DNA of 38,499 nt from Pseudofulvimonas gallinarii (GTDB lineage Bacteria > Pseudomonadota > Gammaproteobacteria > Xanthomonadales > UBA2363). The notes under the pieces were generated by a model. That model had not been told where the DNA came from. It made no database searches and was given only the letters and a program-made list of their open reading frames with translations. A program made the translations under genes and the position numbers. Below, in pieces: positions 1 through 38,499 of this stretch (positions within the stretch are counted from its first letter, which is position 1; the number at the start of each line of letters is the position of its first letter). The DNA lies in NCBI RefSeq assembly GCF_004343305.1, contig NZ_SMAF01000028.1, forward strand, positions 1 to 38,499, read 5' to 3'.

Positions 1-64
1 GCGCCGCTCGCGATACCTTGCGTCCGTCTCTCTTCATGTCGGGTTGGACAGCACTGGCGGACAT
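1..64 (-). CDS. Putative transposase, N-terminal 21 codons only
   Basis: An ATG at 64-62 opens a frame that runs off the window edge: MSASAVQPDMKRDGRKVSRA, then A. The DGRKVSRA stretch resembles the beginning of IS630-type or similar helix-turn-helix transposases (DGRKL-like N-termini), but 21 residues cannot establish the family. The same codons occur in the opposite orientation at the right end. No ribosome site stands out in the 31-base leader between the IS tip and the ATG. Confidence 0.35.
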   Translation of the reverse strand, partial: MSASAVQPDMKRDGRKVSRAA

Positions 65-95
65 TGGTTCCCTAATTTACTGACTTATGAGTAAG
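1..95 (-). mobile_element. Truncated end of an insertion sequence (left copy)
   Basis: These 95 bases are the exact reverse complement of the last 95 bases of the window (38405-38499); the match stops at base 96 (c here, g on the other side). The block holds a non-coding tip (65-95) and the first 21 codons of an open frame reading out of the window. The tip has a short inverted repeat, TTACT...AGTAA. If the element is of the TA-targeting IS630 type, the element would end CTCATAAGTCAG next to a TA. Identical edges on unrelated flanks fit an IS end, or a contig broken at that repeat. The family assignment is a guess. Confidence 0.6.
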
Positions 96-294
96 CCGGC
101 GATCCTCGCGCAACCGGACAACGCGCGCCGGAGCCGTGCGGGTTTGCATTCAGTCGTCGGCCAGATTCGACATGGCCACATCCGGTGGTGACTCAGCCGT
201 TGCAGTGCCGACCGCGTGCGGACGACGCCCCCTCGCGCGCGTTTTCATGATCGCAGGCTGCGCGGCCAGGCTCCGGGTGCAGGTCACGGGGTCG

Positions 295-300
295 TATAAT
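295..300 (+). promoter_or_regulatory. Candidate -10 box of tdh
   Basis: A perfect TATAAT lies 34 bases before the chosen tdh start, conspicuous in such GC-rich DNA. No good -35 hexamer sits 16-18 bases upstream (tccggg and neighbours), so an activator or an extended -10 (preceded by gtcg) may be needed. Transcription would begin near 307. Confidence 0.45.
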
Positions 301-334
301 TGCCGCCCCCGAACCTGTGCCCGGAAATGCCGCC

Positions 335-1369
335 ATGTCCGAGATGATGAACGCCCTGGTCAAGCGCGAGGCCGGCCCCGGCATCTGGCTGGAGCGCGTG
401 CCGGTGCCGCAGATCGGCCCCAACGATGTGCTGGTCAAGGTCGAGAAGACGGCCATCTGCGGCACCGACCTGCACATCTACAAATGGGACGAGTGGTCGC
501 AGCGCACGATCCAGCCCGGACTGGTCATCGGCCACGAGTTCGTCGGCCGCATCGCCGAGGTGGGTTCGGCGGTGCACGGCTACGAGGTCGGTCAGCGCGT
601 CTCCGCCGAAGGCCATATCGTCTGCGGCCGCTGCCGCAACTGTCGCGCCGGTCGCCAGCACCTGTGTCCGAACACTGTCGGCATCGGCGTCAACCGCCCT
701 GGCGCCTTCGCCGAGTACATCGCCGTGCCGGCCAGCAACCTGTGGCCGATCCCCGACCAGATTCCCAGTGAGCTGGCGGCGTTCTTCGATCCCTACGGCA
801 ACGCCGCGCACTGCGCCCTGGAGTTCGACCTGATCGGCGAGGACGTGCTGATCACCGGCGCCGGCCCGATCGGCATCATCGCTGCGGGCATCGCCAAGCA
901 TGTCGGTGCGCGCAACGTCGTCGTCACCGATATCAACGATTACCGCCTGAAGCTCGCCGCCGACATGGGCGCCACGCGCGTGGTCAATGTCGGCAAGCAA
1001 TCGCTGCGCGAGGTCATGAACGACCTGCACATGGAAGGCTTCGACGTCGGCCTGGAAATGAGCGGCAACGCCCACGCCTTCAACGACATGCTCGACTGCA
1101 TGTACCACGGCGGCAGGATCGCGCTGCTGGGTATCCTGCCCAGGGGCGCCGGTATCGACTGGGACAAGGTCATCTTCAAGGGCCTGGTTCTGCACGGCAT
1201 CTATGGCCGGCGCATGTACGAGACCTGGTACAAGATGACGCAGATGGTGCTGACCGGTTTCCCGCTGGGCAAGGTGCTGACGCACCAGATCCGCATCGAG
1301 GACTTCCAGCGCGGTTTCGACCTGATGGACGCCGGCCAGTGCGGCAAGGTGGTCTGCTCATGGACGTAG
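335..1369 (+). CDS. tdh: L-threonine 3-dehydrogenase
   Basis: Zinc- and NAD-dependent cytosolic enzyme oxidising L-threonine to 2-amino-3-ketobutyrate, the substrate of Kbl encoded at 5253. The 344-residue protein is full length for the medium-chain dehydrogenase family. Visible features: catalytic zinc ligands Cys42, His67 and Glu68 (CGTDLH and GHEFVG), a structural zinc cluster of four Cys at 97, 100, 103 and 111, and the Rossmann motif GAGPIG at 175-180. Sequence resemblance to Xanthomonas Tdh is very strong. The start at 335 is one of several; the ATG ATG at 344/347 would match the usual MKALVK-like N-terminus better, and no clear Shine-Dalgarno decides. The last 10 bases overlap the next gene. 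Confidence 0.96.
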
Positions 1370-1686
1370 TGTTCGATCTGGGCGCGGCCGTGCCCCACAT
1401 TATCGCCTTTGCGGTTCTCGCGGGGATCGTCGCCATGATGTATCTGTCAGGCTCGCGCAGATCCCTTTCCAACGTCGACTACGATCGTGTCACAAGGCCG
1501 GTGGCCCTGAACCGCTGGGCGGCGCGGCGTGCCCTGCTGTTGCCGTTGGGAGCTTTGGCGAATGCGTTGTGGGCAGGTCTGGGACGTCCATCGGAAGGCG
1601 CGTTGGCCCTGGTACTGGTCGTTACCGGGATGGTCGTGTGCACGTGGATCATTGTTGGCTCGCGCCGTTTCTACAGGCCGCGCTGA
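1360..1686 (+). CDS. Small inner-membrane protein, unknown function
   Basis: A 108-residue protein starting at an ATG inside the tdh tail ([13 protein letters not shown]), overlapping tdh by 10 bases, so probably translationally coupled to it. Three hydrophobic stretches are visible, roughly residues 9-30, 45-63 and 72-95, separated by basic loops (SGSRRS, RWAARR), and the chain ends SRRFYRPR. The positive loops suggest an integral inner-membrane protein. I do not recognise the family. Overlap with tdh says they share a transcript, not that they share a pathway. Confidence 0.6.
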
Positions 1687-1793
1687 CCTTGTCCTGATAC
1701 CCGCAGGCGTACTCCGCGCCACGGCCCGACAAAGGCTGCAAACACGGCGCACAGCCACAAGCCGAGATGCCATCCCGGGACATTCTCAAATGC

Positions 1794-1871
1794 GTAGCTT
1801 GCTGCGCGCGCTTTTGCTTTCGGTGCCTGTTGTGCAAAGCGGCCTGGCGGCCGCAGCGGGCAGCAAGCTAC
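1794..1871. repeat. Long-spaced inverted repeat between convergent genes
   Basis: GTAGCTTGCTGC at 1794-1805 is exactly complementary to GCAGCAAGCTAC at 1860-1871, and pairing resumes for three more bases after one mismatch. The arms are 54 bases apart. The position, between the membrane gene ending at 1686 and the minus-strand gene ending at 1913, suits a transcript-end structure, though no T tract follows. No gene is seen in 1687-1912. Confidence 0.5.
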
Positions 1872-1912
1872 CCGTCTACAAGGGCGCGGGATCGGCAGTT
1901 CTCGCGGCGTGT

Positions 1913-2374
1913 CTATCCTGGGCGGGGGCGGTGCCGCAGGGCCAGGCACAGCGCCAGCAATGCGAGCAGTGCGGTACCGATGCCCCCGAGCGCATCCACC
2001 GGCTGCGCCTGTGGCGTTCCGACACGCAGCGACCTCGTCTGCGCCGGGCAGTAATCGGTCGGATAGCCGGCCTGGAAGCCTTGCAGGACGAGCTGGTAGT
2101 CGCCGGGCGGCAACTCGAGCGTCGTGAAACGCACGGTGGCCGGCGGAGGAAGCTGTTAATGGGTGAACCAGGCGTCAAGGCTGATGGTGCTCCCGTCGAC
2201 GGTGCCGTTGAAGCCCCAGAACACTTCGCCATAGACGGTCAGCCGGAACGATGCCTCGTAGCTGCTTCCGGTCGGCGTCATCTCCCAGGAAAGATCGGAC
2301 AGTGTCGGACAGCGCGCCTGGGCGGCAGTGCTGGCCAGAAGTGTCAGCAGCAAAAGCATTGACCGGTTCCACAT
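1913..2374 (-). pseudogene. Exported small protein interrupted by an in-frame TAA
   Basis: The frame opens at an ATG at 2374 preceded by a good GGGGGA ribosome site. It begins with a signal peptide (MWNRSMLLLLTLLASTAAQA), runs 72 codons to WFTH, then meets TAA at 2158-2156. The same frame continues at once with QLPPPATVRFTTLELPPGDY and ends at 1913 with a hydrophobic segment and arginines (GGIGTALLALLALCLALRHR). Together this would be a secreted protein of about 153 residues with a C-terminal membrane-anchor or sorting tail reminiscent of IPTL/PEP-CTERM tails. A single base change (for example CAA to TAA) would explain it; separate genes or a sequencing error are alternatives. A weak internal start exists at 2134. 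Confidence 0.6.
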
Positions 2375-2537
2375 TGTCCATTCCCCCGCATGGTGTCAGC
2401 CAGCGCATGGTGGCAGTTCGAGGCAGTGCTGTCCACGCGGCGCGGGCGTGACGCCGGCCGGTGCCGCCGCGTTGGATGCGGTTCATCGGCAGGCGGCATC
2501 ATGCGCAGCCCTGATGCCTGGTTTCCTTCGAACGTCC

Positions 2538-3911
2538 ATGCGCCGCCATATCCGACCCGCGATCCTGCTTGCCGCGATGACGGCGATGACAGCCTTGCCG
2601 TTGCGCGGCGAAGAGGCAGCGGCCTTCGAATCCGAGCCGGTGCTGGCGGCGGCGACGCTGGTGTCGCCGGCATTGCTGGCCGGGCCGGGTTACCGCGTCG
2701 AGGCGCAGGTGCCGGTGGTCGGCTTCATGGCACGCTTCACGCTGCTCACCGATGATGGGCCATTGATCGCCGACAGCATCGAGTTGCTGGAGGAGCGCGC
2801 CATCGAGATGGCGGCGCTGAATGCACTGGATACTGTCGGTCACGGCGAAGCCTTCCTGCGTGCCGCCGCCGACAGCGCCGGCAGTCGCGCCCGCGCCGTC
2901 ACGCAGGTCGTGCGCGATCCGCTGGGCAGCATCGCCGGCTTGCCGGCCGGCGTGCTGCGCTACTTCCAGAAGGAACTGGCGAAGTGGGGTGGTCGTTTCC
3001 GCAAGCATGGCGACCGCATCGCCCACGGTGCGCGCAACGATGGTGATCCCGAAGCGGTCGATGGTCCGATGACCGGCGGCCGCGCGCATCGACCTCCGCG
3101 CCCCGACCGGCCCTGGTACGCCAGCGCCGGTCGCGAAGTGGTGCGCCAGGCGGAAGACGCGGTCAGCCACGGCAGCGCGCGCCGCGCGCTGGCGCGACAC
3201 CTGGGCATCGATCCCTATACCGCCACGCGCAACCCGGCACTCAATGAACGACTCGACCGCCTCGCCTGGAGCGCGGCGGCGGGACAGTTCGGCGTCGACC
3301 AGCTGCTGGGTTTCCTGCCGGCAGGCACCCGTGAAGCGTTCGGCCAGGGCGAACGCGTCAACGAGCTGGTGTGGTCGATGGATCCCGAAGACCTGCGAGC
3401 ACGCAACCGCGAGGTGCTCGAGCGCTGGTGCGGCGACGGGTTCCAGCTGCGTCGCTTCATCCGCCACCGCGCCTTCCTGGCCAGCGTGCAGACGCGGCTG
3501 GTGGACGCGCTGGACGCGCTGGCACCGCGGAGCGGTTGTGAACACCTGCTCGACCTGGCACTGGCCGCCGACCACGACGTCGAGGCACGCTTCATGGCCA
3601 ATGCACTGCGACTGGCCGGCGGTTACCTCGGCGAGGTCGGACGCGGAGCGCAGATCGATACCGTCGGCGCCGGCCTGACGCTGGCCACGCGCGACGGTCG
3701 CCTCGTGCTGCCGCTCCCGATCGATTTCCTCAGCTGGACGGAAACCGCCGCCGGATTCTTCGAGCAGCCGGCGCTGTCAACGGGCCCGCGCCTGCTGTTG
3801 TTGACCGGCACGCTGTCCGATCGCGCCCTGCGCGAACTGACGCGGCGCGGCTGGGAAGTGGTGACGCGCGTGCCCTATGCCGTCGCCGGCACGGAACCGG
3901 CGACGGGTTGA
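2538..3911 (+). CDS. Exported protein of unknown function
   Basis: A 457-residue protein. The ATG at 2538 is chosen because it opens a signal peptide (MRRHIRPAILLAAMTAMTAL, then PLRG/EEAA); the frame is open further upstream but without protein-like sequence. After a beta-like first part (about 35-80) the chain is mostly helical and rich in Arg, Glu and Ala. It includes a low-complexity basic linker around 165-195 and a recognisable conserved-looking stretch, LGIDPYTATRNPALNERLDR. No catalytic motif is apparent and I do not recognise a named family. It converges with the deiminase gene, leaving 13 bases between stops. Confidence 0.7.
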   Translation: MRRHIRPAILLAAMTAMTALPLRGEEAAAFESEPVLAAATLVSPALLAGPGYRVEAQVPVVGFMARFTLLTDDGPLIADSIELLEERAIEMAALNALDTVGHGEAFLRAAADSAGSRARAVTQVVRDPLGSIAGLPAGVLRYFQKELAKWGGRFRKHGDRIAHGARNDGDPEAVDGPMTGGRAHRPPRPDRPWYASAGREVVRQAEDAVSHGSARRALARHLGIDPYTATRNPALNERLDRLAWSAAAGQFGVDQLLGFLPAGTREAFGQGERVNELVWSMDPEDLRARNREVLERWCGDGFQLRRFIRHRAFLASVQTRLVDALDALAPRSGCEHLLDLALAADHDVEARFMANALRLAGGYLGEVGRGAQIDTVGAGLTLATRDGRLVLPLPIDFLSWTETAAGFFEQPALSTGPRLLLLTGTLSDRALRELTRRGWEVVTRVPYAVAGTEPATG

Positions 3912-3924
3912 GTCGGACGATGCA

Positions 3925-5115
3925 TCAGTAGCTGTGTCCGTCAAAGGTGTCGCGGAACAGCACCGGATGCGGCACGTGCATGACGATGCAGTGGATGGCG
4001 CCGCTCAGGCCGATGATGTCGCTGCAGTCGATGGGGACGATGTCGTGATAAGGCATCGCCTCCTCGAAAACGGACACGGCCTGCGCGTTCTGCGTGGGAT
4101 AGCCAGCAAATTGGCAGACCAGCACCGTCTTGTTGACGATCACCGAGTTCGTATAGGTGTGGTGGGCATTGCTGGCGCGCCAGCCGGGCGTGCGGAACAC
4201 GGTGTAACCCCGCGCGGCCATATCTGCGGCTGTGGCTTCAGTCACTGCCCGCGGCACGCCACCGCCTTCACTGGCCGCATATTCGCCAATGATCACCTTG
4301 TCGTCGCCGACCGGCAGCATCCACATGTCGATGTGCTGGGTGCTGTCGTATGACTTGGGAAGCGGGTCGGTAATGGTCAGGTTCAGACCTTGATGGTCGG
4401 CGTAGCGATCAATGACGTCTTGCTCAGTGAGTGCGGGGTTGCCTTCCACGGAGTCAAAGATCAGCGACGTCATGAAGGCATCGCGATTGCGGAAAAGATG
4501 GAAGTTCCCGCCGCCATGGCGAAGGCCAGTATCGAACAGCGACACGTCCCAGAGAGATGCAACCGCCGAAGGCACCAGGTTGTCGTTCGGGCGATTGCGG
4601 TTGTAGGTATGGTCGGAGATGGCCAGCTCACCGTCGTTCTCGATGAAGCGTGGACCATAGTCACGGATCCAGACACTGTCGGAAGGGCGCTGGATGAATT
4701 CGACATAGTCGAGATTGGCGCCTCCACCCTGCAAAACGGATCGGGCCGAGTTTTCCTGCGTCTGCCCACTCACCACAATCCAGACTTTCGCCGGCTTCTC
4801 GGCGGTCGTAATCGGAACGACCATTGAGGTATGGAGGGCGTTGAAAGAGCCCCAGCGAATAAAAATGCCCTGGTTGTATTCGTACTCGGCCTGCGCCCGG
4901 ACATAACCCTCCGGTGGCGCGGTCGCGCCGCGGATTTCCCATGGTTCGACCGCGCGTTCCCACGGTGCGCGATGCCGCGGCAGCGGGTTGGGCTCGTCAT
5001 CGACGATGGTCGCCAGATAGGCGGGATCCGCCTGGCGCGGCTTGACGCCTTCGGCGGCGTGGCCGGCGGTAGCCAGCGAGGCGAGGACCAACAGGGTGAT
5101 GCTGTGTCGCAGCAT
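3925..5115 (-). CDS. Exported agmatine/peptidylarginine deiminase-family protein
   Basis: A 396-residue member of the PAD_porph family, whose enzymes hydrolyse a guanidino group (agmatine to N-carbamoylputrescine, or peptidyl-arginine to citrulline). Visible active-site motifs: WIRDYGP at 149-155 with Asp152, GGGN at 201-204, QHID at 260-263 with His261, and GAIHC with nucleophile Cys376. It starts with a clear signal peptide ([20 protein letters not shown]), so it acts outside the cytoplasm, unlike the cytosolic AguA. The ATG at 5115 has GGGAG nearby; a TTG 15 bases upstream is less likely. It ends [11 protein letters not shown], a tail resembling those of two other exported proteins here. 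No polyamine genes adjoin it, so the substrate is open. Confidence 0.85.
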
Positions 5116-5133
5116 GGCGGGCGCTCCCAATTG

Positions 5134-5178
5134 CCGGGCGGAAAGCCCGGAAGACTAGTACCTGCGACGGACCGTCGC
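5134..5178. promoter_or_regulatory. Two palindromes in the divergent deiminase/kbl gap
   Basis: The 137-base space between the divergent genes holds CCGGGC-ggaaa-GCCCGG (5134-5150) and GCGACGG-a-CCGTCGC (5164-5178). The second, nearly gapless, looks like a dimeric regulator's operator; the first could be a hairpin in the deiminase leader. No regulator can be named. Confidence 0.35.
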
Positions 5179-5252
5179 CACTTCCGGCCTGCGCCGCGGC
5201 CGGCGTTTGCGGGACAATGGCGGGCGAACCACCTGCCGAGGATGTCCTGCCC

Positions 5253-6455
5253 ATGACTGCTGCGCCCGCCGCCATCGCCCGTTACGCCGCCGAACTCGAA
5301 TCGATCCGTGAACAGGGTCTGTTCAAGTCCGAACGCATCATCACCAGCCCGCAGACGGCGCAGATCCGCCTTGACGACGGCCGTGACGTGCTGAATTTCT
5401 GCGCCAACAACTATCTGGGCCTGGCAGACCATCCGGAGGTCATCGCCGCCGCCAAGGCGGCGCTGGACAGCCATGGCTTCGGCATGGCCAGCGTGCGTTT
5501 CATCTGCGGCACGCAGGACCTGCACAAGGAACTGGAGGCGAAGATCGCCGCCTTCTTCGGCAAGCAGGACACCATCCTCTATGCCGCCTGCTTCGACGCC
5601 AACGGCGGCCTGTTCGAGCCGCTGCTGGGCGAGGAGGACGCGATCGTGTCCGACAGCCTCAACCACGCCTCGATCATCGACGGCGTGCGCCTGTGCAAGG
5701 CCAGACGTTACCGCTACGGCAACTGCGACATGGCCGACCTGGAGAAGCAGCTGAAGCAGGCGCGCGCCGATGGGGCCCGCAACATCCTGATCTCCACCGA
5801 TGGCGTGTTCTCCATGGACGGCTACATCGCGCCGCTGGACGAGATCACGGCGCTGGCGGCGAAGTACGAGGCGCTGGTCCACATTGACGAATGCCACGCC
5901 ACCGGCTTCCTCGGCGCCACCGGTCGCGGGTCGGCGGAAGTGAAGGGCGTGCTGGAGAAGATCGACATCATCACCGGCACGCTGGGCAAGGCGCTCGGCG
6001 GCGCGCTGGGTGGCTTCACCACCGGTCGCGCCGAAGTGATCGGCATGTTGCGCCAGCGCTCGCGTCCCTACCTGTTCTCGAACTCGCTGCCGCCGCCAGT
6101 GGTGGCCGCCGGCATCAAAGTGTTCGACATGCTGTCTGGCGCCGACGACCTGCGCCGCACGCTGGTCGAGAACACGGCGTACTTCCGTCAGCGCATGACC
6201 GAAGCCGGTTTCGAGCTGCGTCCTGGCGAACATCCGATCGTCCCGGTGATGCTGTACGACGCGCCGCTGGCACAGCGATTCGCGGCGCGCCTGCTCGACG
6301 AAGGCATCTATGCGATCGGCTTCTTCTTCCCGGTCGTGCCGCAGGGCCAGGCGCGCATCCGCACGCAGATGAGCGCGGCGCATGCGCGCGAGCACCTCGA
6401 CCTGGCGGTGGATGCCTTTACCCGCGTCGGCCGCGAACTCGGCGTCGTCAGCTGA
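5253..6455 (+). CDS. kbl: 2-amino-3-ketobutyrate CoA ligase (glycine C-acetyltransferase)
   Basis: PLP-dependent cytosolic enzyme that cleaves the Tdh product with CoA to glycine and acetyl-CoA. The 400-residue length is normal for the alpha-oxoamine synthase family. Seen: [11 protein letters not shown] (85-95), the substrate loop NANN-like FCANNYLG (49-56), SLNHAS (135-140), the PLP-binding IDECHATG with Asp212 and His215, and the Schiff-base lysine Lys246 in [10 protein letters not shown]. The ATG at 5253 follows GAGGAT at about 11 bases and gives the expected N-terminus ([14 protein letters not shown]). In many bacteria kbl and tdh form one operon; here four genes intervene, so kbl needs its own promoter. 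Confidence 0.96.
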
Positions 6456-6597
6456 CTGCCGTCATGCGGGTGGGCATGCGATGCGGGGCCCTGTCATGAG
6501 GCGAACGCGGGCGTTTCGAGACGTCCGTGTCTGAGGCGAAAAGTCCCGTCCGTCATGCCCGCACGCGCGCGCATCCGGTAATGCGCGGCGAAGCGAT

Positions 6598-7210
6598 GTG
6601 TTCGCCGCCAGCCTCAAAGTCCGTCATGCCCGCGAAGGCGGGCATCCAGTGCTTTGCGTGAAAGAGCGACTGGATCCCCGCCTTCGCGGGGATGACGAGC
6701 TGGCGGTATCCAGCCTGAGCGGGGATGACGCGCTCGCGTTTTCCAGCCCAAGGCGGGATGCCGCGCTGGTGGATTCCGCCTGCGCGGGGATGACGCGACA
6801 GAAGCGCGGTCTGTTTTCCCGCGCCCGGTAGTGACGCAGCGCCGCGTGTACGCCGCCAGCCTGAAAGTCCGTCATGCCCGCGAAGGCGGGCATCCAGCGC
6901 TTTGCGTGAAAGAGCGACTGGATCCCCGCCTTCGCGGGGATGACGAGCTGATGGTGTCCAGTCCGAGCGGATGACGCCCTCGCGTTTTCCAGCCCAAGGC
7001 GGGATGCCGCGCTGGTGTATTCCGCCTGCGCGGGGATGACGCGACAGAAGCGCGGTCTGTTTTCCCGCGCCCGGTAGTGACGCAGTGCCGCGTGTACGCC
7101 GCCAGCCTGAAAGTCCGTCATGCCCGCGAAGGCGGGCATCCAGTGCATTGCGTGAAAGAGCGACTGGATTCCGCCTGCGCGGGGATGACGGCCTCGCATT
7201 TTCCCGTCTG
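6598..7210. repeat. Tandem array of ~247-bp units with REP-like palindromes
   Basis: The gene-free stretch 6456-7376 is filled by about two and a half copies of one unit, with equivalent points at 6607, 6855 and 7101 (period 246-248). Each unit contains GTCATGCCCGCGAAGGCGGG...CATCCAG, then GCGTGAAAGAGCGACTGG, then the inverted GATCCCCGCCTTCGCGGGGA, a segment with TTTTCCAGCCCAAGGCGGGA, and a tail ending CCCGCGCCCGGTAGTGACGC. The third copy degenerates after about 90 bases. The paired palindromes resemble the dispersed extragenic repeats common in Lysobacterales. No transposase or RAYT gene is nearby. No protein is supported here. Confidence 0.85.
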
Positions 7211-7376
7211 AGAGGGGATGACGCGCTGGTCCACCTGCGCGGATGACGAGCTGGCGTTGTCCCGCCTGGGTGCGGTGGCGGGCGGATTTGGAGCTGCGGG
7301 GTGACGGGTGCGGGCGTCCGGCCTGGACGGGATGACGTGCTGGTGGCTGAGGTCCGCGCGGGATGTCGGGGTCGGC

Positions 7377-8312
7377 TCAGGCGGGCCCTTGGCGGGCAAT
7401 CGCGGTGGCCGGATCGAGCAGGCCGGCGGGCAGGGTGCGGAAGACTTCGGCCAGCTTCGGCAGGAATTCGCGACGCGCGCTGGAGCTGCGCCAGAGCATG
7501 GCGATGCGGCGGCTGGGCGCCGGCGATTCGAAGGGAATCAGGCGGATCGACCCGGACACGGCGACCGGCGGCTGTACAGCCAGCAGCGGCAGCAGCGTCA
7601 TGCCGACGCCGGCGGCGACCATCTGCCGCAACGTTTCCAGGCTGGTGGCACGGAAACCGCTGCGTTCGCCGGCGCCCGCCAGGTGGCAGACTTCCAGCGC
7701 CTGGTGGCGCAGGCAATGGCCATCCTCGAGCAGCAGCAGGTTCTCGCCTTCGATGGCGGAAACCGGCAGCGGCCCTGCGCTGGCGGCGAGCGGATGGTCC
7801 TGCGGCACCGCCAGCACGAAAGGTTCCTCGAACAGCGGTTCCACATGCAGCTGGTCGCTGTTGACCGGCAAGGCGAGGATGCCGGCATCGAGCTGGCCTT
7901 CGCGCAGCAGCCGCAGCACGTCTTCGGTTTTTTCCTCGACCAGCAGCAGTTCCAGTTCCGGGAAACGCTGGCGAACGCTGGAGACCACATGCGGCAGCAG
8001 GTACGGGCCCAGGGTCGGGAACAGGCCGACGCGCAGGCTGCCGGCTTCGGGTGAGCGGCTGCGACGCGCGTCTTCGCGGATCTGCTCGGCTTCACGCAGG
8101 ATGACGCGGGCGCGTTCAACCGCGCGTTCGCCGGCGGGTGTCAGCAGCAGGTGGCGCGGATGCCGCTCGATCAGTTCGACGCCAAGTTCGTCCTCGAGCT
8201 TCCTGATCTGCATGGACAGCGTCGGCTGGCTGACGAAGCTGGCTTCCGCGGCGCGACCGAAATGGCGGTGTTCGGCGAGGGCGACGAGGTAGCCGAGATC
8301 ACGCAGGTTCAT
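7377..8312 (-). CDS. oxyR: Hydrogen-peroxide-sensing LysR-type regulator OxyR
   Basis: A 311-residue LysR-family activator. The N-terminal winged helix-turn-helix (about 1-60, FGRAAEASFVSQPTLSMQIR) binds DNA; the C-terminal half is the redox-sensing domain. The two regulatory cysteines are present as Cys200 and Cys209 in EDGHCLRHQALEVC, matching E. coli Cys199/Cys208 with the same spacing; their disulfide switches the protein on. It lies 67 bases after ahpF on the same strand, so it is probably transcribed with it, an arrangement known from Xanthomonas. A candidate target lies upstream of ahpC at 10763-10799. The repeat array begins soon after its stop. Confidence 0.95.
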   Translation of the reverse strand: MNLRDLGYLVALAEHRHFGRAAEASFVSQPTLSMQIRKLEDELGVELIERHPRHLLLTPAGERAVERARVILREAEQIREDARRSRSPEAGSLRVGLFPTLGPYLLPHVVSSVRQRFPELELLLVEEKTEDVLRLLREGQLDAGILALPVNSDQLHVEPLFEEPFVLAVPQDHPLAASAGPLPVSAIEGENLLLLEDGHCLRHQALEVCHLAGAGERSGFRATSLETLRQMVAAGVGMTLLPLLAVQPPVAVSGSIRLIPFESPAPSRRIAMLWRSSSARREFLPKLAEVFRTLPAGLLDPATAIARQGPA

Positions 8313-8379
8313 GGCGAAGGCAGCTCCCGACGGATGCAGGTGAAACGGCCCGGCGGCGGTCGCAGCCGGGCCTTCATGC

Positions 8380-9969
8380 TCAGGCGGCGAGTGCGTCGTC
8401 CTGCTTCGCCGGCGAGCTGGTGCGGATCAGGTAGTCGAAGGCCGACAGGGCGGCGGTCGAACCGGCGCCCATGGCGATGACGATCTGCTTGTACGGCACC
8501 GTGGTGCAGTCGCCGGCGGCGAACACGCCCGGCACGCTGGTCTGGCCACGCTCGTCGATGACGATTTCACCGCGCGGCGACAGCGCCACCGTTCCCTTGA
8601 GCCATTCGGTGTTCGGCAGCAGGCCGATCTGCACGAAGATGCCTTCCAGCTGCAGCTCGTGCTGGCTGTCGTCGCCGCGGTCGCGGTAGGACAGGCCGGT
8701 CACGCGCTGGCCGTCACCAAGGACCTGCGTCGTGCAGGCGCTGGTGATGATGTCCACGTTCGGCAGGCTGCGCAGCTTGCGCTGCAGGACCTCGTCGGCG
8801 CGCAGCTTGCTGTCGAACTCGATCAGCGTGACATGGGCGACGATGCCGGCCAGGTCGATGGCCGCCTCGACGCCGGAGTTGCCGCCGCCGATCACCGCCA
8901 CGCGCTTGCCCTTGAACAGCGGGCCGTCGCAGTGCGGGCAGTAGGCCACGCCCTTGTTGCGGTATTCGTTCTCGCCGGGCACGTTCATCTGCCGCCAGCG
9001 CGCGCCGGTGGAAAGGACCACCGCACGCGACTTCAGCGAGGCGCCGTTTTCCAGCTCGACCTCGACCAGGCCACCCGGTTCGCTCGCCGGGATCAGCTTC
9101 GTCGCGCGTTGCAGGTTCATGATGTCCACGTCGTAGTCGCGGACATGGTTCTCCAGCGCGTTGGCCAGCTTCGGGCCTTCGGTGTGGTTGACGGAAATGA
9201 AGTTCTCGATCGACAGCGTGTCCAGCACCTGGCCACCGAAGCGCTCGGCGGCGACGCCGGTGCGGATGCCCTTGCGCGCGGCGTAGATCGCCGCGGCGCT
9301 GCCGGCCGGACCACCGCCGACCACCAGCACGTCGAAGGCGTCCTTGGCCCGGATCTGTTCGGCGGCACGCGCGGCGGCACCGGTGTCCAGCCTGGCGACG
9401 ATCTGCTCGACGCTCATGCGGCCGCTGTCGAACGGCTGGCCATTGAGGAACACAGTCGGCACCGACATCACTTCGCGGGCGTTGACCTCGGCCTGGAACA
9501 GGGCGCCGTCGATGGCGACGTGGCGGATCCGTGGATTGATCACGCTCATCACGTTGAGCGCCTGCACGGTGTCCGGGCAGTTCTGGCAGCTCAGCGAGAA
9601 ATAGGTTTCGAACAGGTAGTCGCCGTCGAGGGCGCGGATCTGTTCGATGACGTCAGGCTCGACGCGCGGCGGATGGCCGCCGACCTGCAGCAGGGCCAGC
9701 ACCAGCGAGGTGAACTCGTGGCCCATCGGGATGCCGGCGAAGCGCACCTGGACATCGCTGCCGGTGCGGCCGATGGCGAAGGACGGACGGCGTGCGTCGT
9801 CGTCGCGGCGTACGTGGGTGATGAGGTCGGACAGGCTGGCGATCTGGTCGAGCAGTTCGCCCAGCTCCTTCGACTTGTCGCCGTCGTCCAGCGACGAGAC
9901 CAGCTCGATCGGCTGCACCAGCTTTTCGAGGTAGGCGCTGAGTTGGGTCTTGAGGGTTTCGTCGAGCAT
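8380..9969 (-). CDS. ahpF: Alkyl hydroperoxide reductase subunit F
   Basis: A 529-residue flavoprotein that passes electrons from NADH through FAD and two dithiols to oxidised AhpC in the cytoplasm. In order: tandem thioredoxin-like folds with redox pair Cys128/Cys131 (CQNC), FAD-binding GGGPAG at 218-223, the thioredoxin-reductase-type pair Cys344/Cys347 (CPHC), NAD(P)-binding GGGNSG at 361-366, and the FAD-closing segment [14 protein letters not shown] near the end. Length is normal. It starts at ATG 9969, 153 bases behind ahpC, with a strong hairpin in the gap; oxyR follows. Confidence 0.96.
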
Positions 9970-10043
9970 GGCGGGACTCCGCTGGATCAGGTGGGCGGGG
10001 ACGCTTGCGGCAGGAGTGGTCGATGGCCGACTGCTGCCGCAAA

Positions 10044-10099
10044 CATCCCCGGAGGGATGCGTGCGGTGCGCGGGGCGGTGGAGGAGGCCGCCCGCGCAC
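10044..10099 (-). terminator. Intercistronic hairpins between ahpC and ahpF
   Basis: Directly behind ahpC, GTGCGCGGGGCGG (10066-10078) pairs with CCGCCCGCGCAC (10088-10099) with one bulged base and a 9-base loop. A second stem, CATCCC/GGGATG (10044-10059), follows in the reading direction and is trailed by only three T. A partial terminator or an mRNA-stabilising structure that keeps AhpC more abundant than AhpF is the likely role; it is not a classic intrinsic terminator. Confidence 0.5.
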
Positions 10100-10122
10100 G
10101 GGGCCGCTGTGGTGCGGGTGGA

Positions 10123-10686
10123 TCAGATCTTGCCGACCAGGTCCAGCGACGGCGTCAGGGTCTTCTCGCCTTCCTTCCACTTGGCCGGGCAGACCTCGTT
10201 CGGATGGGCGGCGACGTACTGCGCGGCCTTCAGCTTGCGCAGGGTCTCGGTGACGTCGCGGGCAATGGCGTTGTCATGGATCTCCAGGGTCTTGATCGTG
10301 CCTTCCGGATCGATCACGAAGGTGCCGCGCAGGGCCAGGCCTTCTTCCTCGATGTGCACGCCGAAGGCCTTGGTCAGCTGGTGGGTCGGATCGCCAACCA
10401 GCGGGAACTTCGCCTTGCCGACGGCCGGCGAGGTCTCGTGCCACACCTTGTGCGAGAACTGGGTGTCGGTGGTGACGATGTAGACCTCGGCGCCCAGCTT
10501 TTCGAACTCGGCGTAGTGCTCGGCCGCGTCTTCGATTTCGGTCGGGCAGTTGAAGGTGAAGGCGGCCGGCATGAAGATCATGACGGACCACTTGCCCTTC
10601 ATCGAGGCGTCGGAGACTTCAACGAACTTGCCGTTGTGGAAGGCGTTCGCCTTGAAGGCGGGAATCTTGGTGTTGATCAGCGACAT
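10123..10686 (-). CDS. ahpC: Alkyl hydroperoxide reductase subunit C (2-Cys peroxiredoxin)
   Basis: A 187-residue typical 2-Cys peroxiredoxin that reduces H2O2 and organic hydroperoxides in the cytoplasm and is recycled by AhpF. The peroxidatic Cys47 stands in FTFNCPTE and the resolving Cys166 in NEVCPAKW near the C-terminus, as expected. The length equals E. coli AhpC. The ATG at 10686 has GAGGA five bases upstream. It is the first gene of an ahpC-ahpF-oxyR cluster and has its own OxyR-type promoter. Confidence 0.97.
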   Translation of the reverse strand: MSLINTKIPAFKANAFHNGKFVEVSDASMKGKWSVMIFMPAAFTFNCPTEIEDAAEHYAEFEKLGAEVYIVTTDTQFSHKVWHETSPAVGKAKFPLVGDPTHQLTKAFGVHIEEEGLALRGTFVIDPEGTIKTLEIHDNAIARDVTETLRKLKAAQYVAAHPNEVCPAKWKEGEKTLTPSLDLVGKI

Positions 10687-10733
10687 CGCATGGATCCTCG
10701 TTGGTTGGAGGGAAGTGATAGATGACGTTGGGC

Positions 10734-10799
10734 ATCCTAGAGTGCCACGATAGATAGATCAAATCGAAATACAGGATCGTTTCGATAGGCTCTGTCTAT
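10734..10799 (-). promoter_or_regulatory. ahpC promoter with OxyR binding site
   Basis: On the minus strand a -35 box TTGATC (10762-10757), a 17-base spacer and a -10 box TAGGAT (10739-10734) precede ahpC. Directly upstream, touching the -35, is a match to the tetrameric OxyR pattern (ATAG-N7-CTAT twice, 7 bases apart). The distal half ATAGGCTCTGTCTAT (10785-10799) is perfect in its outer bases; the proximal half ATCGAAATACAGGAT (10763-10777) is weaker. This spacing is the one used for activation by contact with RNA polymerase. Confidence 0.7.
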
Positions 10800-10876
10800 T
10801 GGATGGCCTCGGCGCGCCGGCCGGATTGCTGGCCCGCAACATGAAGCGTGGGGCCGCCCTGCCTATCATCAAGGGC

Positions 10877-11185
10877 ATGAGCCAACGCTACGCCACTTTC
10901 CGAGAGTTCTACCCGTTCTACCTGAACGAACACCGTGATCCGACCTGCCGACGCCTGCATTTCGTCGGCAGTGCCCTGATTGTCGTCCTGGTCGCCCTGG
11001 TCATCGCCCGGCTGCTGGCGCCGTGGTGGCTGCTGGCAGTGCCACTGGTCGGCTACGGCTTCGCATGGGTCGGCCATTTCTTCTTCGAGCGCAACCGGCC
11101 GGCCACTTTCACCTACCCGCTGTACAGCCTCATCGGCGACTGGGTGATGTTCAAGGACATCCTCACCGGCCGGATCCGTTTCTGA
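10877..11185 (+). CDS. DUF962 (Mpo1-like) membrane protein
   Basis: A 102-residue protein of the DUF962 family. Conserved features: FYPFYLNEHRDPTCRRLHFVG at the N-terminus with His19 and His28, two hydrophobic segments (about 32-48 and 50-66), and GHFFFERNRPATF with His67. The yeast relative Mpo1 is an iron-dependent fatty-acid dioxygenase using such histidines; whether bacterial members do this is uncertain. Start at 10877 gives the usual N-terminus; the ribosome site (AAGGG) is too close to be convincing, and an ATG at 10841 is an alternative. It overlaps the next gene by one base (TGATG). Confidence 0.85.
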   Translation: MSQRYATFREFYPFYLNEHRDPTCRRLHFVGSALIVVLVALVIARLLAPWWLLAVPLVGYGFAWVGHFFFERNRPATFTYPLYSLIGDWVMFKDILTGRIRF

Positions 11186-11745
11186 TGGCCGGTGATGTGG
11201 CGGACGATGCCGCGGCCATCGCCGCGGTCATGGCGTTCTGGCGCGAGGCCGGCCCGGAGCGCTGGTTCGGCAAGGACGACGGTTTCGATGCCCGGTTCCG
11301 CGAGCGCCACCTTGGCGACCACATGGCAGCGGCGGCGCGCCGCTGCGAGCACTGGGCGGAGACGCCTGACGGTGCCGTCGCGCTGTTGCTGCTGCTCGAC
11401 CAGTTCCCGCGCAACGCCTTCCGCGGCACGGCGCACATGTTCGCCACCGATCCGCTGGCACGCAGGTATACCCGCCGCATCGTCGCGGCCGGGATCGACC
11501 GTCAGGTCGAGCCGGCGCTGCGCACGTTCGTGTACCTGCCGCTGATGCATTCTGAGGACCTCGCCGACCAGGACGCTTCGGTGGCGCTGTACGAAACACT
11601 GGGCGGGCCCTCGTTGCCGTTCGCCATCGAACACCGCGACATCATCGTGCGCTTCGGCCGCTATCCGCACCGCAACGCCGTGCTCGGACGCGAGACGACG
11701 GCGGCGGAACAGGCGTTCCTCGACAGCGGCGGCTTCGCCGGCTGA
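11185..11745 (+). CDS. DUF924 family protein
   Basis: A 186-residue soluble helical protein of the DUF924 family. Recognisable signatures are FWREAGPERWFGKDDGFDARF at the N-terminus, LLLLDQFPRNAFRGTAHMFATD in the middle and the later FVYLPLMHSEDLADQ and RFGRYPHRNAVLGR. The family is widespread in proteobacteria with a tetratricopeptide-like fold and no established function. The start codon overlaps the stop of the DUF962 gene, so the two are translationally coupled. Confidence 0.9.
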   Translation: MAGDVADDAAAIAAVMAFWREAGPERWFGKDDGFDARFRERHLGDHMAAAARRCEHWAETPDGAVALLLLLDQFPRNAFRGTAHMFATDPLARRYTRRIVAAGIDRQVEPALRTFVYLPLMHSEDLADQDASVALYETLGGPSLPFAIEHRDIIVRFGRYPHRNAVLGRETTAAEQAFLDSGGFAG

Positions 11746-11961
11746 GGGCCAGGGACGGCGACGGCGGCGCAACCGGCGTCCCCTGACAGCGATTCGCCGG
11801 CTGAGGCCAACGACGGTGTTGTCGCGACGCCGTTCCGTGAACGTGCAGTCGGTGCGGCGAGTCCCGGGAATGCCCCTGTCGTCCACCGGCTCCTTTGCTG
11901 TCATGCCCGCGTCGTCGACCGGCGCCATGCTGTCAGCCCGCGTCGTCGACCGGCTCCTTGC

Positions 11962-12300
11962 TGTCATGCCCGCGAAGGCGCGCATCCAGTGCGTGCGTGA
12001 CAGAGCGGCTGGATCCCGGCTTCCGGGGATGACAAGCCCGAAGCGCGCGCTCTGTCTTCCAGGATCGTCCCGCTTCGGGCAGCGCCGCGGTGCGCCGGAT
12101 CGCCGCCCGCCGCATTACCTGTCATGCCCGCGAAGGCGCGCATCCAGTGCGTGCGTGACAGAGCGGCTGGAACCCGGCTTCCGGGGATGACAAGCCCGAA
12201 GCGCGCGCTGCTGTCTTCCAGGATCGTCCCGCTCCGGGCAGCGCCGCGGTGCGCCTGATCGCCGCCCGCCGCATTACCTGTCATGCCCGTGCAGTCGGGC
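11962..12300. repeat. 158-bp tandem repeat with REP-like cores
   Basis: Two near-identical units begin TGTCATGCCCGCGAAGGCGC at 11962 and 12120, and a third, diverged start lies at 12279 (period 158-159). Each carries GTGCGTGACAGAGCGGCTGG, the pairing arm CCCGGCTTCCGGGGATGACA, and a GC-rich tail ending CGCCGCATTACC. The palindrome core is shared with the array at 6.6 kb, but the tails differ. The whole stretch 11746-12835 lacks a credible gene. Just before the array, 11878-11961 has two imprecise repeats of CGTCGTCGACCGGC. Confidence 0.85.
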
Positions 12301-12337
12301 ATCCAGATCGTATGCGTGCACGGAAGACAGGTTCCCC

Positions 12338-12436
12338 GCCTGCGCGGGCATGACGAGGTTGGAGTGCGCGGCCTGCGCGGGCATGGCGAGGTTTGGGTGT
12401 GCGGTCTGCGCAGGGATGAGGTAGTCCGGATGTGCG
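12338..12436. repeat. 33-nt minisatellite, first block (3 units)
   Basis: Three consecutive 33-base units start at 12338, 12371 and 12404. Each begins GCCTGCGCGGGCATG or a variant, followed by a GAGGTTGG-type linker and TGCG. The first 16 bases equal one arm of the REP-like palindrome, so the block looks like amplification of a half-palindrome plus linker. Because 33 is divisible by three, all six frames stay open and give meaningless repeated peptides. Confidence 0.85.
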
Positions 12437-12525
12437 GTCGCGATTCCGCCTCGAAGTGGCCGAACGCGCATCGTCCACCGAAGCCGCAGAGGCCGGGATT
12501 GCATCGCCCGCCAAAACACAGCGCC

Positions 12526-12712
12526 GTCACACCCGCGCAGGCGGGTGTCCAGTGCTTCTTCGCCACAGCCGCTGGATGCCCGCCTTCGCGGGCATGACGA
12601 GGTTGGGGTGTACGGCCTTCGCGGGCATGACGAGGTTGGGGTGTGCGGCCTTCGCGGGAGTGACGAGGTCTGGTGTGCGGCCTGCGTGGGCGTGACGAAG
12701 TCTGGATGTGCG
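12526..12712. repeat. REP-like unit followed by 33-nt minisatellite (4 units)
   Basis: A palindromic unit (12526-12597: CACACCCGCGCAGGCGGGTG, a linker CTTCTTCGCCACAGCCG, then GCCCGCCTTCGCGGGC) runs directly into 33-base units starting at 12582, 12615, 12648 (32 bases) and 12680. The unit is GCCTTCGCGGGCATGACGAG plus GTTGGGGTGTACG or variants, related to the block at 12338. The bases 12437-12525 between the two blocks show no repeat and no gene. Confidence 0.8.
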
Positions 12713-12835
12713 GTCAACAACTGCGCCATACAGGGACCGGGCCGCCATCGTTTTGGTCCGATGCAGCGCGCTGGGTCCTTCACTCCTGCCTGTGCGACGA
12801 CGTGCGCATGCCGCGCGTTGCGTGTGCGCGCGGGC

Positions 12836-13393
12836 TCAGCCAGCGCCGTTCAGCGCGTCGTAAAGCCAGGTTCTGGCGGCCTGCCAGTGTCGTTTCACCG
12901 TCGCCGGCGACTGCCCCACGACAGTGGCGGTTTCCTCGATGCTCAGGCCCCCGAAGTAGCGCAATTCGACAATGCGTGCCTTGGCCGGGTCGATCGCTTC
13001 CAGCTTTTCCAGGGCGTCATTCAGGCCGAGCAGCTCGACATCGTCGGATTCGCCGACCTGTTCAAGGTGAGTCAGCGACATGCGCTCGCCGCCGTCGCGT
13101 TTCGCCGCCGCGCGACGACGGGCGTGATCGATCAGGATCTCGCGCATCAGCCGTGCGCTGACCGCGAACAGGTGGCCGCGGTCGTTGGCTTCGATGGCAT
13201 CGAGTCCGGAAAGCCGCAGCCAGGCCTCGTTGACCAGGGCCGTGGGCTGCAAGGTGTGATCGCCTCGCTCGCGACGGAAGAGCTGTTCCGCCAGACGATG
13301 CAGTTCCGGGTACAGCGCGCCGATCAGTCGGTCGCGGGCACCGGCGTCGCCCTGGCGCCAGTCGGCAAGAAGCTGGGTCACGGCAGGTTCCAT
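12836..13393 (-). CDS. ECF-type RNA polymerase sigma factor (TIGR02999-like)
   Basis: A 185-residue sigma factor. Region 2 lies at about 20-95 (LYPELHRLAEQLFRRERGDH, NEAWLRL, RLMREILIDHARRR) and region 4 at about 125-180 (YFGGLSIEETATVVGQSPAT followed by VKRHWQAARTWLY). The LQPTALVNEAWLRL and HARRRAAAKR signatures are those of the sigma group often encoded beside Ser/Thr kinases in Lysobacterales. No anti-sigma factor gene adjoins it; the divergent neighbour at 13574 is such a kinase. An ATG at 13393 is the natural start; a TACACT lies only 7 bases upstream, which would give a leaderless transcript. Confidence 0.92.
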   Translation of the reverse strand: MEPAVTQLLADWRQGDAGARDRLIGALYPELHRLAEQLFRRERGDHTLQPTALVNEAWLRLSGLDAIEANDRGHLFAVSARLMREILIDHARRRAAAKRDGGERMSLTHLEQVGESDDVELLGLNDALEKLEAIDPAKARIVELRYFGGLSIEETATVVGQSPATVKRHWQAARTWLYDALNGAG

Positions 13394-13400
13394 GTGCCCG

Positions 13401-13540
13401 AGTGTAGCGAAATACCGCGCCGCACCGCCCGAATGCCAACGCGAGCCGAACACGCCCGGATTTTCCGGGTTTCCCTCGCTTCCATTCGCGCGCGCATTCG
13501 CCGTCGAGGCAGCCGGCGCCGGCCGGGACGCTACACTGGC
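13401..13540. promoter_or_regulatory. Paired CGCTACACT boxes between sigma factor and kinase
   Basis: The same 9-mer CGCTACACT occurs once toward each divergent gene: on the minus strand at 13409-13401 before the sigma gene, and on the plus strand at 13529-13537 before the kinase. TACACT could be the -10 part. No matching -35 was seen by eye. The duplication suggests both genes answer to the same polymerase form, possibly the encoded sigma factor. Confidence 0.4.
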
Positions 13541-13573
13541 AGCGGCGAACGCGTCGGAGACTGGGGAGCCGCG

Positions 13574-15988
13574 ATGGACCTGTCGGTGGAAATGACCGCG
13601 ATGCGGCTGCTGGAACAGGCACTGGCGCTGCCGCTGTCGCAGCGGGCCGCCTGGCTGGCAACACTGCAGGCGGAAGACCGCGTCCTCGCAAGGCTTCGCG
13701 AACTGCTGGCGGCCGCCACGGAAGCCGACACGTTCCTGGAAACGCCGCTCGCGCCGTCGCTGGCTGCTGCGGCCCCCGGGGACCGTGGCCATGGTCTGCC
13801 GAAAGCCGGTGATCGCCTCGGTGCCTGGCGTATCGTCCGCGAGCTGGATCGTGGCGGCATGGGCGTGGTCTATCTCGGTCGCCGTGACGACGGCACCTAC
13901 GAGCAGCTGGCGGCGATCAAGCTGATCCGCACTGGCGAGCTCATCGGCCACGCGCAGCATGCGCAGCTGGTCAGCCGCTTCCAGAACGAACGGCGGCTGC
14001 TCGCCCGCCTCGATCATCGCAACATTGCGCGCATTCTCGACGGCGGCGAGACCGCCGCAGGCGAACCCTTCCTGGCGATGGAATTCGTCGATGGCCCATC
14101 GCTGCTGGTGCATTGCGACGAGGCGCGGCTCGATGTGCCGGCGCGCATTGCCGTGTTCCGCAAGGTCTGCGCCGGCGTTCAGGCGGCGCACCGGCACCTG
14201 ATCGTCCATCGCGACCTGAAACCGCAGAACATCCTTGTCGGCGCCGATGGCGAACCGCGCCTGCTCGACTTCGGCATCGCCCGCATCCTCGAACCGGATG
14301 CGCCGGATGGCAGCGCGACGCAGACGCAGTTCGTCGCCATGACGCCGGCGTATGCCAGCCCCGAACAGCTGCGCCAGGAAGCACTGACGACGGCTTCGGA
14401 CATCTACTCGCTGGGCGTGATCCTGTTCGAACTGCTGACCGGCGTGCGGCCTTACCGCATGGACAACAAAAGCCCGGCGCAGGCCGAACGCCTGATCAGC
14501 ACCGGCGCGCGCTCGCAACTGCGGCGCGCCCTGCTCGATGCGCCATTGCCCGATGGCGAACGGCGCGCGCGGCTGGCACGCATCAGCACCGACCTGGAAC
14601 GCATCGTCGCCAAGGCCATGCACCCGGATCCGGTCCGTCGCTACGAATCGGCGCAGGCACTCGCCGATGACCTGCAACGACAGTTGCGCGGGCAGCCGGT
14701 CCTCGCCCATCCGGATTCTTTGCGTTACCGCATCGGCAAGTTCGTCCGTCGCCACCGCATTGGCACCGCCGCCGCCGCCCTGGCATTGCTGGCGATCCTC
14801 GCCGCGACTGCCGCGGCGTTCTGGCAGGCGCGACAGGCGAATCGCGCCGCCGCCGACATGGCGCTGGTCAACCGCTTCCTCACCGATGTCATCCAGGTGT
14901 CGAATCCCTTTGCCGCCGGCGAGGAGATGACGCTGGGCGATGCCCTTGACGAAGCCGCCGGCAAGATCGACGAACGCTTCGCCGACCGTCCCGACATTGC
15001 CGTCGACATCCGCAACACGCTGGCCGAAAGCCTGCAGGCGCGCTTCCGCACCGAAGCGGCCGGGCAGCAGTACGAACGCGCTGCCCAGGACGGTGAACGC
15101 CTGTTCGGTCGCCACGACCATCGCGTGCTGATGGCGCTGAATGGCCTGGCAGCAGTGCGCAAGGACCAGAGCCGGATGTCCGAGGCCGTCGCGATTTACG
15201 AGGACATCCTGGGCCGCATCGAGGAGAGCGGACACACGCAGCTGCCCACCTATGCCGGCGCCCTCAACGACCTGGGCGTTGCGCACCTGATCATGGAGAA
15301 CCACGCCAAGGCGGCCGGTTACCTGCAACGCTCGCTGGATGCGATGGAACACGTCAACCGTCCCGAGGACGAGGCGCTGTTCGAGGAGAATCGTGCCCTC
15401 ACGACGATCAGCCTCGCCCAGGCGCACCGTTCGATGGGCAATCTCGACCGCGCCGCAGAACTGTACGACCAGGGTCAGCGCGAGCTGGAACGGCTGTATC
15501 CGGACGGGGCGCCGCAGTTGGGCGTTGTGCTGAACAGCCAGGCGAGGCTGGCGCAGGATCGTGGCAACCTGCCGGCGGCGATCGATTTCCAGAAGCGCTC
15601 GATCGCCATGCTGGAGAAAACCCTGCGCGGCGACCACGCCCACAAGCTGGTGCCGATGGTGAACCTTGCGCGCTTGGCGCTGACACAGGGCGATCTGGCG
15701 CTGGCGGAAGAGTGGGCCGGGAAGGCGATGGCGATGGCGGATCGCCTGTACGCGAGTGGTGCGCCGCATCCGCTGCATGTCAACGCGCTGTCGGCGCTGG
15801 CCGCCGTGCGCATGGCGCAGGAACGTCGTGAAGAAGCGGCCACGATGCTCGGCTTCGCCCGCGACATGTTGCCGCGCATCGACTCGGTGCCCCGCTCGAC
15901 GTCCGACCGGATCGCCGGGCAGATCGGTGAACTCTGCGCCGATCGCAGTCGGCCCCCGCTGTCCGTCTGCCGCCAGCGCGACGAATAG
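13574..15988 (+). CDS. Membrane-anchored Ser/Thr protein kinase with helical repeat C-terminus
   Basis: An 804-residue Hanks-type kinase. The domain at about 84-370 has the glycine loop LDRGGMGVVYLG, Lys116 (AAIKL), catalytic HRDLKPQN (Asp214), DFG at 232-234 and ASPEQ at 261-265, so it should be active. A single transmembrane segment lies near 396-418, followed by roughly 380 residues of helical tandem repeats that look like TPRs of the kinase-associated type (ALNDLGVAHL, ALTTISLAQAHRSMGNLDRA). The 80 residues before the kinase are helical. The start at 13574 has GGGGAG six bases upstream. It diverges from the ECF sigma gene; such pairs are common in this order, and phosphorylation of the sigma factor is a plausible but unproven link. 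Confidence 0.93.
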   Translation: MDLSVEMTAMRLLEQALALPLSQRAAWLATLQAEDRVLARLRELLAAATEADTFLETPLAPSLAAAAPGDRGHGLPKAGDRLGAWRIVRELDRGGMGVVYLGRRDDGTYEQLAAIKLIRTGELIGHAQHAQLVSRFQNERRLLARLDHRNIARILDGGETAAGEPFLAMEFVDGPSLLVHCDEARLDVPARIAVFRKVCAGVQAAHRHLIVHRDLKPQNILVGADGEPRLLDFGIARILEPDAPDGSATQTQFVAMTPAYASPEQLRQEALTTASDIYSLGVILFELLTGVRPYRMDNKSPAQAERLISTGARSQLRRALLDAPLPDGERRARLARISTDLERIVAKAMHPDPVRRYESAQALADDLQRQLRGQPVLAHPDSLRYRIGKFVRRHRIGTAAAALALLAILAATAAAFWQARQANRAAADMALVNRFLTDVIQVSNPFAAGEEMTLGDALDEAAGKIDERFADRPDIAVDIRNTLAESLQARFRTEAAGQQYERAAQDGERLFGRHDHRVLMALNGLAAVRKDQSRMSEAVAIYEDILGRIEESGHTQLPTYAGALNDLGVAHLIMENHAKAAGYLQRSLDAMEHVNRPEDEALFEENRALTTISLAQAHRSMGNLDRAAELYDQGQRELERLYPDGAPQLGVVLNSQARLAQDRGNLPAAIDFQKRSIAMLEKTLRGDHAHKLVPMVNLARLALTQGDLALAEEWAGKAMAMADRLYASGAPHPLHVNALSALAAVRMAQERREEAATMLGFARDMLPRIDSVPRSTSDRIAGQIGELCADRSRPPLSVCRQRDE

Positions 15989-16001
15989 AGGCGCGAATCG
16001 G

Positions 16002-16034
16002 CGCCCTGCTCCGGTCACGGCGGGGCAGGGCGCG
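16002..16034. terminator. Possible bidirectional hairpin terminator
   Basis: GCGCCCTGC (16002-16010) pairs perfectly with GCAGGGCGC (16026-16034) across a 15-base loop, inside the 69-base gap between the convergent kinase and rhodanese genes. No T tract follows on either side, so efficiency as an intrinsic terminator is doubtful. Confidence 0.45.
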
Positions 16035-16057
16035 CGCATCGATCGCGCCTTCTGTCG

Positions 16058-16942
16058 TTACCAGCCGCCCTGATTCGGCTGTGGCTGGTAACCGGCGTTC
16101 TGGTAGCCGGCAGGCGGTTGCATGGCACCGCCCTGCTGCATGTTCATGCCGCCGTTCGCATTCATCGCCATGTTCTGCACGGCCTGCCAGGCCTCGATGC
16201 CGCCGCGGTACCAGTACACCTGCGTGTAGCCCATGTTGATGGCGCGCAATGCCGCGTTGTAGGACATCCAGCATTGCGTGCTCTGGCAGTAGAACACCAT
16301 GGGCACCGCCTTGTTGCCTTGCGTCACCTGCTGCAGGTACTGGCCGAATTGCTGCTGCGTCTGGTCCTGGAAGGTGCCCGCCTGCGAGGCGCCGACGGCG
16401 TTCTGCGCGTTCGGCAGCGTCGGGCCCGGTCCCAGCACGTGGAACACCAGCAGGCTGCCGTTCTGCATGCCCTGCTGGTACATCGCGAGCAGACGGTCGG
16501 TGGTCACCACCTGTCCGCCGGGAATGCTGGTCGGTGTCGGGCCATGCAGGTTCGTCTGCAGCTGCTGCTGCGGCGGCACGCCGAAATCCTGCATCTCCAT
16601 CTGCACGATCGCCTGCGCCGGATTGCCGCCGCCGGGCGCGCCGTTCATGCCGCCGCTCATTCCACCGCCCGTTCCGCCACTCATGCCACCCGGCATGGCA
16701 CCGTTGACGCCGCCGTGCATGCCCGGGTTCGGCGGCTGCTGCATGCCGGGGCCGGACGGATAGCCGGTCTGGCCCGTCGGCGGCATCTGTGCGGCGGACG
16801 GATAACCGGAGGGCTGCGTGGGCGGGGCGGGATAGGCCGGCGCCTGGTCGAAACCCTGCTGCGCCTGGACGGCAAAGCTGCACGACAGCGTGAGCGCCGT
16901 GGCAAGGAAGGCGTTGCGGCGGCTGTGGCGGGAACGGTTCAT
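16058..16942 (-). CDS. Exported rhodanese-like protein with CX4CW motif
   Basis: A 294-residue protein. A signal peptide (residues 1-27, ending SFAVQA) is followed by a low-complexity Pro/Gly/Met/Gln region at about 30-110 (repeats such as GGMSGG and GGMNGA), then a rhodanese-like domain at about 125-255. The active-site loop reads FYCQSTQCWMSYNAA with Cys219 and Cys224, then NMGYTQVYWYRGGIEAW. This resembles the PQQ-associated CXXCW family, whose loop also ends in CW. A Met/Gly/Pro/Gln-rich tail closes the chain. The periplasmic site and two cysteines suggest thiol or persulfide chemistry rather than classical sulfurtransfer; the partner is unknown. GGAGAG precedes the ATG at 16942. Confidence 0.8.
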   Translation of the reverse strand: MNRSRHSRRNAFLATALTLSCSFAVQAQQGFDQAPAYPAPPTQPSGYPSAAQMPPTGQTGYPSGPGMQQPPNPGMHGGVNGAMPGGMSGGTGGGMSGGMNGAPGGGNPAQAIVQMEMQDFGVPPQQQLQTNLHGPTPTSIPGGQVVTTDRLLAMYQQGMQNGSLLVFHVLGPGPTLPNAQNAVGASQAGTFQDQTQQQFGQYLQQVTQGNKAVPMVFYCQSTQCWMSYNAALRAINMGYTQVYWYRGGIEAWQAVQNMAMNANGGMNMQQGGAMQPPAGYQNAGYQPQPNQGGW

Positions 16943-17062
16943 GAGGCTCTCCAATGTCGGGTGGTCAGCGCGGGGCGCGGTGGCGGGCCACCATGGCCGC
17001 CTTGTCTCTGAAGGCGCACGATCCGGGGAAACCGGCTCAGCGGTGCATGGCGATCTTTCACT

Positions 17063-17117
17063 GGCGTGTTTCGGGCGGCGTGTTCACTCGGCGAGTTTCA
17101 GGCGGCGAGTTTCAGGC
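17063..17117. repeat. Short 14-nt tandem repeat upstream of the gene at 17202
   Basis: Four consecutive units, GGCGTGTTTCGGGC, GGCGTGTTCACTC (13 bases), GGCGAGTTTCAGGC and again GGCGAGTTTCAGGC, lie in the 259-base gap between divergent exported-protein genes. The last two are identical. They could be a cluster of protein-binding sites or simple slippage products. Confidence 0.6.
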
Positions 17118-17201
17118 GGCGTGAGCCGATTCGGGCGCGATCTGCGCAGGAAGGGATGAACGGCCAGACGCGCCGGTCCGCCATCCACGGGAAGCCACGC
17201 C

Positions 17202-18404
17202 ATGAACGCCTCGATTCGCCGCCGACTGATCCTTCGCTGCCTCGCCACCCTGACGGTTGCGGCCGTCCTCCAGGCCCCGTTCGACGCCAACGCAGAAGCG
17301 GCCGCCGGACAGGCCGTCCAGGCGCACGAACGCGGCATCTTCTTCGACTGGCGTCCAGTGCGCGCCGAGGCCTTGCGGATCGCGCAGGCGTCGCGTCCCA
17401 CGGCCGGGCAGTTGCAGCGTGTCGAGGTCGTGGACAGCGCGGGATTCGGTCAGCCCATGTCGGCAATGAATGTCGATGTGCCTGGCGGCTGGCGCACGGA
17501 AGGCAAGGTGGATTGGGACAGGTCGACGATGTGTGTCTGGAATGCGCCGCGCCTTGCGCTGGATGCCTCGTCACCGGACGGTCTGCATGGCATCGCCCTC
17601 ATGCCGACGATGGGCTGGCAGGTGTCGACGATGCCCGTGGACCCTTTCGATCCCTGTCCGACGGCGCCGATGGTGATGGTCCGCGACTACCTCGAATTTG
17701 TCGCGCGCAATGCCCGGCCGAACATGCGCGTGGTGTCGTACCGGGATCGCCCGGACATCTCGAATCCCGGCGCGACCTATCCAGTCTATGCCGGCGAGTT
17801 GCTGATCGCCTACACGCTGCAGGGCCACGAAATGCGCGAAACGCTGGTGTCTTCGGTGACGCATACGCGCCTGGCGCCGGGCGGCCTGCTGGTGAATGCG
17901 AACCTGACGCTGGGCGTGCGCGCGCCGGACGGCTTGCTCGACTTCCAGTTCGCCGAGCGCGTGCGCAGCTCGCTGCGCTACAACGAGGACTGGTACAGGC
18001 GTTATTCGGAGTGGAGCATCGGCCGCCTGCAGGAAGCGCGGCAATTGGCGCAGACCGCGATCCAGAATTGGCACGACCGGCGCATGAACGAGATCACCAT
18101 GGCCGGCATGACCGCGCGCCACAACATCCGCATGAATACGATCGCGGACATCGGCCGCATCAACACGCAGATCTTCAACAATACGTCGGCCGCCAGCGAG
18201 CGCATGCACGCAGCCAGCATCGACGCGATCCAGGAAGTGCAGCCCTGGCGTGATCCTTCCACCGGCCAGCAGGTCGACCTGTCGATCCACTACAACCATG
18301 CCTGGCAGCTGTCCGACGGCCGCCAGTTCCTGACCAACGACCCGAACTTCGACCCCAATCGCGAGTTGGGCATCCAGGCTCGACAGCTGGTACCGGCACG
18401 CTGA
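17202..18404 (+). CDS. Exported protein of unknown function
   Basis: A 400-residue protein beginning with a signal peptide (basic MNASIRRRLILRC, hydrophobic core, likely cut after DANA near residue 31). The first two thirds are mixed alpha/beta with two nearby cysteines (CVWNAPR and FDPCPTAP) that could form a disulfide. A helical stretch rich in Asn, Met and Arg follows (NWHDRRMNEITMAGMTARHN), and a C-terminal segment with EVQPWRDPSTG and YNHAWQLSDGRQFLTNDPNF that looks like a small conserved domain. I do not recognise a named family. GGGAAG stands nine bases before the ATG. It diverges from the rhodanese gene, perhaps sharing regulation. Confidence 0.75.
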   Translation: MNASIRRRLILRCLATLTVAAVLQAPFDANAEAAAGQAVQAHERGIFFDWRPVRAEALRIAQASRPTAGQLQRVEVVDSAGFGQPMSAMNVDVPGGWRTEGKVDWDRSTMCVWNAPRLALDASSPDGLHGIALMPTMGWQVSTMPVDPFDPCPTAPMVMVRDYLEFVARNARPNMRVVSYRDRPDISNPGATYPVYAGELLIAYTLQGHEMRETLVSSVTHTRLAPGGLLVNANLTLGVRAPDGLLDFQFAERVRSSLRYNEDWYRRYSEWSIGRLQEARQLAQTAIQNWHDRRMNEITMAGMTARHNIRMNTIADIGRINTQIFNNTSAASERMHAASIDAIQEVQPWRDPSTGQQVDLSIHYNHAWQLSDGRQFLTNDPNFDPNRELGIQARQLVPAR

Positions 18405-18502
18405 GCGCAGCGGGCCGCGGGTGGCCGCTCGCGACGCCGATTCTGCAGGCGCAGGCCGGATCCGGTGGCGCGACCGGTCGATGATGGCGTCGTCGCGGCA
18501 GC

Positions 18503-20323
18503 TCAGCAGTTCTCGCCCGTCTGCAGTCGCCACAGCGTCGCATACAGCCCGTTGCGCGCGACCAGTTGCCCGTGCGTGCCGGATTCGACGATGCGGCCCT
18601 CGTTGAGCACGTGGATCGCATCGGCCTGGCGCACGGTGGACAGGCGATGCGCCACCACGATCAGCGTGCGACCCTGGGCCGCCCGCTGCAGCGAGCGCTG
18701 GATGGCGGCCTCGGTTTCGTTGTCGACGGCGGAGGTGGCCTCGTCCAGCACCAGGATGCGCGGATCGCGATACAGCGCGCGGGCCAGCGCAATGCGCTGG
18801 CGCTGGCCGCCCGAGAGCAGCAGGCCGCGTTCACCGACCGGGCTGTCGTAGCCTGACGGCGTGGCGGCGATGAAGTCGTGCGCTTCCGCCGCGCGTGCGG
18901 CGGCCTCGATGCGCTGCCGGTCCGGCGCCGGGTCGCCGTAGGCGATGTTCTCGGCCAGCGTGCCATCGGTCAGGAATGGATCCTGGGCAACGAAACCGAT
19001 CTGGCCACGCAGCAGGCTGCGGGGCAGTTCGCGGACATCGATGCCGTCCAGGGTGACGGAGCCGGCATCCGGGTCCTCGAAGCGCAGCAGCATCTTCAGC
19101 AGCGTGCTCTTGCCGCTGCCCGTCGCGCCGACCAGGCCGATGGTCCGGCCGGCCGGAACCTCCAGGTCGATGCCGTGCAGCACAGGCCGACCGTCATAGG
19201 CGAAGCGCACGCCGCGGAAACCGACGGCACCGGTGGATGGCCCGGGCAGCGTGCGCGTGCCGGCATCACGGGCCGGCGGCAGGCGCATGAGGTCGGTCAC
19301 GCGCGTGACCGACGTCATCGCACGCTGGTAGAGATCGGTCATCTCGGCCAGGCGTGTCAACGGCCAGAGCAGCCGCTGCGTCAGGTAGACCAGTGCCGAG
19401 TAGCTGCCGACTCCGAGATCACCGCGCAACGTGAGCAGGCCACCATAGAGCAGCGTGGCGACGAAGCCGGCGAGAATGGCAATGCGGATCACCGGCGTGA
19501 TCGCAGCGGCCACGCGGATGGCTTCGGCATTGCGCTGGCGATAGGCATCGCTGGCCTGGGCGATGTGCGCCGTTTCGAAGTCCTCGGCGGTGTAGGCCTG
19601 AATGGTGCCCATGCCGAGCAGGTTGTTGCCGAGCCGGCGCGACACGTCCGAAGCCGCCTCACGCGCGGCCGCGTAGCGCGGCGCCAGCCGGTGCATGAAC
19701 CAGAACGCGCCGAACAGGATCAGCGGTACCGGCAGGATGGCGAGCACGGCGAGGCTGGGTGTGAGCACGAAGAACACCGCGCCGACCAGGAGGCTGGAGC
19801 AGGCGACCTGGATCAGGTCGTTGGCGCCGGTGTTGAGGAAGCGTTCGATCTGGTGCACATCCTCGTTGAGCACCGCCATCAGCCGACCACTGCGTTCGCG
19901 TTCGATGCGGCCGGGATCCAGCGTCTGCACGTGCCGGTAGGCATCCAGGCGCAGGCGGTGCTGGAGGTCCTGCGCCAGGTTGCGCCACTTCAGCGCCAGC
20001 AGGTATTCGAACAGCGATTCCAGAGCCCACACGATGATGGTCAGGCCGGTCAGCAGCAGGAGCTGGTGCACGGGATCGGGCAGGCCCATGCGCGCGATGA
20101 AGGATTCGCGCTGGTGCACGACCACGTCGACGGCGACGCCGATGAGGATTTCGGGCAGGACGTCGAAAAGCTTGTTCAGCACCGAGTACAGCGTTGCCAG
20201 CCAGACGTCGCGCTGGCGGTCGCGCGCATAGGCGGCAAGACGACGCAGTGGATGGGCGTCGGGTTGGAGCACCTGCGAGGGTTGCGTCGGGCGTATTGCC
20301 GGGTCCTGGCTGGAGGCGGTCAT
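18503..20323 (-). CDS. ABC exporter, fused permease and ATPase
   Basis: A 606-residue type IV ABC exporter half-transporter, likely a homodimer in the inner membrane. The membrane domain (about 38-335) contains hydrophobic stretches near 42-68, 86-110, 170-210 and 280-298. The ATPase domain has Walker A GATGSGKST (399-407), Q-loop Gln447, signature LSGGQ (503-507), Walker B ILVLDE (523-528) and the switch His559. All catalytic residues are present. Substrate cannot be deduced: the layout fits MsbA-like lipid or multidrug exporters, but no substrate gene is adjacent. It follows the fusion gene on the same strand with a 145-base gap. Confidence 0.94.
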   Translation of the reverse strand: MTASSQDPAIRPTQPSQVLQPDAHPLRRLAAYARDRQRDVWLATLYSVLNKLFDVLPEILIGVAVDVVVHQRESFIARMGLPDPVHQLLLLTGLTIIVWALESLFEYLLALKWRNLAQDLQHRLRLDAYRHVQTLDPGRIERERSGRLMAVLNEDVHQIERFLNTGANDLIQVACSSLLVGAVFFVLTPSLAVLAILPVPLILFGAFWFMHRLAPRYAAAREAASDVSRRLGNNLLGMGTIQAYTAEDFETAHIAQASDAYRQRNAEAIRVAAAITPVIRIAILAGFVATLLYGGLLTLRGDLGVGSYSALVYLTQRLLWPLTRLAEMTDLYQRAMTSVTRVTDLMRLPPARDAGTRTLPGPSTGAVGFRGVRFAYDGRPVLHGIDLEVPAGRTIGLVGATGSGKSTLLKMLLRFEDPDAGSVTLDGIDVRELPRSLLRGQIGFVAQDPFLTDGTLAENIAYGDPAPDRQRIEAAARAAEAHDFIAATPSGYDSPVGERGLLLSGGQRQRIALARALYRDPRILVLDEATSAVDNETEAAIQRSLQRAAQGRTLIVVAHRLSTVRQADAIHVLNEGRIVESGTHGQLVARNGLYATLWRLQTGENC

Positions 20324-20468
20324 GGACGGGCGCCGGTTGAAGGGCGCGCATTATGGCACCGGCGCGACGGCGCAAAGCCTTCGCGCTCAGGCGCGGGTTG
20401 TGGTCGTGTCCCGCCGTCGCGCGCGCTGGGGCTGTCCGCATCGATGGGCATGCCGCGGCGGCTGGCGC

Positions 20469-23120
20469 TCATTGAATGCCAGGGTGCGCCTCCGCGCCGC
20501 GTCCGCACAGTGATGTCGATGCCTTCCTGCCGAGGTGCGTCGACGGCGCGACCCCGAAGTGCTCGCGATAGGCGCGACTGAAAGCGGCCAGGTTGCCGTA
20601 GCCCACGGCGTAGGCGATTTCCGACACCGTGCCGGCACCCTGCTCCAGCAGGCCGCGGGCCCGGATCAGGCGATGCTGGCGCAGCCGCTCCAGCGGCGTC
20701 ATGCCGAACAGTTCCTGGCAGTGCCGGCGCAGCGAACGTTCGGACGCATGGGTGGCATGTGCCAGTTCGGCCACGCTCGTCTCCGGCTGGTGCGCCAGCC
20801 CCTGCAAGGCCTCGTCGATGCGTTGCGCAAGCGGACGGCGGCTGGACGACGGCGCCGGTGATGACGGTGCACATTGCAGCAGGCGCTGCAGCCTGAGCCG
20901 CGTTGCCAGCATGGCGGCAACGTGTGCGCGCAGCACCTGGCTGTCGAACGGCTTGGTCAGGTAGTGGTCGGCGCCCGTTGCGAGGCCGGTGACCTGGTCG
21001 TCCACGCCGGTACGCGCGGTCAACAGCAGCACGGGTATGCCGGCAAGGTCGCCGTTGGCGCGCAGGGCGGCGACGAGGCTGAGTCCATCGCGTTCGGGCA
21101 TGACGACGTCGGAGACGATGGCGTCCGGCAGCAGCGAGGGAATGCGCGCCAGCGCCTCTTCGCCGTTGCAGGCGGTGGCGACGCGGTAGTCACCGGCGAG
21201 CAGCTCGGCCAGATACAGGCGCAGGTCGTCCTGGTCCTCGATCACGAGCAGCAGCGGGCGCTGGCTCCCGTCGTCGGGATCGGCGGGTGTGGAAGGCGGT
21301 CGCTCGTCGGCGCTGGCGGTCGTGGCCGGGGCGTCTTCCCGCGCATCCGGTTCAAAGCCCACCAAAGGCGCCGTCGATCCGCGGGCGTGTGCAGGCAGCC
21401 AGACGGTAAAGCAGGCGCCGCCCAGATCGCTGTCGCCGGCTTCGATGCCGCCGTCGTGCAGGCGGACCAGTTCGTTGCACAGCGCCAGGCCGATACCGGT
21501 GCCCTCCTGCGCGCGCAAGGTGGCGTTGCCGGTGAGCTGGAAGCGGTCGAAGATGCGCTCGCGCCACTGCGCGTCGATGCCGGGACCACTGTCGTCGACA
21601 CGGAAGCCGATGCGGCGGTCGTCGTGAGCGGTGCGCACGCGCACCCGCCCGCCACGCGGGGTGAACTTCAGCGCGTTGCCGACCAGGTTGGCGACCACGC
21701 GCGCCAGCTGCTCGGCATCGCCGTGGCAGGGCAGCGATGTGGCCCGGGCGTCCAGCGCCAGGATGAAAGTGCGCGCTGGCAGGGACAGCAGGCCGTTCCG
21801 TTTCAGGCGGAAAACCAGTGAGCTGCCGTCCGGCTGGACCACGAACTGCTCCGAGTTGCTCGGATGGATCACGCTGGCAATACCGAAGCGATGCGGCGTC
21901 GGACCGCCGCCCAGCTGGGTGAGCCCGCCGGTGACAATCATGTCGGTGCGTGAAGTGCCGGTGAGCCCGTACACGGCACCGTCCGCAGGCGTGACGACCC
22001 ATGGGGTCCCATCGGCCTGGAGGAGGGCGAGCGGGCCCGACGCGGTGCTGCCCTGTATGGACGTGAAGTGTCCGCCGACGAACATTTCGCCACCGCCCAG
22101 CAGCAGGATCGAATAGACATCACCGTCGGTATTCGCCTGGAACGTGGGGTCGAGCGTGCCGTCGGGATGCAGGCGCGCGAGGTTGTTCCGTGCCACGTTG
22201 TTGACATACTGGAAATTGCCGCCGATGACGATCCGGCCGTCGGGCTGGATGGCGATGACGTTGACGCGGCCGGTTCCTTCGGTGGCGCTGGCGAGGAAGC
22301 TGGGATCGCGGCTGCCATCCGGGTTCAGGCGCACGATCGAATAGTGGCCAGGCGACCCGGGCGCCGGGAACATGCCGCCCACCAGCACGCGGCCGTCGGG
22401 ATAGCTGGCAAGGGTGCGCACCTGGTTGCCGTCATCGATGTCGTAGGCCGCGAGCAGGCCGCCGGTGGTGTTGAAACGACCGAGCAGATGGACGGTGCTG
22501 CCGTTCGCGGCGTGGAAATCCCCGCCGATGAGCAGTTGCCGGGTATTGCCCTGGCTGTGGAAGGATGACTCCAGCATCAGCCGGGCGAATCCGTCAAGGC
22601 GTGGCAGCAACCCGCCTTCAATGGTGGGCGCACCGCCACCGTAGTGGATGGACATGGCGTGGCGGTGGTCGTCGACGACGGTGCCGTCAAGGCGCACCTC
22701 GTCGAAGGCGCCGCTGATGTAATAGCCGCTGCCGTTGACGTGGTTGGCAATGGCGAAGACCCGGTCGTTGAGCGTGAGCCTGGCGAAGTTCGGGTCGAAG
22801 TCCCCTTGCGGCGCTACCCGCATGATGTTCTGCGCGCCGGCCACCGAGAAGCTGCCACCGATGAGGATCCCGAACGAACGGTCGAGGACGGCCGAGCTGG
22901 TAAACGGCGTGCCGGTGACGCTCGACATTTCGTCGGGCAGCTCGACGGATCGGACATGGATGCCGGACGCCGGTGCGTCGATGGGGTGCAGCGGCTTCCG
23001 GGCAGGCAGTACCACGGTTTCGGCGTTGACGGTGCCGGCGAGGCCGAGGGCAAAGGCGAGCGGCAGGGCCAGCCGCCGGCCACGCACGGAGGCCGGTGTG
23101 ATGGATGACGGTTGCGTCAT
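20469..23120 (-). CDS. Fusion of exported delta-60 repeat protein with HATPase-receiver-AraC regulator
   Basis: One uninterrupted frame of 883 residues. It starts with a signal peptide (about 1-33, ending AGTVNA; GGGAG before the ATG). Residues 80-440 carry delta-60 repeats (IAIQPDGRIVIGGNFQYVNN; RLHPDGTLDPTF). Near residue 450 the character changes abruptly: 465-580 is a histidine-kinase ATPase domain (N box ANLVGNALKF, DDSGPGID, GTGIGLAL), 622-740 a receiver (phospho-acceptor Asp671 in VSDVVMP, Lys723), and 764-866 an AraC-type DNA-binding domain. The C-terminal part is the usual tail of hybrid two-component regulators, but the transmembrane segment and the HisKA dimerisation/phosphorylation domain are absent. 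A chain led to the periplasm cannot bind DNA, so this is a deletion fusion, an assembly join, or a truly new architecture. Confidence 0.75.
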   Translation of the reverse strand: MTQPSSITPASVRGRRLALPLAFALGLAGTVNAETVVLPARKPLHPIDAPASGIHVRSVELPDEMSSVTGTPFTSSAVLDRSFGILIGGSFSVAGAQNIMRVAPQGDFDPNFARLTLNDRVFAIANHVNGSGYYISGAFDEVRLDGTVVDDHRHAMSIHYGGGAPTIEGGLLPRLDGFARLMLESSFHSQGNTRQLLIGGDFHAANGSTVHLLGRFNTTGGLLAAYDIDDGNQVRTLASYPDGRVLVGGMFPAPGSPGHYSIVRLNPDGSRDPSFLASATEGTGRVNVIAIQPDGRIVIGGNFQYVNNVARNNLARLHPDGTLDPTFQANTDGDVYSILLLGGGEMFVGGHFTSIQGSTASGPLALLQADGTPWVVTPADGAVYGLTGTSRTDMIVTGGLTQLGGGPTPHRFGIASVIHPSNSEQFVVQPDGSSLVFRLKRNGLLSLPARTFILALDARATSLPCHGDAEQLARVVANLVGNALKFTPRGGRVRVRTAHDDRRIGFRVDDSGPGIDAQWRERIFDRFQLTGNATLRAQEGTGIGLALCNELVRLHDGGIEAGDSDLGGACFTVWLPAHARGSTAPLVGFEPDAREDAPATTASADERPPSTPADPDDGSQRPLLLVIEDQDDLRLYLAELLAGDYRVATACNGEEALARIPSLLPDAIVSDVVMPERDGLSLVAALRANGDLAGIPVLLLTARTGVDDQVTGLATGADHYLTKPFDSQVLRAHVAAMLATRLRLQRLLQCAPSSPAPSSSRRPLAQRIDEALQGLAHQPETSVAELAHATHASERSLRRHCQELFGMTPLERLRQHRLIRARGLLEQGAGTVSEIAYAVGYGNLAAFSRAYREHFGVAPSTHLGRKASTSLCGRGAEAHPGIQ

Positions 23121-23301
23121 GTCGAATCTCCCACTGGGTTCCGGCCACGGCGGATCCGTGGCGGGTAACTGATCGCAGGAATCGGACGCGACGGTGCTTT
23201 GCCTGCCCGGCCGCGCGCTTTGCCATGTCGGCCAGATCGTTGTCGCGGCGCTCCCGGGTCCGGCTACGCGGCCGCTGGCGGCGGGGCCATGCGCAGGCGG
23301 G

Positions 23302-23326
23302 GGCGGCGCCGGAACGGGGCGCCGCC
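23302..23326 (-). terminator. GC-rich hairpin behind the HzsA-like gene
   Basis: GGCGGCGCC (23302-23310) and GGCGCCGCC (23318-23326) form a perfect 9-bp stem with a 7-base loop, 16 bases after the stop at 23343 in the minus direction. There is no T tract; it may block exonucleases or aid Rho-independent pausing. Confidence 0.45.
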
Positions 23327-23342
23327 TCTCCGGAGTGCGCTG

Positions 23343-25532
23343 CTATTCGAAGTCGTCGGCGAACAGCGGGTCGCCGTTGGCGGCGAACCAGCCCAGCAGG
23401 TCGCGCAGGGCGATCGGCATGTTTGCCGCGACAGGCTGGCCAGCCTGGTTGGTCGGCGTCGAACCGTGGCAGCCGTCGCAGGCGCGGATCTCCCCGGGCT
23501 GCAGGGTCAGCCAGTAACGCTCGCGCACGACTGCCTCGCCCTGCGGACCGGTCAGCTGCCAGCTCAGTGCGCGTCGCGCCGGGACGAACATCGCCACCGA
23601 CCCGTCACTGGCGATCACGGCCGAGCCGTCCGGTGCATCGGGGTTGGGCGGCAGGAAGCGCAAGGCGGCGGGATCGTGCATCACCTGCGCCAGCACGCGG
23701 CGACCCGGCCGAGGGTTGTTGATGCCGCCGATGCCGCGGATCTGGTCGGCCTGGAACATCTGCATGTCGGTGACGTCGTAGATGCGCCCGCCATTGCCCA
23801 GCGTCTGAACGCCGCCCGGGACGCGCAGGTTGAAGGGCTGCTGGCGGTCCAGGCGGTCGCGCGTGGTCGCGTTGCGCACGACGACCAGGCCGAGGTTCCA
23901 GGCGCGCATGAATTGGCGCAGCGATTCCAGATTCGCGCCGGCGGCGGCCGCGGCCTGTTGTTCCGGTGGCTCCGGCGCCGGCTCCAGCTGCAGCGGCGGG
24001 CGCTCGCGGGCGACGACTTCGACCGGCGACAGCTCCCAGAACTCGCCGCTGTACGTCACCATCACGTCCGGGTCCCAGAAGCTGACGCTGCGCTCGATGC
24101 CGTCGGTCAGCGCAGCGCCGGGCGCGAACTGGCCGCTGCCGGCCGGGGCTAGGCGACGGATGCGGAAGCGGTACGACGGTACCGGCGCCGGCCGCGTGCC
24201 GAGGTTCGAGGCATAACTCGCGCTCGTGGTGTGCGCGGCGAGGATCGTGCCGTCGCTGAGCACGACGGGATTGCGGTAGCGGCCGCTGAAGGCCGCCGGG
24301 GCGTTGCCGTTCTCGTAGAAACCGTGCGCCGAGCGGTCATGCAGGTACTGGATCACCAGGTCGCGCGCCTGCATCTGCGGCGTGGCTACGAAGGCGACCA
24401 GGTGGCCGGAACCATGCGTGCCGAATTCCGGCGCGTCGACGCCCAGGTAGCGGCCGGGCGTCGTCGGATCCTCGGCCAGGTGCGTGAGGTTGAGCACCGC
24501 GTTCGGATTGGGGCGTGGCGTGCCGCCGGCGATGAATTCCACCAGGCTGGGATCGTCGTTGAAGCTGCGGTCGAAGTAGGCGTGCAGCTCGTGGCGCCCG
24601 ATGTGGTTGAGCGTTTCCTCGCCGGTGCCGTCGGCGCGGATCTGCCACGGCGAGAAATGGTTGAAGCGCAGGCCGTTGACATTGCCCGAGTTGAGGCGCG
24701 GTTCCGGGAACACCTCTTCGACCGTGTCCAGGCGCGGTGCATCCGCCGCTTCCGACGCCCAGTTGAAGTTGCCGTAGTAATTGCCGGTCCCTTCCGCCTG
24801 CTGGTCGCGCTGCAGATGGTCCCAGCGCGTGAACACGATGCGGCCGTGGCGGTCGACGAGCGGATCGAACGAGCCGGATGGCGAATGCTGCAGCAGGATC
24901 AGTTCGCCGCTGGCCGGATCCAGGCGCCACAGACCGGTCGGCGTGGCGGTGGATTCGTATTCGTCATGTTGAGGATAAAGGTGGCGCTGGCCGTTGCGCG
25001 GGCGGTCGGAGACGAACACGATGCGGTCGTCGGGCAGGTAGGCCGGTTGCACGTTGTTGTACTGCGCGGGCTGGTTCGGCACCACGCTGATGCTCGCGGT
25101 CTGCCCCTGCGCGAGGCCGGTCACTTCGTACAGCTGGAAGTAGTGCGAAGGATTCTGGTACTGCTGCGTCGGGGCGCCGATGGCCATGGCGAACACCGCC
25201 TTCTGTCCCGTCCAGTGCACGGCCGGATCACGGACGACGATCGACTGCGCGCCCTGGAAGCCGGTCGTGCCGAAGCCGGCTTCGGCGGTCAGGTTGCGCA
25301 GCGTGCCATCGGGGTAGCAGACCATCAGGTCGCCACCGCGGCCGCTGCCCGCGATTCCGGCGCGATGGTTGGCGAACACCGCGCCTATGGTGGCGAAGTC
25401 GTTGGGCACCGGATACTGCAGGACGAACATCACCGGATTCGGCAGGCCGGCGCCGTTGCATTGCGTCTGTGCCTGGCCTGCGCCGGCGCTGCCCAGCAGC
25501 AATAGCGCGATGAAAATGCTGCGTGCCCGCAT
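23343..25532 (-). CDS. Exported HzsA-like protein with C-terminal haem c motif
   Basis: A 729-residue protein with a signal peptide (MRARSIFIALLLLGSAGAGQ). Most of the chain is beta-propeller-like, with TolB/WD-type repeats (YLPDDRIVFVSDRPRNGQRH; DRHGRIVFTRWDHLQRD). Near the end a single haem-binding CDGCHG (Cys685, Cys688, His689) follows a beta-rich segment. This matches proteins annotated as related to the alpha subunit of hydrazine synthase, but none of the other anammox parts is present, so hydrazine chemistry should not be assumed. It ends with WFAANGDPLFADDFE, a terminal motif shared in part with two other exported proteins here. AAGGGGA precedes the ATG. The 289-base divergent gap to the subtilase gene shows no other gene. 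Confidence 0.85.
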   Translation of the reverse strand: MRARSIFIALLLLGSAGAGQAQTQCNGAGLPNPVMFVLQYPVPNDFATIGAVFANHRAGIAGSGRGGDLMVCYPDGTLRNLTAEAGFGTTGFQGAQSIVVRDPAVHWTGQKAVFAMAIGAPTQQYQNPSHYFQLYEVTGLAQGQTASISVVPNQPAQYNNVQPAYLPDDRIVFVSDRPRNGQRHLYPQHDEYESTATPTGLWRLDPASGELILLQHSPSGSFDPLVDRHGRIVFTRWDHLQRDQQAEGTGNYYGNFNWASEAADAPRLDTVEEVFPEPRLNSGNVNGLRFNHFSPWQIRADGTGEETLNHIGRHELHAYFDRSFNDDPSLVEFIAGGTPRPNPNAVLNLTHLAEDPTTPGRYLGVDAPEFGTHGSGHLVAFVATPQMQARDLVIQYLHDRSAHGFYENGNAPAAFSGRYRNPVVLSDGTILAAHTTSASYASNLGTRPAPVPSYRFRIRRLAPAGSGQFAPGAALTDGIERSVSFWDPDVMVTYSGEFWELSPVEVVARERPPLQLEPAPEPPEQQAAAAAGANLESLRQFMRAWNLGLVVVRNATTRDRLDRQQPFNLRVPGGVQTLGNGGRIYDVTDMQMFQADQIRGIGGINNPRPGRRVLAQVMHDPAALRFLPPNPDAPDGSAVIASDGSVAMFVPARRALSWQLTGPQGEAVVRERYWLTLQPGEIRACDGCHGSTPTNQAGQPVAANMPIALRDLLGWFAANGDPLFADDFE

Positions 25533-25821
25533 GGTCGTCCCCTTCTTGACCGGATGGCGTCAGCGCGTTCCTTCCTGGAGTCTGGATATGGACGGCGCTG
25601 GCCGCCCGAGTCTAGTGCAATCCGCACGGTGCAAAGGGGCACTGGTCGACAGTTGCCGCAGGCGTATTCTTGGCAGGCCCATGTCGGGTCGGTGCCGGTT
25701 TCCACGCATCGGGCTGGACAGGGCCTGTCGGGGTCGCGTCGCGCGGTCCGATGCGCAGCATCGACCGCCTTGCGATGAGGGGCTCTGTCAGAACCGCACC
25801 ATCTGACAGGAGTAGGGAACC

Positions 25822-28800
25822 ATGTTGCATCTGAAGAAAACGGCGCTGGCGCTCGCGCTGGCCGCCTCGGTCGCCGCGGCGGCGCCGCCGGTGTCCGGTG
25901 GCGCGGGCCTGCGCGCGGTTGCGCCTTCGCCCTTGGCGCTGGAACAGCTGGACGCGCTTCGCAGCGCGCCTGGAATGATCCTGCTGCGCGCCGGCGCTTT
26001 CGACCCGCTGGTCGAGCAGCTCGACTTCGCCTCGCATCGCCTGCCGACCGTGCCGCGCAGCCGCTACGGCATCGTGCAGTTCGAACCCGGCCAGGCCGCC
26101 GCAGTCCGTGACGCCCTGAAGGCCGAGGGCGCGGAGATCGTCGGTTTCCTGCCCAACAACGCCTACCAGGTGCGCTGGACAGCCGGGGTGCAGGAGCGCC
26201 TTGCCCGGCGTGGTGGCGTGCGCTGGGCGGGTGCCTACCAGCCCGGCTACAAGCTGGCCCCGGCACTGCTGGACGGCAGCATGCTGGCATCGCAGGCGCC
26301 GTCCGGTTCGATCGAACTGGAAATCCACGGTTTCCGTGGCGAGCGTCCGGACGCCATCGCCGGTGAACTGGCCAGCGCGATTCCCGGCATCGAGCTGGGT
26401 CCGCAGGTGGACGCGCTCGGCCTGGCATCCGTTCGCGTCGTGGTGCCGGCAGCGCAGATGGAAACGCTGCTCCGCCACGCGGCTGTGCTCGACGGCGTGG
26501 CGTGGATCGAACCCTACCTGCAGCCGGAGCCGGCCAATCGTGATTCGGTCGGCCCGATCCAGAACAATACGCCGTCGTGCGCGGGTGCCGGTCCGAACTG
26601 CGCGACGCTCGACCTGGCCTATGCGCCGCTGTGGCAGCGCGGCCTGCTCGGTACCGGCCAGATCGTCGCCGTGTCCGATTCCGGCCTCGACCGCAACGAG
26701 GAATGGTTCACCGCCCTCGACCTCGGCGCCGGCGTCAACCAGATCCTCACCGATGCCGATGATCCGGCACCCGTGCCGCCGGCCATCGGCGCCACCTATC
26801 CGGACCGCAAGGTCTTCGGCTACTGGGTACAGCCCGGCGCCACCGCCTACGATGCCGGCAACGTCCGCTGCTCGCCGACTTCGTCGCCGATCAACTTCCA
26901 CGGCACGCATGTCGTCGGCAGCATCCTCGGTGACGCCTCCCCGTTCTCGTCACCGACCGTTGCCAACTACACCAATGGCGACGGCATGGCACCGAATGCA
27001 CAGGTGCTGATGCAGGACATCGGCAACGACACCAGCGGTTGCCTGAGCATCACCGACTTCGGTGCGACGCTGGTCCAGGCCTACGCCGGCGGCGCCGGCA
27101 TCCACAGCGGCAGCTGGGGCAACACCAGCGCCGGCGCCTATGGCGGCAACGACCAGCGCGGCGACGCCGCGACCTGGGTGACGGAAAACCTGCTGGTCAA
27201 TATCGCGGCCGGCAACAGCGGTTCGGGCGCGAACACCATCGGGTCGCCGGGCAACGGCAAGAACATCAACACCATCGGTGGAACCGCGCACGGCTTCGCG
27301 ACGACGATGTACACCAGCTCCAGCCGTGGCCCGACCGACGACGGCCGTCGCAAGCCGGATATCCTTGCGCCGGCGGTGTCGATCGTGTCCGCCGCCGGAG
27401 ACACCAACAACGGGGCGACCGTCGAGCCGGCGGTCACCTCCAGCAAGACCGGCACGTCGATGGCGACGCCGACCGCTTCCGGTGGCGCCGCCCTGCTGCG
27501 CCAGTACTTCATGGACGGCTTCTATCCGCTGGGCCGGCGCGTGCCGGAAGAAGCGCTCGAACCGACCGGTGCGCTGATGAAGGCGGCGCTGATCAACGGC
27601 GCGGCGCCGTTCACCGCCAGCTGGCCGGACAACAATGCCGGCTGGGGTCGCATGTGGCTGGCCAACAGCGTCTACTTCGAAGGCGACGCACGCCGCCACC
27701 GCCACTGGATGCGCAGCAATGCAGCCGGCCTGGAAACCGGTGACGTCGAGGAATTCACCCTTGACGTCCATGCCGGCCAGGAGCTGCGCGCGACGCTGGT
27801 GTGGTACGACGTCGAGGGCGCGCTCGGCTCCGGCGTGACGCTGGTCAACGACCTCGACCTCGAACTGGTGGCGCCGGGTGCGACGGTGTACCTGGGCAAT
27901 GTCTATACGGCCGGCCAGTCGACTCCCGGTGGCAGCCGCGATGACCGCAACACCGTCGAGCAGGTCCGCCTGACCGCGCCCGCCGCCGGCACGTACACCC
28001 TGCGCGTGAAGGCGACGGCCGTGCCCGGCAATGGTCGTCCGGGCAGCCATCGCCAGGGCTATGCCCTTGTCGTCGGCGCCTCTTTCGGCGTGCTCGACCG
28101 GCTGTTCGCGCACAACTTCGATGCCGATGAACGCATCGCTGCGCCCTCCGGCCTGACCGTGGCCAGCAACGATACGGCCGGCATCACCATCAGCGCCGCG
28201 CCGGTGGGTGGTGCCCAGGGCTACCAGCTGTATCGCGCGACCGGCACCTGCGCGGCCGTCGGCAACGACCAGTTCCGCTACGTCGGACAGGGGGCGACGC
28301 CGGTGATCGTCGATGCGCGCACGCAGGGCGGATACACCTATGCCTACCGCATGCGCGGCATCTCCGAAGGCAGCGAAGGACCGATGTCCAGCGAATGCGT
28401 GGAGGTAGTGTCGGCCGATGAGTGCTCGCTGGTCCCGGACTTCGACGACAGCACTGCGCAGCGGCAGATGCAGAACGCCACCTGCTCGGTGGGCCTGAGC
28501 TGGGATGCCGGCACCAGCAACTGCCCGGCGGCCAGCCTGTCGTATCGCGTCTGGCGCGATACCTCGCCCCTGTTCACGTCGCCGCAGCTGATCGATACCG
28601 TCGCGACCACCAGCTACACCGACACCGCTGTGTCGTCGGGCCAGCCGTACTACTACCGCATCGACGCCATCGACGCGGAAGGCAACGTGAAGTCAGGTAC
28701 GCGCATCCTCAACGCCACGCCGGTCGGCGTCGGCACCGGTGCAACCGGCGTCTATGTCGACGACATCGACGACAACACCTACATGGACATGCAGACGCCG

Positions 28801-29301
28801 TGGTCGATCAGCAACCTGCTGCCGGGCCAGGGCAACTTCAGCTACCGCAGCGCCAATGCGGCGACCTATCCGTCGTTGACCTGCGCCGACCTGATGACGC
28901 TGCCGGTGACGCTGGCGGCCGGTTCGCCGCAGCTGCAGTACATCGCGCGCTGGCAGATCGAGGCCGACTGGGACGGCGTGGTGGTCGAGCTGTCCAGTGA
29001 CGGTGGTTCCAGCTGGACGCCGATCACCCCGGTGGGCGGCTACCCGGGCAGTTTCAGCCAGACCGGCAATCCGCCGATCAACACCTGTGGCTATCCGGCC
29101 AGCCAGGGCGCGTTCAACGGCACATCGGCGGGTTTCGCCAGCGGCACCTACCAGTCGGTCAGCCATGACCTGAGCGCCTGGGCCGGCCAGCAGGTGCTGA
29201 TCCGCTGGCGCCTGAGCACCGACCCGGGTTCCGAGGAAGGCGGCTTCTTCCTCGACAACGTGCGCATCAACGCACAGGTCCCGGCGGCGTGTACGCCCTG
29301 A
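25822..29301 (+). CDS. Secreted subtilisin-like serine peptidase with multiple beta domains
   Basis: A 1159-residue S8 peptidase. After a signal peptide (MLHLKKTALALALAASVAAA) comes a prodomain-like region to about 230, then the catalytic domain with Asp286 (VSDSGLD), His360 (HGTHVVG) and Ser546 (GTSMATP). A jelly-roll domain follows (about 640-755, LRATLVWYDVEGALGSG), then an internal LFAHNFD, two fibronectin-III-like domains (about 770-970) and a C-terminal MAM/jelly-roll-like module with VYVDDIDDNTYMD and ending FLDNVRINAQVPAACTP. It should act outside the cell on proteins. GGAG lies 11 bases before the ATG, and a strong terminator follows. Confidence 0.94.
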   Translation: MLHLKKTALALALAASVAAAAPPVSGGAGLRAVAPSPLALEQLDALRSAPGMILLRAGAFDPLVEQLDFASHRLPTVPRSRYGIVQFEPGQAAAVRDALKAEGAEIVGFLPNNAYQVRWTAGVQERLARRGGVRWAGAYQPGYKLAPALLDGSMLASQAPSGSIELEIHGFRGERPDAIAGELASAIPGIELGPQVDALGLASVRVVVPAAQMETLLRHAAVLDGVAWIEPYLQPEPANRDSVGPIQNNTPSCAGAGPNCATLDLAYAPLWQRGLLGTGQIVAVSDSGLDRNEEWFTALDLGAGVNQILTDADDPAPVPPAIGATYPDRKVFGYWVQPGATAYDAGNVRCSPTSSPINFHGTHVVGSILGDASPFSSPTVANYTNGDGMAPNAQVLMQDIGNDTSGCLSITDFGATLVQAYAGGAGIHSGSWGNTSAGAYGGNDQRGDAATWVTENLLVNIAAGNSGSGANTIGSPGNGKNINTIGGTAHGFATTMYTSSSRGPTDDGRRKPDILAPAVSIVSAAGDTNNGATVEPAVTSSKTGTSMATPTASGGAALLRQYFMDGFYPLGRRVPEEALEPTGALMKAALINGAAPFTASWPDNNAGWGRMWLANSVYFEGDARRHRHWMRSNAAGLETGDVEEFTLDVHAGQELRATLVWYDVEGALGSGVTLVNDLDLELVAPGATVYLGNVYTAGQSTPGGSRDDRNTVEQVRLTAPAAGTYTLRVKATAVPGNGRPGSHRQGYALVVGASFGVLDRLFAHNFDADERIAAPSGLTVASNDTAGITISAAPVGGAQGYQLYRATGTCAAVGNDQFRYVGQGATPVIVDARTQGGYTYAYRMRGISEGSEGPMSSECVEVVSADECSLVPDFDDSTAQRQMQNATCSVGLSWDAGTSNCPAASLSYRVWRDTSPLFTSPQLIDTVATTSYTDTAVSSGQPYYYRIDAIDAEGNVKSGTRILNATPVGVGTGATGVYVDDIDDNTYMDMQTPWSISNLLPGQGNFSYRSANAATYPSLTCADLMTLPVTLAAGSPQLQYIARWQIEADWDGVVVELSSDGGSSWTPITPVGGYPGSFSQTGNPPINTCGYPASQGAFNGTSAGFASGTYQSVSHDLSAWAGQQVLIRWRLSTDPGSEEGGFFLDNVRINAQVPAACTP

Positions 29302-29326
29302 GCCTCCGGTGACCCCGCGGTGAAGG

Positions 29327-29358
29327 AAACCCCGGCCGAGTGCCGGGGTTTCTTTTTG
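29327..29358 (+). terminator. Intrinsic terminator of the subtilase gene
   Basis: AAACCCCGGC (29327-29336) pairs perfectly with GCCGGGGTTT (29342-29351) over the loop CGAGT, and CTTTTTGT follows. It begins 25 bases after the peptidase stop. This is the only textbook Rho-independent terminator I see in the window. Confidence 0.92.
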
Positions 29359-29453
29359 TTGCAGCCGACCCGAACTGTCGCAGCGCATGCCTTGAAGTTC
29401 GCAGGCGGCCTGTCCACGAAGCTGCAGTGCAACCTGCAACCGGTGGCGTTGGG

Positions 29454-29621
29454 CGTGAGGTGTGAGGTGTGAGGTGTGAGGTGTGAGGTGTGAGGTGTGA
29501 GGTGTGAGGTGTGAGGTGTGAGGCGTGAGGTATGAGGCGTGAGGTATGAGGCGTGAGGTGTGAGGGGCACGGCGCAAGGCGCAAGGCGCAAGGCGCAAGG
29601 CTCAAGGCGCAAGGCGTGTGG
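29454..29621. repeat. Perfectly phased array of 24 heptanucleotides
   Basis: From 29454 to 29621 the sequence is 24 units of seven bases without a phase break. It has 16 units of the YRTGAGG type (nine consecutive TGTGAGG, then alternating CGTGAGG and TATGAGG), one GGCACGG, six CGCAAGG/CTCAAGG units and one CGTGTGG. The unit therefore shifts midway while the phase is kept. Because 7 is not divisible by 3, reading frames through it give seven-residue repeats (LTPHTSH on the minus strand) that are not protein evidence. The rest of 29359-29453 and 29622-29914 shows no gene. Confidence 0.95.
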
Positions 29622-29914
29622 AATGCCGGGTACGGTGGCGCACGACCTGCGAAGCGCGCCGTCCGCGGTACGTTCGGGGCGTTGTCGGCGGCGTCGGGAA
29701 ATCCATGCGGTACCCGCCAGCCGGCGACCTCGCGTGGCCGACCCGGTGCGATGCTTGCCGGGCCGCGGCAAGGCATGTCGGCCAGTGGGACGGTATCGAC
29801 GGGGCCGGGGCGCGGGTCACGGTCGACGGAATGCCAACGTGACCCGCCGGAAGCGCGACGAACGCGCCTGCGCACCACCGGGCGTAGTGGTTACGCACCC
29901 GCGTGTCCGAACGG

Positions 29915-31549
29915 CTAGCCGCGGTAACGCGCCTCCTGCAGGTCGATCTCGCGGATCAGCCGGCGCGCGACCTCGTCCTCCAGTTTCCTTCGCCGCAGCA
30001 GGCGGAACAGCTCGTCACGCTCGGCCGCCAGTCCCGCCAGGCGCAGGGCGGTTTCCGCTTCTTCATAGCGCCGCGCCTCGTCGGCACTGGTGGCGCCATC
30101 GTCGCGTCCGTCGATGCGCTCGCGATACAGGCCCATGACCCGCGACGCGGCCTGGGCATAGAGCGCGGCGTCAGCCTGGCCTTCGGACAGCTCATGCTGC
30201 CTGGCCTCGATGGCGCGGATCGCCGCGCGCGCCGTGGCGACGCGAGCCTCGTCCGCATGGCGCGCGGCGGACGGTTCCGGCGGCAACACCAGTCCGCGCA
30301 GCAGCCAGGGCAGCAGCGTGTTGGCCACCACCAGCGACAGGATGATGACGCCGGCCGCCAGGAAGATCGCCAGGTCGCGGGCCGGGAAATCGCTGCCGTC
30401 GGCCATCACCACCGGCAGGGTCAGCACGCCGGCGAGCGTGATGCTGCCACGCGCGCCGGCCACCGACATCGCCCCGATCAGTCGCAGGCCGGGCCGGAAT
30501 GCGCTGCCGTCCGACCTGCGGCTGAACATGGTGAAGCGCACGCTCAGCCATACCCAGGCGAAACGCATCAGCGCCAGTGCGGCGTTGAGCACCAGCACGT
30601 AGACCAGCAGCCACCAGGGGCTGTGGTGTCCGGATTCGCTGACCGCTTCGGCGGCGCCGTCGACGATATGCGGCAACTGTTCGCCAAGCAGCACGAAGAT
30701 GATGCCGTTGAGCGCCAGCTGGACCGTGTCCCAGACCGCGTTTCGCCGGATGCGCGTGGTCGCCAGGGCGCTGCCGGTGGTTTCCGCGTAGCTCATGGTG
30801 ATGCCGGCGGCGACCGCGGCCAGGATGCCGGAGGCGTGGGCATGCTCCGCGGCCAGGTAGGCGGCGAATGGAATCAGCAGGCTGATGAGGATCTGCGAAC
30901 CGCCATCCTCGCCATAGCGCGCCGCGAAGCGGCCCTTGGCGAGGGTGATGGTCCGCGTCACCACGTAGCCGATGCCGAGTCCGCCGACCGCCAGCCAGAC
31001 GAAGGTCAGCGCCGCCTGCGGCAGCGAGAACACACCGGTCATCGCGGCGGCGACGGCGAAGCGCAGGCAGACCAGGCCGGAGGCATCGTTGAGCAGCGAT
31101 TCGCCTTCGAGGATATGCATGATCCGCTTCGGGATGGGCACGCGCCGCGCCACCGCGGCGACGGCCACCGGATCGGTCGGCGACAGCACGGCGGCAAGGG
31201 CGAAGGCGACGGCGAGCGGCATCGCCGGGATCAGCCAGTTGAGCAGCAGGCCGACGCCGAGCACGGTGCAGATCACCAGGCCGAAAGCCATCTCGATGAT
31301 GGTGCCCTTGTCGCGCAGCAGGTCGTCCTTGGGAATGCGCCAGCCGTCGAGGAACAGCAGTGGCGGCAGGAACAGCAGGAAGAACACATCCGGGTTGAGC
31401 TCCACCCGGTAGCTGCTTGCCATGGCGATGGCGGCACCGAGCGCGATCTGCACCAGTGGCAGCGGCAATGGCAAGGGCGACGCGCGGACGATCATGGCGC
31501 TGACCACCACGGCCAGCAGCATCAGCAGGATCACGGTGATCGTGGTCAC
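29915..31549 (-). CDS. Na+/H+ antiporter, CPA1 (NhaP/YjcE-type) family
   Basis: A 544-residue inner-membrane cation/proton antiporter with about 12 hydrophobic segments up to residue 435. Family motifs are clear: FFLLFLPPLLFLDGW (56-70), SPTDPVAV (123-130), EGESLLNDASG (148-158, ion-site Asp155) and GARGSITLAGVLTLP later. The last 100 residues are hydrophilic and rich in Arg, Glu and Ala, a cytoplasmic regulatory tail typical of the Na+/H+ antiporter subgroup. It most likely exports Na+ (or K+) and helps pH balance. The start is GTG at 31549 with GAGG upstream. A 225-base gene-free gap separates it from hslU. Confidence 0.92.
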   Translation of the reverse strand: MTTITVILLMLLAVVVSAMIVRASPLPLPLPLVQIALGAAIAMASSYRVELNPDVFFLLFLPPLLFLDGWRIPKDDLLRDKGTIIEMAFGLVICTVLGVGLLLNWLIPAMPLAVAFALAAVLSPTDPVAVAAVARRVPIPKRIMHILEGESLLNDASGLVCLRFAVAAAMTGVFSLPQAALTFVWLAVGGLGIGYVVTRTITLAKGRFAARYGEDGGSQILISLLIPFAAYLAAEHAHASGILAAVAAGITMSYAETTGSALATTRIRRNAVWDTVQLALNGIIFVLLGEQLPHIVDGAAEAVSESGHHSPWWLLVYVLVLNAALALMRFAWVWLSVRFTMFSRRSDGSAFRPGLRLIGAMSVAGARGSITLAGVLTLPVVMADGSDFPARDLAIFLAAGVIILSLVVANTLLPWLLRGLVLPPEPSAARHADEARVATARAAIRAIEARQHELSEGQADAALYAQAASRVMGLYRERIDGRDDGATSADEARRYEEAETALRLAGLAAERDELFRLLRRRKLEDEVARRLIREIDLQEARYRG

Positions 31550-31774
31550 GCGCGCGGATCCTCGGGAATGGGCATGAGCCGCATTCTCGCCTTGGCTGGC
31601 GGTCCGCCGCCAGCGGCGGCGGCCCCGGCATCATGGGGCGGGGGAGGAAGCGTGCGCTGGACTTGCCACGTCAGCCCGCCCGCCGTGCCGCGGGGCATGT
31701 GCGCCGGGTGGAGAAGGACTGGGCGCATGGCGGCCGCCACGCGCCCGGATAATGCCGTTCCCGCCGGAGCGCCC

Positions 31775-33121
31775 TCAAAGGATGTAGCGGCTGAGATCCT
31801 CGTGGCCGGCCAGCTCACCCAGCACCGACTGCACGTAGGCGGCGTCGATCACGTAGCGCTCGCCGGACTTGTCCGGCGCTTCGAACGACACGCTGTCGAG
31901 CAGGCGCTCCAGCACCGTGTGCAGGCGGCGCGCGCCGATGTTCTCGGTACGCTCGTTGACGCTCCAGGCGATCTCCGCCAGCTGCGCGATGCCGTCGGCG
32001 GTGAACTCGATGCTGACACCTTCGGTGCCCAGGAGGGCCGCGTACTGCTTGGTCAGCGCATTGTCCGGCTCGCTCAGGATGCGACGGAAATCCTCGGTGC
32101 TCAGCGCCGACAGCTCGACGCGGATCGGAAAGCGACCCTGCAGTTCCGGGATCAGGTCGCTGGGCTTGGCGAGGTGGAACGCGCCGGAGGCGATGAACAG
32201 GATGTGGTCCGTCTTCACCGGGCCGTGCTTGGTGCTCACCGTCGAACCTTCCACCAGCGGCAGCAGGTCGCGCTGCACGCCTTCGCGGGAGACATCCGCG
32301 CCGACCGCTTCGCTGCGCTTGCACACCTTGTCGAGCTCGTCGATGAAGACGATGCCGTTCTGTTCGCAGTTCTCGACCGCCGCCTGCTTGATCTCGTCGT
32401 CATTGACCAGCTTGCCGGCCTCTTCCTCGACCAGCTGCGGCAGCGCGGCGCGGATCTTCAGCTTGCGCGAATGCGTGCGGTTGCCGCCCATCGTCTTGAA
32501 CATGTCGCGCAGCTGGCTGGTCATTTCCTCCATGCCCGGCGGTGCCATGATGTCGATGCCGACGTTGTAGGCGAGCTCCAGTTCGATCTCGCGATCATCG
32601 AGCTTGCCTTCGCGCAGCTGCTTGCGCAGCTTCTGGCGCGTTTCGGACTGGCTGTCGCCGTCACCGTGCCCGGCGGGCTCGCCCCAACCCATGCCGGTTG
32701 ATGTCTGTCGACGCGGCAGCAGGGCATCGAGGATGCGTTCCTCGGCCGCATCCTCGGCCTGGCTGCGCACGCGCGCCTTGGCCTGGTCACGCGCCATCTT
32801 CACCGCCGTGTCGGCGAGGTCGCGGATGATCTGCTCGACATCCTTGCCGACGTAGCCGACCTCGGTGTACTTGGTCGCCTCGACCTTGATGAACGGCGCA
32901 TTCGCCAGCGTCGCCAGGCGGCGGGCGATCTCGGTCTTGCCGACGCCGGTCGGGCCGATCATCAGGATGTTCTTCGGCGTCACCTCGTTGCGCAGCTTCG
33001 GCTCCAGCTGCATGCGCCGCCAGCGGTTGCGCAGCGCGATGGCGACGGCGCGCTTGGCGCCATGCTGGCCGATGATGAACTTGTCCAGCTCCTGGACGAT
33101 CTCGCGGGGGGTCATGTTCAT
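31775..33121 (-). CDS. hslU: HslVU protease ATPase subunit (unfoldase)
   Basis: A 448-residue AAA+ unfoldase that feeds substrates into the HslV peptidase in the cytoplasm. Seen: N-terminal [20 protein letters not shown], Walker A GPTGVGKT (56-63), pore loop GYVG (89-92), the variable intermediate domain (about 110-240), Walker B VFIDELDK (258-265), sensor region [10 protein letters not shown], and the C-terminal LSRYIL that docks into HslV. Length is normal. The ATG at 33121 was taken; a second ATG two codons later is possible. It lies 71 bases behind hslV in one operon. Confidence 0.97.
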
Positions 33122-33192
33122 GGGGATGCCTGTCAGGGGTTCGAAGAAGCAGCGGTCGGAACGTGCGCGCGCGGCCAGGCCGGCGCCGAGGC

Positions 33193-33771
33193 TCAGGCGC
33201 GGACGCCCGGCAGGCCTTCCCCTGCGTTCAGCTCTTCAATGACCCGGTTGTGGTTGGTGTAGATGCAGATGTCGCCGGCGACCTCCAGTGCGTTCTCGAC
33301 AATCGCGCGCGCATCGAGCTGGCTGTGTCGCAGCAGCGCCTTGGCGGCCGCCTGCGCATACGGACCGCCGGAACCGATGGCGATCAGGCCTTCTTCCGGT
33401 TCCAGTACGTCGCCATTGCCGCTGATGAGCAGCGAGGCTTCGCGGTCGGCCACCGCCAGCATGGCTTCCAGCCGGCCGAGACGGCGGTCGGTACGCCAGT
33501 CCTTGGCCAGTTCGACCGCGGCGCGGACCAGCTGGCCGTTGTGCTTGTCGAGCTTGGCCTCGAACAGTTCGAACAGGGTGAAGGCGTCGGCGGTGGCGCC
33601 GGCGAAGCCGGCCAGGATGTCGGCATTGCGGCCGAGACGGCGGACCTTGCGGGCATTGGCCTTGACCACGGTATGACCCAGGGTGACCTGGCCGTCACCG
33701 CCCATGACGACATGGGCGCCGCGGCGGACGGAGACGATGGTGGTGGCGTGGAAACTGGGGGTCTGGCTCAC
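33193..33771 (-). CDS. hslV: HslVU protease peptidase subunit
   Basis: A 192-residue threonine protease of the proteasome beta family, forming a dodecamer that degrades substrates unfolded by HslU. The mature N-terminus is the catalytic Thr10 in [11 protein letters not shown], so a nine-residue propeptide must be removed, as in Xanthomonas HslV. Other signatures: [37 protein letters not shown], and [11 protein letters not shown]. The start is GTG at 33771 ([11 protein letters not shown]); the frame is open further upstream but carries no homology-like sequence. A sigma-32 promoter lies just upstream. Confidence 0.95.
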
Positions 33772-33798
33772 GGGCGGCTCTCGTCGGCTGAATGGCCC

Positions 33799-33826
33799 AT
33801 ATGGGGGCAGGCGGACGGCTTGCAAG
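33799..33826 (-). promoter_or_regulatory. Sigma-32 (heat-shock) promoter of hslVU
   Basis: On the minus strand CTTGCA (33826-33821) is followed after 14 bases by CCCCATAT (33806-33799), which is close to the sigma-32 consensus CTTGAA-N13/14-CCCCATNT. The -35 part is inside the palindrome CTTGCAAG. Transcription would begin about 20 bases before the hslV GTG. hslVU is a classic heat-shock operon, which supports the assignment. Confidence 0.8.
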
Positions 33827-33906
33827 CACCGCGCGCTCCGCGTTTCCTCCCAGTTTGCCGGCGAAGGTCGGGGTTTGCCCGCCACACCCTTTTGACCGGA
33901 ACCGCC

Positions 33907-34140
33907 ATGAAATGTCTGATTATCCGCGCCGAATTGCTCGGCGCATTCCCCTTCGGCCAGGTCGCGTTCGCCCAGGTGCCCGACCTCTACGATCCGGAGA
34001 CCCTCCGTACCTTCAGTCCGCAGTTCCACGACGCCAACTGGTTGCAGCTGCTGCGCGACAACTACGCCTCGGAAACACTGATCCTCGCCGACCTCACCGT
34101 CGACGGCGTGACCTACCCCGACGTCGGCGTACGCATCCGC
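33907..34140 (+). pseudogene. 5' fragment of a CotH-like kinase gene
   Basis: From ATG 33907 about 78 residues resemble the start of CotH-family (spore-coat kinase-like) exported proteins: [35 protein letters not shown], then [18 protein letters not shown]. At 34140 the similarity stops where the family normally continues with GNTS; the frame runs on in unrelated sequence to a stop at 34248. The signal peptide is also damaged (charged Arg and Glu inside [20 protein letters not shown]). The protein kinase fold of several hundred residues is missing, so this is a truncated remnant. It faces a broken minus-strand gene across the same breakpoint. Confidence 0.7.
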
Positions 34141-34628
34141 CCGGATCGAAATCGGCCGCGCGATGGATGGGCGGTGTCGGTGGCAGTGCGGCCTGCGGAT
34201 GCCTCCGCCGCACCTGCTCCGCGCGCTCGAACTGGCGCGTCGAAGTGAGCAGGTGATGCAGGAAGGGCGCTTCGCGATCGCTGATCCCACCACGTCCGTT
34301 GAGCGTTTCGAACCAGATCCAGGTGTCCTCCCACAGCGCTGGCGCCTGCTCGGGAAGGTAGTGGAAGCCGTAGAACGCGGTCGCATATGCAGCCAGGTAG
34401 GCGGCTCGGGCATCGGCCGTCGTCAGCACGCCAGCCTCGTTGATTGCCGGTCCGGAATATCGCCGTACGTCGTCAGCAGCGTCGTTGCCGCTGCGGCATC
34501 CTGGACCCCGCTTTCGAGTGGCACGACACGCCGCGCATGAATCTCCTGCAGCGTCAGGCCCGATCGACTCCGCCACTGCCGGTCTGGAGCAGGCCGGTCA
34601 GTACTGCGGCCAGGAAAGTGATTTTCAT
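34141..34628 (-). pseudogene. Truncated, twice frameshifted exported-protein gene
   Basis: Protein-like sequence continues through three frames. It opens at ATG 34628 with a signal-peptide start (MKITFLAAVLTGLLQTG), shifts near 34575 to LTLQEIHARRVVPLESGVQD and LLTTYGDIPD, then shifts again near 34450 to [35 protein letters not shown] and [20 protein letters not shown]. Both shifts have the same sense and would be explained by one lost base each. The sequence ends at about 34141, where it abuts the CotH fragment. I do not recognise the family. Decay, or two sequencing errors plus a real junction, are the choices. Confidence 0.65.
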
Positions 34629-34715
34629 GCGTGTGACCTCCGTCCGGCTTCATCGCTGGAGCCACGACGTTGGTTCGCAATCGCTGTTTCGCAATGGCAG
34701 GCCAATCGGATGAAA

Positions 34716-35429
34716 TCAGCTCGCAAGGGGTTCTGGAGGATCCGATAAGACCTCGTCTTCGGGCCGGTCCAGACCCGATGTGGTGACTGATGCCTGCATG
34801 GCGAAGACGCGCTGAATGATGCGGATCAGCGCGAGCAGTGCCAGCAGTCCAGCAACGTTCGACAGCATGCTCAGGATGCCCACGGTCTGCATTGCGTCGA
34901 TGGTCTCTGCTTTGCGGCTGTATCTGAAGGCCGCCTGGGCAAGCCATCCGGACACCAGCAGGCTGAACCACCACCACGGCAGCAGCGGAGGGGCTTCCTC
35001 CGTGTTCCAGCGGCTGGGGCTGGCGCTCGCACGCCAGAGTTCGCTCATCGCCTTGTAGGGCATGACCAGGTTGGCGAACGGTACGAAGAACCAGCCGACC
35101 GACCAGCCGGGCGTGATCGCCATGCCGGTGGCGCCCAGGGCGCGTACGTTCCGGTTGGCGTTGTATATCCAGCGCATAATGAGGATGGCGGAGACGATAA
35201 AGATGCCTATTTCAATCCAGGCAATGACAAGCTGGCGTAGATCATTGCCGTCCGCAGCCCGCATCATTGTGTCCTCGTCCGCAAAACGTCCAGCCTCCAT
35301 GTCCTCGAGCAGCCGCCACTCCATGATGTGGGAGATGAGCGACACGATCGAAATGGCGAATTGCGCATAGAGCGACCAGATCGTGAGGCGAGTGATCCTG
35401 CCCAGTACGGTTGCCGTCGAATTGTCCAC
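34716..35429 (-). CDS. DUF4328 family membrane protein
   Basis: A 237-residue membrane protein with about five hydrophobic segments (near 17-35, 67-87, 105-125, 152-170 and 188-210). The stretch RWIYNANRNVRALGATGMAI followed by PGWSVGWFFVPFANLVMPYK is the signature of DUF4328 proteins; function unknown. The start is GTG at 35429, supported by an exceptionally good AAGGAGG nine bases upstream. It lies between xerC and hslV, where related genomes usually have nothing, so it is probably part of an insertion. Confidence 0.85.
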   Translation of the reverse strand: MDNSTATVLGRITRLTIWSLYAQFAISIVSLISHIMEWRLLEDMEAGRFADEDTMMRAADGNDLRQLVIAWIEIGIFIVSAILIMRWIYNANRNVRALGATGMAITPGWSVGWFFVPFANLVMPYKAMSELWRASASPSRWNTEEAPPLLPWWWFSLLVSGWLAQAAFRYSRKAETIDAMQTVGILSMLSNVAGLLALLALIRIIQRVFAMQASVTTSGLDRPEDEVLSDPPEPLAS

Positions 35430-35452
35430 GCTGCTCCTCCTTGATAGTTCAA

Positions 35453-35485
35453 GTGGAACAGTTCCACCTGCAGCGTGGAAGTATA
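35453..35485 (-). promoter_or_regulatory. Putative promoter and operator of the DUF4328 gene
   Basis: On the minus strand a TATACT (35485-35480) lies behind an AT-rich stretch unusual for this genome (35497-35516). Downstream of it the palindrome GTGGAA-ctg-TTCCAC (35467-35453) sits in the leader, before the Shine-Dalgarno. A repressor operator or small RNA hairpin is possible. No clear -35 box was found. Confidence 0.4.
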
Positions 35486-35552
35486 TCGGATTGATCGGTT
35501 TTAATTATTGTTTGTTGCACCAACGAGGACGGGCCGGCATGTCCGGTGTGAG

Positions 35553-35575
35553 GCGCGGGAAGCCATGTCCCGCGC
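35553..35575. terminator. Hairpin behind xerC
   Basis: GCGCGGGA (35553-35560) and TCCCGCGC (35568-35575) form a perfect 8-bp stem with a 7-base loop, 77 bases after the xerC stop in the minus direction. No T tract follows, so it is only a candidate end of the lptM-dapF-DUF484-xerC transcript. Confidence 0.4.
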
Positions 35576-35651
35576 AGGTGGCGTCAGTGGATTGTGTCGG
35601 GCGGGCGGTGCAGGTTCGCCGGGACGGCGCCGCGAACAGGTGGAGTTTGCA

Positions 35652-36602
35652 CTACGCCTGGTGCTTGCCCTTGCGGCGCGCGCGCGGGTGGGCGGCGTCG
35701 TAGACACGCGCCAGGTGCTGGAAGTCCAGGTGCGTGTAGATCTGCGTGGTGGCGATGTCGGCATGGCCGAGCAGTTCCTGCACGCTGCGCAGGTCCTGCG
35801 AGGATTCCAGCACATGGCTGGCGCAGGAATGGCGCAGCAGGTGCGGATGCAGGCGTTGGGCGATGCCCTGGCGCTGGCCGAGCAGCCGGATGCGGATCTG
35901 CACGGCGCGGGCGCCGAGATGCTTGCCGTCGCGACCGGGAAAAACCCAGTCATCGCCTGGCGAGAAGCCGCGCCAGTCGTCCAGCGCTTCGCGGGCGCTG
36001 CGGCCGACCGGCACGATGCGCGTCTTGCCGCCCTTGCCGACGACACGCAGTTCCGTGCGATCCGGTGAGAAGTCGGTCCAGCGCACCGCCACCAGCTCGC
36101 TGACGCGCAGGCCGGACGAGTAGGCCAGTTCGAACAGGGCGCGGTCGCGCGCGGCAAGGCGCGGATCATCCTCGTGGCCGGCGATGCCGTCGAGGAAGGC
36201 GCCGGTGGCATCCGCGTCGAGTACCGAGGGCAGCTTGCGGCCGACCTTGGGTGCGCGCAGTCCGGCGGCCGGGTTGCCATCGAGACGGCCATCGCGCAGC
36301 AGCCAGCGGCAGAAGCTGCGGACGGCAGCGAGCCAGCGCGCCAGCGACTTGCCGCTCAACCCGCGGCGGTGTTCGCGCGCGACGAGGCCGCGCAGGTGTT
36401 CGGGATCGAGTGCGCGCCAGTCGGCCAGCGCATTCTCGTTGAGGAAGGCAAGCAGACGCTGCAGGTCGCGCCGGTAGGCCGCGAGTGTGTTGTCGCTCAG
36501 GCGGCGCACGACCGCCAGATGCTGCAGGAACGCCTCGACGTCGGCGGCGGGATCGAACCCGCCATCGCGGTGCAGGGCGACGGTGGCGTCAGTTGCCGCC
36601 AT
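35652..36602 (-). CDS. xerC: Tyrosine recombinase XerC
   Basis: A 316-residue site-specific recombinase that with XerD resolves chromosome dimers at dif during division. The N-terminal SAM-like core-binding domain spans about 18-105 and the catalytic domain about 125-300. All six active-site residues are visible: Arg166 (SGLRVSEL), Lys190 (GKGGK), His254 and Arg257 (HPHLLRHS), His280 (LLGHAD) and nucleophile Tyr289 (TQIYTH). The length and gene neighbourhood (dapF, DUF484) identify it as the housekeeping XerC, not a mobile integrase. It overlaps the DUF484 gene by 14 bases. Confidence 0.96.
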   Translation of the reverse strand: MAATDATVALHRDGGFDPAADVEAFLQHLAVVRRLSDNTLAAYRRDLQRLLAFLNENALADWRALDPEHLRGLVAREHRRGLSGKSLARWLAAVRSFCRWLLRDGRLDGNPAAGLRAPKVGRKLPSVLDADATGAFLDGIAGHEDDPRLAARDRALFELAYSSGLRVSELVAVRWTDFSPDRTELRVVGKGGKTRIVPVGRSAREALDDWRGFSPGDDWVFPGRDGKHLGARAVQIRIRLLGQRQGIAQRLHPHLLRHSCASHVLESSQDLRSVQELLGHADIATTQIYTHLDFQHLARVYDAAHPRARRKGKHQA

Positions 36603-37278
36603 AGCGGCGAAGTGCGGCGGCCACGGTTTCGCCGATCAGTTCCAGGAAAAACGTGCCCTGGCCCGGATGGAACCGGTTGGGATCGGTGCTGCCGATGACC
36701 AGCAGGCCCTGTTCGCGCAGCGGCAGCAGTGCACAACTGGCGACCTTGGCGGCATCGATGTCGTTGAACAGCACCTTCAGCTGGTCACTGGACAACCTGC
36801 CGCACAGCGGCTGGTCGCGCGTGAGGATGTCGGCCAGCGGCGCCAGCCCGGGATCGCCGGCGGCGATGGCGAGCAGCCAGTCGGCGGCGGGCAGTTTCGG
36901 GTCCGGGCGATGCAGCAGCAGGCGGACGTGTTCGGTGCCGAAATCCTCGCGCAGGGCGGCGACCAGGCGGCGGATGCTCTCATCGGGCGTGAGTGCGCGC
37001 ATCAAAGCAAGGTTGAGCGCGTGGACGCGACGCATCAGCAACTCGTTCTCGCTGGCGATGTCGACGAGCTCCTTGATGCGTCGGGTGAGCTCGCGGTTCT
37101 TGTCGCGCAGCACGTCGAGCTGGTAGCCGGCCAGCGATGCCGCGCCGCCCTGGCCATGCTCCTTCGGCACGGTCAGGCTGAGCGCCAGGTCGGGATGCTT
37201 GCTGAGGAAATCGGGATTGCGGCGCAGGAAGCTCGCCACTTCCGTGGCGCCCGGGCCATAGCTGGGACGGTCGCTCAT
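36589..37278 (-). CDS. DUF484 family protein (GAF-like)
   Basis: A 229-residue cytosolic protein of the DUF484 family, regularly encoded between dapF and xerC in gammaproteobacteria. The N-terminus carries the typical VASFLRRNPDFLSKHPDLAL, followed by a heptad-rich helix (about 55-85, DKNRELTRRIKELVDIASEN) and a GAF-like domain to the end (LLPLREQGLLVIGSTDPNRF, then HPGQGTFFLELIGE). Function is unknown. Its start overlaps the dapF stop by four bases (ATGA) and its end overlaps xerC, so the three are tightly coupled. Confidence 0.94.
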   Translation of the reverse strand: MSDRPSYGPGATEVASFLRRNPDFLSKHPDLALSLTVPKEHGQGGAASLAGYQLDVLRDKNRELTRRIKELVDIASENELLMRRVHALNLALMRALTPDESIRRLVAALREDFGTEHVRLLLHRPDPKLPAADWLLAIAAGDPGLAPLADILTRDQPLCGRLSSDQLKVLFNDIDAAKVASCALLPLREQGLLVIGSTDPNRFHPGQGTFFLELIGETVAAALRRYGGN

Positions 37279-38096
37279 GAATTCCAGGTTCCTTCGAAGA
37301 CGAAAGTGGCCGGGCCGGACAGGCGGACCGGTTCCTCGCGGCCGCCGGCCCAGGTGGCGCCGAGGCGGCCTCCAGGCAGGTCGATGGCGGTGTGCTCGTC
37401 GACGCGGCCCTGGTGATGCAGCCAGGCATGCGCGGCGCAGGCGCCGGAACCGCAGGCCAGCGTTTCACCGACGCCGCGCTCGATGACGCGCAGACGCAGG
37501 TGCGCGCGCGTCACCCGCTGCACGAAGCCGACGTTGCAGCCGCCGGGAAACGCCGGATGCGACTGCAGCGTCGCGGCCAGTTCGACCGGAGCCGCCGTGA
37601 TCTCGTCCACTTCGATGACGACATGGGGGTTGCCCATGGACACGGCACCGAAGCGCACATCGCAATCGCCGACGCGCAACCGGTGCCCGCTTTCGTCGCT
37701 GGAGACCCCGGTCATCGGGATGGACGGCGCGTCGAAGCGCGGTGCGGACAGGCTGACCTCGAAACCCTCGTCGAGGACGCGGGCGAACACCGGTCCGGCC
37801 GGACTGTCGAGGACGCCCTCGCGTTGCAGGGCGCCATCGCGATGCAACCACGCCGCGAGGCAGCGCGCGCCATTGCCGCATTGGCCGGCGTCGCTGCCGT
37901 CCTGGTTGACGATGCGGTACCCGGCGACGCTGCCCGGGCGCTGCGCCGGCGTGAGGATCATGAGCTGGTCGCAGCCGATGCCGGTATGCCGGTCGGCCAT
38001 GTGCGCCAGCTCATGCCGCGGCGGCAAGGGCGACCCGTCACGCCGGTCCAGGACGACGAAATCGTTGCCGGCTCCGTGCATCTTGGTGAAGCGCAC
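37275..38096 (-). CDS. dapF: Diaminopimelate epimerase
   Basis: A 273-residue cytosolic enzyme that interconverts LL- and meso-diaminopimelate, needed for lysine and peptidoglycan. It is PLP-independent and uses two cysteines as acid and base: Cys73 in GQCGNGARC and Cys215 in ACGSGAC. Other signatures are MHGAGNDFVVLD at the N-terminus, SMGNPHVV in the middle and ERGVGETLACG. Length is standard. It lies 10 bases behind lptM and overlaps the DUF484 gene by four bases. Confidence 0.97.
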   Translation of the reverse strand: MRFTKMHGAGNDFVVLDRRDGSPLPPRHELAHMADRHTGIGCDQLMILTPAQRPGSVAGYRIVNQDGSDAGQCGNGARCLAAWLHRDGALQREGVLDSPAGPVFARVLDEGFEVSLSAPRFDAPSIPMTGVSSDESGHRLRVGDCDVRFGAVSMGNPHVVIEVDEITAAPVELAATLQSHPAFPGGCNVGFVQRVTRAHLRLRVIERGVGETLACGSGACAAHAWLHHQGRVDEHTAIDLPGGRLGATWAGGREEPVRLSGPATFVFEGTWNS

Positions 38097-38106
38097 GGGC
38101 GCTCCC

Positions 38107-38316
38107 TCAATCGCGGCGACGACGCTTGCGCTTGCGCGTCTGCGGCTCCGCCGGTGGATTCAGGGCGGCATCGCGTTCGGCGGCCGCCTTGGCCGCGGCC
38201 TGGTCGGCTGCACTCATCGGCGGCGGGGCGGTGGGATCGCGCAGGTACAGGTCGCCCTTGTTGCCGCAGGCGGCCAGGGTGGTGAGGGAAAACAGGGCGA
38301 GCAGGGCCAGACGCAT
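38107..38316 (-). CDS. lptM: LPS translocon maturation lipoprotein LptM
   Basis: A 69-residue lipoprotein (formerly YifL). The ATG at 38316 gives MRLALLALFSLTTLAACGNK: a short signal peptide ending in the lipobox LAAC with the acylated cysteine at residue 17, then GNKGDLYLRDP, matching the family's CGxKGPLYxP core. A longer frame upstream lacks a sensible signal. The known role in E. coli is to help oxidative maturation of LptD at the outer membrane. The Pro/Ala-rich middle and strongly basic tail (RKRKRRRRD) are longer than in E. coli. First gene of the dapF-xerC operon. Confidence 0.9.
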   Translation of the reverse strand: MRLALLALFSLTTLAACGNKGDLYLRDPTAPPPMSAADQAAAKAAAERDAALNPPAEPQTRKRKRRRRD

Positions 38317-38346
38317 GGCGGTATCCAGGTAGATCGACAGGCCGAG

Positions 38347-38352
38347 AGTATA
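38347..38352 (-). promoter_or_regulatory. Candidate -10 box of the lptM-dapF-DUF484-xerC operon
   Basis: TATACT on the minus strand, in the palindrome AGTATACT, stands 30 bases before the lptM ATG. No convincing -35 is seen at 17 bases (ACGTGT). The IS end starts about 50 bases further upstream, so the native promoter is close to the insertion. Confidence 0.4.
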
Positions 38353-38404
38353 CTCAGGCCATGCGTGCGACACGTATGATCCGTGTTCGCATAGGGACCG
38401 AGCC

Positions 38405-38499
38405 CTTACTCATAAGTCAGTAAATTAGGGAACCAATGTCCGCCAGTGCTGTCCAACCCGACATGAAGAGAGACGGACGCAAGGTATCGCGAGCGGCGC
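38405..38499 (+). mobile_element. Truncated end of an insertion sequence (right copy)
   Basis: Exact inverted copy of bases 1-95. Reading out of the window it begins CTTACTCATAAGTCAG, continues with a short AT-rich leader, and enters the transposase-like frame at 38436. The two copies point away from each other, so the element's upstream end faces the window on both sides. Flanking bases inside the window differ (gagccc here, ccggcg on the left). Confidence 0.6.
38436..38499 (+). CDS. Putative transposase, N-terminal 21 codons only
   Basis: The same open frame as at 64-1, here on the plus strand and cut by the window end (MSASAVQPDMKRDGRKVSRA...). Identity with the left copy is complete over all 64 bases. 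Function as transposase is inferred from its presence in a repeated terminal element and the DGRKVSRA-like start; the family is not established. Confidence 0.35.
   Translation, partial: MSASAVQPDMKRDGRKVSRAA

Follow-up and report, generated by a model that had tools for sequence, protein, structure and literature searches.

The window analysed here, the whole 38,499-nt stretch of DNA from Pseudofulvimonas gallinarii, carries on its minus strand (an earlier note on this DNA had given no strand) an open reading frame of 883 codons at positions 20469–23120, which starts with ATG and has no internal stop. A GGAG motif lies seven bases 5′ of the ATG. In the translation, Pfam domains occurred in the order DUF5122 (E-value 6.9e−33), HATPase_c (residues 467–577, 1.6e−25), Response_reg (625–734, 2.1e−21), and HTH_18 (786–861, 7.1e−23), in agreement with the earlier description of a single 883-codon frame that combines delta-60 repeats, a kinase ATPase domain, a receiver with Asp671, and an AraC-type helix-turn-helix (HTH). 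The absence of HisKA and of a membrane span, reported in the same note, was also confirmed: the Pfam scan found no HisKA in the 883-aa chain, the motif scan found no H-box, and a hydropathy scan, the only method applied to membrane spans, gave no candidate after the start region, the maximal 19-residue value (1.53 at residue 682) falling within a receiver strand. GC3 was 0.843 on the propeller side of the join and 0.844 on the kinase side, codon-position GC was coding-like on both sides, and the alternative frames of the kinase half contain 6 and 2 stops. Scans for promoters and terminators detected nothing. The model of the whole chain was weak overall (mean pLDDT 67, pTM 0.44). On the same strand, the gene is flanked upstream by a gene for an HZS-alpha-like protein (23343–25532) and downstream by an ABC transporter gene (18503–20323). 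The HZS-alpha-like protein looks exported and carries a CxxCH motif as well as the HZS_alpha middle domain; it has counterparts of 64–65% identity in both congeners, without local synteny.

The propeller half and its relatives

Residues 1–33 (23022–23120, minus strand) resemble a signal peptide by eye, with RGRR, a hydrophobic stretch at 17–32, and ANA before E; hydropathy there reaches 1.42 at residues 19–21. They are followed by a delta-60 (DUF5122) beta-propeller at residues ~76–418 (21867–22895, minus strand), identified from Pfam, motifs, and a structural model. The DUF5122 score was 113.1 bits against a gathering score of 27, and three stretches passed. Seven blade motifs were located by eye at residues 88, 137, 199, 248, 300, 349, and 398, a count that omits two further matches of the pattern at 169 and 220. 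The model of residues 35–453 was a propeller (mean pLDDT 73.4, pTM 0.77), and propellers were among its best PDB matches in Foldseek, including CylK, the BT4663 sensor propeller, and a designed seven-bladed propeller, with moderate TM-scores (0.28–0.52 of the query).

When the N-terminal half was searched against the order at 1e−30, with the best four candidates per genome scored, only 2 of the 398 sampled genomes matched, namely the own genome and one other (G351), whose delta-60 frame (L076) terminates without a kinase. Ten closed-end delta-60 frames were considered, and none of the nine followed to their end finishes in a kinase. The congeners carry weaker delta-60 paralogues (best E-value 1.9e−7 with a 138-aa query). 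The own genome itself has several long delta-60 repeat proteins, on contigs C22 (L056), C6 (L057), and C8 (L058); the open frame of the C22 protein is 1861 aa long and runs into Flg_new_2 repeats. The fusion shares the repeats, scoring above the gathering threshold, and the signal-peptide-like start with the secreted DUF5122 proteins (own L057 and L056, and L076 of G351); however, those proteins continue into a beta-rich tail and then a stop, or into further extracellular repeats, whereas the fusion has a kinase tail instead.

The kinase-receiver-HTH half and the join

The second half comprises an HATPase_c domain including its first strand (residues 453–577, 21390–21764; Pfam, model, and solved kinases), a receiver with an intact Asp671 (625–734, 20919–21248; Pfam, motifs, and column conservation), and an AraC-type HTH (786–861, 20538–20765; Pfam and column conservation), all on the minus strand. 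The catalytic motifs are kept, namely the N-box from N478, G1 from D510, and G2 from G540, as are Asp671 and K723 of the receiver. Compared with 29 relatives, left after matches shorter than 370 residues and duplicates were dropped, the kinase half keeps all 50 columns conserved at ≥95%, 69 of the 80 at ≥85%, and 99 of the 130 at ≥70%; in the ≥85% tier, 23 of the 29 relatives keep a larger share. Judged by these residues, the catalytic core is intact, whereas the remainder of the half is rather divergent for the family. A tree built for the kinase half placed it in no close clade; the shortest paths led to genomes G021 and G072, and its end branch of 1.13 was more than twice the median of 0.5, but shorter than five flagged long branches. 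The 50 of 50 kept columns would be expected of a young fusion and equally of a functional protein. Under a simple neutral model, the chance of meeting no stop in the 430 codons of the kinase half is 0.58, 0.25, and 0.06 at 2%, 5%, and 10% divergence, respectively; therefore, the open frame is compatible with a fairly young, unselected fusion and, with a probability of 0.25 at 5% neutral divergence, says little by itself.

The closest relatives of this half are AraC-type hybrid regulators (HTCS), such as L060 of G021, L059 on contig C19 of the own genome, and Bacteroides BT4663 and BT1754. The available text of PMC3243724 and PMC3404733 describes the Bacteroides HTCS as single chains with a propeller sensor with Y_Y_Y, a membrane span, a phospho-acceptor domain, a kinase, a receiver, and an AraC HTH. 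The order of HATPase_c, receiver, and HTH_18 is shared with the fusion, at identities over ~400 residues of 44% (L060) and 34% (L059). In contrast, the place of the Reg_prop/Y_Y_Y sensor is taken by a DUF5122 propeller behind a signal-peptide-like start. Among six HTCS features, the fusion has three (HATPase_c with N, G1, and G2 boxes; the receiver Asp671; and the AraC-family HTH) and lacks three: the Reg_prop propeller with Y_Y_Y sensor, as defined in the available text of PMC3243724, only DUF5122 being found there; the transmembrane helix between sensor and kinase, by hydropathy scan only; and the HisKA phospho-acceptor and dimerisation domain. The fusion therefore falls outside the HTCS and, judged from sequence, is unable to function as they do by itself.

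The relatives of the kinase half consistently retain what the fusion lacks. An H-box lay 98–106 residues before the aligned ATPase start in 30 of 30 relatives and at 96–114 residues in all 13 of a second set with shorter frames, which had no delta-60 motif (the pattern finds three in the query); the two sets share one contig (G187:C42), giving an H-box in 42 of 42 distinct relatives, most of them viewed within ~500 residues before the ATPase domain. All eight full-length relatives combined HisKA, HATPase, REC, and HTH, and none had DUF5122. These counts bear on the idea that an older, delta-60-sensing hybrid regulator lost its middle, including the membrane span and HisKA, by an internal in-frame deletion. 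Such an ancestor would be in keeping with the propellers at the sensor position of classical hybrid regulators, as far as the available text of PMC3243724 goes, and with the match of the predicted propeller model to the BT4663 sensor, but with DUF5122 in 0 of 8 full-length relatives and the delta-60 motif in 0 of 13 shorter frames, 5 of which end at a contig end, we regard it as highly improbable. The two halves have separate families of relatives.

The two families meet within a narrow interval. In BLAST extensions, the similarity of the N-terminal part was gone by residues 438–448; on the other side, curated kinase models align from residue 454, solved kinases align from 448, and the first strand of the ATPase fold lies at 453–457 in the predicted model. 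Because the one fades where the other begins, the probable join was placed at residues ~443–454 (21759–21794, minus strand), close to the 21755–21785 proposed earlier. The preceding linker (residues 419–452, 21765–21866, minus strand) had low confidence in both models, with pLDDT mostly below 50. Among the 15 BLAST extensions listed, four (L107, L125, L121, and L131) reached residues 438–448 in the register of a delta-60 tail, and the remainder aligned one more repeat or drifted. In a global PSSM test against shuffles, the linker scored as a delta-60 tail with z 2.2–2.3, where a positive control, the tail of the own C6 protein, gave 7.5 in full and 2.7 when shortened. Residues D431 to D468 align without gaps in the register of the kinases (PSSM z 2.8), and residues 431–452 alone gave 1.55. 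Profiles of the delta-60 tail and of the kinase linker, built after removal of short rows from the former set and of duplicates from the latter (30 kept), produced no significant local score on residues 405–453; shuffles reached the real score in 1549 of 2000 cases for the tail on 412–462 and in 884 of 2000 for the linker on 405–468. By this comparison, the likeness of the linker to a delta-60 beta tail is weak. The join coincides with a clean domain boundary, which a selected fusion might also show.

Distribution and origin of the fusion

A search of the order with the whole chain at 1e−45, limited to the top two candidates of each genome, gave matches in 69 of the 398 sampled genomes, the own genome included. 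Apart from the query itself, none of the listed matches begins before query residue 434, and most lie in frames of 1300–1500 aa; a match across the join occurred in only 1 of the 398 genomes, the own. In the genus and family searches, of three genomes each, neither half was found in either congener at the limits used (0 of 2). A scan of genome contigs yielded 15 loci, all matching only parts from residue 418 onward, and no record covered 80% of the query among the best 5000 plasmid records and 196 phage records. When 43 frames of the window were compared with 20 kb around the HZS-like gene in each congener at a limit of 1e−8, only the HZS-like neighbour matched and the pre-fusion site was not found. 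Among the literature matches listed for hybrid AraC regulators that are fused or lack HisKA, no title or abstract describes this architecture. The earlier note had named as a refutation relatives that carry the two halves as distant, separate genes while the fusion occurs in no genome; in the genomes sampled, the outcome points to a lineage-peculiar fusion or to an artefact.

The latter would be an assembly chimera, in which delta-60 and hybrid regulator reads were misjoined near 21759–21794 and the cell has no such gene. The fragmentation of the assembly into 57 contigs and the restriction of the join to this one genome of the order sample point in that direction. However, the join is not a repeat: a 241-bp stretch across it gave 42 matches in the own genome, the sole full one being itself; beyond that, the closest agreement at the join was with an unrelated gene (25 of 26 bases, including a gap). 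Microhomology of the join with C9 and C34 was considered and rejected; the genes there encode an exported-looking protein and a rhodanese-like protein, and the matches pointed to chance GC-rich words. The complementary halves of the fusion were likewise not found elsewhere in the own assembly by searches for Y_Y_Y, the regulator front half, and the delta-60 tail. Of the four Y_Y_Y places, three belong to GGDEF proteins and one to a hybrid regulator on C19 that is complete, with the caveat that two of the nearest regulators (L060 and L061) have no Y_Y_Y match. The front half of the closest regulator matched seven places in six genes, each adjoining its own ATPase domain. The tail profile, applied to the 11 best candidates per genome, found one gene, which was among those used to build it, and missed the own C6 tail. 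Within these limits, the missing halves argue for a real loss of DNA, although this cannot replace reads. An in-frame join, moreover, has a one-in-three chance without selection, as had been correctly stated before, and GC3 is equal on both sides. We consider a chimera unlikely; the DNA is presumably real in the organism.

The reading that fits best, and is probable, is an in-frame fusion specific to this lineage, caused by a deletion or rearrangement and yielding a presumably exported product unable to signal, because the halves have separate relatives and neither the fusion nor the missing parts were found elsewhere. The earlier observation was thus correct, and a one-off gene fusion is its best reading. 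In the event proposed, a deletion or rearrangement, a gene for a secreted delta-60 propeller would have supplied the 5′ part, with signal peptide and propeller, and an AraC-type hybrid regulator gene the 3′ part, entered at the first ATPase strand; the regulator would thereby have lost its sensor, membrane span, and HisKA. The genomes searched yielded no parent gene, no sister strain, and no locus in its pre-fusion state; therefore, we infer the deletion rather than demonstrate it. Of the three alternatives put forward in the earlier note, the deletion fusion stands as the best fit, the assembly chimera gained no positive support, and a new class has no support from recurrence (0 others among 398 genomes).

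Translation start and possible function

The periplasm contains no ATP and no chromosomal DNA. If translated from the ATG and exported, as the signal-peptide-like start suggests, the product would carry its HATPase, receiver, and HTH into the periplasm, and the chain, as read from its sequence, would have neither a phospho-acceptor nor a dimer domain. An inert tail is expected on these grounds, and the kinase part is most likely just that; at most the propeller would be active, and the chain would be a by-product of rearrangement in the genome and not a working signalling protein.

The intact catalytic core and an internal start site are nevertheless concrete hooks for a new functional class. 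Shortly before the join, GGAG is followed after a 6-nt spacer by GTG (V427; 21840–21852, minus strand), detected in a start-codon scan, and a V427 start for a cytosolic regulator is a speculative option. Sites of the GGAG type occur at 4 of the 39 in-frame start codons, one being the ATG itself, or at 3 of the 38 internal ones. On this basis, one gene could supply an exported propeller and, from V427, a cytosolic HATPase-receiver-AraC protein, with the receiver phosphorylated by another kinase and the HTH regulating transcription. This functional fusion would account for the intact catalytic and receiver residues and for the kinase-like register from D431 to D468; nevertheless, no other join-spanning match occurred in 398 genomes, self-phosphorylation is precluded by the absence of HisKA, residues 431–452 are poor as a kinase linker, and the GGAG site may be due to chance, since by our own estimate from the two start codons near the join, such a site is expected there in ~15% of cases. 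We therefore judge it quite improbable. That a chance fusion created such a split sensor-regulator, with HisKA lost and the cytosolic part driven in trans, is very unlikely.

Returning to the one-off gene fusion, if it is real, it offers a snapshot of a fusion at a domain boundary with both halves intact, in which one can ask whether the chimera is inert, harmful, or co-opted. Domain-based annotation could label it a signalling kinase despite the missing HisKA and membrane span. The fusion by itself is no evidence for a new signalling class.

Elsewhere in the window, positions 12545–16039 contain a Ser/Thr kinase with TPR repeats on the plus strand that overlaps a long minus-strand frame, the C-terminal part of which scores as an ECF sigma factor. 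A subtilase with PPC and InhA-like MAM domains is encoded at 25822–29301 on the plus strand. Finally, 35652–38096 on the minus strand holds in a row a phage-integrase-family (XerC-like) gene and genes for a DUF484 protein and diaminopimelate epimerase.
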